Below, piece by piece: positions 1 to 64,000 of a stretch of DNA of 64,000 nt. The notes under the pieces are model-generated. The model saw only the letters and a program-made list of their open reading frames with translations. It did not search any database and was not told the DNA's origin. The translations under genes and the position numbers were made by a program. How positions within the stretch are numbered: the stretch's first letter is position 1; each line of letters opens with the position of its first letter. The DNA comes from Lacrimispora sphenoides (GTDB lineage: Bacteria; Bacillota; Clostridia; Lachnospirales; Lachnospiraceae), in the NCBI RefSeq assembly GCF_900105215.1, contig NZ_FOIP01000001.1:806001-870000 (forward strand). Direction: 5' to 3'.

Positions 1-1471
1 TTTGCTGCGCTGTCTGGATCTCCCGGTTCATATTCTCAATTTCTTCCCGCAGGGCGGATAACCGTTCCACGGATGACTTTTCATTTTCCCATTGGGCCTT
101 CTGGGAAGCAAACTCATCATGAAGCTCCGCCAACTCCTTCTGAAGCTCTGCAAGGCGGTCCTGGCTTAAACGGTCGGTTTCCTTCTTTAGGGCAGCCTCT
201 TCAATCTCCATCTGCATAATACGCCTGGAAAGCTCATCAAGCTCAGCCGGCATGGAGTCCAGTTCTGTCTTTATCATGGCACAGGCTTCATCCACTAGGT
301 CAATGGCCTTATCCGGCAGAAAACGCTCGCTGATATAACGGTCAGACAAAGCGGCTGCCGATACCAGGGCAGAGTCTGTGATTTTTACCCCATGGTAGAC
401 CTCATACCGTTCTTTCAGTCCCCTTAATATGGATATGGTATCTTCCACCGTAGGCTCGTCGACCATGACCGGCTGGAAACGCCGTTCCAAAGCCTGATCC
501 TTCTCTATATACTGGCGGTATTCATCAAGTGTGGTGGCGCCGATGCAGTGTAGCTCGCCTCTGGCAAGCATAGGCTTTAACATATTGCCTGCGTCCATGG
601 AACCTTCTGTCTTACCTGCTCCTACAATGGTATGAAGCTCGTCAATAAACAGAATGATCTGACCGTCACTTTTTTTCACTTCATCAAGAACGGCCTTTAA
701 ACGTTCCTCAAATTCACCCCGGTACTTGGCACCTGCCAGCAATGCTCCCATGTCAAGGGCAAACAGCTTTTTGTCCTTTAATCCCTCCGGTATATCGCCC
801 CGGACAATCCTTTGAGCCAGGCCTTCTACCACGGCAGTCTTACCGACTCCAGGCTCACCGATCAAAACCGGGTTGTTCTTCGTCTTCCTGGAAAGGATCC
901 GCACCACATTCCGGATCTCGCTGTCCCGTCCGATGACAGGATCCAGCTTCTGGTCCCTGGCCCGCTCCACCATATCATAGCCGTATTTAGTAAGGGTATC
1001 GTAGGTTGCCTCCGGGTTGTCATTTACAACACGCTGATTTCCTCTTACCGTGGATAGGGCCTGTAAAAAGTTTTCCTTTGTTATGCCATAACTCCGAAAC
1101 AGCTCCTTTACCGCTTTGGATGGCTGCTTTAACATGGCTAAGAATAAATGCTCTACAGAAACGTATTCATCTCCCATGGCCTTTGCCTCATCCTCGGCGC
1201 TTATTAAGACCTTATTTAAATCATTGCTGATGTAAATCTGTCCTCCCCTGACCTTGGGAAGTTTTTCTATTGCCTGAGCCGTTTCATTTAAGAATTGCTC
1301 TTTTTGTATATTCATCTTGGTAATGAGTTTCAAAATCAGGCTGTCTTCAATGGTAAGAAGGCTGTACAGCATGTGTTCCTGCTCGATCTGCTGATTTCCA
1401 TATTCATATGCAAGCTTTTCGCAATTCTGGACGGCTTCCATCGATTTTTGCGTAAATTTATTGATGTTCAT
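1..1471 (-). CDS. clpB: ATP-dependent chaperone ClpB, 5' part (runs off the left edge)
   Basis: Encodes the first 490 or so residues of ClpB, the Hsp100 disaggregase that works with DnaK to pull apart aggregated protein in the cytosol. Visible in order are the Clp N-domain (from [14 protein letters not shown]), the first AAA+ module with Walker A GEPGVGKT, Walker B LFIDELH, the sensor-like [15 protein letters not shown] and arginine-finger region DQALERRFQ, and then the charged coiled-coil middle domain (repeated Glu/Lys/Leu from about residue 410). The middle domain separates ClpB from ClpC or ClpA. The second AAA+ module lies outside the window. The start is fixed by GGAGGAG seven bases before the ATG at 1471. 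A consensus promoter with an inverted repeat lies upstream. Confidence 0.95.
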
Positions 1472-1512
1472 AATAGCTCCTCCTTTTTTTCCGTTATGTA
1501 AAAGTATTGCTT

Positions 1513-1557
1513 TATTTGTTCTATATGTAATATAACAAATAGTGTTTCCTGTGTCAA
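1513..1557 (-). promoter_or_regulatory. clpB promoter overlapped by an inverted repeat
   Basis: On the minus strand TTGACA (1557-1552), a 17-bp spacer and TATATT (1534-1529) form a consensus sigma-A promoter about 58 bases before the clpB start. An inverted repeat TATTTGTT-N13-AACAAATA (1513-1520 and 1534-1541) covers the -10 and the start site, with three more symmetric pairs inside the spacer. It matches neither the CIRCE element (TTAGCACTC half-sites) nor the CtsR direct repeat. An operator role is an inference. Confidence 0.75.
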
Positions 1558-1691
1558 GATAATTTTTCAGGATTCCAACAGAATTCCAACAAAAATCTTA
1601 CAGTTTTAAGCCCTGCATTGTTTTTTCCAGGACCTTCCTCTATAATCAAAGCAGTGATTCTTATCCCTTACATTCAGGAGGTGACACTTTC

Positions 1692-2225
1692 ATGAAAAAT
1701 ATTTCCCGCCGCGGGTTACTACTCCACGGAGCAGCCGCTGCTGTTTCCCTGTTTCTTTTTGCAGCCACAGTCCCCTTTGACAGCTTTGCCCACACAAAGG
1801 ATGAATCCATATATCTGTCCGGTGCCTGGATAAAGGATGAGGTTGGCTGGCGTTTTTTTAATCAATGGAATTCCTCCTATCCTGCCGGAAAATGGGCGGA
1901 ATACCAGGGCCATTCCTATTATTTCATGGATAATGGGTACATGGCGACCGGCTGGCGTTTTATCAATGACAACTGGTATTATTTTAATCCCAGTCAGGGA
2001 AAAGAGGAAGGCTCTATGGTAACCGGCTGGGTATATGACTCTGATCATTGCGGCTGGTTTTACACGAACCAGATTGGAATCATGGTAACCGGTTGGCATA
2101 AAATCGATGGCTTTTGGTACTATCTTAACCCGAATTCCGACGGTCTACTCGGTCTTATGGCTGTAAACCAATTTGTTGACGGTTCCTATGTGGATGCAAA
2201 CGGGCGCATGAATGAAGTCAGGTAA
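1692..2225 (+). CDS. small secreted cell-wall-binding repeat protein
   Basis: A 177-residue exported protein built almost entirely of GW/YY aromatic repeats of the cell-wall/choline-binding type (PF01473-like), for example GWRFINDNWYYFNPSQGKEEG and GWHKIDGFWYYLNP. Such repeats fold as beta-hairpins and bind teichoic-acid choline or wall glycans. The N-terminus (ISRRGLLLHG, then a hydrophobic stretch, then DSFA) is a signal peptide with a twin-arginine-like SRRGLL motif. No enzymatic domain is present. AGGAGGTGAC precedes the ATG. It stands alone, convergent with the MATE gene and sharing a bidirectional terminator. It resembles the wall-binding modules of the proteins at 37387, 39926 and 44293. 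Function beyond wall binding is unknown. Confidence 0.8.
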   Translation: MKNISRRGLLLHGAAAAVSLFLFAATVPFDSFAHTKDESIYLSGAWIKDEVGWRFFNQWNSSYPAGKWAEYQGHSYYFMDNGYMATGWRFINDNWYYFNPSQGKEEGSMVTGWVYDSDHCGWFYTNQIGIMVTGWHKIDGFWYYLNPNSDGLLGLMAVNQFVDGSYVDANGRMNEVR

Positions 2226-2231
2226 ACGAAG

Positions 2232-2270
2232 AAAAGAGCAGTGCTGTTAAGAAACAGACACCGCTCTTTT
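2232..2270. terminator. bidirectional terminator between the wall-binding gene and the MATE gene
   Basis: AAAAGAGC pairs with GCTCTTTT around an inner CTGTT/AACAG stem with one bulge. A-runs and T-runs flank both sides, so it can serve both convergent genes. The MATE stop codon lies within the hairpin. Confidence 0.75.
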
Positions 2271-3569
2271 TTCTATTCCCCTGAATCTCCAGCTAAATAA
2301 AACCGCACGGAAAATCCAGTCAATAAACATACCATACCATACGCCCATGACACCTGTATTCATCACACGGACGAAGAAATAAGCAAATGCGATCCGGAAC
2401 AGCCACATGGAGAATATGGACACCACCATAGTAAATTTGGCATCCATAGAAGCTCTCAGGGCATAAGGAATGGTAAAGGCCAAAGGCCACACGATCATCG
2501 CATAGCTGTGGACCACCACCATACGGACGGATATTTTTGCAGCCTCCCCCGAAAGGTTGTAGACAGAAGCAAGCTGGTCTGAAAATACGACCATGACCGT
2601 ACACAACAAAAGAAGAATTCCGTAATTAGCGCCGACCAAAAGTCTGGTATAGCGCTTTGCCTCCTTTTTCTCTCCTGCTCCCACACATTGTCCAACAATG
2701 GTGATCAGGCCCAGGCCTATGGCATTGCCGGGCAGATACAGCAGGGTCACCAGGTTGGAAGCCACTGCGTAGCTGGCAATCGCCGCCGTTCCCAGGGAAG
2801 AGATCAGGCTTTGCAGCGCAAGCTTTCCAAACTGGAACATGCCGTTTTCCAGGCCGTTTGGGATACCAATGGACAGTATCTTCTTAATCATCGGAATGTC
2901 TGGTTTAAGATCCTCCAGACGGTTGATCCTCACAACATTGTCGGGACTTTGAATCATGAAAAGCATCACTACTGCAGCGGCCACCCGGCAAAACAGGGTG
3001 GGCCATGCCAGGCCGGTCACTCCCATATGAAGGCCGTAGACACAGACTGCATTTCCCGCTACATTCACGGTATTTATCACAAGGGACACTGCCATGGAAG
3101 CCTTGGAGTTTCCCATGGAGCGGAATAAGGCCGCACAGGAATTATAGACTGCCACAAAGGGATAGGACAGGGCCGTAATCCAGAAATAAACCACGGCGGC
3201 GCTCATGACTGACTCATCCACACTGCCAAAAATGGCCCTTAAAAGGCCTCCCCTGCCTGCCAGTGCAATAAGGGTAACAAGCACTGACAGTACAGTCGTG
3301 ACTCCAATGAGCTGCCCCGCTGCCTTGCAGGCATTCTCTGACTGCTTTTTCCCAAGATACTGGGACGAAATGACAGCACCTCCTGTAGCTAGTGCCGACA
3401 GCATCTGAATGACCAGGATGTTGATGGATTCCACCAGAGAAACTCCGGAAACAGATGCCTCTCCCACTGCCGCCGCCATCATGACATTCACCATTCCTAC
3501 TAAAACGATCAATATCTGTTCCACGATCAAAGGGGCCAGCAGCTTCATCAAATCTTTTTTAGTAAACAT
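2247..3569 (-). CDS. MATE-family multidrug/toxin exporter
   Basis: A 440-residue integral membrane protein with about twelve hydrophobic segments in two homologous halves, as expected for MATE transporters that export cationic drugs in exchange for Na+ or H+. Diagnostic parts are the N-terminal LMKLLAPLIVEQILIVLVGM, the conserved ALATGGAVISSQYLGKK after TM2, and NAIGLGLITIVGQCVGAGEKKEA at the start of the second half. Length is normal for the family. AGAGGAAGG lies just before the ATG. It starts 15 bases after the Gfo/Idh gene, so the two are probably cotranscribed. The substrate cannot be told from sequence. Confidence 0.9.
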   Translation of the reverse strand: MFTKKDLMKLLAPLIVEQILIVLVGMVNVMMAAAVGEASVSGVSLVESINILVIQMLSALATGGAVISSQYLGKKQSENACKAAGQLIGVTTVLSVLVTLIALAGRGGLLRAIFGSVDESVMSAAVVYFWITALSYPFVAVYNSCAALFRSMGNSKASMAVSLVINTVNVAGNAVCVYGLHMGVTGLAWPTLFCRVAAAVVMLFMIQSPDNVVRINRLEDLKPDIPMIKKILSIGIPNGLENGMFQFGKLALQSLISSLGTAAIASYAVASNLVTLLYLPGNAIGLGLITIVGQCVGAGEKKEAKRYTRLLVGANYGILLLLCTVMVVFSDQLASVYNLSGEAAKISVRMVVVHSYAMIVWPLAFTIPYALRASMDAKFTMVVSIFSMWLFRIAFAYFFVRVMNTGVMGVWYGMFIDWIFRAVLFSWRFRGIEKRAVSVS

Positions 3570-3583
3570 TAACCTTCCTCTTA

Positions 3584-4564
3584 TTATGCCTCAAACGGGT
3601 AGCGGATTCCCCACTGTCTTCTTAGCTCATCCATGACCTTCATTACGTCCAGGGTTGCCTTATGAGGCATCTGGGGACACTCTGTCCAGCCGTTTCTGAT
3701 GGCTTCCCCGCTGGCTTCAATCTGGTATTCATATCCTGATATCTGTTCCGGCCTGATGTGAGTTTCAACCAGCTCCCTATTGGCATTGTAAACCCGGATG
3801 GTCTCAAAATTATTGACATTCTCAACTACAAGGTATCCCTTGGTTCCGTATATGACTCCCATACGGTCGGAGAGCACCCGCAGGGAACTGTTTAAGATTG
3901 CCATCTTTCCTCCAGGATAGCATAGGGTTATGCTGTTCTGGGCGTCCACTCCGCTGTCTGTCTTAATCACACTGGATTTGATATCTGTAATCTCATCACC
4001 AAAAACAATGGAAGCGAAATTAAGAGTGTACACTCCTACATCAAGAAGGGCTCCCCCCGCAAGCTCCGGCTTTATAAGGCGCGGCTTGTCAGAAACCAGA
4101 TAACAGAGATTTGCTGTAAGGGTCATAGGCTCACCGATAACGCCTGAGTTTAAAACCTCTTTCAGGGTTTTTGCCATAGGCATGTATCGAACCCACATGG
4201 CTTCCGTTATCATAAGATTTTTTTCCTCCGCCAGATCGGTCATCTCCTTGGCCTGAGCATAGTTGGCAGCAAAGGCTTTTTCGCAGAGAACATGTTTTCC
4301 ATTTTCCAGGCATAGTTTCGCATTGCTGCAATGCTCAGAATGAGGTGTTGCAATGTAGATCAGCTGAATATCCGGGTCTTTCACAAGTTCCTCATAAGAG
4401 CCGTAAGCCCTTTCAATGGAAAAACGTGCCGCAAATTTTTCCGCTTTTTCCAGGCTTCTGGAGGCTGCTCCCAACAGAACTACCTGAGGCATCTGAAGCA
4501 TTGTATTTGCCAGTACCGATGCGATCCTGCCTGTTCCCATGATTCCGATTTTTAACGTTTCCAT
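3584..4564 (-). CDS. Gfo/Idh/MocA-family NAD(P)-dependent oxidoreductase
   Basis: A 326-residue oxidoreductase with an N-terminal Rossmann fold (KIGIMGTGRIASVLANTM) and the family catalytic lysine in CEKAFA, where EKP is usual. The C-terminal alpha/beta domain contains AGGALLDVGVYTLNFA, the hallmark of the dehydrogenase half. Members oxidise or reduce sugars, inositols or trans-1,2-dihydrobenzene-1,2-diol; the substrate here is not determinable. GGAGG stands eight bases before the ATG. A second gene of identical length and the same family lies at 20617-21591 and is clearly paralogous (ALLDVGVYTLNFA versus ALLDIGVYALSFA). Confidence 0.88.
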   Translation of the reverse strand: METLKIGIMGTGRIASVLANTMLQMPQVVLLGAASRSLEKAEKFAARFSIERAYGSYEELVKDPDIQLIYIATPHSEHCSNAKLCLENGKHVLCEKAFAANYAQAKEMTDLAEEKNLMITEAMWVRYMPMAKTLKEVLNSGVIGEPMTLTANLCYLVSDKPRLIKPELAGGALLDVGVYTLNFASIVFGDEITDIKSSVIKTDSGVDAQNSITLCYPGGKMAILNSSLRVLSDRMGVIYGTKGYLVVENVNNFETIRVYNANRELVETHIRPEQISGYEYQIEASGEAIRNGWTECPQMPHKATLDVMKVMDELRRQWGIRYPFEA

Positions 4565-4635
4565 GTCTTAAACCTCCGTACAATTATTTCATATATTTTC
4601 CTGTTCAGTATAGCACATGAAAAGAGTCTGTACAA

Positions 4636-5559
4636 TTATTCTTTTGGAATGTCCAGAGGGGCTGCCCCTTTGCACTCCTGCTCCATCCTTTGAACCAGTT
4701 CAATAAATGCCTTCATCTCTCTGCTGATCCATTTATCCCTGTGATAAACCATCTGTCTCCAGGACTGCATGTGAAAATCCTTCATGTTAAGAGGCATTAA
4801 GGTTCCTTCCTCAATATCCCTGCAAATGGTGAATTCCGGAAGAAAAGAGATCCCTGCGTTGCTGCGGAGAAGCTTGATGATGAATTCCGTATTGCCGATC
4901 TCCAGAAAGGGATAAACCTTTTTTCCATAAGCAGCGAGGTACTGCTCTAGCATAAACCGGTAGCTGGCATCCTTTTCCGTAAGGATCATTTGCTGTGAAA
5001 TGACTTGATCAATGGTAAGACCTGTTTCCATTCCAAAAGGATGGTTCTTTGAAGCGGCAAAAATAATGTTTTCAGGCTTTTCCATCACTTTTATCCATTT
5101 TGAATCATACATGCGCCTATCAAGGAAATACACCAGATCAATGGTATTATTGTTCATCATGGTAAGAAGCGCATCAGGGGAGTCCACGATAATGCTTACG
5201 TTGACTAAGGGATAAAGGCGGTGGAACTCCTGAATGAGGGGCGGAAACAAGGTAGAACAGATGGACTCAATGGTCCCGATCACCAGCCTTTTGGTAAGCT
5301 CCGAGGATACGGATAAAATATTTTTTACATGGGTTAAATTCTTTACCACTTCAGCCGCATATTCATAAAAGGTTTCCCCCTCATGAGTCAGGGTCGTCTG
5401 CTTTCCGATCCGGTCAAACAAATGAACATCTAATTCCCGTTCCAGCTGTTTGATCTGTACGGTGACAGCAGCCTGGGAATAGCCCAGCTTTTCAGCCGCC
5501 CTGCAAAAGCTTTTCCGGTTTGCCACCTCTAAAAATGTCTTTATTTCTCGAAGCTCCAT
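4636..5559 (-). CDS. LysR-family transcriptional regulator
   Basis: A 307-residue LysR regulator: winged HTH at residues 1-60 (MELREIKTFLEVANRKSFCRAAEKLGYSQAAVT, broken here only by family variation) followed by a periplasmic-binding-like effector domain. AAAGGAG precedes the ATG. It is divergent from the cysteine-desulfidase-family gene at 5723, the classical layout for a LysR protein controlling its neighbour. The shared intergenic region contains a paired AACGTT motif that could be its binding site. The effector is unknown; cysteine or a related sulfur compound is a reasonable guess from context only. Confidence 0.88.
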   Translation of the reverse strand: MELREIKTFLEVANRKSFCRAAEKLGYSQAAVTVQIKQLERELDVHLFDRIGKQTTLTHEGETFYEYAAEVVKNLTHVKNILSVSSELTKRLVIGTIESICSTLFPPLIQEFHRLYPLVNVSIIVDSPDALLTMMNNNTIDLVYFLDRRMYDSKWIKVMEKPENIIFAASKNHPFGMETGLTIDQVISQQMILTEKDASYRFMLEQYLAAYGKKVYPFLEIGNTEFIIKLLRSNAGISFLPEFTICRDIEEGTLMPLNMKDFHMQSWRQMVYHRDKWISREMKAFIELVQRMEQECKGAAPLDIPKE

Positions 5560-5586
5560 CTTAAAACTCCTTTCAATTTAAAAATA

Positions 5587-5611
5587 TTAAACGTTATCTT
5601 AAAAACGTTAA
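5587..5611. promoter_or_regulatory. candidate LysR operator with paired AACGTT motifs
   Basis: Two AACGTT palindromes, at 5589-5594 and 5604-5609, sit 15 bp apart within a larger, imperfectly symmetric AT-rich sequence between the divergent LysR and cysteine-desulfidase genes. Spacing and position suit a LysR site. Assignment is inferred. Confidence 0.45.
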
Positions 5612-5667
5612 ATTTTACATCCACACTTTTATATGGTACATTATAACTAATAAGAAATCAATGATTA

Positions 5668-5697
5668 TTGACAGGCTGTATACGGAAAATTAATGAT
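5668..5697 (+). promoter_or_regulatory. probable promoter of the cysteine-desulfidase-family gene
   Basis: TTGACA (5668-5673), an 18-bp spacer and AATGAT (5692-5697). The -10 overlaps the upstream in-frame ATG at 5693, so transcription would begin near 5704 and the ATG at 5723 would be the usable start. Confidence 0.45.
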
Positions 5698-5722
5698 ATT
5701 TCAGAAAGGAATTTATGTTCAT

Positions 5723-6997
5723 ATGGAAAGGGAATGTAATAAATACCGCAACTATGTCCAGATACTGAAAGAAGAACTGCTTCCTGCCATGGGCTGTACC
5801 GAACCGATCGCCCTGGCTTATGCCGCCGCAGTAGCCAGAAAAGCTCTGGGCCAAATGCCTGATAAAGTGGTGGTGGCAGCCAGCGGAAGCATTATTAAGA
5901 ATGTGAAATCAGTAATCGTCCCGAACACCGGCCATTTAAAGGGCATTCCTGCGGCTGTTGCAGCGGGGATCGTGGCAGGGAATCCGGAAAGAGAGCTGGA
6001 GGTCATAGCAGAGGTCTCGCCGGAGCAGATGATACAGATGAGAGAATTTATGAAAGAACGGGAGATCACGGTAGAACACCTGGATCAGGGGATTAATTTT
6101 GACATCCTGGTTACTCTGTATAAGGGCTCGTCCTATAGCAGGGTACGGATTGCGGGTTACCACACCAACATCGTCCTCATTGAAAAGGATGGGACCATAC
6201 AGACGGAAAAGAAAGCAGCTTTAGAAGAAGAGGCGCTGACCGACCGGACTTTACTCAATATGGAGGATATCTGGGATTTTATCAATTCCGTGGACATCTC
6301 TGACATCCAGGAAATCCTGGAACGCCAGATCCGTTACAACTGGGCCATTGCCGAAGAGGGGCTTAAGGAAAGCTATGGAGCCAATATCGGCAAGGTACTT
6401 CTTAAAAGTTCCGGAGATGACTTATCCGTCAGGGCAAAGGCCATGGCAGCTGCTGGTTCTGATGCCAGAATGAATGGATGCGGACTGCCGGTGGTTATCA
6501 ATTCAGGAAGCGGAAATCAGGGGATCACCGTTTCCGTACCTGTTATTGTATATGCAAAGGCCTTAAAGGTCAGCGAAGAGAAGTTATACCGGGCCTTAGC
6601 CTTATCAAATCTGGCTGCCATTCACCAGAAAACACCCATCGGCAGATTATCCGCCTATTGCGGTGCCGTCAATGCAGGAGCCGGGGCCGGAGCTGGAATT
6701 GCCTATCTCTGCGGAGGGGGCTATGAGGAAGTCATCCATACCATAGTCAATGCGCTCGCCATTGTCTCCGGTATCGTATGCGATGGGGCAAAATCCTCCT
6801 GCGCGGCAAAGATCGCATCATCCATAGAAGCCGGAATTCTAGGTTATAATATGTACATGCAGGGACAGCAGTTCTTTGACGGCGACGGGATCGTCACCAA
6901 AGGCGTGGAGGCTACCCTTCGAAATGTTGGAAGACTGGGGAGAGAAGGAATGAGGGAAACCAACAAGGAAATTATACGGATTATGATAGAGGTGTAA
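5723..6997 (+). CDS. L-cysteine desulfidase / UPF0597 (YhaM/CyuA-like) family protein
   Basis: About 424 residues. Begins MERECNKYRNYVQILKEELLPAMGCTEPIALAYAAA, whose CTEP motif supplies a conserved cysteine typical of the UPF0597/serine-dehydratase-alpha-like iron-sulfur family. Members include archaeal L-cysteine desulfidase, which splits cysteine to H2S, ammonia and pyruvate, and the enterobacterial CyuA. Further conserved parts are MNGCGLPVVINSGSGNQG, CGAVNAGAGAG and CDGAKSSCAAKIAS, which carry the remaining cysteines for a cluster. An ATG at 5693 is in frame, but the likely promoter overlaps it, and the family normally begins near MER; AGAAAGGA lies 12 bases before 5723, a rather long spacing. 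Divergent from a LysR gene. Confidence 0.82.
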   Translation: MERECNKYRNYVQILKEELLPAMGCTEPIALAYAAAVARKALGQMPDKVVVAASGSIIKNVKSVIVPNTGHLKGIPAAVAAGIVAGNPERELEVIAEVSPEQMIQMREFMKEREITVEHLDQGINFDILVTLYKGSSYSRVRIAGYHTNIVLIEKDGTIQTEKKAALEEEALTDRTLLNMEDIWDFINSVDISDIQEILERQIRYNWAIAEEGLKESYGANIGKVLLKSSGDDLSVRAKAMAAAGSDARMNGCGLPVVINSGSGNQGITVSVPVIVYAKALKVSEEKLYRALALSNLAAIHQKTPIGRLSAYCGAVNAGAGAGAGIAYLCGGGYEEVIHTIVNALAIVSGIVCDGAKSSCAAKIASSIEAGILGYNMYMQGQQFFDGDGIVTKGVEATLRNVGRLGREGMRETNKEIIRIMIEV

Positions 6998-7004
6998 CAT
7001 AGAT

Positions 7005-7042
7005 AAGACAGCAATTCCAGGGCTTCCTGGAATTGCTGTCTT
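7005..7042. terminator. strong bidirectional terminator
   Basis: A perfect 17-bp stem (AAGACAGCAATTCCAGG and its complement) with a four-base loop GCTT, followed by TTTT on the plus strand and by a T-rich stretch on the minus strand. It separates the convergent cysteine-desulfidase and chitosanase genes. Confidence 0.9.
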
Positions 7043-7060
7043 TTAACCTTAATAGCGATA

Positions 7061-7897
7061 TCATTTATCAATCTTAAAGGGATCTCCATACATTTCCCAC
7101 TCAAGAGGCTTTTGTAAGGAATAATTTTCTTCCTTTAGGAAATTCCTTTGGGCAATTGTTCTGCTTAAGTCTTCATGAGCACTTTCAAGTTTCATTACCT
7201 TATCTCTTTCATCAAGAAAAGCCGTAAGATAATCTGCTTCATTTCCTCCATCTGCCGGAGACTTCGCTTTATTTATCGCAGCCTCTCTTATGCCCGGAAA
7301 ACTTTCTTCATATGGAACAGATCCATCACCAGGGCCATGCATTACGATTGCATCATAGTAAATGAACTGACCCAAAATGGATAATCCATCTTTTACTGCC
7401 TGGTCAACTGCCGGATTAAAATACATAACATCTCTGATTTTGTTCTGTGCTTCCTGGAATTCTTCATCTTCGCTGGCAGCCTTCCAGTCATTTTCAAAAG
7501 CTTCCCCTAATCCTTCATGAGAATCCGAACCATTCACCTTTTCAAGAGCTTCTATGTATTTAGCCAGCTGATTCTCCGACTTTGTTTCTGTATAGCCCTT
7601 TACTAATTGCAGCATATCTCCCGTTCCAGAACAAAACCCGATGATTCCGGCTGTATAACCTCTCCCATCTTCAATATCTTCAATATAGCTGTATTGAGCC
7701 TTCCAATCCAACGATGAATTTTCTGCGCTGGAAACTAACTCCATCGCTATCTCTTTCTTTTCTAAGTCTTTCAAAGAACCGCTGCTTTCGCTCTCTTTCT
7801 TTAATTGACCGCCGGTTTGATTGGAAGTACATCCGGTTAAAACCAATAACCCTATGAGAGATACGATAACCATGATTTTGTTTGTTTTTTTATTCAA
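7061..7897 (-). CDS. GH46 chitosanase, predicted lipoprotein
   Basis: A 278-residue glycoside hydrolase family 46 enzyme that cuts beta-1,4-glucosamine chains of chitosan. The core KKEIAMELVSSAENSSLDWK and IEDGRGYTAGIIGFCSG is very close to the Streptomyces N174 type as I recall it. The catalytic pair is Glu59 (SAENS) and Asp77 (DGRGYT), spaced 18 residues as in the known enzymes. Later blocks such as YYDAIVMHGPGDG and the C-terminal W-YGDPF also fit. The N-terminus is a lipoprotein signal with lipobox LVLTGC (Cys23), so it should sit on the outer face of the membrane. An ATG at 7924 would translate the AAAGGAG ribosome-binding site itself; the TTG at 7897, ten bases after that site, is the likely start. 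Last gene of the PTS/GH4 operon. Confidence 0.93.
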   Translation of the reverse strand: MNKKTNKIMVIVSLIGLLVLTGCTSNQTGGQLKKESESSGSLKDLEKKEIAMELVSSAENSSLDWKAQYSYIEDIEDGRGYTAGIIGFCSGTGDMLQLVKGYTETKSENQLAKYIEALEKVNGSDSHEGLGEAFENDWKAASEDEEFQEAQNKIRDVMYFNPAVDQAVKDGLSILGQFIYYDAIVMHGPGDGSVPYEESFPGIREAAINKAKSPADGGNEADYLTAFLDERDKVMKLESAHEDLSRTIAQRNFLKEENYSLQKPLEWEMYGDPFKIDK

Positions 7898-7939
7898 GAA
7901 AAATTTTCTCCTTTCATCAAACAAAAGTTTACTGAAAAC

Positions 7940-9259
7940 CTACTGAAAGAAATTAGGAAGATGTTTTTTATGGGCTTCCAGTAATTCCTCCATTACCTGT
8001 TTTGCTACGTCCCCGCTGGTAATCAGTGGGTTCATCATAAAGGCCTGTAATAAGGTACCTCTATCCCCTGTCACAGCAGCTTCAATGGTTAATTCCTCCA
8101 TAGCTTTCATCAATTGTAGCAATCCTCTTTCCTGAGGTTTAAAGCTTCCGAAATTATAAGGAACCGGGCCTTTTCCTGTTAAAGTACAAGTAACTTCAAC
8201 CGCGCAATCATCAGGCAGGTCTTTGATCGTACCGTTATTCCGGGTACTAACAGTCATGGTTGTTCTTTTATCATTGTAGATTGAGGTAATCGTTTCGCAA
8301 GCCGCATCACTATATCTGGCTCCGCCCCGTTCTTCTAACTGTTTCGGTTTATAATTCAGATTGGGGTCCTTATATAATTCATATAATTCAGCTTCAATTT
8401 TTTTGACTTTTTCTGCACGGGTTCCATTGTTTTTAAAGTCTTCTAATTCCTCGGCTAACATTTTATCCGTATAGTAATAATAATTATGATACGGGCATGG
8501 AACCATATGAAGATTTTCAACTTGTTCAAATATCAAACGATTATCCTTAATATTTGCAACAATTGAATTTGTTTCTCCACTTCCATACATCTTTTTAATC
8601 AGTTCATCCGTTCTGTCGATTCCACTTTTATCAACCACCGTGTGCCAGTGCAGATGATTAATGCCTGCAAACTGGAAGAATAAATCTGATGGTATTTCAT
8701 CAAGTATTGCAGCTTCTTCATAGACCGCATTAATTGGAATATTACACAAACCAACGACCTTGTTCCAATTGCCATATCTTAAAACGGCTTCCGTAACCAT
8801 ACCGGAAGGATTGGTAAAGTTAATTAACCAAGCTTCAGGGCATAGCTCTTTCATTTCCTCTACAATATTTAATATTACAGGAATGGTTCGTAATGCCTTA
8901 AAGATGCCCCCGGCCCCATTGGTCTCCTGACCGATTAATCCATGGCTTAAAGGGATACGTTCATCCAGAATTCGTGCATCTAATAATCCAACCCGCAGCT
9001 GTGTGGTAACGAAATCCGCATCTTTTAAAGCTTCCCGCCGGTCCAGCGTTAAGTAAACCTTGCAGTCAATTCCTGCTGCTTCTACCATCCGCTTAGCCAT
9101 CTCTCCCACAATCTCTAACTTATGCCTGCCTTCTTCGATATCCACCAGCCACAATTCACTGATTGGAAATTCATCATATCTTTTAATAAATCCCTCAACC
9201 AATTCTGGTGTATAGCTGGATCCTCCGCCAATCGTTACAACTTTAATTTTTTTTGACAT
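7940..9259 (-). CDS. GH4 6-phospho-beta-glucosidase-type hydrolase
   Basis: A 439-residue glycoside hydrolase family 4 enzyme. These need NAD+ and a divalent metal and cleave phosphorylated disaccharides delivered by a PTS through an oxidation/elimination mechanism. Seen: the Rossmann start KVVTIGGGSSYTPELVEGF, metal-ligand regions GLCNIPINA (Cys) and GINHLHWH (His), NFTNPSG, and the Tyr of GARYSDAA. Overall it is of the LicH/CelF/ChbF kind. GGAGGA sits eight bases before the ATG at 9259; the in-frame ATG at 9280 would overlap the end of EIIC. Neighbours (PTS EIIC/B/A, chitosanase) suggest phosphorylated chito- or cello-disaccharides as substrates; which of them is inference. Confidence 0.92.
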   Translation of the reverse strand: MSKKIKVVTIGGGSSYTPELVEGFIKRYDEFPISELWLVDIEEGRHKLEIVGEMAKRMVEAAGIDCKVYLTLDRREALKDADFVTTQLRVGLLDARILDERIPLSHGLIGQETNGAGGIFKALRTIPVILNIVEEMKELCPEAWLINFTNPSGMVTEAVLRYGNWNKVVGLCNIPINAVYEEAAILDEIPSDLFFQFAGINHLHWHTVVDKSGIDRTDELIKKMYGSGETNSIVANIKDNRLIFEQVENLHMVPCPYHNYYYYTDKMLAEELEDFKNNGTRAEKVKKIEAELYELYKDPNLNYKPKQLEERGGARYSDAACETITSIYNDKRTTMTVSTRNNGTIKDLPDDCAVEVTCTLTGKGPVPYNFGSFKPQERGLLQLMKAMEELTIEAAVTGDRGTLLQAFMMNPLITSGDVAKQVMEELLEAHKKHLPNFFQ

Positions 9260-9276
9260 AGTAAATTCCTCCATGA

Positions 9277-10551
9277 TCAATTTTCTGCAACTCCATCAAC
9301 TTCAATATCCGTTGTTTCAAGTGTGTGATTTTCATTCTCCAACATTTGTTTTTCAGCAATCTTGAAAAACGGCATATAAATAACAATAGCAATGACAATT
9401 TCAAGTGCAGACCAGATTGCGGCTCTTATGTCCCAGCCAGTAGCCATTAAAGGTCCAATAATCGGGGGCATTGTCCAGGGAACCATCATCATCGGTCTGC
9501 CAACCAATCCAATGGACATAAGAAAATAACTGCTGGCAGCCAATACTAACGGAATCAGGATGAAAGGAATCATCATCAGTGGGTTCATGATAATCGGAAA
9601 CCCGAAAATTACTGGCTCATTTATTTCAAAAATCGAACCTGGCAGAGCTACCTTTCCCAATTCCTTATAAGTTTTTGATTTTGAGAAAATCATCAGAAGA
9701 ACTAAGGTTAATGTTGCTCCTGTTCCGCCTACATTAACAAATAAGCTGGAAAAACCTGAAGCAGTGATATAAGGAAGTGCTTCTCCTTTGGCATATGCAG
9801 AAGCATTTGCTGCAACAAAGGCTAAAAATATTGGATCTGCAACACCTTCTAATGTCATGTCTCCATGGATTCCTGCGCACCACAATAAACTTACTAAAAA
9901 TGTGTAGAGCAAAATACCAGGCAAACTATTTAATGCATGAAGCAACGGTGAAAAGATACTTTGAATGAATTCAGTAATATTAAAATGCAGCGGAACACGA
10001 ATTGTCCAGAACAGCACTAAAATCAGCATAGCAGGAATCAAAGATACAAAGGAATTACTTACTGCTGGCGGCACACCCTCAGGCAGCTTAAATACCCAAT
10101 TCTTTTTTATGCAGAAATGATAAATTTCAGTCGTAACAATTCCCGCAATAATCGCTGTAAATAGTCCCGTAGAATCAAAGCCTGCAGGATCAATGACAAA
10201 GCCGTCTGAAAGCTGAGTGGTAATAAAAGCCATTACCGACAAGCCCGCACCGGAAATAGCATCAAGGTCATAGCTTTTACTTAGCTCATAACCGATTCCA
10301 ATCGCTGCTAAAAGTGAAATAATGCCAAACGATACACCGACGGCAGCATTAATCATGTCTTCATAAGGTGCTAAAAAATTAGTCCAGCTTTCAATTGGAA
10401 TATTTCCTATGATAAGAAAAATACTTCCGCTTATGATTGCCGGTAATGTTAAGGTTAAACCATTACGTACCGCTACCAAATGTCTTTGATTCCCCAATCT
10501 TGACAATGGCGGTATAATTGTGTCTTGCAACCAGTTCATCAATTTATCCAT
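9277..10551 (-). CDS. PTS lactose/cellobiose-family EIIC permease
   Basis: A 424-residue membrane subunit of a lactose/cellobiose/chitobiose-type phosphotransferase system, with about ten transmembrane segments. Typical features are the N-terminal amphipathic LMNWLQDTIIPPLSRLGNQRHLVAVRNG, the GIHGDMTLEGVADPIF loop and EINEPVIFGFPIIMNP, the conserved substrate-site motif. It forms the sugar channel; EIIB phosphorylates the sugar on entry. The gene follows EIIB by about 30 bases and precedes GH4 by 17. No EIIB or EIIA domain is fused. Substrate is probably a beta-linked disaccharide; chitosan dimer is suggested by the adjacent chitosanase. Confidence 0.93.
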   Translation of the reverse strand: MDKLMNWLQDTIIPPLSRLGNQRHLVAVRNGLTLTLPAIISGSIFLIIGNIPIESWTNFLAPYEDMINAAVGVSFGIISLLAAIGIGYELSKSYDLDAISGAGLSVMAFITTQLSDGFVIDPAGFDSTGLFTAIIAGIVTTEIYHFCIKKNWVFKLPEGVPPAVSNSFVSLIPAMLILVLFWTIRVPLHFNITEFIQSIFSPLLHALNSLPGILLYTFLVSLLWCAGIHGDMTLEGVADPIFLAFVAANASAYAKGEALPYITASGFSSLFVNVGGTGATLTLVLLMIFSKSKTYKELGKVALPGSIFEINEPVIFGFPIIMNPLMMIPFILIPLVLAASSYFLMSIGLVGRPMMMVPWTMPPIIGPLMATGWDIRAAIWSALEIVIAIVIYMPFFKIAEKQMLENENHTLETTDIEVDGVAEN

Positions 10552-10581
10552 CTTTATTTCCCCCTTATTGTGTGCTCAAAT

Positions 10582-10884
10582 TCAATCGCCCAAAGCTTTT
10601 TTGACCTGAGCTATGACCTTTGCACCGTTCATAGTGCCATATACCTGCATATCAATGCATTCAATGATCTTACCTGGACAGTCCTTTTCTACTTTTGCCT
10701 TACTGAAACGAACCTGAGGCCCCAGCAGGATGATATCTGCATCCTTCCCCTTGTCCTTGGTGCTTGCAAGTGCATAGGCATTGATTTTACACTCGTAATT
10801 TTCTTTTTCAGCTGCCTCTTTCATCTTATGAACCAAGAGGCTGGTGGACATTCCTGCCGCACAAAACAAAACAATGTTTCTCAT
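10582..10884 (-). CDS. PTS lactose/cellobiose-family EIIB
   Basis: A 100-residue cytosolic phosphocarrier. The N-terminal MRNIVLFCAAGMSTSLLVHKM contains the phosphorylated Cys8 in the typical CxxGMSTS P-loop of cellobiose-class EIIB. It takes phosphate from the EIIA encoded just upstream and passes it to the sugar carried by EIIC. Length is normal. AAAGGAAGG precedes the start. Part of the operon EIIA-EIIB-EIIC-GH4-chitosanase. Confidence 0.93.
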   Translation of the reverse strand: MRNIVLFCAAGMSTSLLVHKMKEAAEKENYECKINAYALASTKDKGKDADIILLGPQVRFSKAKVEKDCPGKIIECIDMQVYGTMNGAKVIAQVKKALGD

Positions 10885-10909
10885 AACTACCTTCCTTTCT
10901 ATAAATGAA

Positions 10910-11218
10910 TTATTTTATTCTTAAAATATCAATCATTTCTTTGCACAGGTCCATGACCGTCATGGCATTCATCAGATGATCCTGGGCATGAACCATTAAA
11001 AGCCCGACTTCTGCCTTTTTGCCGTTTAACTCATTCTGGATCATTTCTGTCTGGACCTCATGTGCTTCCTGAATCGTCTTTTCTGCATCTTCCATCAACT
11101 GGTCTGCATGTTTAAAATCACCATTTTTTGCCGAACGCAGTGCTTCAATCGCAGTGCTTCTTGCGTTCCCTCCGCAGACTACAAGCTTCATAACAATCAT
11201 TTCAATATCCATTCTCAC
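10910..11218 (-). CDS. PTS lactose/cellobiose-family EIIA
   Basis: A 102-residue EIIA of the lactose/cellobiose class: an all-helical trimeric protein accepting phosphate from HPr. The signature LLMVHAQDHLMNAM includes the active-site histidine (His77 or His81 in this numbering), and GGNARSTAIEAL is the usual N-terminal block. First structural gene of the operon; EIIB begins 26 bases later. The start could be the GTG at 11218 or the ATG at 11212; AGAGAGG lies upstream of both. A consensus-like promoter lies 80-110 bases upstream. Confidence 0.9.
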   Translation of the reverse strand: MRMDIEMIVMKLVVCGGNARSTAIEALRSAKNGDFKHADQLMEDAEKTIQEAHEVQTEMIQNELNGKKAEVGLLMVHAQDHLMNAMTVMDLCKEMIDILRIK

Positions 11219-11241
11219 ACTGCCTCTCTCTTAACCTGTAA

Positions 11242-11276
11242 TTATGAGTCTACAAATGTCATGAAGGGACTCATAA
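11242..11276 (-). promoter_or_regulatory. inverted repeat in the PTS operon leader
   Basis: TTATGAGTC (11242-11250) and GACTCATAA (11268-11276), nine perfect pairs with a 17-base gap, lie between the presumed start site and the EIIA gene. It could be an operator or an RNA stem-loop for the adjacent LicR-type regulator. Function is inferred. Confidence 0.45.
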
Positions 11277-11296
11277 CTACATCATGCTGATCTTGT

Positions 11297-11325
11297 ATTA
11301 TCTGAATTATTCTATCTACTGTTAA
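11297..11325 (-). promoter_or_regulatory. probable PTS/GH4/chitosanase operon promoter
   Basis: On the minus strand TTAACA (11325-11320), a 17-bp spacer and GATAAT (11302-11297), about 80 bases before EIIA. The hexamers are near consensus. Confidence 0.55.
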
Positions 11326-11578
11326 CCTCTCCTCTATTGGCAGCTGGTACAGAACAAACGGCAGCCCCTGCTGCTGCAAGCAGGCCGTTCATAAATTTTC
11401 TCTTCATCACTTCCCTATCTCCATTGAAAATAATGCATTTATCTATTGCACATTCACATACTACCATACTTCTTTTTAGAACTCCATGATGCCTTTTTCC
11501 ATTTTCGTAATGGTACCTTTTTCCTCTCTTTACCAGCTGAATATACGCCTTTGCGAAGCTGATCCCCGACAGAGAAAA
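11326..11578. other. non-coding stretch between PTS operon promoter and LicR-type terminator
   Basis: About 250 bases with no convincing gene. A minus-strand reading frame starts inside the terminator hairpin at 11579-11615 and ends in a signal-peptide-like 31 residues (MKRKFMNGLLAAAGAAVCSV). That tail could be a remnant of a secreted protein, but nothing follows it. I see no other structure. Confidence 0.4.
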
Positions 11579-11615
11579 AGACGAGTGCAAAATGATAATC
11601 ATTCTGTACTCGTCT
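11579..11615 (-). terminator. terminator of the LicR-type regulator gene
   Basis: On the minus strand AGACGAGT pairs with ACTCGTCT. Inner CA/TG and AATGAT/ATCATT continue the stem, giving about 18 pairs with one wobble and one mismatch, followed by TTTTTCT. It closes the regulator transcript 25 bases after its stop. Confidence 0.85.
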
Positions 11616-11640
11616 CACTTTTATTCTATATGCCTTTGCC

Positions 11641-13548
11641 TCATACTTCCTTTGGAATCTGGGCTTCTATGCTGCTCATGGCTTCTATAAATGCATCATA
11701 ATCCTGCTTTTTGACCAGCTCCTGGATTTGTTTCTGGCTTAATAGAAAGGCTGCCGTCATCTGATAAAAGCGCTGCAGTTCTTCACTGGTATGATCCTTA
11801 TTGGCTATGGACACCAGGAAAACGGCGCGTACTTTCTGCCCTTCCCAGTCCACCGGTTCATCAAGGATACCAACACATACAAATGTCTCCTCACTGATCG
11901 CCTTGTAAACGTGTGGCATTGCCACCATGTTGCCAAAAGCGGTCTTGGCTAGCCTCTCCCTCTTTAACACGGATTCATAAAATTCTTTCGGAAGATTCTT
12001 CTTTTCCATCACAAACTGGCACATACAGCGAAGGACCTCTTCCTTTGTCTGCAGCTTTAAATGAGGCAGAAACATCTCCCGTTCATAGTAATTCCGCACG
12101 GAAGATGCCTTATCGGAAGTAAGAACCTTTTTTACATTGACAATGTCTTTGTCATCAAGAAAATACTGAACCTCCAGAATCGGAAGAGGTACGGGAACCG
12201 TGATGGGTACGGTGGTAAAGATGTAGTCATATTTTGAAAAATCCACCTTATAAATACTTCCCACATCGCAGGCAGTAATATCGTTTATATATTCTTTAAA
12301 CGAATTCTGGTATTTATACTGAAGAAGCTTCGCACTTCCCCGACCGGAAGAGCATACCAGAAGTATATTCTTTTTCTCTATTTCAGACTTTTTCCGCTCA
12401 AGAGCAAATGCGAAAGCAAAGGCAAAGTATGCAATTTCATCTTCTGACAAAAGGATATTAAAATGTTCATTTATAACTGTGACCGCATTGCAGGCCATGG
12501 TATAGGAAAGGCAGAACCTTTCCTTTACATCCCGAAGAAGAGGATTCTTCAAGTCCATATCATATTTGATCCTGATGCTTAAAGGCACCAGATGCTGGCA
12601 TAATAGCATGCGCAGCTCCAGATCATTGCGAAAATCAAATTTGAATAAATCATACACCCGTTCCAGCATGATGGTCACCAGATCACTGATTTCCTGGGTG
12701 ATGATGATATTCTGATCCGCTCCATCGGCATGGTATATCATCTTCTTCCCTGCTAAGTGTATGGTGATGTAAACGATCTCTGCCTCAGGGAATGTGATGT
12801 GGAATGTGGATTCTATCTGTTCCGCGATTTCTTTTGCGATCTGATACTCATACCGTCCGTTCAAATTCTTCAAAGGCTCCTCAGGCATGGGCACATAATG
12901 GCATTCCATGATCCGGCTGATTGCTATGTAGAGATGAACAACAAGGTTCTGATAGGCAGCTCCGGGAATCAGAAAATCGTTCCTTTTAAGTACATCCGAT
13001 ACGCATGCCGCAATCTCATCCATACTCTGATTGCCCTTATGAAGCCGTTTTCCAGAAAAAGACGCGATGCACAATCTTGCTTCGAACTCTCCTCCTTCCA
13101 GCTTAATTCCGTAATTAGGTTTTCGGATGATTTTTATATTAAATTTATTTAAGTATTGTTCTACTTCCTTTAAATCCGCAGTCAATGTCCGCTTCGAGAT
13201 ATACAGACTGTCACTCAATTCATCCAATTTTACATAGGAAGGGCTGTTAAACAGATACTCCAGCAGGTATTGTATCCGTTCCTCCGACGTATCAGGCAGA
13301 TATTTATCGGAATGATGGGTGTCCTGAATAAAAGAACCGAACTTTTCTTTGTCCGAAACGTTCAGATAATATCCTACACCATATTTTGAAAGAATTAAGG
13401 CCCCATAGGGCTCTATTTCCTGATTCATCTCTTTCAGCAGATTGCGAATGGTCTTTGTCCCGATACAGATCTGCCCTGCAAGATCTTCTGCCGTATAGTA
13501 TTCACTGTCTGACAAAATATCCAGGATCTGTCTCTTTCGCCTATCCAT
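11641..13548 (-). CDS. LicR/MtlR-type PTS-controlled transcriptional activator (BglG family)
   Basis: A 635-residue modular regulator. Order: DeoR/Mga-like winged HTH (residues 1-60), a second HTH (about 85-145), two PRD domains (about 170-400) with their phosphorylatable histidines, a GatB-like EIIB domain (ILLVCSSGRGSAKLL, Cys near 412) and a C-terminal mannitol/fructose-type EIIA domain (GNMVAMPHVYKAI). Such activators are switched by HPr and EII phosphorylation and turn on adjacent PTS genes when the sugar is present. AGGAG precedes the ATG. It lies upstream of the EIIA-EIIB-EIIC-GH4-chitosanase operon in the same direction but has its own terminator. It is the obvious candidate regulator for that operon. 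Confidence 0.9.
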   Translation of the reverse strand: MDRRKRQILDILSDSEYYTAEDLAGQICIGTKTIRNLLKEMNQEIEPYGALILSKYGVGYYLNVSDKEKFGSFIQDTHHSDKYLPDTSEERIQYLLEYLFNSPSYVKLDELSDSLYISKRTLTADLKEVEQYLNKFNIKIIRKPNYGIKLEGGEFEARLCIASFSGKRLHKGNQSMDEIAACVSDVLKRNDFLIPGAAYQNLVVHLYIAISRIMECHYVPMPEEPLKNLNGRYEYQIAKEIAEQIESTFHITFPEAEIVYITIHLAGKKMIYHADGADQNIIITQEISDLVTIMLERVYDLFKFDFRNDLELRMLLCQHLVPLSIRIKYDMDLKNPLLRDVKERFCLSYTMACNAVTVINEHFNILLSEDEIAYFAFAFAFALERKKSEIEKKNILLVCSSGRGSAKLLQYKYQNSFKEYINDITACDVGSIYKVDFSKYDYIFTTVPITVPVPLPILEVQYFLDDKDIVNVKKVLTSDKASSVRNYYEREMFLPHLKLQTKEEVLRCMCQFVMEKKNLPKEFYESVLKRERLAKTAFGNMVAMPHVYKAISEETFVCVGILDEPVDWEGQKVRAVFLVSIANKDHTSEELQRFYQMTAAFLLSQKQIQELVKKQDYDAFIEAMSSIEAQIPKEV

Positions 13549-13706
13549 ATCTATTCACTCCTATTTATTCATGCCAAATACGAAATACTTTTAGCTATAT
13601 TTTTTATGCATATTTACATAATACCATAATTTGCAAGGGAACTAAATGATTCTTTTTTCCAATTTAAATGTGGTAATCTCTTCTCACAGATAGATAATAT
13701 AAAAAA

Positions 13707-13729
13707 CCCCATTCCATTGCGGAACGGGG
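13707..13729 (-). terminator. terminator after prfA
   Basis: CCCC-A-TTCC / GGAA-C-GGGG stem with loop ATTGC, followed on the minus strand by TTTTTTAT. It ends the yqhQ-prmC-prfA transcript about 65 bases after prfA. The 13549-13793 gap otherwise contains only upstream sequence of the LicR-type gene. Confidence 0.88.
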
Positions 13730-13793
13730 TGACGACATGGGTCCATATTTTTTAATTTATACAAGTCCAGAAAACACCACGAATCCGGTATTT

Positions 13794-14870
13794 TTATATC
13801 TCTTCGTTTAACTTGCTTAAGCGCGCAGCCTGATCCGCAGCAATGAGAGAATCCAGAAGCTCATGAATGTCCCCATTCATAATGGAATCAATCTTATAAA
13901 GAGTCAGCTTGATTCTGTGATCCGTTACACGGCCCTGGGGAAAATTATAGGTCCGGATCTTTTCAGAACGGTCTCCGGTACCGATCTGGCTTCTTCTTTC
14001 CTCGGCCTCCGAATTCTGCCTTTTCTCAAGTTCTAAATCAAAAAGCTTGGAACGCAATAACCGGAAGGCCTTTTCTTTATTCTGAAGCTGTGATTTTTCC
14101 GTCTGGCTGTAAATCACGATTCCCGTAGGCATGTGGGTAAGACGAACGGCAGAGTCGGTAGTATTTACGCACTGTCCGCCGTTTCCGGAAGCACGCATAA
14201 CGTCGATTCTCACATCTTTATCCTCGATCACTACGTCAAACTCTTCTGCTTCGGGCATAACTGCAACAGTCGCCGTGGAGGTATGGATTCTGCCACCGCT
14301 CTCTGTCTCCGGAACCCGCTGTACCCGGTGGACACCGCTTTCATATTTCATCTTGGAATAAGCGCCCTTACCTGTAATCATGGCAACTACTTCTTTAAAA
14401 CCGCCGATCCCATTTTCATTGACGCTGATCAGCTCTACCTTCCAGTGATATCCCTCCGCATAATTTACATACATACGGTACAGCTCGGAAGCGAACAGAG
14501 CCGCCTCGTCACCGCCTGCTCCGGCACGGATCTCCAGAATAATATTCTTATCGTCGTTAGGGTCCTTAGGTAAAAGTAAAATCTTAAGCTCCTGCTCAAG
14601 CGCCTCGATCTGCTTCTTAGCATCGGATAATTCCTCCTTTGCCATCTCCCGCATCTCCTCGTCGCTCTCTTCCTCCAGCAGTGCCAGGCTGTCTTCCACG
14701 GTCTGTTTTGCCTTTTTATACTGGGTATAAGTCTCTACTAAATCCGCCAGATCCGCCTGCTCCTTCATCAGCTTACGAAACCGGTTCTGATCCTCTGCTA
14801 CGGAAGGATTGTTAAGCTCTTGCATCAATTCTTCATAATGAACTAAAATATCATCTAATCTATCAAACAT
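13794..14870 (-). CDS. prfA: peptide chain release factor 1
   Basis: RF1, 358 residues, which reads UAA and UAG stops and triggers peptide release. The catalytic GGQ motif is in [19 protein letters not shown], and the codon-recognition region [20 protein letters not shown] contains the PxT-type anticodon tripeptide (PET). Length is typical from the ATG at 14870, which follows AGGAGG by seven bases. An upstream in-frame ATG at 14891 would translate that ribosome-binding site and is unlikely. The gene follows prmC by about 80 bases; PrmC methylates the glutamine of this GGQ motif, a standard pairing. Confidence 0.97.
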
Positions 14871-14952
14871 TGGTAACCTCCTGAATTTCATGGAAATGAC
14901 TGTTGTTCACATTGTATCATGACTCCGCAGTATAGCCCTTAATACCTGCGGT

Positions 14953-15828
14953 TTAAGGGCTCACGGGTATTCGTGAACAAACCACGCGGTCCAGTCCTGC
15001 CGCATCTTTAACCACCTGGATCTCTCCAAAACCGGCATCCTTTAATAAACCGCTGACAGCCTCTCCCTGGTCATAGCCGATCTCAAAATAAACCGCACCT
15101 CCCAGGGTTAAATGATGGCGGCTTTCCAAGGCAAGCTTTCTGTAAAAATACAAACCGTCTTCCTTCCCGTCAAGGGCCAGCATCGGCTCATGGTCCCGGA
15201 CTTCCGGCTGCAGTCCTTCTATTACTTTCGTTGGAATATAGGGAGGATTTGACACGATCACATCAAACGTTTTCTCTTCCTCTAATAAGGCAAATAAATC
15301 GCTTTCTATCAAAGCGACCTTTCCCTCTCCTAAAAGCTCCCCCACATTCCTTTCCGCCACCTTAAGGGCTTCCCTGGAGATATCCACAGCAGTTACGCGG
15401 TCAAATCCACCAAGCTTTGCAAGGCTGACGGCGATGCAGCCGCTTCCCGTACATAGATCCAGTACTTCCGGCTGCTTTCCTTTATAATCCTTTAAGACCA
15501 GCTCCACCAGAGTTTCCGTATCCTGCCTTGGAATCAGCACATGCTCATTTACAAAAAATTCAAGGCCCATGAACTCCCGGCTTCCTGTAATCTGCTGAAG
15601 GGGGATCCTCCTGGAACGCTTCTCTATCATGGTCCGGTATTTGGAAACGGCATCAAGAGAAGAGTCCTCTTCCGGAAGCACTCTGTTTCTGTCTATAAGA
15701 AAATGGACCATATCCGTGCGGAATGCCTCAAAAAGCAGGTATCTGGAATCAAGAGATGCCTCTTCCACTCCTGCCCTTGACAGCTTTTCTGTTCCTTCTT
15801 CTAATAAATGCTGTAAAGTCAGATTCAT
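14953..15828 (-). CDS. prmC: release factor glutamine methyltransferase
   Basis: A 291-residue SAM-dependent N5-glutamine methyltransferase (HemK family) that methylates the GGQ glutamine of RF1 and RF2. Seen: the N-terminal helical domain (LQHLLEEGTEKLSRAGVEEASLD), the SAM-binding VLDLCTGSGCIAVSLAKL and the catalytic VSNPPYIP motif. Its ATG overlaps the TGA of the yqhQ-like gene by four bases (ATGA), so translation is probably coupled. Sits directly upstream of prfA. Confidence 0.95.
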   Translation of the reverse strand: MNLTLQHLLEEGTEKLSRAGVEEASLDSRYLLFEAFRTDMVHFLIDRNRVLPEEDSSLDAVSKYRTMIEKRSRRIPLQQITGSREFMGLEFFVNEHVLIPRQDTETLVELVLKDYKGKQPEVLDLCTGSGCIAVSLAKLGGFDRVTAVDISREALKVAERNVGELLGEGKVALIESDLFALLEEEKTFDVIVSNPPYIPTKVIEGLQPEVRDHEPMLALDGKEDGLYFYRKLALESRHHLTLGGAVYFEIGYDQGEAVSGLLKDAGFGEIQVVKDAAGLDRVVCSRIPVSP

Positions 15829-16769
15829 GCCCTCTTCTCCGGGAAATTCCTGTTAAGAAATCCCCTCCAGTCAAACACAGCCTCTACAGAAGCAATCCCC
15901 ACTAAAATCATATCATCGTCCGGTTCCTTAGTGGTCAGTCCCTGCATCCACATTCCTGGACGGCTTAATAAATCCACCAGTTTTGAATTGCTGCGCCCTG
16001 CCAGCCGTAAAAATTCATAAGATACTCCGGCTATGACCGGAATCAGTACAATCCGGCTGAGGATCCGAAGGGGCAGCGTATTCACTCTTACCACCATGAA
16101 AAACAGGATGCTGATGATCATGACGATCAGGAGAAAGCTGGTTCCGCAGCGCTTATGTTCCTTGGAGCTGTTTCTGACATTTTCCACAGTAAGATCAAGC
16201 CCGTGCTCCAGGCAGTTGATGCACTTGTGCTCTGCTCCATGGTACATAAAGGTCCTTCGGATATCCTCCATGCGTGAAACCAAACCGATGTAAGCGATAA
16301 AGATTCCGATACGGATCACACCTTCTAAAATCGCCATAACCGTCTGGGACTTTATAAAACTATGGAATATATTAGCAAGAAACATCGGCAACACCATGAA
16401 AATAAGGATGGCCATTACCACGGAAAATGCCATCACTATACTCATCAATGCCTTTTCCATCTTCTCCCCAAACAACCGTTCCAAAAACTTTTCAAATTTG
16501 GAAGGCTCCATATCTTCCTCATCATCCTCAAAAAAGCTGGCTGAAAAGGTCAAAGCCCTCATACCTAACACCATGGAATCCACAAAACTGAATATACCTC
16601 TGATAAATGGCAGAGAAAAAAGCTTCACCTTTTCTCCCATGCTGACATAAGTATCCTTTTTCACTTCAATGGTGCCGTCCGGCTTTCGGACTGCTGTGGC
16701 ATACTCATCCCCGTTTTTCATCATAACGCCTTCAATCACGGCTTGCCCGCCGATTCCTGAATACTTCAT
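15825..16769 (-). CDS. YqhQ-like DUF1385 membrane protein
   Basis: A 314-residue DUF1385 protein starting MKYSGIGGQAVIEGVMMKN, the family signature, with HGAEHKCINCLEHG as a second conserved block containing His and Cys residues, and about four or five transmembrane segments. The biochemical role is unknown; the family is often found beside prmC and prfA in Clostridia. AAAGGTGG lies nine bases before the ATG at 16769, which starts exactly at the conserved N-terminus; the in-frame ATG at 16811 is upstream of that ribosome-binding site. Overlaps prmC by four bases. Confidence 0.9.
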   Translation of the reverse strand: MKYSGIGGQAVIEGVMMKNGDEYATAVRKPDGTIEVKKDTYVSMGEKVKLFSLPFIRGIFSFVDSMVLGMRALTFSASFFEDDEEDMEPSKFEKFLERLFGEKMEKALMSIVMAFSVVMAILIFMVLPMFLANIFHSFIKSQTVMAILEGVIRIGIFIAYIGLVSRMEDIRRTFMYHGAEHKCINCLEHGLDLTVENVRNSSKEHKRCGTSFLLIVMIISILFFMVVRVNTLPLRILSRIVLIPVIAGVSYEFLRLAGRSNSKLVDLLSRPGMWMQGLTTKEPDDDMILVGIASVEAVFDWRGFLNRNFPEKRA

Positions 16770-16880
16770 ACGCCAAACCACCTTTCTGTTTAAAAAATGG
16801 AAGCTTTTCACTAGTTAAAATCCCAAAAAAGGCTGAGCTAAAGTGTTTCCACCAAACTCAACCTCTTCTTTGCCCCTGAT

Positions 16881-16940
16881 ATAATAAGGAAGTTCCATAC
16901 GCCCAATGAGCACATAGAACGGCTGATTTCCTGAATTCAT
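16881..16940 (-). ncRNA. fourth, diverged copy of the ribosomal 3' two-hairpin element
   Basis: Tandem to the copy at 16941-17012. The main stem is GTTCTAT / ATGGAAC (16920 to 16892), changed on both sides relative to the GTTCGA/TCGAAC of other copies yet still pairing. An inner GCTC-ATT-GGGC hairpin is kept. A TTCCT/AGGAA stem takes the place of the first hairpin. It ends in the shared ACTTCCTTAT. Confidence 0.55.
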
Positions 16941-17012
16941 GAAGGAAGTCCGATTCACCCGAGGCTCCTCGAACGGCTAATTTACTAAATCCAGGCTGTA
17001 CAACCTTTGCCT
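16941..17012 (-). ncRNA. conserved two-hairpin element after rpmE
   Basis: Starts 12 bases after the rpmE stop. First hairpin AGGC...GCCT. Then the conserved TAGTAAATTAGCCGTTCG, and a second stem GTTCGA/TCGGAC around a small GCC/GGT hairpin. Ends with ACTTCCTT. Related copies follow rplJ and rplK. Not a family I recognise. Confidence 0.6.
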
Positions 17013-17023
17013 TCATAAGTAAA

Positions 17024-17233
17024 TTATGCTTCAGCCTTAACGCCATATTTACGATTGAATTTATCAATACGTCCACGAGCGGAAGCAGCCTTCTGCTGAC
17101 CGGTGTAGAATGAATGGCATTTAGAACAAACCTCTACGTGGATATCTTCCTTTGTAGAACCAGTTACAAATTCATTACCGCAGTTGCAAACAACTTTTGC
17201 CTGGTAATAATTTGGATGGATTCCCTCTTTCAT
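17024..17233 (-). CDS. rpmE: 50S ribosomal protein L31, zinc-binding type
   Basis: A 69-residue L31 beginning [20 protein letters not shown]. The CNC and CSKC cysteines form the zinc site of the C+ (rpmE) form, as opposed to the zinc-free paralogue used under zinc limitation. GAGGTG precedes the ATG at 17233; an in-frame GTG nine bases earlier overlaps that site. Has its own consensus promoter upstream and two copies of a structured element downstream before the yqhQ-like gene. Confidence 0.97.
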
Positions 17234-17309
17234 GATTTTCACCTCACATACTTTGATTTCTATTAAATCGCAGTCCGTAAACCGACTTTGTCTAATAAAC
17301 AGCTTACAT

Positions 17310-17338
17310 AGTATAACATAGATTTTTTTTTAATGCAA
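17310..17338 (-). promoter_or_regulatory. rpmE promoter
   Basis: On the minus strand TTGCAT (17338-17333), a 17-bp spacer and TATACT (17315-17310). About 75 bases before the rpmE start and just after the rho stop. Confidence 0.8.
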
Positions 17339-17368
17339 GCTTTTATTTCTACAAAAAACCCGTATTCT

Positions 17369-18985
17369 CTAGTAAAAGCGCATTTTTTTGGAGGTTTCCA
17401 CGAATTCCCTGTTGTTTCTTGTCCTCGAGAATAAGTCCAGTATTTTCTCCACTGCATCTTCCGGTTTCAGGGTATTAGTAGCCTTTCTTATGATATCAAC
17501 CGCTTCCGCTTCTTCCCTTGTAAGCAGCAGGTCATCCCTTCTGGTGCCAGACTTAAGAATGTCAATGGCAGGGAAGATCCTCTTCTCAGACAGCTTCCGG
17601 TCGAGAACCAGTTCCATGTTGCCGGTTCCCTTAAATTCCTCATAAATAACGTCATCCATACGGCTTCCCGTATCCACAAGAGCGGTGGCGAGAACGGTAA
17701 GGCTGCCTCCCTCCCTCATGTTTCTGGCGGCACCAAAGAAACGCTTTGGCATATGAAGGGCAGCCGGATCCAGACCGCCGGATAAGGTACGTCCGCTTGG
17801 AGCAACCGTCAGGTTATAAGCTCTTGCCAGACGGGTAATGCTGTCTAACAGAATCACCACATCCCGGCCATGCTCAACAAGACGCTTGGCCCTTTCGATC
17901 ACCATTTCTGACACTCTCTTATGGCGGTCCGGAAGCTCGTCAAAGGTGGAGTAGAGCACTTCCACATTAATTCCGTAAATGGATTCCTTAATATCCGTAA
18001 CCTCCTCAGGACGCTCATCAATCAATAGAATCATGAGATGAATCTCCGGATGGTTAACGGTTATGGCCTTTGCCACATCTTTAAGCAGGGTCGTTTTTCC
18101 TGCCTTTGGCGGGGATACGATCATACCCCTCTGCCCCTTTCCAATAGGAGCTAAAAGATCCAGGACACGCATGGCGGTGGTATTCTTTCCTCCCTGGGTT
18201 TCCATATGAAGCCTTTCATCCGGAAATATGGGAGTCATATTTTCAAAATTCGGACGGCGTTCCGCCGCACTGGTTGGATAACCATTGATTTTCTTTACAT
18301 ATAGAAGGGCAGCAAACTTTTCTGCCGCTGTTTTCACTCTGCGGCTTCCATGAATGATGTCTCCGGTTTTCATGTTGAACCGGCGGATCTGAGAAGGAGC
18401 CACGTAGACGTCATTTTCACCTGGAAGGTAGTTTTCACAGCGGATGAAACCAAAGCCATCTGGCATGACCTCCAGAATTCCATGAGCCTCGATACCGCTG
18501 TCCAGTTCCTGCAGTTCAGGGCTTGGCTGAAAATCACCTCTTTGTTCTTCCGGAGCAGTTTCGGACCTTGCCTCACTCCTGGCGGATGGCTCTGTGCTGT
18601 TTCCCTGTGCCGGCCGATAGCCTGTGGGCCTTTGCTGCCCTTCCGGCCGATAGGAACGGACAACCGTCTTTCTTTGGCTGCCGGCCGCTGACTGCATCTG
18701 CTGATCCCCGTTCGCCTGCCCCTGCTGGCCTGCAGAATCCGTATGAGGCTGGGTCTGAGCAGCTGGTTGTGCCGTAACAGTTTTAAAAACCTCTTTTTTT
18801 ACTTCCTCCGCCTTTTCCACTGAAACATTCCCCGGCGAAGCAGGAAAAGCAGGAGCCTCCTCTTCCTTTTCGCAAAGTAAATCTATAATTTCAGCTTTTC
18901 GCATGGAACTGCACCCCTTGATTCCCTGGGCTTTGGCAAGCTCCTTTAATTCCGCTAACGGCAATGTTTGTAATTTTTCACGCAT
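17369..18985 (-). CDS. rho: transcription termination factor Rho
   Basis: A 538-residue hexameric RNA-dependent ATPase that ends untranslated transcripts. Order: Rho N-terminal helical domain ([20 protein letters not shown]), a low-complexity Gln/Pro/Arg-rich linker (about residues 55-160), a cold-shock-like RNA-binding domain with [10 protein letters not shown], and the ATPase core with Walker [12 protein letters not shown], Walker [17 protein letters not shown] and the Q-loop/R-loop region. The linker makes it longer than the E. coli protein, common in Clostridia and Actinobacteria. AAGGAG lies six bases before the ATG at 18985; an in-frame ATG at 19000 overlaps that site. Confidence 0.96.
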
Positions 18986-19063
18986 ATTATTCTCCTTCAT
19001 GATTCCTTATAACAGTTGTTTCGTAATCTTGGGAATGCTTCACGATAGAATATCGCAACAGAT

Positions 19064-19085
19064 GGCCGGAAATTTTATTCCGGCC
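19064..19085 (-). promoter_or_regulatory. GC-rich stem-loop in the rho leader
   Basis: A perfect 8-bp stem GGCCGGAA / TTCCGGCC with a six-base loop, about 80 bases before the rho start and downstream of a TATAAT -10 at 19125-19120. No T-run follows. Since rho is autoregulated in other bacteria, a leader role is plausible but unproven. Confidence 0.45.
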
Positions 19086-19149
19086 CAAATCATGATAAAC
19101 CAGGTCGTACGATACGCCTATTATATACCTTATAATTAAAAAAGAAAAG

Positions 19150-20469
19150 TTATTTTTTCAGTTCCTTTAAATGCTCTTTGATTCTACGTTCATAGCCATT
19201 TTCCGTAGGATGATAGAACGATATGTCCTCCATCCCGTCCGGAAGATACTGCTGTTTCACATAGTTGCCCGGATAATCATGGGCATAAAGATAGCCCTGC
19301 CCATGGCCCAGCTTTGCGGCTCCCTTATAATGGGAATCCTGCAGATGAACCGGCACAGGCATGGTTTTCTGGTTTTGTACTGTATCCAAAGCCTCAAACA
19401 CCGCCATGCAGGCCGCATTGCTCTTAGGTGCTGAGGCCACATAGGTGACCGCTTCCGCCAGAATGATCTGGGCTTCCGGAAGCCCGATCCTTTCCGCTGC
19501 CTGGGCTGCTGCCACCGCCAAAATAAGAGCCTGGGGATCTGCATTTCCTACATCCTCCGCAGCACAGATCATGATTCTTCTGGCAATGAACTTTATATCT
19601 TCACCCGCATAAAGCATTCTTGCCAGATAGTACACGGCCGCGTCGGGGTCCGATCCCCGCATGCTCTTTATGAAGGCCGATATGGTATCATAATGATTGT
19701 CTCCTGTTTTATCATAGCGCACTACCCGCTTTTGAATGCACTCTTCTGCCACCTGGAGACTGATATGGATTTTTCCGTCCGACGGATCCCGGTCCGTGGT
19801 CATAACTCCCAGCTCCACCGCATTTAAAGCGGCTCTTGCATCTCCATTGGAAACATCCGCCAGAAATTCTTCCGCCTCTTCGTCAATCACGGCGTTATAG
19901 GAGCCCATTCCCTTATCCTTGTCATATACCGCCCGGTGGACCAGTTTCCTGATATCCTCCTTTTCCAGGGGCTTTAACTCAAATACCCTGGATCTTGAAA
20001 GAAGAGCGCCATTTACTTCAAAATAAGGATTCTCTGTAGTGGCCCCTATGAGAGTCAGCGTCCCATCCTCCACAAATGGAAGCAGATAATCCTGCTGCCC
20101 CTTGTTAAAACGATGGATCTCATCCACGAACAAGATGGTCTTTTTGCCATACATTCCTAAGGAATCCTTGGCTTCCTTCACGATTTCTTCCATGTCTTTT
20201 TTTCCGGCTACCGTGGCGTTGATCTGTCTGAACTCTCCGCTGGTGGTGTTGGCAATCACCCTTGCCAGAGTGGTTTTACCGGTTCCCGGAGGACCGTAGA
20301 AAATCACAGACCCCAGCTTGTCCGCCTTAATGGCCCGGTAGAGCAGTTTATCCCTGCCAATGATATGCTGCTGCCCCACTACCTCTTCAAGCGTTGACGG
20401 CCGAAGCCTTGATGCAAGGGGGGACTCTTTTTTCATGGTATTTTCTCTCATATAATCAAACAAATCCAT
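19150..20469 (-). CDS. rarA: replication-associated recombination protein A (AAA+ ATPase)
   Basis: A 439-residue RarA/MgsA, a tetrameric AAA+ ATPase related to clamp-loader subunits that acts at stalled replication forks. Seen: ASRLRPSTLEEVVGQQHI, Walker A FYGPPGTGKTTLARVIA, Walker B ILFVDEIHRFNKGQQD, sensor 1 LIGATTENPYFEVN, and the C-terminal MgsA tetramer domain (KSMRGSDPDAAVYYLARML). GGGAG lies before the ATG at 20469, which starts at MDLFDYM; the more upstream in-frame start at 20526 would run through a decayed gene fragment. Located downstream of the second Gfo/Idh gene. Confidence 0.95.
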   Translation of the reverse strand: MDLFDYMRENTMKKESPLASRLRPSTLEEVVGQQHIIGRDKLLYRAIKADKLGSVIFYGPPGTGKTTLARVIANTTSGEFRQINATVAGKKDMEEIVKEAKDSLGMYGKKTILFVDEIHRFNKGQQDYLLPFVEDGTLTLIGATTENPYFEVNGALLSRSRVFELKPLEKEDIRKLVHRAVYDKDKGMGSYNAVIDEEAEEFLADVSNGDARAALNAVELGVMTTDRDPSDGKIHISLQVAEECIQKRVVRYDKTGDNHYDTISAFIKSMRGSDPDAAVYYLARMLYAGEDIKFIARRIMICAAEDVGNADPQALILAVAAAQAAERIGLPEAQIILAEAVTYVASAPKSNAACMAVFEALDTVQNQKTMPVPVHLQDSHYKGAAKLGHGQGYLYAHDYPGNYVKQQYLPDGMEDISFYHPTENGYERRIKEHLKELKK

Positions 20470-20486
20470 TATTATTCTCCCGTATT

Positions 20487-20610
20487 CTAAAATCCCTTGA
20501 GGAAGAACCTCTTGCGATAATCCCAAAGAAGCCTTCCGGCTGTAACAAGAGTATATCCCTGCTTTGATAAAGTGTCAATGATATCCCGCTTTCCCGCACC
20601 TTCGTAAGAG
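20487..20610 (-). pseudogene. 3' remnant resembling a polysaccharide deacetylase C-terminus
   Basis: Between the Gfo/Idh gene and rarA a minus-strand frame reads RDIIDTLSKQGYTLVTAGRL and ends with TAG at 20487. It matches the end of the intact deacetylase at 48144 (VIDTLTKQGYTFVTVDEL), and the DNA shares a 16-base identity (20551-20566 and 48178-48193) within about 45 similar bases. No start or catalytic part is present. Read as a leftover of a deleted deacetylase gene; other alpha/beta proteins with a similar tail cannot be excluded. Confidence 0.5.
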
Positions 20611-20616
20611 ATTTGG

Positions 20617-21591
20617 TTATAATTCTTCCGGATACTTCATATTCCAGTCATTTCGTATTTTTGTCATAATGTTCATGACATCTACCGTATATTCCAGCCG
20701 CATTTCCTCAGATTCTCCGGCAACAGCTTTTTCCATATCCAGAATTTCATACAACAGGGCATCGTCGGTGGTTCCTGCTTCAATCACTTCCCGGCGGTTA
20801 TCTTCCGTATAAGTGATCACCGCCTTGTCAGCCCTTGGATATTCATATATTTCTATATAGCCCTTGTCAAAGGCAACTGTTCCCCGCTTAGGCTGCTTTG
20901 CATGAAGGGACAGAGAAATGGAAGCCATCTCCTGCTGATTGTTCATTAGCAGGATTCCCGCCTGTTCATCAACGCCGCTGGGGGCAAGCTTTACCTGTGA
21001 TAGGATATGGTCCGGCGCCTCTGACATAAACCATCTTGCAAAGGAAAGGGCGTAAACCCCGATATCAAGCAGTGCTCCGCCGGCAAGGCTTGGACTAAAA
21101 AACCTGTTTTCCATATTATAGTCCTTATAGCTTCCAAAGTTCATCTGGACAAAACACAGAGGGCCCAGTTGACCGCATTTCGCAACTTCCTGCAATTTTT
21201 TATAAAGAGGCATATGATAAATGGTCATTGCTTCGGCAAGTACCAGGTCATTTTTCTCCGCAAGACTGACTGCCTCGGAAAGCTCCTCGGAATTCAGCGT
21301 TATTGATTTCTCACACAGTACATGCTTTCCATTCTTTAATGCCTCTTTTAAATAAGTAATATGAGTATTATGGGGTGTTGAAATATAAATAATATCCACA
21401 TCATCATCATGAAACATGTCATAGACATTATGGTAAACCTTCTCCACTCCGTATGTTTCTGCAAACTTAACCGCATTTTCATAGGTTCTGTTGCCGACCC
21501 CGTATAAAGTTCTTCCCTGCTTCTTCAAATTTTCTGCCAGCTGTTTTGCAATTACTCCACAGCCTAATGTTGCCCAGCGATACTCTTTCAT
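20617..21591 (-). CDS. Gfo/Idh/MocA-family oxidoreductase, second copy
   Basis: A 324-residue NAD(P)-dependent dehydrogenase paralogous to the one at 3584. Rossmann motif WATLGCGVIAKQLAENL, catalytic-lysine region LCEKSITLN (proline of EKP replaced by Ser), and AGGALLDIGVYALSFARW. Probably acts on a sugar or cyclic polyol; substrate unknown. GGAGGATTGAGT precedes the ATG at 21591; the TTG two codons earlier is less likely. It lies at the border between housekeeping genes and the surface-protein region and is followed by a deacetylase remnant. Confidence 0.86.
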   Translation of the reverse strand: MKEYRWATLGCGVIAKQLAENLKKQGRTLYGVGNRTYENAVKFAETYGVEKVYHNVYDMFHDDDVDIIYISTPHNTHITYLKEALKNGKHVLCEKSITLNSEELSEAVSLAEKNDLVLAEAMTIYHMPLYKKLQEVAKCGQLGPLCFVQMNFGSYKDYNMENRFFSPSLAGGALLDIGVYALSFARWFMSEAPDHILSQVKLAPSGVDEQAGILLMNNQQEMASISLSLHAKQPKRGTVAFDKGYIEIYEYPRADKAVITYTEDNRREVIEAGTTDDALLYEILDMEKAVAGESEEMRLEYTVDVMNIMTKIRNDWNMKYPEEL

Positions 21592-21970
21592 ACTCAATCC
21601 TCCTTAATGCTCTTGTTTTCCTCATGTGCCCGTATAATTCTGCCTCTTCAAAACTTCTTCTATATAATGTATTATGGGCAGTACCTGTTCCTTTGTCAAG
21701 TATTGCCGCCAGAGTCTTAAGGTTTGGAACGCAATATTGCATTTTGCATACAAAAAAAAGCCCTATTTGCTTTGATATAAAGCCTGCCTGCCAAATAGGG
21801 CTGATCCTTGAGCTTTTACAGTTATTCTGTATACCTTCCACTTTTCTTCATATATGATTGAGAGATTAAAAGGCTGTTTATGCTTCTTACCTGTCATCTC
21901 GTATCCATACTTTTTATGGCCCGGCCGAGATCTCATTAATCTGCAGAATTATATTTTCTCCATCCAAAGG
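21592..21970. other. intergenic stretch with a terminator
   Basis: Holds the upstream region of the Gfo/Idh gene and the terminator at 21759-21802. No ORF or repeat is convincing in the rest. Confidence 0.5.
21751..21802 (-). terminator. terminator of the surface-protein transcript
   Basis: AGCCCTATTTG and CAAATAGGGCT pair perfectly (11 bp) around a 22-base loop region. On the minus strand the stem is followed by eight T. It closes transcripts that come from the membrane-anchored gene at 22129. Confidence 0.88.
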
Positions 21971-22087
21971 TTACTTTCCGTGATGCATTTCCGATACATA
22001 CGTTTCCCTTAAGACTGCTATTGCTTTCCGGACTTTTTCTGTATAAGCATTTACAGTTTCCGCTGAATCAATATGTACGCAAATCAT
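21971..22087 (-). CDS. possible 38-residue protein
   Basis: A short minus-strand frame (MICVHIDSAETVNAYTEKV and onward, ending EMHHGK) preceded by GGGGAG five to six bases before the ATG. It sits 42 bases after the membrane-anchored gene and before that operon's terminator, with no competing gene. No family recognised. The good ribosome-binding site and position argue for it, but the length is small. Confidence 0.4.
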   Translation of the reverse strand: MICVHIDSAETVNAYTEKVRKAIAVLRETYVSEMHHGK

Positions 22088-22128
22088 AAATGCTCCCCTT
22101 CCTATCTGTATGCCTGGACATCGGTCCT

Positions 22129-23190
22129 TTAATCCGTTTTTTCTTGCTCTCTGCTTCTTTTCCGCACTCTTTTAACAATGACCAGTATTAAAAGTATGAT
22201 CAGTAGAATTGCAAGGATTGACATGGTAACGGAATTTGTCAGAAGCCATTTTAGGAAATTCCAAAACCCCTTTCGCCCATCCCTCATATAAGTTGCTGTT
22301 ACTTCTTTCTTATAGATGATCTGCTCAGTCTGATTCTCAGCTTCTGCATCAATATAAGTTCCATGATAAGCATTGGCTTCTATGGAAGGGAAGGTGACAT
22401 CCCCTCCATAAATTCCCCTGATATTTTTTATAAATTTACGCCCATGAGCGGTTGCCTTTCGGATTATTTCTCCATCCTTTGACACAGGATCTCCGTCCCA
22501 CTCAATGCTTGATATCTCATAGTACTGTGATGGCAAATTTAGATAACTTAAGAATAATATTGCGTGATCTATTAAAGGGGAACGGTTGGAAATCTCAGTC
22601 TGACCCAGCATGTAAGAGTCCACATCGTATCCGCTCACGGTTATAGGGAATGTAAAATTATAATCCCAGTAGGCACTTTCTTCTTTATAACCAACCGCTG
22701 GAAGTGTTACATTTAATTCCTGTTTTAAATCCTCATTTATAACCTTGACCTGGGCATCTTCCGGTAGAGAATCTATGTATTCTACTCCTTCATACAATAT
22801 GGAGGCTTCTGAATATTTCGTAGTCTCTTCCGTGAGTACCTTTGAAAGCTCACTGGTTTTTAAAGCATACCTTTTTCCTTCTTTCTCAACTGCTTCGTTA
22901 GGTGCATATTTTTTAGGATTTCCAACAAAAGAATCGAAGTCATATGTAATAATATCCCCTGGATAGATTTCCTCTACATTATCTGTACGAACGGATTTTA
23001 ACCGATAGACAATACCGTCCTTTTCATAAACTTCTTTAAACTGGGACCTTCCATCTTCCTCTTTTATAGAGGTCCTATACTCCTTTGCTATTTCAATGAA
23101 CGTTTCTTCCGCACATGCTATTCCAGCGTCCCCTAAAACAAGGGGGACGACAAGGAACATAGCAACAAAACCTTTCTTAATCCTATTAAT
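22129..23190 (-). CDS. membrane-anchored extracellular protein, unknown family
   Basis: About 353 residues: signal peptide (NRIKKGFVAMFLVVPLVLG, then ACA|EE), some 290 extracellular residues rich in Glu, Lys and Tyr, one C-terminal transmembrane segment (SVTMSILAILLIILLILVIV) and a short basic tail. I do not recognise a domain. It follows the giant LPxTG gene directly. AAGGAGG lies inside the last codons of that gene, but the frame then offers only ATT (23190-23188) at the right distance. The first ATG, at 23160, would remove the basic n-region of the signal peptide. So the start is either a non-standard ATT, the weakly preceded ATG, or a changed base. Probably translated together with the giant protein and possibly associated with it. 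Confidence 0.75.
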   Translation of the reverse strand: MNRIKKGFVAMFLVVPLVLGDAGIACAEETFIEIAKEYRTSIKEEDGRSQFKEVYEKDGIVYRLKSVRTDNVEEIYPGDIITYDFDSFVGNPKKYAPNEAVEKEGKRYALKTSELSKVLTEETTKYSEASILYEGVEYIDSLPEDAQVKVINEDLKQELNVTLPAVGYKEESAYWDYNFTFPITVSGYDVDSYMLGQTEISNRSPLIDHAILFLSYLNLPSQYYEISSIEWDGDPVSKDGEIIRKATAHGRKFIKNIRGIYGGDVTFPSIEANAYHGTYIDAEAENQTEQIIYKKEVTATYMRDGRKGFWNFLKWLLTNSVTMSILAILLIILLILVIVKRVRKRSREQEKTD

Positions 23191-23191
23191 C

Positions 23192-26100
23192 TTATTTTTC
23201 CTCCTTCTTATCTCTTCTTCTCCTCACGATTGCAATGGAAGTAACCATACCAACCAGCCCTATACTTATAAGCAATCCTCCTCTCAGATCTACATCACCT
23301 GTTTTAGGCAGTCTTTTCAACCAACCCCAGAATCCTTTTCCTTTATAGTAAGTAATTCCAAGACCATTTAGACTGGATTGATATGTGGCTGTGATGAAAC
23401 CCTTTTTCTTCCCGTGTTCCGGATTGTTATACAATATAAATTCTCCTGTTAAAGCTCCATCATCCGTTACATAAATGGTCAGGCAGGTATCAGCCTTTAT
23501 ATATCCCTCAGGGGCATTTATTTCATGTACGGTATATTTTCCAGAGCGGAGCGGAAGGAATGAAATCACACCGTTTTCATCTGTTATTCCTTTGTATACC
23601 GGCTCTTCGGCTTCATTTCTAATCTCCAGCTCTGCACCGGCTAATTTTTCCCAAGTTTCAACGTCTATCTTTTGGATAAACACCTCCGGAGAAGGATGAT
23701 TTACAACTGAAATTGTACTGATTCCTGATACCTCACCGTTATGAATGGTAAAGGAATAGGTGTGATCTGTTGAAAGGTAACCAGGAGCTGCCTTTGTTTC
23801 TTTGTATGTATAGGTTCCGTTTTCCGGCATATCAAAGTTTGCATACCCATTCTCTCCAGTATTTACAGTCAGATATAAACTTCCGTTAGGGCGGTAAATA
23901 GAAAATTCCACTCCTTTTATTCCCTGTCCTGTAGCAGCGTCTGATTTATATAGAAACATTTTTTCAGAATCAGGGCTATGGTGCTTAAGATCTGACATTG
24001 TGACTTCCAATAGCCCGGGGCCTTTTGGCACTGTAAATGCTATATCAGAGGAAAGAAAATATCCTGATGGAGCTTTCACCTCATGAAGGTAATAAGTTTT
24101 TCCAGCCTCTAATCTTCCAGTGATATCTATAGCCACGCCTGTTGTCTCAAAATCTGGAATAACCACATTTTTCTGATGATCTAGTACCTGTAAAATGGCT
24201 CCTTTTAGAAGTACACCGGATGAATCTACTTTGTTAAGCCGAATTGCAGTGACTTCGTTTTTCATTTCAACCATGTCAACCGCTCCATTTTTACTTACAG
24301 TAAAAGGAACATCTTCTGCATATGAATATCCATCTTTAGGAAGGATTTCATGGAGCCAATACCGTTCTCCCGTCTTTAATTTTGCAATGAGTTCATGAGG
24401 CTGCTCCCCAGAAATCCACTCTTCCACAACATTTCCATCCTTATCTTTTATGCTCATATGATTTCCTGGCAGCTCTTCACTGCCCGTGATAGCCTTTTTC
24501 GATAGGATCAGATGGGTTGGATTATCAATCATAATAATAACGTCCTCATCACCGTTTATACTGACTGTAAATGGGATATCTTCTGCGTAGGCATATCCAT
24601 CTGCCGGACTGATTTCGTGAACCCAGTATTTTTTTCCAGCCTCCAACTGGCCTTTTAACTCCTTCCACTGAATTCCTGTGATAAAGATTAGATCCTCTCC
24701 GGCCTTAAAACCATTTCCATTACGGATTGCCCTTGCTGGGGTCTTATCTTCATTTAAGATTTGAAGCGTACTTCCCGGTAACTGATTGGCTGCTTCTGAT
24801 GGCATTCCAATAAAAAGGGCACCTTTCTGTTTCTTAATTAAGACCTCTGTTTTTTTATCCTTCATGACTACCGTAATAAGACCTGGTTCCTCCAGTACTG
24901 TAAAAGTCAAGCTTTCGCTATAGCTATATCCAGCCGGAGGCTCCTCTTCTGAAAGTTCATAAGTTTTTCCTGCAATCAGAAGTCCTGTTAATACTATCGG
25001 CCCCCCATTAGCAGTGAATTCCTTAATTAATGTTCCAGTATCCTTTTCCCGGATAGAGAAGCGGCCACCTATTAGAATATCTCCTGTCTCTGCATCTACT
25101 TTTAAAATCTTTATTTCTGTTTTTTTATCCTGCATAATGATGGTTGACCGTATGCCGCTTTCCTCCGCCGTGAAGCGGATCTCTTTTTCAAAAGAGTATC
25201 CAGTTGGGGGCTGCTCTTCCTTGATGATATATTCTTTCCCTGGAGTAATCAGTTTTGCTGGAATGAGGACCTCCCTTCCTTCTTCTTTCGTAAATTCATA
25301 TATGACTTTTCCTGTTTCTGCATCAATCAGGCTGTAGCGGCCTCCTGTAAGCTCCTCTCCTGTTTGCGCATCCACTTTCGTGAAATATAAGTGTACCGGC
25401 CGATCTTCCATATTCACATTATCAACCATTCCTGAAGCATTTAGCTGAAAACGATAAACTCCGCTTATTAGGCTGCTCCCGTCACTGTACGTTGTGGTTT
25501 CTATGAGGCGGTAGTTTCCTCCTGCAGTCAAGATCTCACGAATCGTTTCATTGTTCCGATTGTTTTCGAATACTGCGCTCTGTATGGCCTTTGAAACCTC
25601 ACCTATTATCATTCCCCCTTCTATCTGACCGGTAGAGCGGGGTATGTTGTCATAACCGTCTTTTGGCTCCTGTGTAATCTCATATCTGGTTCCATAGGGC
25701 AATCCTGCAAAGGTAAGATACCCGTCACCGGTTATTGTAATGTTTTCTTCTCCTTTGATCCGTCCCTCCGATGTACCAGCGTATGCCTGATATCCAGTTA
25801 AGGTCTTTCCAGCAGAGTCCATAAATCTTACATGATAAGTAAATTCATCTGTCTGATCCTTTCCGGTTCCAGTCAGTTTATTTATGATGGTAATGGAACC
25901 TTCCGGGACAATGGGATTTATGAGCGTAGTACGCTTCGTAACTGCTTCCGTCTGTGTTTCAAAATAAACATTTGCCTGCATTCCTATCTCACCGCTTACC
26001 ACAGCCACCATGTCCACTGTACCACTTTCATGGGCAGCGATATCCGTGAGATTCCAGGTGATAATTCCATTTTGTTCTACTCCATAATTGGTGGATCTTA

Positions 26101-29100
26101 AATAATCAAGTCCATCTTTCAGGACCGCATTGATACGGATATCAACTGGATGATTGTAAGGATTGGTATAGGTAGCCGTGTATTTTATGACACTTCCGGT
26201 TTTTACTGCACTGTGATCCGCACCTATGCTGCTTGTTACTTGTGCTAAAGGGATTTCCTTTGTTACTGGGTTTATGATTGTATAATCATGATTGTCCTCA
26301 TTAACGGTCCAGCTTGCAAGGACGTTACCATTTACATCGGCCAGCTCCTGCCTTGTTTCCAGGTATGTCCTGGAAGGAATGGAATAGGATCCGCTTTCGT
26401 CAAGGTGGATCCGTTTTGTTTCCTTAAAGGACTTTTCTGTCCTGCCATCAGAATATCTGGTGTATTCGGTTATTTCGTATAAATGGCCGTTTATGACACC
26501 ATCTTCCGCGGTGATAACTTGGCCGCTTCCTGTCCCAATAAAGGGAGGAAGTTCGGTTCCTGTATCTAAGTCTTTTAATATGGTATATACCTTTACTGGA
26601 ACTCTTGAAGTGACGGTTAGGGCTTCTATGGCATCATTGTCACAGGCCAGCTTTAAAATGCTAAAATCATTTGATACATTCCTGATTCCGGTTCCCGCTT
26701 TATTTAAGGTAAAGATCACCGGTTTTGAAAGAGCATATCCGGCTGGGGCTTTAAGCTCTTCCATGATGTAAACCCGGTTCGCTGACAGCTTCTTTGTCAG
26801 GATAAAACCGTCCGGACCGGATACAAAAGTCTCTATGGCTTCTCCATCTTTTTGATACTCTCCATCAATGACCGCCGCCTCATACACAGCTATTTCTGCA
26901 CCTTCCACAACCATTCCATTATCAAAGTTCATTTTTTTGAATTGAATATTTGTTGTCTGGTTCTCTATTTCACAGGTATAAAGTACTTCTTTTCCGGCCT
27001 CTTTTCCATCAAACTGGAACTTCTTCATTCCCTCGGAGATCTGGTAAAGATCCGGTGGAGAAATCTCTTTAATAGTATAAGTGAAAGGTTTAATAGTTCC
27101 GTCTGTATGCACCATACCCACCGGAAGTCCGACTATTTCTGCCTTTCCATCTGTTCCAGTTGTCATGTACCAGACAGCCCCGGTATCTTTATTAGATACC
27201 ATAAAACGGGCATTTTCCAGTCCCTCTCCGGTATCGGATGCTTTCTTTTTGATCTCCAGCTTCCCGACGGTTGGGGTATTTACAACCCGATAAACAGGAA
27301 CTTTTTCTGTTCCTACGAGGATCTTTATTGGATCTATCTTCTGCATGTAGGCTGGGGCCGTAAGCTCTGCGATATAATAGGTTCCATAAGGGATTTTATT
27401 GATCCGGTGAGGTTTTAAATCTCCTTGGTCAAATCCCTCCAGAATGTCCCCGTTAAACTTATCGTTTTCTGTATACCTTCCGTCTGATCCAGATATCCAG
27501 GTCTGTATTAGATGGGTTTCATCTTCCACGAAGTTCCCAGCTTCATCGGCCCGATAGAGAGCCAGTTCTGCACCCTTTACGGCATATTCTCTGGCTCCAT
27601 CTTTTACCACTTTGAGAATGTTAATGTACTTTTCCTCATTTTCAATGCTGAATCTCTGCACATTTCCAGTCTCTATAAGGACAATAGCCTTTGGATCGAC
27701 TGTTTCAAAGCCAGCAGGTGTCTTTTCTTCCACCAGGACGTAATTCCCTACTTTCTTCCCTTCTTTTACTGCATTGAAGGGCAAATAATCAATCCGGTGC
27801 ATACCTTCTAATGTGTCATAATTCTTCACCCCGTTTTCCACTTCGTAGTTGAATTGATATTCAAAGTTAAGAGGAAGCTTTCCACCTGGATCAAGGGAAG
27901 CATTTTTTACATTCCGGTATATGGTGATACGAATTGTCTTTCCGGCATCAGTGGTCCAAGTCTGGACAGTACCCTCCCCCTTTCCGGTCTGAATGATTTC
28001 GTTCCGCTCGGCCGTCCGCTCCCCGTCTTTCGTGTACCAGATGAAGGAAGTAAGGTCCTCCCCTTTCTCCTGGTAAGCTGCTTCAAAGTCCGTGATAAAA
28101 CTGGACTGATTTTCTGCCAGGCCGAGAAAGTCCTTTATGCGGTCCATAAAATCAGTACTTTTTTCTGTTTTATCTGTATACTCAGTCAAGTCATCGGTCA
28201 TCCATCCCGCTACTCTCTTTTCCTCGTCATATACTGGCTTCACTCCATCCATCAGAATATTTCCGTCTTTATCTGTTTTCGCTTCATAAAGGGCCAGACC
28301 AGCCGCATGACTGTTAGGAAGCTGCACCTTTTTTCCAGTGCTGTCCTCATAGTATTTATAAACCTCCAGCTTGGTATGATCATTCTTTAGATTTACAGTC
28401 TGCACTTCTCCGGTAGCTTTTACCGTAAATTCCATGGAGCTTCGGACATACCCAATAGCTGCATCTATCTCTTCCAGAATATAGTCCCCTGCAGGGATAC
28501 CCTCATAGTATTTCGGAGCCCCTTCTGTGATCCATTCGGCTATAATTTGCACTGGAGCATTATCAGCTGTATTTTCTATCGTCCATTCTGCCGCCTTACT
28601 TTCTGTCTTTACAAAATAGTATCCTTTCGGATAGGTTTCTCTGTCAGTAGTATAAACCCGCTTAGCTTTATAAAGCGCCAAATGCGCCCCGGAAATCTGA
28701 CCGTAACTGTAGGCTCCCTTCGGTTCCGTGACTGTAAGACCCTCCTGATAATCACTGAGTACATCAATTCGGTACTGGTCCGTTGCATCGGTCTTTACAA
28801 TCTCCACCTTGATCCTCTCATTCTCCAGCCCGGTCTTTTGGACTTCTCTGGTTTCTATAACGGTAACTCCTTCCGGGAATCCCCTGGTATAGCCTGATGG
28901 AGCTTTGACTTCTTCCATGATGTATGTTCCTGGGATCACCCGCTTTAGCATATCGGCCTGGCCTACGGTCATATCAGATTTAAATGGATCATTGGGGTAC
29001 TTCTCTCCGGTAATCCAGGTATTCTCCATGATCCAGGCTTCTCCCTGGCGATGATAAAGCTTCTTATCATCTGTGATGTCCTCTTCCTTCCCGATATCAT

Positions 29101-32100
29101 TCATGCCGGTCTTGTCATTGATCCGGTAAGCAGCATTGTTATAGGCAGGAAGAAGGTCATCGTATTTGTAGCGGACGAAATCACCATCAATATCATAGAC
29201 AGGATCGCCCTTTTTATAGGTTTCAGCCGATCCCTGGTAATACTCCGGAAGGCCATGGTCATTTAAGACCGGATTCATGCTTTTATCAAAACGATTTCCG
29301 TTATAAGTCCCTGTGATATATTCCTGATCCGTGTCGGCGTTGATGGTAGCAATTCTCCACGTTTTGATTTTTTCCCTGGCAATAACCGCTCCGGTTTTCG
29401 TCCGGGATACCTTTACCGGCCATACAAGGACCTTTCGTCCTTCTTTGGCGTAGGCCATGCCGGTAGTCGGATCCACAAATGCGTCTCGGTTACCATTGCT
29501 GTCCAGGTGATAAAGGATCGTTCCATCACTTAAATGAAAGCACTTGTCTGTTGCAGAATACTTCACAGCAGTCAGATCACCTCCGGTTAACTCATAGACA
29601 GGCTGCCCGGCTTTCAGCACGTAGATGGATTCCCGGTTTTTCACTTGTACCTGGTTCCCGATTCGGTCATAGCCGTAAATCTTCCCATTCGCCCCGGTTT
29701 CCGTTACTTTCAGCTCTCCAAGGGAATAGAAAAGAATATCTATATTCCCTCGCTCTATCGTCCGGTAAGTCCAGGTTCCTTCCCCTGGCTCTCCGTTTAG
29801 GCTTCCTTCCTCATCCTCCTCCCGAATAAATTCAATAGTGGTTCCAGCGTGTCCCTTTAGTACCTGAATGGACTGAACATTATTATTACGGTCCCTTATT
29901 ACCTCAACACCATCATATCCATAATCTCCGCTGTCTCCGTTTTCCTTGATTTCTATGGCGTCATAAAGAGTCATCTGCGCCCCGGCAACATAGCGGTTGT
30001 TATCGCCTGCGGTATCTAAAGGCCTGGATATCAGGCCATACCCGGCAAATATACCATCTACATAGACCGGCTCTGCATCTTCACCTGTAGCCTTTCTGGA
30101 CTCTAAGTATTCCAGGGTACCTTTGTACCAGGCATAGCCTAAGTAAGTTCCGTTTTTATAGGCAAACTCCAGGTTTTCAGTCCCATGCTTCTGTTTTAAC
30201 TCCAGTTCTGTTCCTTCTAATCTGGTATTGGTTATGTATGTGATCGTCTGTTCAGAGTCCTTGATTTTGGATATTTCCAAGCGTACTGGAGTATTCCCCA
30301 CGTAAATCCTAGCGATGTTTGTAATACCCTGTGGTCCTTCTCCTCTCTTATCCTCATAAATAGCTGCCACTACCCGGTTGTCTCTGTTTCCGTCCAGGTA
30401 GTAGGTGGTCCGGTCGGAATAAACTTCTATGGCTACTGGCTCTGTCCTTACATATCCAGCAGGAGGCTTAATTTCACAAAGAACATAGGTCCCGGCTCCG
30501 AGAGGCTGTGGAGTAATTAAATATCCGGAATTCTGATCCTGATAGGAAGTTTCTCTTAGATCCTCTTCCTTGTCCTCAGCGTGCCACGCTTCTTCGGGCA
30601 AAAAACCGTCCCTGGTGGTTGTAAAGGCTTCAAACTGTCCTGTCCTTCTTCCTTCCTGATCGGTAAGAATCACCTGTTCCGATTCCTTACATATAGGTGT
30701 TCCTGCCGGAACAGTTCCCTTCCAGGCATTCCCTTCCAAGGCAATATTCTTGGCTCCCATAGCTTCTAAAAATTCCTTCGATCCTTCGATCCGGGTATCC
30801 GATCCATAAATCTTCACCAGGCCGTCCGTATTCTCTCCGTCCTCCCTGGACGCTGCATAAAGAGCAAACAAGGCTCCGTCATGGAGGAGAGTTTCCCCTG
30901 TCTCCGAATCCAGCTTTTCGATCCTCAGCTTTGCTTTAAAAAAACTGTTTCGAAACTTCGTATATCCGAAGCCTTTGTATGAGCTCTCTCTATTTAGGGA
31001 AAGGATACAGTCTGCTACCTCTGTAACTACATTGTCAGAGGCCACGACCGTCCACGGCACAAGCATAGGGGCATATTTTCCATCATAAGCAATCTGTACG
31101 CCCTGCATGGTCATTACATTATCTTTGTACTGGATTACAGCACCATTGATCTCTTTATTGGTTCTCCCTGGAAATGGAACATCAATTGCATTACCTTTGT
31201 TTTCTGCCACGGAGCTGAATCGGTAGTATTTTGATACGGCATCTCTACCACTTAAGCCTTCTGACAGATAATATGGTACATTTCCACTCGTTCTATCATC
31301 CTGCTCATTGTAGTAGTTCTTATATGGCTTAAATCTGTTCTGGCTCAGTGCAAAATAGTCACCTGATCCCATCCCTGCCACGCCGTTTCTGATGTTGTCA
31401 ATGTCCATGCCGTACTTGTAAACTTCAAAGTCACCATCCGCATTCCTGCCCTTGATTACGCTTACACTCTCTTCATTGAAACGGATCCTATACTTCCTCT
31501 CCATCTCAGGCTGTGTTATGCCGGCAGAATAATTGTAATAATTATTAGTCACTTCCGGCGTAGCCTGGGAGCCATCATAATCCGCATATACAGACGGGAG
31601 AGAGACTTCTCTTGGCTTGTCAATCTGGTAATGCTTGTTCTTTAAATCCCCCAGATTATTGAATTTCGGTTGCTGTTCTGCCACTACATAAGTTCCGTAT
31701 GGCAGATATTTTGAAGTAGCAAAGTAGTAACCATCGCTGTTTCCAGCAATGTCACCAAATAGGGTATCCGCTGATAGTGTTGTGAGATCTTTATCTGATC
31801 CGCCATTCTTTGCACTGTCCCATTTAATGGAATAAATCAGGTCAAGATCATATGCAAAGAAAGGGGTTAAATAGTTTTCTGTCTTTCGGATGGCTTCTGA
31901 AAGGGCTTTGTCGTAAACTTCATCGGAATAATCATTTTCACCTGTGGTGCTTTCCGTTTCCCCAGACGGATTCTTCTTTGCCAGCTTTGCAACTTCGTCA
32001 ACCAAATACCAGGTAATGGCAAACTGGCGGATATTATCAGAATATAGGGCATTATTCGTAGCTATATCCGATGTATTGCTGTGATTCTTAATTTCTAAAT

Positions 32101-35100
32101 TATTTTGGTCCGCTGGATACTGCCTTTCTGCCCCGCTAGTTCCAAACAGGTGCTTCTTTATAAAGGCAAAGGGTTTAAAAGATGTGCTTCCATTATCTGT
32201 ACGATCCCATTTATCATCATTGGCCACATTTATGGCATCGAAGAACTTGTCATAATTGTAAACAGAAACAATTCCTGCTCCAGTACTGCTATCCGTCCTT
32301 GCCGATATGGATTCCAGTACGGAAGTATAGCCGTTATTCTGGTTTCCGTTAATATAACCATTAGCATAGCTGTACAAGGTATTATTACTTACGATTGCAT
32401 CCTCTGAGTCTTTATATAAAGGAGAGGTGACATGCTGCACTTTTGTGAAAACCTTGTTTACTATAGCCGGGAATTTCTTATTTCGATCAATCACATTAAT
32501 TTCATTCCCCAACCTGTCCTGCCAGACTATATTTCCTTCGTTGTCACGGTAAAGTCGTTCCAGATTTGATTTTAAGTACACCTTAAAGCGGAAGTTGTCC
32601 ATCTTCTTAGCCACCGTGTTTCTTCCAAAACGCCCCCCAAATGTTCTTGTAAACCAGTCATCATGGACTTCGGCATAGGAATTGGTGTTGTCGTATGTTT
32701 TTTCATCTATCGTCTTCGTAACCTTAATCTGCTGTCCGATGATACGTTGCAGCACAGTGGTTGGTGTTTCTCTTGTATTTCCGTCTTCAAGCAGATCGTG
32801 ATATCCATTGCAAATCAAATGCTGACTCTTAATGAAAGTCTTGTTCGAATCAAAGTCTTCGGAAGTAAATGCCCCGGCTCCAGCTCCGGAAACACGTATT
32901 ACGTATTCTGCATTGGAGATGCTAGCCCCAGCCGTATACCCCCACACATTGTTTGATCCAATCTTACTTATATCTTCATTTGTAACAACGGTCTTTCCAT
33001 TATTAAGTACGATTGTGAAGTTACCTGATTTTGCTCCGGTTAGGTCCATATCTTTTGAACCGACATGAATGGTATATTGCTTTGACACCTTATCATAATA
33101 GTAATAGGTGCTGCCCACCCGGTTCGTCACTTCTTCCGTAGAGTTAACTTGGGGGATTTTAGAAGCGTTTACATTCTCTTCTTTTACAATGACCTCCTTG
33201 TAATTCGGCTCCCAGACTTTCCTGGTTACGGGAGCATGGCCAACGTAAGTGCCGCCATTTAAGTACCAGTAATCGTATAGAGTTTCTCCTGTGGTATAGC
33301 GGAGATACCTTTCGCTATCGGTAGGATACATGGTTTTATCCGTTGGGAATCCATCTTCGCCCACTTCATAATCTGGTGTTACGTTAATTATGTATTTGCC
33401 TGAATTTCCTACTTCTGCGGCATTTAACTCATTCCCTGTATACTTTCTGATAATATATCTTCCGAAGGTTGTATTCAGTTTTGTTAAGTAAGCAGCAACG
33501 ATATCTCCACTGGAATTTGTTTGATACAACAAGGTCCTACCCGGATTCATGCCGACAACGACTGTTACAATGATTTTCCCGCCGCTAGATTCCACTTTTT
33601 GAAGGCCGCCATAGGTAAATACTTTTTCATTGATATAATAATTTAATATTGTTTCGATCACTGATTTATTGGTCGTGGCATTTTCAATTTCAAGGACCAT
33701 TTCCGGCCTGCCATAGACAATTTTCCCATGTACTGTCCGTTTCTCATCATAGACTGGGACATCTGCCGTGGAATAATCATTATCTTTCGGAGTTTCCATA
33801 TGGAGAGAATTACGCATCATCAGCTCCAGTTCAGCTTTCACATACTTTATGTTGCTTTCTGAAATCGTAAAAGCACTGGTAAACCTTGCCGGGTCACTGG
33901 CTGTAGCAGTCCCTTCTGTAGGTAGTTTATCCGCTTCGGTTCCGTAGGCTTCGTAAGAAATCTTGATACTTTCAGTGACCCCTGGTTTCTCAATCATGTT
34001 TCCATTGATATCACGTTTATAAACGGACTCTGATTCTGCTGTCAGATAAAATGGTGCTTCCTTTGCATCAACCCAGTTTCCTCCATCCACTTGCTGGATC
34101 ACTACCGGATTCAATGTAACGTTGTTTAGATAAATATCTGCTCCTTCCGGAATTCCATCAAGGACTACGTTATAACCATTTGTGGCATCCTTTGATTTTG
34201 TTTCGAGAAGAAGTAAGTTTTCTTTATTTCCATAAGTAGCATTTTCTTCCGGGAAGGTAACTGCATTATATAGCTGCTTCGTTATCCAGGCTGATCCTAC
34301 CGGGGCAGTTTTCGAATCAGTGGTATCACCATAGGACTCTCGGGTACTTTTCTCTGCATTCGTAACCTCCATATCCTTTCCGGTAATAGATAGTTCATAT
34401 CCTTCGGAACGGGAAAGCTCTTTAATATAGTAATTGCCAAGAAGCAAAGGTCTTCCGATCCAGCTGTCCCCATTCATGGTCTTATTATCTTTGTAGATAC
34501 GGCCCTTTTCTTCCTGTGGCTGTGCCTTTTCATAACCGTTTTTGATATACAGGTTTTCCGGATATCCCTTTCCGGTATATTCAATCTTTCCTGCCTTGTA
34601 ATTATAGATACTATGAGGTCTTTCCGTTATCGTTAAGAAGGAACCTTCCCCATTTTTATCTGTGGCGGCGACTGCGACAAGGTCATTTGCATCAAATACC
34701 ACTCCGATACCGGATGTTACATTTCCACTGTCATCTCGTTGTGTATCCGGTCCATAAATAGGATCTGCCGCAAACAAACCGTATACCGCACCTTCTAAGG
34801 TTGCATCTCCCTGGGAATCGCCATAGGAATCATAATTTAAAGACTCCCCGGCCATTAATTCCATATCTCTCTTATTGAAATGAACCTGCCCTGGTACACG
34901 GTGATCATATACTTTAAAGGTATGAGCTGTATTATTTCTCGGTCCTTTGTCTACTTCCGGTTGGCTGTCCTCTTCTCCTTCTTCGGCCACCTTACTGGAA
35001 ACTCTGTTGAGAGCACTTAAACCAAGCATTGTTGTCATGACTGGTTCTTCATTGGTATCTTCTGCAAAAAGGCTGACTTGCCCTATTCTTCTTTCTTCCT

Positions 35101-37300
35101 TAGGAACGAATGCATCAGAATCTGTGGCCGGACTATATCTTAATGAAAGATTCATAAAGTTCCTTCTAGCCTGCGATGGAGTAGATCCATCTTCATCATC
35201 TAAGAAATCATCCAGAAATTCCTCTTCTATATCAAACTCTTCATCATATAATTCTTCATCCTCCTTAACGGTAAGTTTGACGGTTATCTCCTTTTCCTCC
35301 GCAAAAGCAGTAGGAAGCCCTATAAAATTTAGTAATTTGTTGATGATTCTTTCTCCTAATGGGAGATCATAGGTTTCTTTCAGGATTAAATCTCCACTTT
35401 CCTCATAAGCATCAGAATATGTAGATGAACTTGCCACATTGCTATTGATATCAGCTAGTGATAATTCTTCCTCATCTGTCAGGCTGGTATTCTCTAATAC
35501 AGGAACTTTCACGTTTGTTAAACTCTGCACGGCAAATCCCTCAAAGTTGCCTTCACTACTTGAACTACCCTTCGTTATGTTTCGGACATATCCTGTAACT
35601 TTTACATTTGCATTACTGGAACTTTTCCATTTTTTAGCTCTTCCGGCTTCGGAAGCTGCTATTGTAATAATTTCAATCGGAACGTCATCCGGATGTCCTG
35701 GATCATGAATGATGTAGCCATCCCTTGGCTTTGTTTCCCTGAACGTATAGTCATATTCGAGATTGATAAAGGTTTCATATACATCATCCCTGGCAGCCTT
35801 ACAGCCTGATGCTTCAAATGCTTCTTCCTCAGATGGCTCCTCTTCACCACCACATTCCCAGTGATGGAATGTTCCTCCACTGGCTGCCGCACGAGCTTCA
35901 CATTCATTTATTGCCGCTTGCCATTCCTCCATTAATATTTCATACTCTTCTGCCGCTTCATCGGCATTGCTTTCTTCTCCTTCTTCTCCACCTTCCGATC
36001 CATCTATTTCCGGTTCCGGGGGAATTGGATGACCATTGCAATAGGCATGGCTAAAATCATAAAAACGGATATCTTTATGGGAAATTCGCCCACTGGCATC
36101 CGTTACTAAATCATCGTCAAATATCAGCCAATTCTGCCAAGTTGTTGGGGCTTCTCTCATGTTATCTTTGATTACTCCGCCATCTGATTCATCATCACTT
36201 AACTGGCTATCGTCGAAATGTTCCAATACCTGCCATGTAGAATTCTGTAATGAATTTCCAGTTTCATAGTCTCTTTTTTCAAGATCAACTTTATAATTGG
36301 ATTCAAAGGTTTCATTGTGTCGATAAACCTTTAAGGATACTTCTCCACCGCCTGGTGTCGGAGCAGAAGTATTTGTACTGTATTTTGTAGTGAGGAAAAA
36401 CTCACAAGTTATTTCTTTCGCATGTCCTTTTGCACGATATAGTTGCTGGGAACCTGGAACATTACACTGGAAATACTCTAAGCGGCCTGAGACTTCCAAT
36501 ACCCTAAAAACATTAGGATCGTAACTAATTTTCATAACCGCTTCGTTTGGTTTCTGACCAACCTGGGCATAGGGAAAGCTCCAGGAGAGGTTCTGGCCCT
36601 CTGTGTTTACAACCAGTCCCGGTGTTATAGCTGTAATGACACAATATCTCTTAAAGGTTTCCCAATCTGTAAGTCCAGTCAATTCATACAGCTTTGTTGT
36701 ATCTATTTGTCCGGGGCCGCTTCTTAAGTCATTGATATACATTGCCTTACCTTCGGTATCATACTTGCTGATCAATTCAAGAATATCCTTGGAGCTTTTA
36801 CAACCGGAAGGGATATTTTCCAATGTCATAAAACCGTCATTGGCTTGCGATTCTATCCAGTCCGATCCACCATTGCTTTTACCTTTTGCCCATGCAACTT
36901 CTCTTGCTATATCTTTGTCAATCTGACCGAATTGATTAAGAGTTGGATCTCCATCATAACTTCTAAATGCGCCAATATAAGCCCAGAACATTTTTTTCTG
37001 CTCAATGGTACCTTTGTCATAATCGATATCTGCATTTACCTTGGAATAATCGTAATTGCTATGGGCCGAAGCTCCCTGGTTCATGCACAAAAACCATTTA
37101 TTTGCTTCATCACCAGGCGCTTTTCCCATCAAAAAGGGATGTCCAGCCTGTCCCGAGCTGACAAAGACCAGACCAAACCCCCACGAATTAAACATACCTG
37201 GTGGTAAGTAGGTGAGTATAGGCGTTAACAATAAGACAATTGCAAGCAGCCCAGCAATTTTCTGATTTAGTTTTATACCTCTCTTCCAACTTCTGATCAT
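23192..37300 (-). CDS. giant LPxTG-anchored SpaA/Cna-B repeat surface protein (4702 aa)
   Basis: A 4702-residue wall-anchored protein. N-terminus: basic region, signal/membrane segment (IAGLLAIVLLLTPILTYL), then a domain resembling thioester adhesin domains (FLCMNQGASAH and a later REVAWA); the thioester is not certain. The body is a long array of SpaA/Cna-B prealbumin-like modules, seen as repeated K-x-D...T-G-x-x-L and Y-x-L/I-x-E-x-x-A-P-x-G-Y pairs that normally form Lys-Asn/Asp isopeptide bonds (for example YIMEEVKAPSGY). A DUF11-like module (about residues 3690-3800) precedes at least seven C-terminal modules of 80-90 residues. C-terminus: sortase signal RLPKTGD, hydrophobic segment, RRRRDKKEEK. 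AAGGAG precedes the ATG. Likely a very long covalently stabilised adhesin stalk; the ligand is unknown. Confidence 0.92.
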   Translation of the reverse strand: MIRSWKRGIKLNQKIAGLLAIVLLLTPILTYLPPGMFNSWGFGLVFVSSGQAGHPFLMGKAPGDEANKWFLCMNQGASAHSNYDYSKVNADIDYDKGTIEQKKMFWAYIGAFRSYDGDPTLNQFGQIDKDIAREVAWAKGKSNGGSDWIESQANDGFMTLENIPSGCKSSKDILELISKYDTEGKAMYINDLRSGPGQIDTTKLYELTGLTDWETFKRYCVITAITPGLVVNTEGQNLSWSFPYAQVGQKPNEAVMKISYDPNVFRVLEVSGRLEYFQCNVPGSQQLYRAKGHAKEITCEFFLTTKYSTNTSAPTPGGGEVSLKVYRHNETFESNYKVDLEKRDYETGNSLQNSTWQVLEHFDDSQLSDDESDGGVIKDNMREAPTTWQNWLIFDDDLVTDASGRISHKDIRFYDFSHAYCNGHPIPPEPEIDGSEGGEEGEESNADEAAEEYEILMEEWQAAINECEARAAASGGTFHHWECGGEEEPSEEEAFEASGCKAARDDVYETFINLEYDYTFRETKPRDGYIIHDPGHPDDVPIEIITIAASEAGRAKKWKSSSNANVKVTGYVRNITKGSSSSEGNFEGFAVQSLTNVKVPVLENTSLTDEEELSLADINSNVASSSTYSDAYEESGDLILKETYDLPLGERIINKLLNFIGLPTAFAEEKEITVKLTVKEDEELYDEEFDIEEEFLDDFLDDEDGSTPSQARRNFMNLSLRYSPATDSDAFVPKEERRIGQVSLFAEDTNEEPVMTTMLGLSALNRVSSKVAEEGEEDSQPEVDKGPRNNTAHTFKVYDHRVPGQVHFNKRDMELMAGESLNYDSYGDSQGDATLEGAVYGLFAADPIYGPDTQRDDSGNVTSGIGVVFDANDLVAVAATDKNGEGSFLTITERPHSIYNYKAGKIEYTGKGYPENLYIKNGYEKAQPQEEKGRIYKDNKTMNGDSWIGRPLLLGNYYIKELSRSEGYELSITGKDMEVTNAEKSTRESYGDTTDSKTAPVGSAWITKQLYNAVTFPEENATYGNKENLLLLETKSKDATNGYNVVLDGIPEGADIYLNNVTLNPVVIQQVDGGNWVDAKEAPFYLTAESESVYKRDINGNMIEKPGVTESIKISYEAYGTEADKLPTEGTATASDPARFTSAFTISESNIKYVKAELELMMRNSLHMETPKDNDYSTADVPVYDEKRTVHGKIVYGRPEMVLEIENATTNKSVIETILNYYINEKVFTYGGLQKVESSGGKIIVTVVVGMNPGRTLLYQTNSSGDIVAAYLTKLNTTFGRYIIRKYTGNELNAAEVGNSGKYIINVTPDYEVGEDGFPTDKTMYPTDSERYLRYTTGETLYDYWYLNGGTYVGHAPVTRKVWEPNYKEVIVKEENVNASKIPQVNSTEEVTNRVGSTYYYYDKVSKQYTIHVGSKDMDLTGAKSGNFTIVLNNGKTVVTNEDISKIGSNNVWGYTAGASISNAEYVIRVSGAGAGAFTSEDFDSNKTFIKSQHLICNGYHDLLEDGNTRETPTTVLQRIIGQQIKVTKTIDEKTYDNTNSYAEVHDDWFTRTFGGRFGRNTVAKKMDNFRFKVYLKSNLERLYRDNEGNIVWQDRLGNEINVIDRNKKFPAIVNKVFTKVQHVTSPLYKDSEDAIVSNNTLYSYANGYINGNQNNGYTSVLESISARTDSSTGAGIVSVYNYDKFFDAINVANDDKWDRTDNGSTSFKPFAFIKKHLFGTSGAERQYPADQNNLEIKNHSNTSDIATNNALYSDNIRQFAITWYLVDEVAKLAKKNPSGETESTTGENDYSDEVYDKALSEAIRKTENYLTPFFAYDLDLIYSIKWDSAKNGGSDKDLTTLSADTLFGDIAGNSDGYYFATSKYLPYGTYVVAEQQPKFNNLGDLKNKHYQIDKPREVSLPSVYADYDGSQATPEVTNNYYNYSAGITQPEMERKYRIRFNEESVSVIKGRNADGDFEVYKYGMDIDNIRNGVAGMGSGDYFALSQNRFKPYKNYYNEQDDRTSGNVPYYLSEGLSGRDAVSKYYRFSSVAENKGNAIDVPFPGRTNKEINGAVIQYKDNVMTMQGVQIAYDGKYAPMLVPWTVVASDNVVTEVADCILSLNRESSYKGFGYTKFRNSFFKAKLRIEKLDSETGETLLHDGALFALYAASREDGENTDGLVKIYGSDTRIEGSKEFLEAMGAKNIALEGNAWKGTVPAGTPICKESEQVILTDQEGRRTGQFEAFTTTRDGFLPEEAWHAEDKEEDLRETSYQDQNSGYLITPQPLGAGTYVLCEIKPPAGYVRTEPVAIEVYSDRTTYYLDGNRDNRVVAAIYEDKRGEGPQGITNIARIYVGNTPVRLEISKIKDSEQTITYITNTRLEGTELELKQKHGTENLEFAYKNGTYLGYAWYKGTLEYLESRKATGEDAEPVYVDGIFAGYGLISRPLDTAGDNNRYVAGAQMTLYDAIEIKENGDSGDYGYDGVEVIRDRNNNVQSIQVLKGHAGTTIEFIREEDEEGSLNGEPGEGTWTYRTIERGNIDILFYSLGELKVTETGANGKIYGYDRIGNQVQVKNRESIYVLKAGQPVYELTGGDLTAVKYSATDKCFHLSDGTILYHLDSNGNRDAFVDPTTGMAYAKEGRKVLVWPVKVSRTKTGAVIAREKIKTWRIATINADTDQEYITGTYNGNRFDKSMNPVLNDHGLPEYYQGSAETYKKGDPVYDIDGDFVRYKYDDLLPAYNNAAYRINDKTGMNDIGKEEDITDDKKLYHRQGEAWIMENTWITGEKYPNDPFKSDMTVGQADMLKRVIPGTYIMEEVKAPSGYTRGFPEGVTVIETREVQKTGLENERIKVEIVKTDATDQYRIDVLSDYQEGLTVTEPKGAYSYGQISGAHLALYKAKRVYTTDRETYPKGYYFVKTESKAAEWTIENTADNAPVQIIAEWITEGAPKYYEGIPAGDYILEEIDAAIGYVRSSMEFTVKATGEVQTVNLKNDHTKLEVYKYYEDSTGKKVQLPNSHAAGLALYEAKTDKDGNILMDGVKPVYDEEKRVAGWMTDDLTEYTDKTEKSTDFMDRIKDFLGLAENQSSFITDFEAAYQEKGEDLTSFIWYTKDGERTAERNEIIQTGKGEGTVQTWTTDAGKTIRITIYRNVKNASLDPGGKLPLNFEYQFNYEVENGVKNYDTLEGMHRIDYLPFNAVKEGKKVGNYVLVEEKTPAGFETVDPKAIVLIETGNVQRFSIENEEKYINILKVVKDGAREYAVKGAELALYRADEAGNFVEDETHLIQTWISGSDGRYTENDKFNGDILEGFDQGDLKPHRINKIPYGTYYIAELTAPAYMQKIDPIKILVGTEKVPVYRVVNTPTVGKLEIKKKASDTGEGLENARFMVSNKDTGAVWYMTTGTDGKAEIVGLPVGMVHTDGTIKPFTYTIKEISPPDLYQISEGMKKFQFDGKEAGKEVLYTCEIENQTTNIQFKKMNFDNGMVVEGAEIAVYEAAVIDGEYQKDGEAIETFVSGPDGFILTKKLSANRVYIMEELKAPAGYALSKPVIFTLNKAGTGIRNVSNDFSILKLACDNDAIEALTVTSRVPVKVYTILKDLDTGTELPPFIGTGSGQVITAEDGVINGHLYEITEYTRYSDGRTEKSFKETKRIHLDESGSYSIPSRTYLETRQELADVNGNVLASWTVNEDNHDYTIINPVTKEIPLAQVTSSIGADHSAVKTGSVIKYTATYTNPYNHPVDIRINAVLKDGLDYLRSTNYGVEQNGIITWNLTDIAAHESGTVDMVAVVSGEIGMQANVYFETQTEAVTKRTTLINPIVPEGSITIINKLTGTGKDQTDEFTYHVRFMDSAGKTLTGYQAYAGTSEGRIKGEENITITGDGYLTFAGLPYGTRYEITQEPKDGYDNIPRSTGQIEGGMIIGEVSKAIQSAVFENNRNNETIREILTAGGNYRLIETTTYSDGSSLISGVYRFQLNASGMVDNVNMEDRPVHLYFTKVDAQTGEELTGGRYSLIDAETGKVIYEFTKEEGREVLIPAKLITPGKEYIIKEEQPPTGYSFEKEIRFTAEESGIRSTIIMQDKKTEIKILKVDAETGDILIGGRFSIREKDTGTLIKEFTANGGPIVLTGLLIAGKTYELSEEEPPAGYSYSESLTFTVLEEPGLITVVMKDKKTEVLIKKQKGALFIGMPSEAANQLPGSTLQILNEDKTPARAIRNGNGFKAGEDLIFITGIQWKELKGQLEAGKKYWVHEISPADGYAYAEDIPFTVSINGDEDVIIMIDNPTHLILSKKAITGSEELPGNHMSIKDKDGNVVEEWISGEQPHELIAKLKTGERYWLHEILPKDGYSYAEDVPFTVSKNGAVDMVEMKNEVTAIRLNKVDSSGVLLKGAILQVLDHQKNVVIPDFETTGVAIDITGRLEAGKTYYLHEVKAPSGYFLSSDIAFTVPKGPGLLEVTMSDLKHHSPDSEKMFLYKSDAATGQGIKGVEFSIYRPNGSLYLTVNTGENGYANFDMPENGTYTYKETKAAPGYLSTDHTYSFTIHNGEVSGISTISVVNHPSPEVFIQKIDVETWEKLAGAELEIRNEAEEPVYKGITDENGVISFLPLRSGKYTVHEINAPEGYIKADTCLTIYVTDDGALTGEFILYNNPEHGKKKGFITATYQSSLNGLGITYYKGKGFWGWLKRLPKTGDVDLRGGLLISIGLVGMVTSIAIVRRRRDKKEEK

Positions 37301-37340
37301 CTATTCTCCTTATTTTTCATATTTTTCCATGTTATGAGAA

Positions 37341-37374
37341 AAAAAGCTACCGGTTATAATAACCGATAGCTTTT
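37341..37374. terminator. terminator between the transglutaminase-like gene and the giant gene
   Basis: AAAAGCTA-CGGTTAT stem with its complement and a one-base loop, flanked by A-run and T-run on both sides. Only 40 bases separate it from the giant gene's ATG, leaving no room for a separate promoter downstream of it. Confidence 0.85.
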
Positions 37375-37386
37375 CCTTATAAGTTT

Positions 37387-38451
37387 TTAATTAAAATATA
37401 TAATTGGTGCATTTTCTCCTCGAATAACACCAGTTCTTACATCTGGAAACTTTCCCTCCACGCTTGATGGAATTTCGTATCCAGTCGATTTACAGAAAAT
37501 CCCTAACTGCGTTAATTGTGGTACACCATCTAAATAGTAAAATGGTTCATAAATCGAGGCCACCGTAAAATAAGTGTTCTTACTAGTTGGTTCATAAGCT
37601 AACCATACACCATCCACTAAAAACACAGGATAAATATGACTTACAAAACCGAGGCTATTCACAGGTAGCCCCACACAAGTAGCTAAAAGATATGCAGCTC
37701 CCCTATATCCATCGCAATTTGCATTCCCGTTAACCAGACAACTGTAGGAATACTGGGTTCCTTCCTGATCTATATAATCTGCCTGAGTGATTCTCTTTGC
37801 GATCCGTACCACTTTTTCATAATCGGAAGCATTTCTCCAGTCAAAGCTGTTTAAAAAATTTCGGGTTTCTGTGGTCAAACGCTCTAACTTTTCTTGATCC
37901 ACACCTTCCAGTCCAGTGGTAGGATAATCCGTTAGTTTTGCAATAGCAGCCAATTCCCTTCCACCAAAAGAAATTAGGGAAAGAGGATCTCTATTTTGGA
38001 TTGCAAGATTCAAAGCATACTGCAAATGATTATTGGATTCGTAGAAGAAGTTATCCGGATCGCTCTTCCAGGCAGTTGTACCTGTAACTGGACTGGTCAC
38101 AAACCATGGTTCCATATAGCCTTTTAAGGGGTATTGCGGATCATAATCACCTATGTTGTCCATATCTGATTCACTGGCATTCTGTATCTGCACAACACCA
38201 TTCATAACCCAGGCGCCATCTGCATTAACCGAATAACCGTCAGGAGTGGTCGTGTTTGCAAGCATATTTCCGTTCTTTTCAAAGAAGTAGGATTTTCCAT
38301 CAATCCAATTCCAGTCTGTAGCATAAGAGCCATTGTCATTCTGGTATTTCCATGCTGCACCTTCCAGCTTCCACTGCCCTGCAAAAGAAGTTGTTGCTGA
38401 TCCAATTATTAAAATAACTGATATAACAGCCGTCAATAATTTCTTCTTCAT
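37387..38451 (-). CDS. secreted cell-wall-binding protein with transglutaminase-like domain
   Basis: 354 residues. Signal peptide (LLTAVISVILIIGSATTSFA), two or three wall-binding repeats (AWKYQNDNGSYATDWNWIDG, then the TPDGYSVNADGAW unit shared with the proteins at 39926 and 44293), and a C-terminal transglutaminase/cysteine-protease-like domain. In the last, NANCDGYRGAAYLLATC gives the nucleophile Cys (about residue 245), SHIYPVFLVDG the His, and WLAYEPTSKN the acidic residue. Such domains cross-link, deamidate or hydrolyse peptide bonds. GGGAGG precedes the ATG. Transcribed toward the giant adhesin, from which it is separated by a terminator. Substrate unknown; wall-linked surface proteins are a reasonable guess. 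Confidence 0.82.
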   Translation of the reverse strand: MKKKLLTAVISVILIIGSATTSFAGQWKLEGAAWKYQNDNGSYATDWNWIDGKSYFFEKNGNMLANTTTPDGYSVNADGAWVMNGVVQIQNASESDMDNIGDYDPQYPLKGYMEPWFVTSPVTGTTAWKSDPDNFFYESNNHLQYALNLAIQNRDPLSLISFGGRELAAIAKLTDYPTTGLEGVDQEKLERLTTETRNFLNSFDWRNASDYEKVVRIAKRITQADYIDQEGTQYSYSCLVNGNANCDGYRGAAYLLATCVGLPVNSLGFVSHIYPVFLVDGVWLAYEPTSKNTYFTVASIYEPFYYLDGVPQLTQLGIFCKSTGYEIPSSVEGKFPDVRTGVIRGENAPIIYFN

Positions 38452-38609
38452 ACTTAATTCCTCCCTTAAAGCTTATTTAAAAATCTCCGGTATGATAACT
38501 CTATAAATTCTTATTCAAAAGATACAAAGGATAGCCAACTCCAGTTTGTTAATTTATCATCTCCTCCCGTAAGCATATTTATATAGAACTTTTTCGGTAT
38601 CAAATGTAC

Positions 38610-39017
38610 TTATCTATTAATGTGTAGCTGAGATTTTATTGCTTCCTGCAGCAACTGAGAAAAGTTTATATCATGCTCCATCGCAATAGCATTAAGCCAT
38701 GCCGGAAGTGTTACTGTACGATTAACAGAACGGTTGATTCGTGCCATACGAATGGAAGGCATATAAACGTCAATTAAAACCACTCTTTCATTTTCATGTA
38801 CTTCTATCTGCGAAAGCGGCGTAGGATCTGGTATATCCTCTTCATCTTCCTCTAAGCCATATAGGGCGCAGCCAAGTAATTCCCTCGCTGAAAGAAATGC
38901 ATCATCATCATCTTTTCCACTGGTAGCACAATCCAAATCAGGAAAAACAACTGCAATTTCCTTTCCAGATTCATAAGTAAAAATAGCAGGATAAAAATAA
39001 CGTTCTGATTTTTTTAT
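38610..39017 (-). CDS. hicB: HicB-family antitoxin
   Basis: About 135 residues if read from the ATA at 39017. The N-terminal HicB fold (YPAIFTYESGKEIAVVFPDL, then DCATSGKDDDDAFLSAREL) is followed by an acidic linker (EEDEEDIPDPTPLS) and a ribbon-helix-helix-like DNA-binding end (NRTVTLPAWLNAIAMEHDIN). It neutralises HicA and probably represses the operon. GGAGG is well placed, but the frame after it reads ATT ATA AAA AAA TCA, with no ATG, GTG or TTG; the first ATG-like start within would cut off the fold. A single G-to-A change from ATG to ATA would explain it. Either a non-standard start or impaired translation. Confidence 0.82.
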   Translation of the reverse strand: MKKSERYFYPAIFTYESGKEIAVVFPDLDCATSGKDDDDAFLSARELLGCALYGLEEDEEDIPDPTPLSQIEVHENERVVLIDVYMPSIRMARINRSVNRTVTLPAWLNAIAMEHDINFSQLLQEAIKSQLHINR

Positions 39018-39063
39018 AATAAAAGGCCTCCTCTATTTATATTTTATCGTGAGAGAATAAGAG

Positions 39064-39261
39064 CTATTTGAATTTTAACCCTGACTGTCTTTCAATACTT
39101 TTTAGCGTTGGGAGCGGAATATCTTTGTCAGGATGTTTTACGGTTGTACGCCCCTTCTTAATCGGATGTTTGTATTGGTGATGACTTCCAGTTACTCCTA
39201 CCTCATACCATCCATCAACTTCAAGCATTGCAATGACTTCCCGTGATGAATAACTCTTCAT
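39064..39261 (-). CDS. hicA: HicA-family mRNA interferase toxin
   Basis: 65 residues, a dsRBD-like HicA toxin that cleaves mRNA. The N-terminal KSYSSREVIAMLEVDGWYEV and the catalytic-histidine segment GSHHQYKHP are diagnostic, followed by TTVKHPDKDIPLPTLKSIER. AAGGG lies six to nine bases before the ATG. It comes first in the operon, 46 bases before hicB, the usual order for this family. The promoter upstream carries two palindromes suited to binding by the ribbon-helix-helix domain of HicB. Confidence 0.93.
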   Translation of the reverse strand: MKSYSSREVIAMLEVDGWYEVGVTGSHHQYKHPIKKGRTTVKHPDKDIPLPTLKSIERQSGLKFK

Positions 39262-39284
39262 GTATTTTCCCTTCTGACATAGTC

Positions 39285-39336
39285 ATTGTAACACATATAA
39301 TTATATGTGTCAACTAACACATGTTTTTATATGTGT
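39285..39336 (-). promoter_or_regulatory. hicAB promoter with two 20-bp palindromic operators
   Basis: On the minus strand TTGACA (39313-39308), a 17-bp spacer and TACAAT (39290-39285). The perfect palindrome ACACATATAATTATATGTGT (39291-39310) fills the spacer. A second, imperfect copy with the same ACACAT...ATGTGT ends lies at 39317-39336, just upstream of the -35, centre to centre 26 bp. Binding of both would shut off transcription. Confidence 0.88.
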
Positions 39337-39433
39337 TACAACAAGATTCGGCCTATATTTAAATCTATTTTCTATTTTTTTCTATCAGTTAAATATTTTC
39401 TATTGTCAATGTACAAGATCACAATTTTATCCT

Positions 39434-39865
39434 CTAAATAAAAGGTAAGTCCGGATCACCCACTCCATCTGGAATATTCATAACGCTGCCCCCTACTACA
39501 TTAGTTGGCTCTGGCCTGGAATTATCAGAAGATGCATTCTTGCTATCAGTAAATTCCTGTTCATCCACAATAATATCTGTTGTATATACTTTATTTCCGT
39601 CCTTATTTGTATAACTCCCAGTCTGGATTCTTCCGGAAATCAGTACTCTCATACCCTGACGAAAATATTTTTCTGCAAACTCTCCTCCTTTGTCAAATGC
39701 AACGCAATTGATAAAATCAGCTGTCTGTTCATTACCGTCCTGATTCCTGCGGACTCTGCGGTCAACTGCGAGAGTGTACCTTGCAACTGCCATAATACGC
39801 TCTCCCTGGGAATATCTTACTTCTGGATCACGGGTTAATCTCCCCATTAAAATTACACGATTCAT
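39434..39865 (-). CDS. ssb: single-stranded DNA-binding protein
   Basis: 143 residues: OB fold starting MNRVILMGRLTRDPEVRYSQG, a short Ser/Asn/Pro linker and the acidic tip DPDLPFI that recruits partner proteins. GGAGG lies six bases before the ATG at 39865; an earlier in-frame ATG at 39877 overlaps a second GGAGG. It stands alone between surface-protein genes and hicAB rather than between rpsF and rpsR, so it is probably an extra ssb of the type carried by conjugative or phage-derived elements. Confidence 0.95.
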   Translation of the reverse strand: MNRVILMGRLTRDPEVRYSQGERIMAVARYTLAVDRRVRRNQDGNEQTADFINCVAFDKGGEFAEKYFRQGMRVLISGRIQTGSYTNKDGNKVYTTDIIVDEQEFTDSKNASSDNSRPEPTNVVGGSVMNIPDGVGDPDLPFI

Positions 39866-39925
39866 ATTTTCCTCCATTCCTCCCTGCCCATATGGGCAGG
39901 GAATATGTATTGTTATTATGTCGTT

Positions 39926-42900
39926 TTACTGTACCCATTGGCCTTTCTCATTTACTGTATATCCATCTGGTGTAACAGTGCTGATTAAGAGTTTACCTCT
40001 TGTTTCATCGGAAACCGGGTTAAAGAAATACCATGCTCCCTCTACAGTTTGCCCCGCTTCACCGGGTATGTACTGCCACCCGGTAAGCATTTGGCCCTGG
40101 GTTCCGTCCATTGCAGTTTTTAAGTAATAAGTATTTCCATCTGGATCTGTTTGCCAGCCCGTTACCATAAACCCCTCCATGTCAAACCGGAACCAGGAGG
40201 CTTTTTCCTGCTCTCCGGTTGCGTACGGGTTACTGATATATGCCCATTCATCTGTATACGTACGGTTTGAGGCAAAGATCCATTTTCCATTTGCCACCTG
40301 TGTCCAGGTTCCCGTTACTGCTCCGGTCGGAGTTGCTGACCCCTGAGTATTCCCTGCAGTCGTTATTACCACGGAGCGGGCACCACTTTTGCCGCCTGAA
40401 GAACCACCACCTCCGCCGGAGCTGCTGGAGGTCGTATTGTCAATTACCTTAAAATTAAGAGTAACAGCTACCGGATCATACATCTTTCCATCACTTGTAT
40501 AAGCATAAACCGTTACCGCTACGGTTCCGGTATATGGAGATTTTGCCATGGCCGCCTTAATCCAGTTCGCCATAACCTCCTGTTTCTCATTAAAAACTAC
40601 AGGAGTTGCGAATCCATCCTGATCCACAGTAAGGATACTGGCATCAGAGGAACACCATAGAACATTCTGCATATCCTGGATTCCGGAATAAATGGAAGCA
40701 TTGAATTTCTTGCTTTCAAGTCCTTTCCATGAAAGAACGGGGCTGCTTGATCTTCCTGTCTTTGTGAGTATCAGGTTATATTTCTCATCCTCCCGGTCTG
40801 CCTCGATGCATTCTGCCTGGAAGGTTAATGTAACCTTACAGGCAGCAGCTTTCTGGCCATCTTTTGTTATGGCCGTGATCTCCACGTTCTTTTCTGCCCG
40901 ATACGGCGCCTTTGAAAGTGCTTTTCTGATCCACGATGCTCCTTCAATCGGTTCTACATTCCCTTCCTGATCCACCGTTACTGCTTCCGGATCGGAAGAG
41001 ATCCATAAAACGCTGCGGTCATAAGGCTTATGCTCCGTAGTATCCTCCACCTCTGGAAAAACGGCTGCGGATAGTTTTCTCGTTTCAAAACCGATGTTTT
41101 GAACCGTTTCGGAATGGATATCCCCTTCCTTCCTATACCCCAGACTATAAGAAAGCGTCGTCTTATCCAGGGTGATCCCTTCCGGAATAATCCTTGTCTG
41201 GTCATTGGTTACAAACTTTACGCTTACCTGGCATGTGGCTGAAGCCTGATTTCCAAGCTTGTCCTTCCCATTTACCGTAACAATCGCCTCCCGGCTTCCG
41301 GCCCCGGATATCTTTGTATACTTATCACTCTCCCGGATCCCATTATCCGTCGCCATGATATTTCTGATCCAAGCAGAGTCCTTTAGGCCAGAAACTGATA
41401 CCTCCCGATAAGCTTCTTGATCCTGAGATACCAGAGCCACTGTCGGGTCCGAGCTTGACCAGGTTACTTCAGCCCTGGAGAAAAAATCCGGTGTAAATGT
41501 AGCCGTTAATGACTGGGGTGCCGTTACCGACACTGTTTCCTGCGGATTAGTCCGGTCCCCGGTTAAGGTCCTAGTTACGGTATATGTAAGGGCCTGTTTA
41601 TCCAGGTTCACTCCCTCCGTTGCCACTAAGGTATTATCCAGGACCTGAAATGTGACATTGATCCGGCTGTTCGCCGTACAGGGCTTACCTTCAAAGGAAG
41701 CGGATGGCCTGGTCTGTGCCGTCAGGACCGCAACGCCGCCATTCTGGTGCCCAGCTCCATAAATCGTATTGGGGATCTTATACTGGTAATTCCCTTCCGC
41801 CTGGGCCCTTTCCCCCTCTTCTGTAATACTTGTAAAAAAAGAAGAAGAAAGGTTTACGGTAAGGCTGGCTGATTTGGCCGTATAGCCATCAGTCCCCTCA
41901 TCATCGTTTTTCGCCAGGCTGATAAGCTGGGGATCGTCAATGCTCCATTTCACCCGGCCGTCATCTACATCATTATTGGCATCAATGATAGCCTTGATAT
42001 TTACTGGTTGAACTTCGGTTCCCTGCTCTAACACTCCATTGATATAACGTGCAATGAGCTTCCCTTCCTTATTCCTGATCTCTGTGGTCTTTACTGGGTT
42101 TTTCCGGTTACCTGTCCTGGTCTGTACTACTGCAAAAGAATAATCCTCTGGTTCTACCTTGATGGACACAGCCACCTTCTTATAAACCGCTGATACAGAT
42201 ATATCCTCCTGCGGCATCGAAAAGGTATAGGCATGGCTGCTATCCGAATAGGTAGTGCTCTTCTTTACTCCTTTACTGTTTGCGTAAGTTGGGGTACCTT
42301 CCATCTGGAACTTTTCTGTATTCGTATTCTTTGGAGCTGTTGTTACGCTTACCGTTGTCCCGGCTGCAATGGACCCCCGATGTTCCTTATCAAGAGGTCT
42401 GGAATACTGGGAACTTCCCCTCATCTCCAGGGTTGCGACATCGTAAAAGTTCCGACCATTTGCCACCGTGTCGATCTGATTCACATTTATCAGATATCCT
42501 CTCACGGGACGCCCCAGGGAATTCGGGGCAAAATGATCCAGAATGTAATCCCCACTTTCCTTATCCATGACGGTCAGAATGCCGTTTTCTAATTCTTCGT
42601 AAAAATACCGGTCTGATATGGTCTTTTTAGATCCACCCTGCACCAGGGTATAATATATATCCCCGGTATGCCAGTATCCTATATGCGCAGCATAGGTATA
42701 GTCGTTATCATCACCTATCTCTGATCCGCATACATTGGCGCTGATCTTGCTTACAGAATCTGTAAACAAATAGGCTACATCTTCTATGTAATTAAAGTTT
42801 GTTGCGGCTCCCTGCCTGGTTCCTATAAAGGTCCCCTCTCTTGCTAAGGAGCCAAGCTGAGAGTTTCCGATGGTGCCCTCAAAACGTGCCACTTTAAGTT

Positions 42901-44107
42901 TCCCGGCTGCATATCTTCCGGTGATTCCTCCGATAGCCGTTGAATGGTAGCCGCCGATGGTTCCGCTTACATGTGTATTGTAGATATAGGCTGCATTCTG
43001 GAATCCGACGATCCCGCCGATATAGCCTGTCCCCTGGATTCTAGCCGTGGTTCCGTCCCCTGTGGAAACATTAGAGTCCACGATATAGGAATCCGATGCA
43101 ATCCCAGCGATCCCTCCAACATAAATCACATCTGTTCCGTCGGTGGCATCAATCATCATCTTTTCACAGATAGCATTTTCAATGATAGTACCGCTGATCT
43201 CTCCTGCGATTCCACCAGCAATGCCGCTAGAGCGGATATAGGCATTTTTTACGGTCACATTTCGGATTTTGGAATTCTTTGCATATCCGGCTACAACACC
43301 GGTCCGGTCTTTTCCCTTTATCTCGTTGCTGTCCGGTATGATAGTCACGTCATAGATCCCCCCATCCGAGACTGCCCCGAACAGCCCTACATTGTTATAA
43401 TTGGCAAAGGAATTAAGCTTTAAGTTCTTAATGGTATATCCGTTTCCGTCAAGCTCACCGCTAAAGGGATAAGGGACCTCACCGGCATTTTCAGAGGAAT
43501 CCCTGTAAAAACCGATGGGTATCCAATCCACTCCCTGTAAATCAATGTTTCCTCCCAGGGCAAAATAGCATCCGGAATAGTCACCGGCATATTTCGTCTC
43601 TCCGGACTCTGGAACCATCATTCCCATGGCGGTCAGCTCAGAGAGGCCCATAAGCTGTTCTCTGTTCTTAATAAGAAAGGGTTTTTCTTTTGTTCCTTCT
43701 CCCTGGCTTCCGTCCAAAAATTCAAAGCTGGTCTTCCCCATCCAGGCATCCCAGATATCTCCCAGGGAGCTGAAAGCTGTGGTCGTTACCGCTATTTTAG
43801 TAGGAAGGATTGTAGGAGCATCTTTTGGTTTTTCTTCCGCTTCAGAAGGAATGGCTTCTCTTAACTCCTCATCCATCTTTTCATCTGTTTCTAAAGTGGA
43901 TTCCAGATCCTCGCTGGTTTCTTTCCCTTCCTCTACCTCCTCATTGTCTTCCGTATCCCAGTCTGCCACGGATGGAGTAGCAGTCTGAACTGTTTTTTCT
44001 ACAATCCGCCCATTCTCCGCATATACTGCCCATGTTGGCAATGTACTTATTACCATAGTTGTACAAAGCAAGTAGGCGACTCCTTTCATTCTTTTTATCA
44101 TATTCAT
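39926..44107 (-). CDS. large secreted GLUG / Ig-like / cell-wall-binding protein (1393 aa)
   Basis: Signal peptide (IKRMKGVAYLLCTTMVISTLP) followed by an acidic Glu/Asp/Thr linker (about 35-95). A beta-helix-type region with GLUG-like turns (VGLFGAVSDGGIYDVTI, TGYIGGIVGFQNAAYIYNTHV) covers about residues 150-440. Several Ig-like modules (about 620-1215; each with a W-S-S-D-P/x pattern such as VTWSSSDPTVALVSQ) come next, then a GGGGG/Ser linker, then three wall-binding repeats ending in TPDGYTVNEKGQWVQ. It should sit non-covalently on the wall. No catalytic domain seen. The start may be two codons later; AAAGGA precedes both. Downstream of the 52-residue membrane protein, probably cotranscribed with the gene at 44293. 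Confidence 0.85.
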   Translation of the reverse strand: MNMIKRMKGVAYLLCTTMVISTLPTWAVYAENGRIVEKTVQTATPSVADWDTEDNEEVEEGKETSEDLESTLETDEKMDEELREAIPSEAEEKPKDAPTILPTKIAVTTTAFSSLGDIWDAWMGKTSFEFLDGSQGEGTKEKPFLIKNREQLMGLSELTAMGMMVPESGETKYAGDYSGCYFALGGNIDLQGVDWIPIGFYRDSSENAGEVPYPFSGELDGNGYTIKNLKLNSFANYNNVGLFGAVSDGGIYDVTIIPDSNEIKGKDRTGVVAGYAKNSKIRNVTVKNAYIRSSGIAGGIAGEISGTIIENAICEKMMIDATDGTDVIYVGGIAGIASDSYIVDSNVSTGDGTTARIQGTGYIGGIVGFQNAAYIYNTHVSGTIGGYHSTAIGGITGRYAAGKLKVARFEGTIGNSQLGSLAREGTFIGTRQGAATNFNYIEDVAYLFTDSVSKISANVCGSEIGDDNDYTYAAHIGYWHTGDIYYTLVQGGSKKTISDRYFYEELENGILTVMDKESGDYILDHFAPNSLGRPVRGYLINVNQIDTVANGRNFYDVATLEMRGSSQYSRPLDKEHRGSIAAGTTVSVTTAPKNTNTEKFQMEGTPTYANSKGVKKSTTYSDSSHAYTFSMPQEDISVSAVYKKVAVSIKVEPEDYSFAVVQTRTGNRKNPVKTTEIRNKEGKLIARYINGVLEQGTEVQPVNIKAIIDANNDVDDGRVKWSIDDPQLISLAKNDDEGTDGYTAKSASLTVNLSSSFFTSITEEGERAQAEGNYQYKIPNTIYGAGHQNGGVAVLTAQTRPSASFEGKPCTANSRINVTFQVLDNTLVATEGVNLDKQALTYTVTRTLTGDRTNPQETVSVTAPQSLTATFTPDFFSRAEVTWSSSDPTVALVSQDQEAYREVSVSGLKDSAWIRNIMATDNGIRESDKYTKISGAGSREAIVTVNGKDKLGNQASATCQVSVKFVTNDQTRIIPEGITLDKTTLSYSLGYRKEGDIHSETVQNIGFETRKLSAAVFPEVEDTTEHKPYDRSVLWISSDPEAVTVDQEGNVEPIEGASWIRKALSKAPYRAEKNVEITAITKDGQKAAACKVTLTFQAECIEADREDEKYNLILTKTGRSSSPVLSWKGLESKKFNASIYSGIQDMQNVLWCSSDASILTVDQDGFATPVVFNEKQEVMANWIKAAMAKSPYTGTVAVTVYAYTSDGKMYDPVAVTLNFKVIDNTTSSSSGGGGGSSGGKSGARSVVITTAGNTQGSATPTGAVTGTWTQVANGKWIFASNRTYTDEWAYISNPYATGEQEKASWFRFDMEGFMVTGWQTDPDGNTYYLKTAMDGTQGQMLTGWQYIPGEAGQTVEGAWYFFNPVSDETRGKLLISTVTPDGYTVNEKGQWVQ

Positions 44108-44125
44108 TTTCCTTTCTCTATTTTA

Positions 44126-44284
44126 TTATCTCGTATACTTTGTTTCCTGGTATTTTCTCAACCAGCCTATCTGCTCTTTATCATCCAGTTCCCTCTGCTC
44201 CGGATTCACTGCAAGAGTACGGCAAAAAAAGAAACTAGATAATGTCAATACAACAAGTCCTAACAAAATAATAATGATTCCCAT
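44126..44284 (-). CDS. 52-residue membrane protein
   Basis: MGIIIILLGLVVLTLSSFFF forms one transmembrane helix; the rest (NPEQRELDDKEQIGWLRKY onward) is a charged cytosolic tail. GGAGG lies four bases before the ATG. It fits tightly between the 771-residue and 1393-residue wall-binding protein genes (eight bases after the former, 18 before the latter), so an operon is likely. No family recognised. Confidence 0.72.
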   Translation of the reverse strand: MGIIIILLGLVVLTLSSFFFCRTLAVNPEQRELDDKEQIGWLRKYQETKYTR

Positions 44285-44292
44285 AGACCCTC

Positions 44293-46608
44293 CTATCCCT
44301 GGGGAATTGCCATGGCTGGCCGGATTCCAAAGCTCGTCTCTTTTACACTTACCGGCTGAATATTACCTTCCACCAGGCTGACGGCATAAATTCCGTCTCC
44401 ATAAAGAAAATTATTTAGTCCACCATCCTGCGGGGTACGGAGATAATATCCTTTGGAATAAGCGGAAACCTGTGATCCCGGATTGTTGGTTTCACTTCCA
44501 TTAAACCGCCAGAGAACCTCCCGATACTTAAGTGCCTCATCCACTGACAAAATGAATACTTTATCCTGCAAAAGCTGAAACATCTCTTTCATAGCCATCA
44601 GGCTGTTATCATTGAACTGTTCATAGCTTCCCTTCCAGGTGGCACCTATATATGACCTGGTGATCCCGATATAGGTTTCATGGACAAAATCAGCTTCCGC
44701 ATGATTCAGAAGCCATTCCCGGATCTCTGAGTATTTATAATTGTTATTAGATCCAAAATTCAGTTTATTTTCCGCTTTAAGTATGTCTGACCGGATCACA
44801 CTGTCACATAGAAACAATGCCGTCCGCTGGCTGTTACCCATTACATCTTCATAATCTTCATCGACACAGCGGAACATATAGACTTTGTTTCCAATGGTCC
44901 GGGCCTGTACATCTCCGATGCTGTAATGCATGGTTTTCGGTATTTCACAGGCTGGCCTATAACAAACTTCACAAATTCCGTCATGATCAAAATCCACATG
45001 GCCGGTCGCTGGCAGTATGACGGTTTCTTCTTTTCCGCACTTCTGGCATCGGACCGTTTCATGACCGTTTTCTATACATGTGGTATTGACCTTATCTGTA
45101 ACCTGAAAATCGTGGCTGCAGGTGATTTCATCATAAGCTTTTTCAAACCCAACCCTCACAATCGTATATTTCTCATTAGCAATGTTGAATTCGTCCATGA
45201 CCAGTTCAGATAGATTCTTAATGTTTTGGAATATCTGACTTATGATCACAGTACTTGGCACATGCCCCTTTGCTATGAGATAGACTTCTTTCCGTTCCGT
45301 ACCATCAGCCATTGACACCAGATTAAGAAGCCTTTCATTGCTTTCCTCTATGCTCTTAGTAATAATCTGCTGATCAGATGGCTCCTGGCCACTAAGCATG
45401 ATATCTGCATCTTTAGCAATTCCAAGCCATTTTTCCTGCTTGGCCTTGGCCTCATAATCCGGATCCTCTTCTTGGAGGTAATCTCCTTTCTCATACTCAA
45501 TATAGTATTTCTGAGTTCCATTGCCGTTTACAATGGCACTCCACGGACTTGAAACAAGGGAATGATAATAATACCTATCTGCTCCCAATATGATTTCTGG
45601 AAAATCAACCACAAGGAGCCTGTCCTCTTCTGTCTGACCCTGCTGGACTTTCAAGATCTCGTTGCTGCGATTTCCCTCTTCAACAAAATAAAGGTTCCAG
45701 TCAACCCTTCGTGCTTCTGAAGGGGAGGCCACGCTTTCTTTCTCGTAATAGACATTTAGGAGCATATGATCGTCGATCAATTTAAAACTTTCCTTTTGAC
45801 TATCGCAAGGCTTATAGCCATCAATAACCGGCCGCGTGATAGCAATCAGCTCTCCTTCCGTCCCTGCACCAGCCACGACCTGTAATATGGTCTTATCCTT
45901 AACATCCATATACCGTACCGTGTATCTGTACTGCTTTCTTTCCTCCTCTGGTTCGTTGGTTCCCCCCGAGGGTTCCTCTGCCTTCTGAGTCCCTGGAACA
46001 GCTTCTGATTCTCCTACACCTGGTATCGAATCTTTGGGGCCACTGTCTGGCTTAATGTCCTTTTCTGGTTTTGTACTGCTTCCCCGGCTCCCTGATCCTC
46101 CACCACCGGAGCCTTTTCCGGAAAGTTTATTTTTCGAAGCTGCCTCTTTCGCAAAAACTGTCTGTATCCCTTTTCCAGGTACATATTGTACTGTACCGTC
46201 TTCATCAGTCCAAGCTCCAGCGTAATCTACGGGATACCCATCTGGCGTTTTTTCATTTATGTACAGGGCTCCTTTAGGATGATTATTCTCAGATCGGTCG
46301 GACAGGTAATAGCAACGCCCATCAATCCATTGCCAGCCGGTTAGCATTTTTCCCTTCGTCTCGTCAGAGTCAGGGCTTAAAAAATACCATTTGCCATCAA
46401 TCAGTCTCCAGCCAGTAACCATATAGCCAGTATCATCAAAGTAATACCAAGCCCCGTCAATCAGCCTCCAGGCATTCTTCTCATAAATCTTGTTATCCTC
46501 ATAGATCCAATGGTTATCCTTCTGTATCCAAGCACCATAGCTTGGAATTGGAACAGAAATTACCGCTAGAGTAGCACTTAATAAAGCAAAATTTTTTCTT
46601 TTATTCAT
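44293..46608 (-). CDS. secreted cell-wall-binding protein with DUF6273-like C-terminal domain (771 aa)
   Basis: Signal peptide (NFALLSATLAVISVPIPSYG) followed by five or six wall-binding GW/YY repeats (residues 25-135, including TPDGYPVDYAGAW). A Gly/Ser/Pro-rich linker (about 145-210) precedes a MucBP-like module (YTVRYMDVKDKTILQVVAG). A Cys-rich segment (CIENGHETVRCQKCGKEE and CEVCYRPAC, zinc-ribbon-like) follows, then a C-terminal domain of the DUF6273 type (VYMFRCVDEDYED ... GIRPAMAIP). No enzyme motif recognised. The AAGGAG site is 15 bases from this ATG but well placed for an overlapping six-codon upstream frame at 46621-46601, suggesting translational coupling. First gene of a three-gene run. 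Confidence 0.83.
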   Translation of the reverse strand: MNKRKNFALLSATLAVISVPIPSYGAWIQKDNHWIYEDNKIYEKNAWRLIDGAWYYFDDTGYMVTGWRLIDGKWYFLSPDSDETKGKMLTGWQWIDGRCYYLSDRSENNHPKGALYINEKTPDGYPVDYAGAWTDEDGTVQYVPGKGIQTVFAKEAASKNKLSGKGSGGGGSGSRGSSTKPEKDIKPDSGPKDSIPGVGESEAVPGTQKAEEPSGGTNEPEEERKQYRYTVRYMDVKDKTILQVVAGAGTEGELIAITRPVIDGYKPCDSQKESFKLIDDHMLLNVYYEKESVASPSEARRVDWNLYFVEEGNRSNEILKVQQGQTEEDRLLVVDFPEIILGADRYYYHSLVSSPWSAIVNGNGTQKYYIEYEKGDYLQEEDPDYEAKAKQEKWLGIAKDADIMLSGQEPSDQQIITKSIEESNERLLNLVSMADGTERKEVYLIAKGHVPSTVIISQIFQNIKNLSELVMDEFNIANEKYTIVRVGFEKAYDEITCSHDFQVTDKVNTTCIENGHETVRCQKCGKEETVILPATGHVDFDHDGICEVCYRPACEIPKTMHYSIGDVQARTIGNKVYMFRCVDEDYEDVMGNSQRTALFLCDSVIRSDILKAENKLNFGSNNNYKYSEIREWLLNHAEADFVHETYIGITRSYIGATWKGSYEQFNDNSLMAMKEMFQLLQDKVFILSVDEALKYREVLWRFNGSETNNPGSQVSAYSKGYYLRTPQDGGLNNFLYGDGIYAVSLVEGNIQPVSVKETSFGIRPAMAIPQG

Positions 46609-48143
46609 TGAAAAATTTCATCACTCCTTACTATTTGATTTTTCTCCTACCAAGCAGACTTTTTTTAAACTCTTATATTCAATTAAGAACTATCAAGCAC
46701 TGCAATTTTTCCGTATTAAATGGGATTTAGGTATAATGCAGTTCATACAGTCTGTTCGCTCAAGAATGGATATATGGCTCCTGCAGGGGGTAATCCCTCA
46801 GGTTGGTCCCAGTAAAAAAGTAGACTTAGAAATAAATTCTATTGCCATTTTGTATTTAAATAATTTATAAAATTATGGAATGTAATGGAGAAGTAAATAT
46901 AATCCAAAAGAAGTAACACCTGAATTGCCAGAATAACAGATAATCATATCACATGAAAGTTCATGTCTTTTGTAAAGACAATGCTTCGATAATTTTTATA
47001 TCCACATAACATTGGTTACAAAAACACTCCAAATACCAGGATCAATTAATTGCATATCAAAGCCACCAACCTATTGGTAACTTAATTTCTAATAAATAAG
47101 TAAAATTGCTCTAAGCAATATGCAAAAATATAATGCATAAACTTTAAAATACGTTAATAACGGAATAAAGTGAAATCAGAATATAACGATATGAACAAGA
47201 ACTTAGAAAATAACAGAAGATAAAAATACCATCACAGGAACATTGAAACACACTGAATAAGTTCCTCCAGTCTATGTAAAACAAACGGAAATAAATGAAA
47301 CCTACAAAATACAATTTTAATAATGGAATTAAACGAATGGGATCATAGAAATGAATTCAGATATGAAAAACAGTTGCCTGCCTTGCCAGATAATTATATG
47401 ATACCAGAAACATATTTAAATAAGTTGGTTTAGATGAGATTCAATTCAATGCAAGTCCATTGCAATACAAGTATTCAAAATGTTCCTTCCAAAATAGATC
47501 ATAAAGATATAAAAACAAAAAGTCCATTTATCGATGACGAATCATCAAATGACCCAAATAAAACCTTATACCATATACGATTGAACAATATACTAAACGG
47601 GAATATTTGTCGATACTGACTTGAAAAATCAAATGATTGCTGTATAACTGTTTTCAACAGTCCCAACAACATGCTTTCACATAACAATAATTTAAAAAAC
47701 GACCAGGCCTTTACTCCTGCAGTTATCAGAGATTATAACGAACCAACTAAAGAGACTAAACCACCTAATTCTCCAACCATTACAAACTCTTCTGCCATGC
47801 AAATCTGCCTTTAGCAATTGGACGCCCCATTTAAAGAAAAAACTCCCTGCAATGCAAGGAGTCTTCAAACCGTACATTTATCATATCAAACGGTAAGAGG
47901 ATTCCATCCAAACTGCATACTGTTACCCGGCAACGAAACACTACAAACATTGCTTCCTGCCTACTATGACAGTATACAACAAACCGTTCAGAAAATCAAC
48001 ATGCTCAAGCAGAATATATGAAAGCTATATTCTACATCAAGATAGCCCCCTTTCATAACGTTCCATGGCAATCCCTTTTTAGGACATACCAATACCATAC
48101 AGCTCATAATATTCCCCCAGACTGGCATAGAATCCGATTCCGG
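46609..48143. other. 1.5-kb gene-poor, A-rich region with coding-like debris
   Basis: No intact gene. The plus strand is strongly A-rich. Short open stretches read like protein (LPALPDNYMIPETYLNKLV near 47370-47430, then VFNSPNNMLSHNNNLKND near 47650, then LLPAYYDSIQQTVQKINMLK near 47960-48015), broken by stops and frame changes. This looks like one or more decayed plus-strand genes. The only clear signal is a minus-strand terminator at 47838-47868. Confidence 0.45.
47838..47868 (-). terminator. minus-strand terminator downstream of the polysaccharide deacetylase
   Basis: ACTCC-TTGCATTGCA-GGGAGT stem followed on the minus strand by TTTTTTCTTT. About 280 bases after the deacetylase stop. Confidence 0.65.
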
Positions 48144-48890
48144 TCAATCTATTAGCAGTTCATCGACCGTAACAAAGGTATATCCCTGCTTTGTCAAAGT
48201 ATCAATTACCTCCAGGGCTGCTTCCACTGAAGTCGGGTACACATCATGAAGAAGGATAATATCTCCAGGCTCCACGCGCTTTACAATATAACGCACTACC
48301 TTTTTTACGCTTTTTGTCTTCCAGTCTAGAGGGTCTAAGTTCCAGAGCACAACCGTCATGTCGGTTGTACATTCCAATTCTTCATTCCATGAACCATAAG
48401 GCGGCCGCAGATAATCAGGTCTTGTACCGGTAATTTCTTCGATCTGTCGGTTATTCTGTTCTATTTGCTGGCAAGCAGTTAACACAGATTCCTTGCTCAT
48501 CTGCACATGAGTATATCCATGATTCCCGATTAAATGTCCATCCTCTTTCATCTGTTTCAAAATGGCCTCTTTCCCCTCCACATTTTCTCCAAGAATAAAA
48601 AATGTGGCATGGACCCCTCTCTTGCGAAGCCCGTCAAGAAGTCTTGGCGTATAAACGGAATGAGGGCCGTCATCAAAGGTCAATGCGATCTGCTTATCCC
48701 CAGAAAACTGCCTCCTGACCTCATCTCTTGCCTCTGCATCCGCACCCACGGGAAGGAACAGGGTACTCTTTGCCTCTGTGTATGATTGGTGCATAGCTTT
48801 TATAAATATAATATCCAATATAAAAACAACCAGTAAACAGGCCGCTTTCCATTTCATTTTCATTTTCCCATAAGCCCAGCTTTCTGCCAT
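48144..48890 (-). CDS. polysaccharide deacetylase (NodB/CE4 family), membrane-anchored
   Basis: 248 residues: one N-terminal transmembrane segment (AACLLVVFILDIIFIKAM), then a complete CE4 domain. Motif 1 ALTFDDGP (catalytic Asp), motif 2 HGYTH (metal His), motif 3 RPPYGSWN, motif 4 DPLDWK and motif 5 IILLHD are all present, so the metal-dependent removal of N-acetyl groups from peptidoglycan or chitin-type sugars should work. The active site faces outside. The start could also be the ATG at codon 9. Monocistronic. A 3' remnant of a similar gene lies at 20487. Confidence 0.93.
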   Translation of the reverse strand: MAESWAYGKMKMKWKAACLLVVFILDIIFIKAMHQSYTEAKSTLFLPVGADAEARDEVRRQFSGDKQIALTFDDGPHSVYTPRLLDGLRKRGVHATFFILGENVEGKEAILKQMKEDGHLIGNHGYTHVQMSKESVLTACQQIEQNNRQIEEITGTRPDYLRPPYGSWNEELECTTDMTVVLWNLDPLDWKTKSVKKVVRYIVKRVEPGDIILLHDVYPTSVEAALEVIDTLTKQGYTFVTVDELLID

Positions 48891-49113
48891 TATTAATAAA
48901 CCTATGGAGTAATGGAGAAAAATAAAACCAAAACATTTCTGCCTTTTTCTATCTTTTCCCTTATATGATCTTATCCTGAGGTCTTATCCGCAGTATTAAA
49001 GAGAATTTTGTATGCAATCTTACAACATTGAATCAACCCACATTCCGCCTCTTCCCTATTCCCAGATATCCGGCATCTACAAAGCCATGGAAAACATCTC
49101 CAGACCAACAAAA

Positions 49114-49149
49114 AAGGACTGTTCCCATCTTTTAATGAGAACAGCCCTT
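49114..49149 (-). terminator. csp terminator
   Basis: CTGTTC-CAT / ATG-GAACAG stem with flanking AAGG/CCTT; TTTTTT follows on the minus strand. Located 29 bases after the csp stop. Confidence 0.85.
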
Positions 49150-49177
49150 AAAGCTTACATAAAAATCGAAGCTTTTC

Positions 49178-49381
49178 TTAAGCCATGCAAACGTTAACTG
49201 CCTGCAGACCACGGTTTCCTTCTGTTGTATCATAAGTTACTTTCTGGCCTTCTTCAAGAGTCTTGTAACCATCAGACATGATGCCGGAGAAGTGTACGAA
49301 AACTTCCTCGCCTGTTGCGTCATTTACGATGAAACCATATCCCTTAGCACCATTAAACCATTTTACTGTACCGTTGTTCAT
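49178..49381 (-). CDS. cold-shock protein (CspA family)
   Basis: 67 residues, a single OB-fold cold-shock domain: [20 protein letters not shown] contains RNP1 (KGYGFI) and [10 protein letters not shown] contains RNP2 (VFVHF). It binds single-stranded RNA and melts secondary structure. GGAGG precedes the ATG. It has its own promoter and a leader of about 130 bases containing a strong hairpin plus U-run, so expression is probably controlled within the leader. Confidence 0.96.
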
Positions 49382-49436
49382 AACGTGTACCTCCTATAAA
49401 ATAAAAAATATTTGATATATCGCCTGAAACAAAAAA

Positions 49437-49490
49437 TCACATATTTTTGTAAATCATCATCCGAAAATAATGACTTACAAAAATATGTGA
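49437..49490 (-). promoter_or_regulatory. csp leader hairpin with U-run (candidate attenuator)
   Basis: Sixteen perfect pairs (TCACATATTTTTGTAA and complement), one mismatch and four more pairs around a 12-base loop, followed on the minus strand by TTTTTTG. It begins about 25 bases after the predicted start site and ends 56 bases before the csp ATG. Confidence 0.7.
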
Positions 49491-49520
49491 AATCATAACT
49501 CCATTCGATAATACACGTAC

Positions 49521-49549
49521 ATTCTACCCTGAATTTACAAAATTGTCAA
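49521..49549 (-). promoter_or_regulatory. csp promoter
   Basis: On the minus strand TTGACA (49549-49544), a 17-bp spacer and TAGAAT (49526-49521). Confidence 0.85.
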
Positions 49550-49573
49550 GACTATTCTGTTATTTTACGCTAG

Positions 49574-49618
49574 AAAAAGACAGGGTTTTGTCCCCGTTTA
49601 AAAGGTACAAACCCTGTC
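49574..49618 (-). terminator. ribosomal operon terminator after rplL
   Basis: GACAGGGTTT / AAACCCTGTC stem (49579-49588 with 49609-49618), followed on the minus strand by TTTTTCT. Lies about 22 bases after the rplL stop. Confidence 0.9.
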
Positions 49619-49639
49619 CAAAATAATCATAAAATAAAA

Positions 49640-50011
49640 TTATTTTAAAGTAACTTTAGCGCCTTCAGCCTCTAAAGAAGTCTTGATCTGCTCAGCCTCT
49701 TCCTTGGAAGCGCCAGCCTTTACTACCTTAGGAGCTCCATCAACTACGTCTTTAGCTTCCTTTAAGCCTAAGCCAGTAGCTTCACGAACAACTTTGATAA
49801 CTTTAACTTTGTTAGGACCAACTTCGGTTAATTCTACGTCGAATTCAGTCTTCTCTTCTTCTGCTGCTGCAGGACCTGCTGCTGCAACTACTACGCCTGC
49901 TGCTGCAGATACACCAAATTCTTCCTCACATGCCTTTACTAATTCATTTAATTCTAATACAGATAATTCTTTGATCGCTTCGATAAATTCAGCTGTTGTT
50001 AACTTTGCCAT
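49640..50011 (-). CDS. rplL: 50S ribosomal protein L7/L12
   Basis: 123 residues: N-terminal dimerisation domain ([25 protein letters not shown]), an Ala-rich hinge and the C-terminal factor-binding domain ([20 protein letters not shown]). It forms the stalk that recruits elongation and release factors. Last gene of the rplJL transcript, directly followed by a terminator. A structured element lies between rplJ and this gene. Confidence 0.98.
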
Positions 50012-50042
50012 GATAATATACCTCCGTATTTAATATGTTTTT

Positions 50043-50114
50043 TAAGGAAGTTCGATTCGCCTTATAGCTCACCGAACGGCTAATTTTCTAAGTCCAGGTA
50101 TGCTTTGCTTACCT
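50043..50114 (-). ncRNA. conserved two-hairpin element after rplJ
   Basis: Begins 13 bases after the rplJ stop. First hairpin AGGTA / TACCT (with two inner GC pairs). Then TTAGAAAATTAGCCGTTCG, a stem GTTCG/CGAAC around a GCT-ATAA-GGC hairpin, and ACTTCCTTA. Same layout as after rplK and rpmE. Confidence 0.65.
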
Positions 50115-50126
50115 TTATTAAAAATC

Positions 50127-50630
50127 TTATGCCTCTGCTGCTTCTCCGCCCTGAGCATCTGCAATCTGCTTGAGAACGCGAGCAATGTTTGTGATAGGAG
50201 ACTGGATGCTTCCAAGCAACTTTCCAAGAAGGATATCCCTGGAAGGAATGCTGGAGATCTTCTCCATACCTTTTGCATCATAATAAGCGCCTTCTACAAC
50301 ACCGCCCTTAATCTCTAAGGCTGGAGCTGTTTTTACAAACTCAGCCAGGATTCTTGCCGGAGCTGTTGCATCTGTCTTGGAAACAGCGATAGCTGTAGGT
50401 CCTTCCAGATTAGGTTCCAGAGCCTCAAATGCTGTACCCTGAGCTGCAAAACGGATCATTGTATTCTTATATACTTTGTAGGAAACACCAGCCTCTCTTA
50501 ATTTCTTACGAAGTGCTGTATCCTGAGCAACTGAGATACCACGGTAATCTACAACTACCGCTGACTCAGCGCCATCAAGTAATTCTTTGATCTCGCTTAC
50601 AACTGGCTGCTTTAATTCAACTTTTGCCAT
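50127..50630 (-). CDS. rplJ: 50S ribosomal protein L10
   Basis: 167 residues, the stalk base protein that carries L7/L12 dimers: MAKVELKQPVVSEIKELLDGAESAVVVDYRGISVAQDT, written here only up to its first half's hallmark DYRGISV, and the C-terminal helix KQIADAQGGEAAEA for L12 binding. AGGAGG precedes the ATG. Preceded by a typical L10-binding leader with an attenuator. Confidence 0.98.
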   Translation of the reverse strand: MAKVELKQPVVSEIKELLDGAESAVVVDYRGISVAQDTALRKKLREAGVSYKVYKNTMIRFAAQGTAFEALEPNLEGPTAIAVSKTDATAPARILAEFVKTAPALEIKGGVVEGAYYDAKGMEKISSIPSRDILLGKLLGSIQSPITNIARVLKQIADAQGGEAAEA

Positions 50631-50696
50631 TATGGTTTACCTCCTGTTTAGTCTGAGCCTCCCGGCTGCCCGCAAGGCCCGCTCGTATAAACCGCA

Positions 50697-50730
50697 AAGA
50701 AAAACCCCTCCGCCGGATGGACGGAGAGGT
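50697..50730 (-). terminator. attenuator of the rplJL leader
   Basis: CCTCTCCG / CGGAGGGG stem (one wobble), followed on the minus strand by TTTTTCTTT, 70-100 bases before rplJ. The position matches the known regulatory terminator of L10 leaders. Confidence 0.85.
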
Positions 50731-50739
50731 CTACAATTC

Positions 50740-50825
50740 ATTTACATAAAATGATTCTTGTACATTCCTCGGCAGGCGTTAACACCTTATGCCTTGCGGC
50801 ACCTGCTGTCTTCGGCAGTCAATAC
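50740..50825 (-). ncRNA. L10 (rplJL) ribosomal leader
   Basis: Upstream of the attenuator the minus strand contains AGCAGGTGCCGCAAGGC, then TAAGGTGTTAACGCCTGCCG, with CAGG...CCTG closing a kinked structure. This is the recognised L10(L12)4 binding leader type, by which excess L10/L12 represses rplJL. Confidence 0.8.
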
Positions 50826-50831
50826 TTGCAT

Positions 50832-50860
50832 AGTATAACATTATTTATAATTAATGTCAA
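50832..50860 (-). promoter_or_regulatory. rplJL promoter
   Basis: On the minus strand TTGACA (50860-50855), a 17-bp spacer and TATACT (50837-50832), just after the rplA stop. It gives rplJL its own leader transcript. Confidence 0.88.
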
Positions 50861-50873
50861 CCACAAAACAAAA

Positions 50874-51569
50874 TTAGTTCATTAACTTAGCTACGTTCAG
50901 TTTTACGCCAGGTCCCATAGTGGAAGCCAGTGTAACACTCTTTAAGTAGGCACCCTTAACTGCACTTGGTCTTGCTTTGACGATTGCATCAACAAGCGTC
51001 TGGAAGTTGTCCGCTAACTGTTCTTCTGTAAAAGAAGCTTTTCCAACTGGCACGTGGATAATATTTGTCTTATCAAGTCTGTACTCAACTTTACCAGCTT
51101 TGATATCGTTGATTGCTTTTGTTACGTCCATGGTAACAGTGCCAGCTTTTGGGTTTGGCATTAAGCCCTTTGGTCCCAGGACACGTCCCAGACGACCAAC
51201 AACACCCATCATATCTGGTGTAGCAACAACTACATCAAATTCCAACCAGCCTTCGTTCTGGATCTTCGGAATCAATTCCTCAGCTCCAACAAAGTCTGCG
51301 CCTGCGGCCAGTGCTTCATCAGCCTTTGGGCCCTTAGCGAAAACTAAGATACGAACAGTCTTACCTGTACCGTGAGGAAGTACAACTGCACCACGGATCT
51401 GCTGGTCTGCGTGACGTCCGTCACAACCGGTTCTGATATGAGCTTCAATGGTTTCATCAAATTTAGCACTTGCATTCTGCTTAACTAAAGAGATTGCTAC
51501 TGGTGCATCGTAGAGAACAGAACGATCTACTGTTTTAGCTGCCTCTGCGTATCTTTTTCCTCTTTTCAT
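50874..51569 (-). CDS. rplA: 50S ribosomal protein L1
   Basis: 231 residues: [20 protein letters not shown] at the start, [15 protein letters not shown] in the middle (the L1 signature region [12 protein letters not shown]) and [16 protein letters not shown] at the end. It builds the L1 stalk and in many bacteria represses its own operon. AGGAGG lies nine bases before the ATG at 51569; the in-frame start at 51614 would run through the regulatory hairpin just upstream. Confidence 0.97.
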
Positions 51570-51585
51570 TCTAAATAACCTCCTA

Positions 51586-51615
51586 GTGGTATTGTCGGGG
51601 ATTTTCCCTCCCACG
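51586..51615 (-). promoter_or_regulatory. hairpin before rplA, second copy of the rplK leader element
   Basis: CGTGGGAGGGAAAA-TCCCC-GACAATACCAC: GTGG pairs with CCAC and GGGA with TCCC. It is nearly identical to the element before rplK at 52194. The form fits an L1-binding mRNA mimic; assignment is by position and analogy. Confidence 0.6.
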
Positions 51616-51640
51616 TTCTTAAAACTTCATTAACTGCGAT

Positions 51641-51716
51641 ATTATAAGGAAGTTCGATTCGCCTATCGGCTGTCGAACGGCTATTTTCTAATTTCAAGCC
51701 GCACTTACGCTTGCTT
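51641..51716 (-). ncRNA. conserved two-hairpin element after rplK
   Basis: Begins 27 bases after the rplK stop. First hairpin AAGC / GCTT. Then ATTAGAAAATAGCCGTTCG, a stem GTTCGA/TCGAAC around GCC-GATA-GGC, and ACTTCCTTATAATAT. Third unlinked or semi-linked copy in the window. Confidence 0.65.
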
Positions 51717-51742
51717 TCATTAAGTAAAATATGCCAAGAAAA

Positions 51743-52171
51743 TTATGCTTCAACTACTGTGATACCCATACTTCTTGCGGTACCAGAGACCATGCTCATA
51801 GCTGCTTCAACAGATGCAGCATTTAAGTCAGGCATCTTCAATTCAGCGATCTTCTGTAATTCAGCCTTAGTAATTGTAGCTACCTTTGTCTTATTAGGAA
51901 CCGCAGATCCGGATTTGATCTTGCAGGCCTTCTTTAATAATACAGCAGCCGGTGGAGTCTTGGTTATGAAGCTGAAGCTTCTGTCAGCATAAACAGTGAT
52001 AACAACCGGGATGATCAAGTCACCCTGATCAGCTGTTCTTGCGTTAAATTCCTTTGTAAACTGTACGATATTTACACCATGCTGTCCAAGTGCCGGACCT
52101 ACAGGAGGAGCTGGTGTAGCCTTTCCTGCTGGAATCTGCAATTTGATATATCCTGTTACTTTCTTTGCCAT
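51743..52171 (-). CDS. rplK: 50S ribosomal protein L11
   Basis: 142 residues: [39 protein letters not shown] and the C-terminal rRNA-binding domain ending [10 protein letters not shown]. It forms the GTPase-associated centre with 23S rRNA. AGGAGG precedes the ATG. Followed by the two-hairpin element and then the L1-type hairpin and rplA. Confidence 0.98.
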
Positions 52172-52193
52172 AATAAGGCACCTCCTAAATAAT

Positions 52194-52243
52194 GTGGTAT
52201 TGTCGGGGATTTCCCTCCCACGAGCTTATACACGGGTATAAGC
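52194..52243 (-). promoter_or_regulatory. rplK leader hairpins (L1-type)
   Basis: Two adjacent structures on the minus strand: GCTTATAC-CCGT-GTATAAGC (52243-52224, perfect 8 bp), then GTGGGAGGGAAATCCCC...CCAC (52222-52194). The second is repeated before rplA. No T-run, so not a terminator. Confidence 0.6.
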
Positions 52244-52255
52244 CGCTTTTACTTG

Positions 52256-52771
52256 TTACATCTTTTTTACTTCGCTGAAGTTTAATTCTACCGGAGTCTC
52301 CCGGCCGAACATCTCAACGCTCATGGTGATGGTTTTCTTACTTTCGTTGATGGACTTGATGGCACCAACCGTATCTTTCCATGCACCGGAAGTTACCACA
52401 ACGGTATCTCCCACTTCAAAGCCAATGATGACCTCTTCGTTCTTGAATCCAAGTTTCTCCATCTCTTCTTCTGTCAGAGGAACCGGTTTTGATCCAGGAC
52501 CTACAAAGCCTGTCACTCCACGGGTATTACGCACCACATACCATGTGTCGTCATTCATGACCATGTGAATCAGTACGTAGCCGGGAAACATCTTTTTATC
52601 CGCCTTCTTCTCAACGCCATTTTTCAGTTCAATGACGGATTCAAGCGGAACCGATACTTCCAGAATCTGATCCTGTAAGTTTCTGTTTTCGATTGTTTTC
52701 TCAATGTCAACCTTTACTTTATTCTCATAACCTGAATAGGTATGAACTACATACCAATGTGCTTCTGACAT
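52256..52771 (-). CDS. nusG: transcription termination/antitermination protein NusG
   Basis: 171 residues: N-terminal NGN domain (HWYVVHTYSGYENKVKVDIE, FPGYVLIHMVMNDDTWYVVR, GVTGFVGPGSKP) and C-terminal KOW domain (EVGDTVVVTSGAWKDTVGAI). Binds RNA polymerase and links it to ribosome or Rho. Lies between secE and rplK in the standard firmicute order. Confidence 0.98.
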   Translation of the reverse strand: MSEAHWYVVHTYSGYENKVKVDIEKTIENRNLQDQILEVSVPLESVIELKNGVEKKADKKMFPGYVLIHMVMNDDTWYVVRNTRGVTGFVGPGSKPVPLTEEEMEKLGFKNEEVIIGFEVGDTVVVTSGAWKDTVGAIKSINESKKTITMSVEMFGRETPVELNFSEVKKM

Positions 52772-52794
52772 AAACTCACCTTAACCCTTACGAA

Positions 52795-52998
52795 TTATAA
52801 GATAAAACTGAGACCAAACTTGATGATCAGATCAAGAATTCCGATAATCAGTCCTAAAGCAATCGCTGAAGAAATGACAGCGATCGTCTGTTTCGTTACG
52901 GTTTCTTTGTCAGGCCAAACGATTTTTGCAAACTCAGATTTTAAACCCTTAAAAAAGCTCTTCTTCTGAGCGCTCTCGTTGTTCACTGTATCTCCCAT
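52795..52998 (-). CDS. secE: preprotein translocase subunit SecE
   Basis: 67 residues with the conserved amphipathic helix (FFKGLKSEFAKIVWPDKETV) and one transmembrane helix (IAVISSAIALGLIIGILDLI). Clamps SecY in the translocon. Sits 23 bases upstream of nusG and 24 bases after rpmG. Confidence 0.96.
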   Translation of the reverse strand: MGDTVNNESAQKKSFFKGLKSEFAKIVWPDKETVTKQTIAVISSAIALGLIIGILDLIIKFGLSFIL

Positions 52999-53022
52999 AA
53001 TTTCACGTCCTTTACAAACTGA

Positions 53023-53172
53023 TTACTTTGTTTCCTTGTGCATTGTATGGCTCTTACAGAATCTGCAGTACTTCTTGGTTTCCATTCTGTCCGGATGAGT
53101 CTTCTTATCCTTGGTCATGTTGTAATTACGCTGTTTGCATTCTGTACATGCCAGTGTGATTTTTGTGCGCAC
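53023..53172 (-). CDS. rpmG: 50S ribosomal protein L33
   Basis: 49 residues from a GTG at 53172: [20 protein letters not shown] and [17 protein letters not shown], the four cysteines (CTEC, CRFC) being the zinc-binding form. GGAGG stands eight bases before the GTG. First gene of the ribosomal run. Confidence 0.95.
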
Positions 53173-53350
53173 GACTTCCACCTCCACTTAAATTTTCATT
53201 GTTGTGTTTTAAGTCCCTTTTTCTGCTGCAAGCAATTTTGAGCATAAAAAAAAGACCTAAGCTCTTCCATTCGCCCAATTACTATAACATACAGACCAGG
53301 ATTCGTCAATCTTTTTTTCTGAAAAACAATGATATTTACGGTATTTCGCC

Positions 53351-53379
53351 ATTATATCATGTAGGCAAAAAAATTGCAA
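53351..53379 (-). promoter_or_regulatory. promoter of rpmG-secE-nusG-rplK-rplA
   Basis: On the minus strand TTGCAA (53379-53374), a 17-bp spacer and perfect TATAAT (53356-53351), about 180 bases before rpmG. The leader between them shows no structure I recognise. Confidence 0.85.
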
Positions 53380-53463
53380 GTCCGGTTTGGAGGATTTAAT
53401 GAATTTTTAAATCGGTTCCAGCCGGACCTGCTTCTATAATATTACGTATTCTGTGTTTTTTTG

Positions 53464-54678
53464 CTATGGCCTTACAGGCGTTCCGTCAGGAAGTCTTGAA
53501 AAGAGCCAGCCATGGTCCATATCCACCGCAGGATATTTTTCAGCCGCTTTTTCATCAAAACCGACTCCAATTCCCGGCTTGCCGTTTACATAGGCATATC
53601 CTTCTCTGATCTCCGGACAGCCCGGGAATACCTCCTGCTCCGCTTCACTGAAGCCGGAAAATTCCTGTATTCCGAAATTGTGGCTGTTTAAATCCAGATG
53701 CATCTGCACTGCCATTCCAATCGGAGATAAGTCATTTGGCCCATGCCATGCTGTCCGCACTCCGTAAGCCTCACAAAAATGTGCCAGCTTTCTGGCAGGT
53801 GTCAGTCCTCCGATATCACTTAAATGTACTCTCATATAATCGATCCATTGATTTTGTACGATGGACTTCCATTCATTGGGATTGGTAAACAGCTCTCCCA
53901 TGGCCAGAGGAAGTATGGTATGGTGCCGCAGGGTCTTAAAGAACTCCACGTGCTCCGGTGCAAGAGAATCTTCCAGGAAAAACAGCTTGTACTGCTCCAT
54001 CTCCCGGGCAAATTCCAGAGTCTCCGCAAAGCTCAGGCGTTCATGTACATCATGCATAAGTTCCACTTCCCAGCCAATATCGCTGCGTACCCGGTCAAAC
54101 AGCTTATAAACGCTTTGCATGTACATTCTCGGATGGAAATATGCTCCCTCCGGTGCATGATCAGGCTTCACGATTCTCTGTATTTTTCCATCGAAGTTAC
54201 CGCCATAGGTACCCATATGACATCTGATGTATCGGTATCCTTCCGCCATGTACCCGCGAATGCATTCTTCCACCTCTTCGATGGAGCTTCCATCCGCATG
54301 CCTGTAAACTGCGATTCCTTCCCTGCACTTTCCACCCAGCAGGCTGTAAAGCGGCATATTGGCCCGTTTTGCCTTAATGTCCCACAACGCCTCATCAACC
54401 CCGGAAATGGCATTGTTCAAAACAGGACCATTTCTCCAGTAAGAGCTTCCCATCATGGTCTGCCAGATCCCTTCGATGTCATCCACAGGCATTCCCTTGA
54501 GCATGGGACGCAGATATTCTTCAATGGCTGTCACCACCGCCTTATGTCTCCACGTAAATGTAGCGCACCCATATCCATACAGCTCCGGCTCCGTTGTTTC
54601 CACCTTTACCACAACCAGGTTGATATTTCTTGGAGCTGTTACAAAAACTTTGATGTCATGGATTTTTATATGATCCAT
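53464..54678 (-). CDS. ManD/RspA-type enolase-superfamily sugar-acid dehydratase
   Basis: 404 residues of the mandelate racemase/muconate lactonising enzyme superfamily, close to D-mannonate dehydratase and starvation-sensing RspA. Metal ligands are the Asp of LMHDVHERL, Glu of FFLEDSL and Glu of MGELFTN; the acid/base histidines are in HDVHERL and AWHGPNDLSP. N-terminal capping domain contains WRNGPVLNNAISGVDEALW. It would dehydrate an aldonic acid such as mannonate or gluconate to the 2-keto-3-deoxy acid. GGAGG-like site before the ATG. Last gene of the ABC transporter operon, so the transporter probably brings in the sugar acid or its precursor. Confidence 0.9.
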   Translation of the reverse strand: MDHIKIHDIKVFVTAPRNINLVVVKVETTEPELYGYGCATFTWRHKAVVTAIEEYLRPMLKGMPVDDIEGIWQTMMGSSYWRNGPVLNNAISGVDEALWDIKAKRANMPLYSLLGGKCREGIAVYRHADGSSIEEVEECIRGYMAEGYRYIRCHMGTYGGNFDGKIQRIVKPDHAPEGAYFHPRMYMQSVYKLFDRVRSDIGWEVELMHDVHERLSFAETLEFAREMEQYKLFFLEDSLAPEHVEFFKTLRHHTILPLAMGELFTNPNEWKSIVQNQWIDYMRVHLSDIGGLTPARKLAHFCEAYGVRTAWHGPNDLSPIGMAVQMHLDLNSHNFGIQEFSGFSEAEQEVFPGCPEIREGYAYVNGKPGIGVGFDEKAAEKYPAVDMDHGWLFSRLPDGTPVRP

Positions 54679-54712
54679 TTTTAGTACCTCCGTAAGTCAT
54701 ATTCTCTGCATA

Positions 54713-55552
54713 TCAGCTCTTTACAGCTCCTCCGGTCATTCCAGCAATAAAATACTTCTGGAAACTTACAAAAAGAATTACCAAAGGAAGACTGGATATG
54801 CTGGATGCTGCCATTAGGTCATTCCATTTAATTTGATATTGGGAATTTAAGGAAATGATCCCAACAGTGAGCGTTTTTAATTCATCCTTGGATACCAGGA
54901 CAGAAGAAAACATATATTCATTCCAGCCGTTAAACAGTACAAACATGGCTACCGCCGCAATTCCCGGAACGATCAGCGGAAGGATAATATTCCAAAAGAT
55001 CCGGAAGCTGGAAGCCCCATCCACCCGTGCCGCCTCATCAAGTTCCAGGGGGATGGTCTTAAAGTAAGATACAATCATCCATGTACTGAAGGCTATATTT
55101 GTAGCCGCATAAACGACGACCAGGCCAAGCAGGGAGTTAACAAGATTATACCTGGAAAGCACCGCGTAAAAAGGAACCACCAGCATGACTCCCGGAAACA
55201 TCTGCGTAATAAGAAGAAAGCTCATCAGCTGTTTTCTTCCTTTAAATCGGAACCTGGTCACCCCATATCCTGCCAGGCATGCACAGGCCACACAGATAAC
55301 CATGGCGGAAAGGCAGACCACCAGACTGTTTAAGGTCATGCGTCCAAAATTATAAGTATTGAAGAATTTCCGGAAGGAATCCAGTGAAAACGGGTCCGGA
55401 ATCCATTTAGGCTGAGGATAATACGTCTGCGGCTCCGTTTTAAAAGCAGTGGATATCATCCATAAAACCGGGACCACGATAAAAGAAGCCATAAAAATTA
55501 GTACGGCATAGGTAGCAGCCAAATTATTTTTTTTCTTTTTTGATCTACTCAT
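54713..55552 (-). CDS. carbohydrate ABC transporter permease (MalG type)
   Basis: 279 residues with six transmembrane segments. The EAA loop contact motif for the ATPase is ELDEAARVDGASSFRIFWNI, and the C-terminal region is VAMFVLFNGWNEYMFSSVLV. Overlaps the MalF-type gene by eight bases. No ATPase gene is nearby, so a shared MsmK/UgpC-like ATPase elsewhere in the genome is expected. Confidence 0.93.
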   Translation of the reverse strand: MSRSKKKKNNLAATYAVLIFMASFIVVPVLWMISTAFKTEPQTYYPQPKWIPDPFSLDSFRKFFNTYNFGRMTLNSLVVCLSAMVICVACACLAGYGVTRFRFKGRKQLMSFLLITQMFPGVMLVVPFYAVLSRYNLVNSLLGLVVVYAATNIAFSTWMIVSYFKTIPLELDEAARVDGASSFRIFWNIILPLIVPGIAAVAMFVLFNGWNEYMFSSVLVSKDELKTLTVGIISLNSQYQIKWNDLMAASSISSLPLVILFVSFQKYFIAGMTGGAVKS

Positions 55553-56444
55553 TTTCCTTTGTCACCACCTTACTCACCAGACTGATCAAATAGCAAATGA
55601 AGAACACCAGAATACCCCAGGCAGACGCCTTTCCAAATCTTAAATCATTGAACGCTGTTCCATAGATGCTTAAGCTGATCAAATTGGTAGCAGTTCCCGG
55701 GCCACCTGCTGTCATGGTATAAACCAGGGTATACTGCTTGAACCACCATACGCAGTCCAGGATCAAAACCGTAGTCAGTATAGGCTTTAAGGACGGAACA
55801 GTAATGTACCGGAATTGAGCCAATTTGCTGGCGCCATCGATTTTTGCCGCCTCATAATAATCCTTGGATATGCTTTGCAAACCTGCCAGGATCATGGTCA
55901 TGACCAGGGGAAATCCCTTCCAGATGCAGACAAAGACAACTGCCGGAAAGGCCAGCTCCTTGCTGCCCAGCCAGGAAATATTCGTAGATATAAGCCCAAG
56001 TCCTTTCAGCGCACTATTTAAGATTCCGTACATGGGATTCATAATCCAGGTAAATAAAAGTGCCACAACCGCTTCCGGGAAAAACCATGGCAGCATAAAT
56101 ATTACCCGGAAAACAGTTCTTCCTTTAAATTCCCGGTTAAGCAAAGTAGCCAGGATAAACCCCAAAATGAAATGTCCCGCTACGACCAAAATCATAAACA
56201 TGGTCGTCAGCAGAACCGACTGGTAAAAGGCCGCTTCTTTAAATGCCGCTGTATAATATTTAAAACCTACAAAATTCCATTTCGTCACCAGGTTCGTGTT
56301 GAAAAAACTGATATAGAACCCATAAACCATAGGATAAATGATAAGGGCAGCCAGCATGACGACAATCGGAAGCGTAAAGTAATATCCTTGCCTCTGGGAC
56401 TTTACTTTTATTTGAGCAATTCCACTTTTGTTCATGAAATTCAT
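55545..56444 (-). CDS. carbohydrate ABC transporter permease (MalF type)
   Basis: 299 residues with six transmembrane segments (YYFTLPIVVMLAALIIYPMV first). EAA loop: DYYEAAKIDGASKLAQFRYI. Pairs with the MalG-type gene just downstream to form the channel. AAGGGAG precedes the ATG. A GC-rich stem-loop without a T-run separates it from the binding-protein gene, which probably helps keep the binding protein mRNA more abundant. Confidence 0.93.
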   Translation of the reverse strand: MNFMNKSGIAQIKVKSQRQGYYFTLPIVVMLAALIIYPMVYGFYISFFNTNLVTKWNFVGFKYYTAAFKEAAFYQSVLLTTMFMILVVAGHFILGFILATLLNREFKGRTVFRVIFMLPWFFPEAVVALLFTWIMNPMYGILNSALKGLGLISTNISWLGSKELAFPAVVFVCIWKGFPLVMTMILAGLQSISKDYYEAAKIDGASKLAQFRYITVPSLKPILTTVLILDCVWWFKQYTLVYTMTAGGPGTATNLISLSIYGTAFNDLRFGKASAWGILVFFICYLISLVSKVVTKENE

Positions 56445-56467
56445 CTTACTCCCTTCTCAATCTTTTT

Positions 56468-56489
56468 GAGGGAGGATGGTTCCTCCCTC
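56468..56489 (-). other. stem-loop between binding-protein and permease genes
   Basis: GAGGGAGGA / TCCTCCCTC with loop TGGT, in the 56-base gap. No T-run on the minus strand, so more likely an mRNA stabiliser or weak processing site than a full terminator. Confidence 0.6.
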
Positions 56490-56500
56490 ATTCTTAATGA

Positions 56501-57859
56501 TTAGTTATAATCCCCTAACAATTCATCAACATCGCTTACCAGGGTTTTTACCGCTTCTTCGTTTTTCTTTTCATTGGAGAATACAGATGCATATGCATTT
56601 CCAAGGGCACTCTTTAAGCCGCTTACACCTGCGAACTTAACGGTTGGACGGCAGCCGTCTGCGATTTGCTGTAAAAAGCCTGCATAGTCCTCTCCTGATA
56701 TATAGTCAGCTTTCTGTCCCTCTGCTGTGGCCGGAATCTTTCCACTGCTCTGCCAGAACTGCATGTCCTTATCGTGCTCTACAAAAAACTTCAGATAATC
56801 AATGGCTGCTGCCTTTTCCGCATCAGTTGCATAGGCGCTGACGGAATAGCCTTCGGTTCCAAGCATGGTTCCAGGATAATCACCAGGCATTTTAAAGGAT
56901 CCCAAGTTTCCCTTTAAATCAGGATTATTGGCATAGGCCACACCAAGAGCATTGGGCCCGGTAAGGAACATGCTTGTATATCCCATAGCAAAATAATTGG
57001 CGGCAGTCGGATAATCCACCTCAGTAATTCCTGTCGGTACTATGCCCTCTGCATTCATGTTGGTCCATCTAGAAAATGCATCCATGAATTTCTGGTCTTC
57101 TGTAATATCAGTGATCCATTTTCCGTTCTCTTCTTTCACACATTCAATCCCGTTTGACCATAAGTATGCCATGAAACGGCTCTGACCGGAGGAATTATTG
57201 GAGCCAACCATGTCAAATCCCCATTCATCCATCTGCCCATCATTGTTGGTATCCTTTGTAAGGGCTTTTGCTGCAGCTGTAAACTCTTCCCATGTTTTAG
57301 GAATTTCTAATCCGGCTTCCTTAAACCTGTCTGCACGATAGATCACGGCCAGCGGCTGAACAGCAACAGGAAAATATGACATCTCATCTCCCAGCATACA
57401 GGAGTCCACAACACCGTTAGCAAATTTTGCTTTTAAATCCTCTGGCACAAGCCCGCTGATATCAGCTGTCAGCCCAAGGTCATGAAGAGTGGCAACTGCA
57501 TCTGCTGATGTAAAGAAAATGGTGGGCACATCCTTTGGTGTAGCTGCCATAGCCGACAGCTTTGTGTAAATATCATTGGTGCTGACAGCCTGTACATCAA
57601 TGATCACATTGGGATGCAGTGCCATATACTCATCTGCATACTGATAGATGAATTTTCCGTGAGGATCTTCTCCCGCATATCCATCGAAAATGGTAAGTAA
57701 AACTGTCTCGCCTTCGGTTCCTTTTTCTGCGGTACTTGTCTGTGCTTGTTCCGTCTCCTTTTCCGCCATTGTTTCATTCTGGCTCTTTCCGCTGCAGCCT
57801 GTCACCAGGGACATTGCCATTACAGCTGAAAAAAATAATGCAAGAACTCTTTTCTTCAT
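56501..57859 (-). CDS. carbohydrate ABC transporter substrate-binding lipoprotein
   Basis: 452 residues: lipoprotein signal (MKKRVLALFFSAVMAMSLVT then GCS, lipobox SLVTGC), a Glu/Thr/Gln linker and a type 1 solute-binding fold of the MalE/UgpB class (LLTIFDGYAGEDPHGKFIYQ; PVAVQPLAVIYRADRFKEAG). Captures the sugar outside for the two permeases. GGAGGG lies eight bases before the ATG at 57859; an in-frame ATG at 57874 overlaps that site. Downstream of the AraC regulator. Confidence 0.93.
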   Translation of the reverse strand: MKKRVLALFFSAVMAMSLVTGCSGKSQNETMAEKETEQAQTSTAEKGTEGETVLLTIFDGYAGEDPHGKFIYQYADEYMALHPNVIIDVQAVSTNDIYTKLSAMAATPKDVPTIFFTSADAVATLHDLGLTADISGLVPEDLKAKFANGVVDSCMLGDEMSYFPVAVQPLAVIYRADRFKEAGLEIPKTWEEFTAAAKALTKDTNNDGQMDEWGFDMVGSNNSSGQSRFMAYLWSNGIECVKEENGKWITDITEDQKFMDAFSRWTNMNAEGIVPTGITEVDYPTAANYFAMGYTSMFLTGPNALGVAYANNPDLKGNLGSFKMPGDYPGTMLGTEGYSVSAYATDAEKAAAIDYLKFFVEHDKDMQFWQSSGKIPATAEGQKADYISGEDYAGFLQQIADGCRPTVKFAGVSGLKSALGNAYASVFSNEKKNEEAVKTLVSDVDELLGDYN

Positions 57860-58017
57860 AACTGATCCCTCCATAAATTATTTTTGCCTATTTTTTAGCT
57901 GCCTTCATCATATCTTATTCCCTTTGTTTATTCTGTATAGATCTTAGTCAATAATCACCATTTTTTAATTACACTTTCGAAAACCTTCCTGTTCTTCTTT
58001 TCACTCATTAAAAAAAG

Positions 58018-58035
58018 ACTGTAATTGCTTACAGC
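58018..58035 (-). terminator. terminator at the end of the AraC-type gene
   Basis: CTGTAA-TTGC-TTACAG hairpin including the gene's own TAA stop, followed on the minus strand by TCTTTTTTT. Confidence 0.75.
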
Positions 58036-58934
58036 CTTTTAGTCTCTTCTTTATTCCTTTTAAACAACTCATGGATCGCTTTCCGGTACTGCAGGGGAGT
58101 TGTTTCCATAACCGCTTTAAACTGCCTCAAAAATGTATTTACACTGTCATATCCACATTTTGCAGCAACGGCAGTAACGCTCTCATTGGTGTTTTCAAGC
58201 AGCTTTGCAGCCTCGCATACCCTGACAACGTTGATATATTTTATCAGCGTCTTTCCAAAATACTTATTAAACTCCCTGCTGATGGTAGCCGGATGGAGAT
58301 AAAAAAGTTCACTTAAAATCTTTAAGTCAAGATTCTCCTGATAATGCCTGTCGATATATTCCTTAATTGCAATCATTCTCAGATTCATTTCGGATCGTTC
58401 GCTTTCCGTCCGTTCCAATCCAAATGCCCGAAACAGCAATACAGTTATCTCTGTGATGATCGACCTCTCTATCATGGACCGGAACGGCTGTTGGATCTCC
58501 TGTTCCTCATACAATTCCTTTATAAGGCCGGTCACACGGTTGAATATCTTTTCATCCACATGCTTATAATGCTCCTGGAACGCCTGTTGGCTAGGCGTAA
58601 TAAACACCTTTTTTAAGTCTTCCCCAAGATTTAAGCTTTCATAATAAGAGGGACGGACCGAAAGTCCATACCGCAGGAAGGGAAGGCCCAAAAGCCTTCT
58701 CTGATGATGCTCCTGCCCTCCGATGACCATGATGTCACCCTTTTCCAGAAGATATTTCTTTCCGACTACATAATATTCCGCAGATCCCTCTTCCACAAAC
58801 AAAAGCTCACTAGCTGTATGAATATGGTGCATCCCATTCTTTTCGTATTCACAGGATCTGGAGACATTGTAATTATCTTCACTTAAGGCCCGGAAATGAT
58901 CCGGTTCCCAGTAGTCATTGATCTTGATTTCCAT
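58029..58934 (-). CDS. AraC-family transcriptional regulator
   Basis: 301 residues: N-terminal cupin sugar-binding domain (HIHTASELLFVEEGSAEYYV, ALL in the first 110 residues) and C-terminal double HTH (LKILSELFYLHPATISREFN; VTAVAAKCGYDSVNTFLRQF). AGGAGG precedes the ATG. It starts 18 bases after rfbD, so it may receive transcription from the rhamnose operon, but it lies just before the sugar ABC transporter and is probably its activator. Confidence 0.9.
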   Translation of the reverse strand: MEIKINDYWEPDHFRALSEDNYNVSRSCEYEKNGMHHIHTASELLFVEEGSAEYYVVGKKYLLEKGDIMVIGGQEHHQRRLLGLPFLRYGLSVRPSYYESLNLGEDLKKVFITPSQQAFQEHYKHVDEKIFNRVTGLIKELYEEQEIQQPFRSMIERSIITEITVLLFRAFGLERTESERSEMNLRMIAIKEYIDRHYQENLDLKILSELFYLHPATISREFNKYFGKTLIKYINVVRVCEAAKLLENTNESVTAVAAKCGYDSVNTFLRQFKAVMETTPLQYRKAIHELFKRNKEETKRL

Positions 58935-58952
58935 ATCCCCTCCTGCTGATGC

Positions 58953-59801
58953 TTAACCGGGAAAAACAACCTCCAGATACCGTTTTAAAGCATCCTGCCA
59001 GGAAGGCAGGGGCAGAAAGCCGTTTTCTTCCAGCTTATCCTTATTCATACGGCTGTTGGCCGGCCGTTTTGCCTTTGCCGGATACTGATCCGAGCCGACA
59101 GGCTCCACTTTTACATCCATACCTGCCTGTCTAAAGATTTCACAGGCAAACTCATACCATGTGCACTCTCCTTCGTTGGTAGCATGATAACGGCCGTATT
59201 TCTCCGTTTCTATCATGTCTACCAAAAGGCGGGCCAGATCATAAGTATAGGTAGGAGAACCTGTCTGGTCAGCTACCACCGTTAATTTATCATGAGTCTT
59301 TCCCAGGTTCAGCATGGTCTTAATAAAATTCTTTCCATTCACTCCAAATACCCAGGCAATTCTTACGATAAAATATTTAGCGAGGTTTTCTTCTACTGCC
59401 AGTTCTCCTTCATATTTCGTCTTGCCGTAAACATTTAGCGGCGCCCTCTCGTCATCAGGCTCCCAGGGACGGGTTCCCTGGCCATTAAACACATAATCCG
59501 TGCTGATATACATCATCTTAATATCCAGTTCCCGGCACACCCCGGCAATGTACTCCGTTCCCTTTGCATTAACATTCCGGCACAACTCCTCATTATCTTC
59601 CGCCGCATCCACAGCCGTATAGGCGGCACAGTGGATGACCGCATCAGGAGCGGCTGCCTTAATAACCCGGTTTACGCTGTCCTTATCCGTGATGTCCATC
59701 TCATCGATGTCCACACCGACCGCCTCATGCCCCCGTTTATTCAGTTCATTTACTACATCAAATCCAAGCTGGCCCTTTACGCCAGTAACAAATACTTTCA
59801 T
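58953..59801 (-). CDS. rfbD: dTDP-4-dehydrorhamnose reductase
   Basis: 282 residues, short-chain dehydrogenase fold: MKVFVTGVKGQLGFDVVNEL (NADPH-binding), STDYVFNG and the catalytic YGKTKYEGE (YxxxK). Last step of dTDP-L-rhamnose synthesis. Third gene of the rfbA-rfbB-rfbD run, 66 bases after rfbB. Confidence 0.95.
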   Translation of the reverse strand: MKVFVTGVKGQLGFDVVNELNKRGHEAVGVDIDEMDITDKDSVNRVIKAAAPDAVIHCAAYTAVDAAEDNEELCRNVNAKGTEYIAGVCRELDIKMMYISTDYVFNGQGTRPWEPDDERAPLNVYGKTKYEGELAVEENLAKYFIVRIAWVFGVNGKNFIKTMLNLGKTHDKLTVVADQTGSPTYTYDLARLLVDMIETEKYGRYHATNEGECTWYEFACEIFRQAGMDVKVEPVGSDQYPAKAKRPANSRMNKDKLEENGFLPLPSWQDALKRYLEVVFPG

Positions 59802-59867
59802 AGATGCCTCTTTTCTAAACGGAAATTTGGTTTACCTGACGGCTCCCAATGGATAGATTTCCGGAAA

Positions 59868-60890
59868 TTATAAACGCTTACCGTACATATTATCAAAATA
59901 ATTCTGATATTCTCCATTGATGATATGCTTCCACCAGTCCTCATTGTCTAAGTACCACTGGATGGTCTGACGGATTCCGGTATCAAAGTTATATTTAGGC
60001 TTCCAGCCAAGCTCGGTTTCCAGCTTCTTCGGGTCAATGGCATAACGTCTGTCATGGCCAGGACGGTCTGTTACGAACTTGATTAAGCTCTCCGGTTTAT
60101 CAAGAGCCTTAAGAATGGTCTTAACCACTTCTAAGTTGGTGCGCTCGTTGTGTCCGCCTACATTGTAGACCTCGCCTGCTTTTCCCTTGTGAATGATCAG
60201 ATCAATGGCTTCGCAGTGATCGGAAACATGGAGCCAGTCTCTTACATTTTCCCCTGTTCCATATACCGGAAGCTCTTCGTCTGCCAGGGCACGACTGATA
60301 ATAAGAGGAATCAGCTTTTCCGGGAAATGATACGGTCCATAGTTATTGGAGCATCTGGAAATAGTCACCGGAAGACCGAACGTCCTCTGGTATGCCTGAA
60401 CAAAAAGGTCTGCGCTGGCTTTTGAGGAGGAATAAGGGCTTGAGGTATGAAGCGGTGTTTCCTCTGTGAAGAATAAGTCCGGGCGGTCAAGAGGCAGATC
60501 ACCGTATACTTCATCAGTAGAAACCTGATGATAACGCTTGATTCCATAAGTGCGGCAGGCATCAAGAAGGGTCGTGGTTCCCATTACATTCGTTCTTACA
60601 AATGCCTCCGGGTCTGTAATGGAACGGTCCACATGGCTCTCTGCCGCAAAGTTTACCACTACATCAGGTTTTTCCTTCTCAAAGAGGTCAAAAACAAAAC
60701 TTCTGTCTGCTATATCCCCTTTTACAAATTTATAATTTGGCTTATCCTCAACAGACTTCAATGTCTCTAAATTTCCTGCATAGGTCAAAAGGTCCAGATT
60801 GATGATCTGATAATCCGGGTACTTATTCACCATGTGATGTACAAAATTTCCACCGATAAAACCGGCTCCTCCGGTAACGATAATTTTCAT
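59868..60890 (-). CDS. rfbB: dTDP-glucose 4,6-dehydratase
   Basis: 340 residues: NAD-binding VTGGAGFIGGNFVHHM, active-site STDEVYGDL and YSSSKASADLF (YxxxK), SNNYGPYHFPEKLIP. Second step of dTDP-rhamnose synthesis. Follows rfbA by 66 bases. Confidence 0.97.
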   Translation of the reverse strand: MKIIVTGGAGFIGGNFVHHMVNKYPDYQIINLDLLTYAGNLETLKSVEDKPNYKFVKGDIADRSFVFDLFEKEKPDVVVNFAAESHVDRSITDPEAFVRTNVMGTTTLLDACRTYGIKRYHQVSTDEVYGDLPLDRPDLFFTEETPLHTSSPYSSSKASADLFVQAYQRTFGLPVTISRCSNNYGPYHFPEKLIPLIISRALADEELPVYGTGENVRDWLHVSDHCEAIDLIIHKGKAGEVYNVGGHNERTNLEVVKTILKALDKPESLIKFVTDRPGHDRRYAIDPKKLETELGWKPKYNFDTGIRQTIQWYLDNEDWWKHIINGEYQNYFDNMYGKRL

Positions 60891-60956
60891 TTATATGCTC
60901 CTCCTTTTTAATGGCACAGCGCAGCCTAAAGCCGTCGCCAGGTAAATCAAATTTCC

Positions 60957-61847
60957 TTAACCGTGTAACTTGTCAATGTATTTACCGGCAAGGACATCCA
61001 TCAGATATTGTCCGTACTGGTTCTTTTTCAAAGGCTCAATGTTCTCCAACAGCTGATCCTTTGTGATCCAATGATTTAAATAAGCGATTTCCTCCAGACA
61101 TGCGATCTTCCTGTGCTGGTGTGTCTCCATGGTGCGTACAAAATCCGTGGCATCTGCCAGAGATTCATGAGTCCCTGTATCAAGCCAGGTAAAGCCCTGG
61201 CCTAAAAGCTCCACATCAAGCTTTCCTTCTTCCAGGTAAATGCGGTTTAAATCAGTGATTTCCAGTTCACCCCTGGCCGATGGCTTCAAATTCTTTGCAT
61301 ATTCCACAACCTTATTATCATAGAAATAAAGTCCGGTCACACAGTAATTGCTCTTTGGCTTTGCAGGCTTTTCTTCAATGGATATTGCCTTTCCGTCAGA
61401 ATCGAATTCCACGATTCCAAATCGCTCCGGATCATCTACATAATAGCCGAATACAGTAGCTCCATCCTTTTTGTTAGCCGCATTTAACAGGCGTTTGTTA
61501 AGTCCGTGTCCTGCGAAAATATTATCCCCAAGGATCATGGCCACGCTGTCGTCTCCAATGAATTTCTCTCCAATGATAAATGCCTGTGCAAGACCATCTG
61601 GGGAAGGCTGGACCGCATAAGATAAGCGGATGCCAAATTGTCCTCCATCTCCTAAAAGTGCTTCAAAACGCGGCGTGTCATCAGGCGTTGAGATGATCAG
61701 GATATCCCTGATACCTGCGTTCATTAGAACAGACAGGGGATAATATATCATCGGCTTGTCATAAATAGGCAGTAACTGTTTGGAAGTTACCATGGTCAGC
61801 GGGTAAAGTCTGGTGCCGGAGCCTCCGGCAAGTATAATTCCCTTCAT
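60957..61847 (-). CDS. rfbA: glucose-1-phosphate thymidylyltransferase
   Basis: 296 residues: [20 protein letters not shown] (nucleotide-binding signature), [18 protein letters not shown], and the C-terminal [24 protein letters not shown] active-site region. Makes dTDP-glucose from dTTP and glucose-1-phosphate. GGAGGAG precedes the ATG at 61847; the in-frame ATG at 61883 lies upstream of the predicted transcription start and is excluded. Driven by a MerR-type promoter. Confidence 0.96.
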
Positions 61848-61878
61848 TTCTTTCTCCTCCGTATCTATTTGTGATACC

Positions 61879-61909
61879 ATCATACAGGGTGACGTAAGGT
61901 TACTGTCAA
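61879..61909 (-). promoter_or_regulatory. MerR-type promoter of the rfbABD operon
   Basis: On the minus strand TTGACA (61909-61904), a 19-bp spacer and TATGAT (61884-61879). The spacer contains TTACGTCACCCTG, shared with the promoter before the MerR-methyltransferase gene. A 19-bp spacer is the mark of promoters activated by MerR-family proteins. Confidence 0.75.
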
Positions 61910-61931
61910 GTCCTTTTCCATTAATATTTCT

Positions 61932-63119
61932 TTACTTTCTGCAGATAAATGCCCCGGCCCGTTTTGTAATATGGATAAAACCCTTTTTTTCCATCTTTTT
62001 CTTCAAAAATTCCCGGAATTCCTCATAACGGTCACTTAAATATTCTTGTTGGTTTCCATGACAGGAAAGTATATACTCCATAAGAGCGCCTGGGTCACTG
62101 ACTTCCAGATAATCCATATACTCCCTCTTTTCCACAGAATGAAAATTACCTTTCAAGATCTCTTCCCCATTCTCAAGCCCAAAGACATCATACAGATTCA
62201 CTTCGGATAGAGTAATTCTGGAATCGAATTCTTTAACCAACTGGCTGATCTCCTTCATATGATCCGAGCCGTAAGTGCTGCAGTAAAAAACGCCCTCAGG
62301 TTTTAGGACTCTCTGCACCTGATCCAATGCCCCCTCTAAATTCGTTAAGTAAAACAGTACATGATTGGCGGTCACAATATGATAGCTACTATCAGGCTTT
62401 GGTATCTGACGGCAGTCAAACACTTCAAAGGAGAAGGAGCCGGGAACGTTTTTTAAACTTTCTTCCACATCCCGGATCATCCCTTCTGAAAGGTCAGACA
62501 GGCAGATCTTCGTATCCGCTGGCAGCCTGTTCCAGTTTGCACGCCACAATTCCCCATTGCCGCACCCCAGCTCCAGAACACTTTTTCCATCCAAAGGTTC
62601 CATTAGATCATACAGCCACTGAAACCACCCAGTAGGATTCTTAGTATACTTTTTGTGAAGCCCGATCCGAATGTTTATGTTTGCCGCATCCTTATACTGC
62701 TCCACAAGGGACCGTTCCATATTGGTAATATGGATTAAGTGAAGAATTTTATTCCAGTCCACAGACTGATTATCCGTCACCAGTTTTGACGTTTCCGTTA
62801 TGGTCTGCTCCACAAGCCTTAAGTGTTCGATCCTCTTTCTGATCAGATTTAATTGAAGCCGAAGAGAACCTTCCACATAATCATTGTCATTGTCATTGAT
62901 GGTAATGGAGCGGATTTCATCTAAGGAAAAGCCCAGGTACTTTAAGGAAAGAATTTTTTGAAGCTTAGCAAAATCAGAATCCGTATAGAGCCGGTATCCT
63001 CCCTCACTCATTCCGGAAGGTTTTAATAGTCCCTGCTTATCGTAATACCGGACGGTGCGAATGGAAACATTGGCCTTTTTGGCGAACTGGCCTGAGGTAT
63101 AATATGGGTTCACCGGCAT
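61932..63119 (-). CDS. MerR-family regulator fused to a SAM-dependent methyltransferase
   Basis: 395 residues. N-terminal MerR winged HTH (YYTSGQFAKKANVSIRTVRY, GLLKPSGMSEGGYRLY) and dimerisation helix (to about 135), then a class I methyltransferase with the SAM motif VLELGCGNGELWRANW, acidic SDLSEGM, and a later YHIVTANHVLFYLTN. A regulator that senses or modifies a small molecule is suggested, but its substrate is unknown. AAGGAGG lies four bases before the ATG at 63119; the in-frame start at 63146 is at the predicted transcription start. The gene precedes rfbA, and both have near-identical MerR-type promoters. Confidence 0.85.
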   Translation of the reverse strand: MPVNPYYTSGQFAKKANVSIRTVRYYDKQGLLKPSGMSEGGYRLYTDSDFAKLQKILSLKYLGFSLDEIRSITINDNDNDYVEGSLRLQLNLIRKRIEHLRLVEQTITETSKLVTDNQSVDWNKILHLIHITNMERSLVEQYKDAANINIRIGLHKKYTKNPTGWFQWLYDLMEPLDGKSVLELGCGNGELWRANWNRLPADTKICLSDLSEGMIRDVEESLKNVPGSFSFEVFDCRQIPKPDSSYHIVTANHVLFYLTNLEGALDQVQRVLKPEGVFYCSTYGSDHMKEISQLVKEFDSRITLSEVNLYDVFGLENGEEILKGNFHSVEKREYMDYLEVSDPGALMEYILSCHGNQQEYLSDRYEEFREFLKKKMEKKGFIHITKRAGAFICRK

Positions 63120-63152
63120 GCCACCTCCTTTTTCCTGAATTATCATATATGT

Positions 63153-63183
63153 ATTATATAGGGTGACGTATGGTCATGGTCAA
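63153..63183 (-). promoter_or_regulatory. MerR-type promoter of the MerR-methyltransferase gene
   Basis: On the minus strand TTGACC (63183-63178), a 19-bp spacer and perfect TATAAT (63158-63153). TACGTCACCCT in the spacer is the same as in the rfbA promoter, with a TGAC-N5-GTCA dyad. Predicts autoregulation. Confidence 0.75.
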
Positions 63184-63317
63184 GGGGATTTTTAAAGATC
63201 GTGTAAAAATACTCAAAACCTGTCCAATTCTTACTGCTGCAGTTGATTACAAATAACTAAAAAATGTGTGCAAGTCTTATGCTTTGACCTTCACAAGTTC
63301 TTTCCTAATTCCAGCCA
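63184..63317. other. intergenic stretch, nothing recognised
   Basis: Between the MerR-type promoter and the broken kinase gene. AT-rich; no ORF, repeat or terminator that I can support. Confidence 0.5.
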
Positions 63318-63570
63318 TTAGGATTCTCCATAGTTTCCGTAATAAGCGTCATGCTCCATATCTTCCTTATTTAATAATACCCCAAAATACGGCATTCATT
63401 TTTTCCAGCTGCTCCTAAACTCTTTGCAGCATTTAATAACTTATCACAGTGCTTTCCACGACAATGATCGCACCATCCACATATTTTACAATCAAAGCCG
63501 AATCGATTTGGCTCCCAAGAGGTGGAGCATCGACAATTATGTAGTCATAATTATCCCGCTGTAGGTCAAA
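63318..63570 (-). pseudogene. CpsD/CapB-type tyrosine kinase remnant
   Basis: The 3' end of a bacterial tyrosine kinase of the capsule/exopolysaccharide type. YDYIIVDAPPLGSQIDSALI is the Walker B region. It then reads VESTVISY, TAA, MLQRV, TAG, EQLEKMNAVFWG. A shift to another frame gives LLNKEDMEHDAYYGNYGES and a stop. Two nonsense codons, one frameshift and loss of the N-terminal part including Walker A make it non-functional. It abuts a 5'-truncated XRE gene on the other strand. Confidence 0.85.
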
Positions 63571-63582
63571 GAATACGAATCG

Positions 63583-63889
63583 GCGAATTCTAATCGGTTG
63601 GACTAAAGAAGAACTTGCAGAAAAAATTGGTCGTGCTTATAAATATTGTCAGGATATTGAGCGAGGAACGTGCGGGATGTCTGTTGAGACTATGTTAAGC
63701 ATCGCATCAAGTTTGAGTGTTTCTTTAGATTATCTGATTTACGGAACAACGGAATCAGAAAAAGAAACCGACGCACTTATGGGCGAACAGCAGGCCGTTA
63801 TTAGCCTCCTTGGGCAATGTAGTGATCAGAAACGACGTTATGCGCTGGATTTGTTAAAATTATTTATGAAAGCCAGTGATAATAGATAA
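63583..63889 (+). pseudogene. XRE-family HTH regulator, 5'-truncated
   Basis: The frame from ILIGWTKEELAEKIGRAYKY through QDIERGTCGMSVETMLSIAS is a Cro/C1-type HTH, followed by VSLDYLIYGTTESEKE and a helical tail ending LLKLFMKASDNR. The first helix of the HTH lacks its usual N-terminal residues and any start codon, and a shifted GQRIRIGEF just upstream suggests a frameshift at the junction with the kinase remnant. The ATG at 63677 is inside the domain and would not give a working repressor. Confidence 0.7.
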
Positions 63890-64000
63890 AGATAAAAAGG
63901 AACATATTGCAGTCCCCGCTTTTACAGGTGAAGTGCAAATGTCCATAATTGCCAGATACAACAGCTTGAATATGGCATCGTCTGTTGGAAATATCGTTTT
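63876..64000 (+). CDS. possible start of a downstream ORF, cut by the right edge
   Basis: From a GTG at 63876 overlapping the end of the XRE frame, the plus strand stays open to the edge (DKKEHIAVPAFTGEVQMSII and on). An ATG at 63939 is also in frame. No strong ribosome-binding site and no recognised family; protein-like composition only. Confidence 0.25.
   Translation, partial: MIIDKDKKEHIAVPAFTGEVQMSIIARYNSLNMASSVGNIV

Follow-up and report, generated by a model that had tools for sequence, protein, structure and literature searches.

We analysed a 64,000-nt stretch of the Lacrimispora sphenoides genome (the window), and found on its minus strand three full copies of a structured element, located after rplK, rplJ, and rpmE, together with one older partial copy. 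The genes upstream of the full copies were named by NCBIfam as those of ribosomal proteins L11, L10, and L31. The initial annotation had described four copies, each with a short hairpin 12–27 nt after a stop codon and a second stem further on. The strings it named for these hairpins are present on the minus strand, but what was taken for a short hairpin is just the tip of P1, a longer one, and the description covered this tip, the junction of P1 with a second hairpin, P2, and P2 itself; three of the four copies are full, whereas the fourth is the older partial copy right behind the rpmE copy. The observation was thus confirmed, and the real element, of about 91 nt, is larger than first described. 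The features are listed in the table below, with scores from model R1, built from six copies of the L. sphenoides genome, and model R2, built from 34 copies; a third model, R3, represents the 42-nt core of P1 alone (48 copies).

Table. Features of the 64,000-nt window
Feature	Position	Strand	Details
Full element, rplK-rplA	51645-51735	-	P1 51735-51679, P2 51678-51652, tail 51651-51645; R1 89.3 bits, R2 82 bits
GCATAATTTTCTT, 13 nt	51736-51748	-	overlaps rplK stop codon 51743-51745
Full element, rplJ-rplL	50043-50133	-	P1 50133-50078, P2 50077-50050, tail 50049-50043; R1 90.2 bits; P1 contains rplJ stop 50127-50129
Full element after rpmE	16941-17030	-	P1 17030-16976, P2 16974-16948, tail 16947-16941; P1 contains rpmE stop 17024-17026
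Older partial copy behind rpmE copy	16885-16940	-	3' part of P1, P2, tail; R2 match 16885-16931, 21.6 bits, E 0.027
L10 leader RF00557	50690-50833	-	before rplJ; 80 bits
ORF of 4702 aa	23192-37300	-	
GTGGGAGGG..ATCCCCGACAATACCAC stretch, rplA side	51586-51615	-	before rplA
GTGGGAGGG..ATCCCCGACAATACCAC stretch, rplK side	52194-52221	-	before rplK

The stop codon TAA occupies element positions 5–7 in the rplJ and rpmE copies. The rplK stop ends 7 nt ahead of the element, within GCATAATTTTCTT, which is probably what remains of the 5' end of an older copy, and the same stretch occurs in two related genomes (G013 and G014). The window also contains the L10 leader, an ordinary known regulator of its operon, and an ORF whose size is like that of a nonribosomal peptide or polyketide synthase. 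The two GTGGGAGGG..ATCCCCGACAATACCAC stretches are near-identical, and the one on the rplA side is kept in 17 of the 17 Lacrimispora-type spacers viewed. From their resemblance to 23S rRNA we presume that they may be L1 autoregulation sites; they folded no better than shuffles and had no Rfam match in the window.

The element is composed of hairpin P1, followed without a spacer by hairpin P2 and then by a short tail. The consensus of P1 is GGC-A-TAATTTACT...AGTAAATTA-GCC with inner stems, that of P2 is GTTCGAT-GA-GCC...GGC-GA-ATCGAAC, and that of the tail is ACTTCCTTA. The commonest tail, ACTTCC, was found in 36 of 92 copies, and ATCC, TACC, and ATACCC occur in others. The 42-nt P1 core contains a U.U mismatch, two tandem G.A steps, and an asymmetric RA/GMA loop; in alignments read by eye both G.A steps are symmetric and a K-turn-type 3-nt bulge was not seen. 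The base of P1 is located on or beside the upstream stop codon. An intrinsic terminator was rejected on reading the sequence, with an ACTTCC-like tail instead of a U-run and with common sites between genes of one operon.

To evaluate the predicted structure, six copies of the L. sphenoides genome were folded against dinucleotide shuffles, giving z values of -6.6, -4.9, -4.0, -3.8, -2.9, and -1.5. For five of the six, at most 1 of 200 shuffles folded as well, and the fold of the rpmE copy did not stand out (17 of 200 as good). In an alignment of 34 copies from this genome, the genus, and other genera, 90.3% of 997 pairing cells paired, a value to be read with caution since the copies were found with R1, whose structure overlaps the tested one. 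Column shuffles of this alignment gave 75.0% (0 of 500 as high), sliding one arm gave at most 43.3%, and 23 of 30 pairs showed change on both sides. Two checks lean less on the R1 structure. A pair lying outside R1 and R2 (CTTA-X-Y-GA...GA-Y'-X'-TTAG), scored in the 97 of 104 rows that fit the motif expression, covaries, with T.A in 37, C.G in 51, T.G in 7, and other combinations in 2, so that 95 of 97 cells pair. The orthologous rplJ-rplL copies (n = 17) carry double changes in 8 of 24 predicted pairs. In the P1 core, 93.6% of cells pair (shuffles 74.9%, slid arms at most 41.5%), and changes on both sides were found in 13 of 14 pairs. The compensatory base changes noted in the initial annotation are therefore borne out by the 34-copy, P1-core, and orthologous rplJ-rplL alignments, and covariation in homologues is strong. 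Across the 104-row family alignment, with identical rows counted once, G.U or U.G occurred 92 times and A.C or C.A 28 times, an excess that fits selection on the transcribed strand, although part of it may come from the model, which gives G.U a better score than A.C.

The copies of the window belong to a much larger set than the four at two loci from which the annotation started. Searching the L. sphenoides genome with R1, we found 21 copies at E <= 1e-3 and 33 matches at E <= 10. A two-part pattern gave 5 exact matches in 5.93 Mb and none in the reversed control; the 14-mer alone with 3 mismatches was found 7 times within the window against 5.35 expected, which is not beyond chance. With R1 at E <= 0.1, there were 1–29 matches per genome in 18 other genomes of the genus and the number reached 20–30 in 6 of 19 genomes of the genus; 12 genomes from other families had none. 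At E <= 1e-6, R1 matched 17 of 299 Lachnospiraceae genomes (one per genus, L. sphenoides included), R2 at E <= 1e-4 matched 63 of the 299 genera (one genome each, L. sphenoides included), and the P1 core (R3) was found in 104 of 299. In an order-wide sample, 8 of 146 genomes matched at E <= 1e-3, one of them (G424) outside Lachnospiraceae with a copy that follows what reads by eye like a 23S 3' end. In a phylum-wide sample, the 5 matching genomes among 348 were L. sphenoides, another Lachnospiraceae, and three of one genus of another family, f126, and the 6 matched by R3 were two Lachnospiraceae, the same three f126 genomes, and one further genome, G479. The large runs scored only 12–29 candidates per genome, so the copy numbers are lower bounds. 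A scan of named genomes with the exact pattern gave at least 119 stretches, and among the matches listed these were mostly from unrelated phyla with a few Lacrimispora-type records. No match was found for one copy in each of the plasmid and phage collections.

To determine where the copies lie in other genera, 75 regions around family matches (E down to about 6e-6; some further copies in already represented genomes were left out) were rescanned with R2, which gave 104 matches at E <= 0.01. The best 88 of these 104 (E <= 2.1e-6; 46 genera, the window's genus excluded) were classified and the other 16 left out, with reference proteins drawn from these copies and identified through NCBIfam (L36 by eye). 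The results showed that 58 of 88 copies have a co-oriented ORF stop within -8 to +11 nt of the element 5' end, compared to 4.9% of random positions in the same loci; the mirrored test with opposite-strand stops gave 8 of 88, near the random 6.1%. Stops of ribosomal-protein genes account for 51 of 88 copies, a count to be read with the fact that R2 was seeded partly with ribosomal-gene copies and can favour finding more of them. Thirteen different genes are represented: S8 (18 copies in 18 genera), S14 (8), S13 (6), S12 (5), L10 (4), L36 (2), L11 (2), and single copies at L29, L23, S11, L6, S7, and S10. Five more copies lie further along gaps behind ribosomal-protein genes. Eight copies are located at the 3' end of 23S rRNA (6 genera) and 2 at that of 5S rRNA (one genus). 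By Rfam, the 23S end falls on element position 6 in four loci (L262, L222, L250, L206), while the remaining four 23S cases were assigned from identical letters at the junction, and the 5S end falls on position 3 in L231 and L235. Other upstream genes are those of PGK (3 copies) and SSB (2), with one copy each behind GAPDH, EF-Tu, GrpE, a sodium-pumping decarboxylase beta subunit, IMP dehydrogenase, and ArgC; 11 of 88 fit no gene class. Among these 11, read by eye, are three reverse copies beside 5S in one genome (L196, L210, L211), a reverse copy before 16S (L224), and two that follow what reads like a T-box terminator (L242, L255). L10 is followed by a copy in five other genera (L187, L188, L189, L190, L226). 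In some S12 and S13 genes the last codons pair within P1, for example AAAAGTAA...TTATTTT in L194, and stops and last codons take part in P1 pairing in L194, L184, and L208.

The association with ribosomal genes proposed in the initial annotation is thus strong in other genera and weaker in L. sphenoides itself. Of the 29 L. sphenoides copies for which context was available (E <= 0.01), a co-oriented stop (-8 to +11) marks the start of 8, and only 3 follow ribosomal-protein genes, all three among these 8. The remaining copies lie in various intergenic gaps.

Comparison of orthologous sites revealed turnover of copies. The rpmE site is empty in 15 of 24 Lacrimispora genomes, where a GCTGA|ATAAGTTTGGAGC-type sequence is found; it holds a single copy in four genomes (G011, G008, G001, G012), and in five (G000, G013, G014, G007, G002) a newer copy stands where the older one had its 5' part. 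No rpmE match was obtained in a 25th genome, G005, which is outside the 24. Between rplK and rplA, all that is left in G009 is a 5' remnant, and in G006, G010, and G016 P1 is short but still pairs. The rplJ-rplL copy is present in 17 of 17 aligned genomes of the genus, which were chosen because R1 matched there (G007 and G012 are outside the set). Nested or tandem copies were also seen. The many copies and empty orthologous sites indicate that the element is a dispersed insertion-type repeat. The initial annotation had set a mobile repeat against a selected RNA structure, and the dispersed copies, empty sites, and nested copies agree in part with the former.

The P1 core recurs as a module. 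It was found inside P2 (L197, L198, L238), within another copy's P1 (L186:5236-5380), and in further dispersed palindromes. We viewed 42 R3 matches by eye in 40 regions, 41 in the family and one in G479, with the RNAs in these regions placed by Rfam. Twenty of these 42 cores lie at the ends of ribosomal-protein (10), pgk (4), and tRNA or rRNA (4) genes or beside decarboxylase/dnaK genes (2); the remaining 22 are elsewhere between genes, with just three genomes (G069, G299, G113) accounting for 15. G069 has about eight larger dispersed palindromes in which the P1 core stands between long inverted flanks (L335, L350, L353, L356, L357, L359, L361, L366), and these are perhaps another repeat built on the same module. 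The P1 module also occurs in one genus of the other family, f126, where two genomes (G668 and G643; L278, L279) carry it directly after an ORF ending PPGGGMPMM, GroEL-like by eye, and with a different P2. In G479, outside the family, the core lies behind an L31-like gene (L374), and the gene downstream is of the same gene family as in the window.

The annotation's statement that no Rfam family of this form was known held at the loci searched. Rfam 15 gave only L10_leader in the window, away from the element, no match over the element at four related loci with copies (E <= 5), and neighbouring families only at 40 P1-core loci. A sub-threshold match to TwoAYGGAY RNA was seen in L197 at 1-87 (-), with 37.7 bits against a gathering score of 43. 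In full-text searches of the open-licence PMC literature, no title or abstract on such an element was among the matches listed. ERIC sequences are imperfect palindromes of about 100 nt in transcripts, some near stop codons, with a proposed effect on mRNA stability; they are like the element in habit and are set apart, by this description, through other hosts and another sequence. Ribosomal-protein leaders (L10 leader RF00557, and S4-Clostridia RF03140, which was found near one P1 core) are also structured RNAs in ribosomal-protein operons. They precede one operon and bind one protein, whereas the element follows at least 13 ribosomal-protein genes and rRNA, and a leader was ruled out because the element follows many different genes. 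GA-cis RNA (RF02987) lies directly downstream of the P1 core in two dispersed copies in G113 (L343, L364); kinship was rejected, since the two are adjacent only, their matches do not overlap, and consensus and fold differ. GA-cis may belong to a repeat itself.

In habit, the element is closest to REP sequences, which are dispersed palindromes near gene ends. According to an earlier study, as reported in PMC12306157, when an E. coli REP is less than 16 nt away from a stop, ribosomes can stall and translation can be reduced, and PMC3733652 states that GTAG-REP termini often supply a TAG stop. The element differs in size, with about 91 nt and two hairpins compared to 20–40 bp for REP or BIME, and it has no constant GTAG or CGTC tag, the 5' junctions read by eye including TA|GGC, AGA|GGC, CTT|GACC, and CCA|GACC. 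Outside the window's genus it is tied to ribosomal-protein and rRNA ends, unlike REP. We class it as a transcribed structured intergenic repeat, separate from the REP and ERIC families. Base-paired hairpin insertions are described for clostridial 5S rRNA, and similar motifs of Thermoanaerobacterales for rRNA leaders and spacers, in PMC7812874. The insertions lie inside 5S, and the Lachnospiraceae 5S expansion was rejected as an identity on length, since the 133-nt 5S given there is too short for the element.

The structure, the mostly transcript-wise orientation, the placement at stops and rRNA 3' ends, the compensatory pairing, and the turnover of copies can all be read from the sequences. 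As to function, our judgement is evenly balanced on whether these dispersed, transcribed double-hairpin repeats of Lachnospiraceae are retained as RNA punctuation between genes. Copies would spread by insertion into untranslated gaps of transcripts, and would be kept where a stable structure right behind a terminating ribosome or a mature rRNA end helps, namely in abundant multi-gene transcripts. There, the double hairpin could protect the upstream segment's 3' end against exonucleases and bar endonucleases or Rho from the gap. This reading is suggested by the common sites, which are untranslated intervals in abundant multi-gene transcripts with the element starting without a gap. It is favoured by the covariation, the 92 to 28 ratio of G.U over A.C, the 58 of 88 copies at co-oriented stops, the 51 of 88 at ribosomal-protein stops, the 10 at rRNA 3' ends, and those behind PGK, GAPDH, EF-Tu, GrpE, and SSB. 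The P1 pairing with stops and last codons in L194, L184, and L208, the empty, single, and renewed rpmE sites, and the same L10 site in five other genera point in the same direction. Against it stand the mere 3 of 29 L. sphenoides copies behind ribosomal-protein genes, the roughly half of 42 viewed P1 cores at other intergenic sites, the partial seeding of R2 with ribosomal-gene copies, and the few reverse copies near 5S or 16S. Nor does any single site need a copy: G009 has almost lost the one at rplK, and 15 of 24 species lack the one at rpmE.

The same dispersal, empty sites, and tandem and nested copies, together with the several other dispersed palindromes that contain the P1 core, would also be expected if the repeat were nothing but a selfish miniature mobile element, either MITE-like or of the IS200/IS605 or REP type, with hairpins that serve transposition as DNA. 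Gene-end copies would then survive because other insertions are harmful, and copies would be frequent in highly transcribed units because exposed DNA is the preferred target of insertion. We consider this possible but on the unlikely side. The G.U/A.C asymmetry speaks against it, as do the two Y1 transposase (Y1_Tnp) loci of the L. sphenoides genome, each of 3.36 kb, where a motif scan showed no copy of the element beyond one 8-nt motif match. The double changes in 8 of 24 pairs of orthologous copies and the pairing of P1 arms with the last codons of host genes argue that selfishness is not the whole story, though conversion by other copies could mimic the former. A broader possibility, which we hold doubtful, is that the repeat is a general 'operon punctuation' RNA, a mobile module captured exactly where translated or mature RNA units end (at stop codons, tRNA junctions, and the 3' ends of 23S and 5S) and recognized there by a single dedicated factor. 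Candidates for this factor would be a nuclease for processing, a protein that helps ribosome recycling, or one that blocks Rho.

A processing site at which RNase III, Mini-III, or another nuclease cuts P1/P2, separating cistrons and releasing 23S and 5S 3' ends, would suit the abutting of P1 and P2 and the position of the P1 base, which meets the 3' end of 23S in six genera and that of 5S in one. Fixed mismatches and G.A steps interrupt the helices, however, and may be an obstacle to RNase III, and most sampled Lachnospiraceae genera have no match, so rRNA maturation does not need the element; we regard such a role as improbable. Even less probable, in our estimation, is translational coupling, in which the tail would hide or expose the Shine-Dalgarno sequence of the next gene, or ribosomes running through would open P1 and so allow translation of that gene. 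The commonest tail can pair with GGAGGT, and several L. sphenoides copies lie within 30 nt ahead of a start codon. Yet the tail varies, there is no start codon to act on where copies follow 23S or 5S, and the predicted Shine-Dalgarno pairing was just 0.22–0.60 in 15 rplJ-rplL spacers, which lends little weight to the earlier suggestion of control over the next gene.

The finding brings together, in a major bacterial family, an insertion-type repeat and an RNA supported by covariation, which are generally treated as separate matters. A functional role is testable, because copies are naturally present or absent in close relatives at rpmE and rplK. Even if selfish, the element is a large repeat family without an Rfam entry and with unusually precise placement. 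If it is functional, it would offer a common means of acting on ribosome genes after transcription, and an 'operon punctuation' RNA, if true, would mean shared 3'-end control over ribosomal-protein, rRNA, and energy genes.
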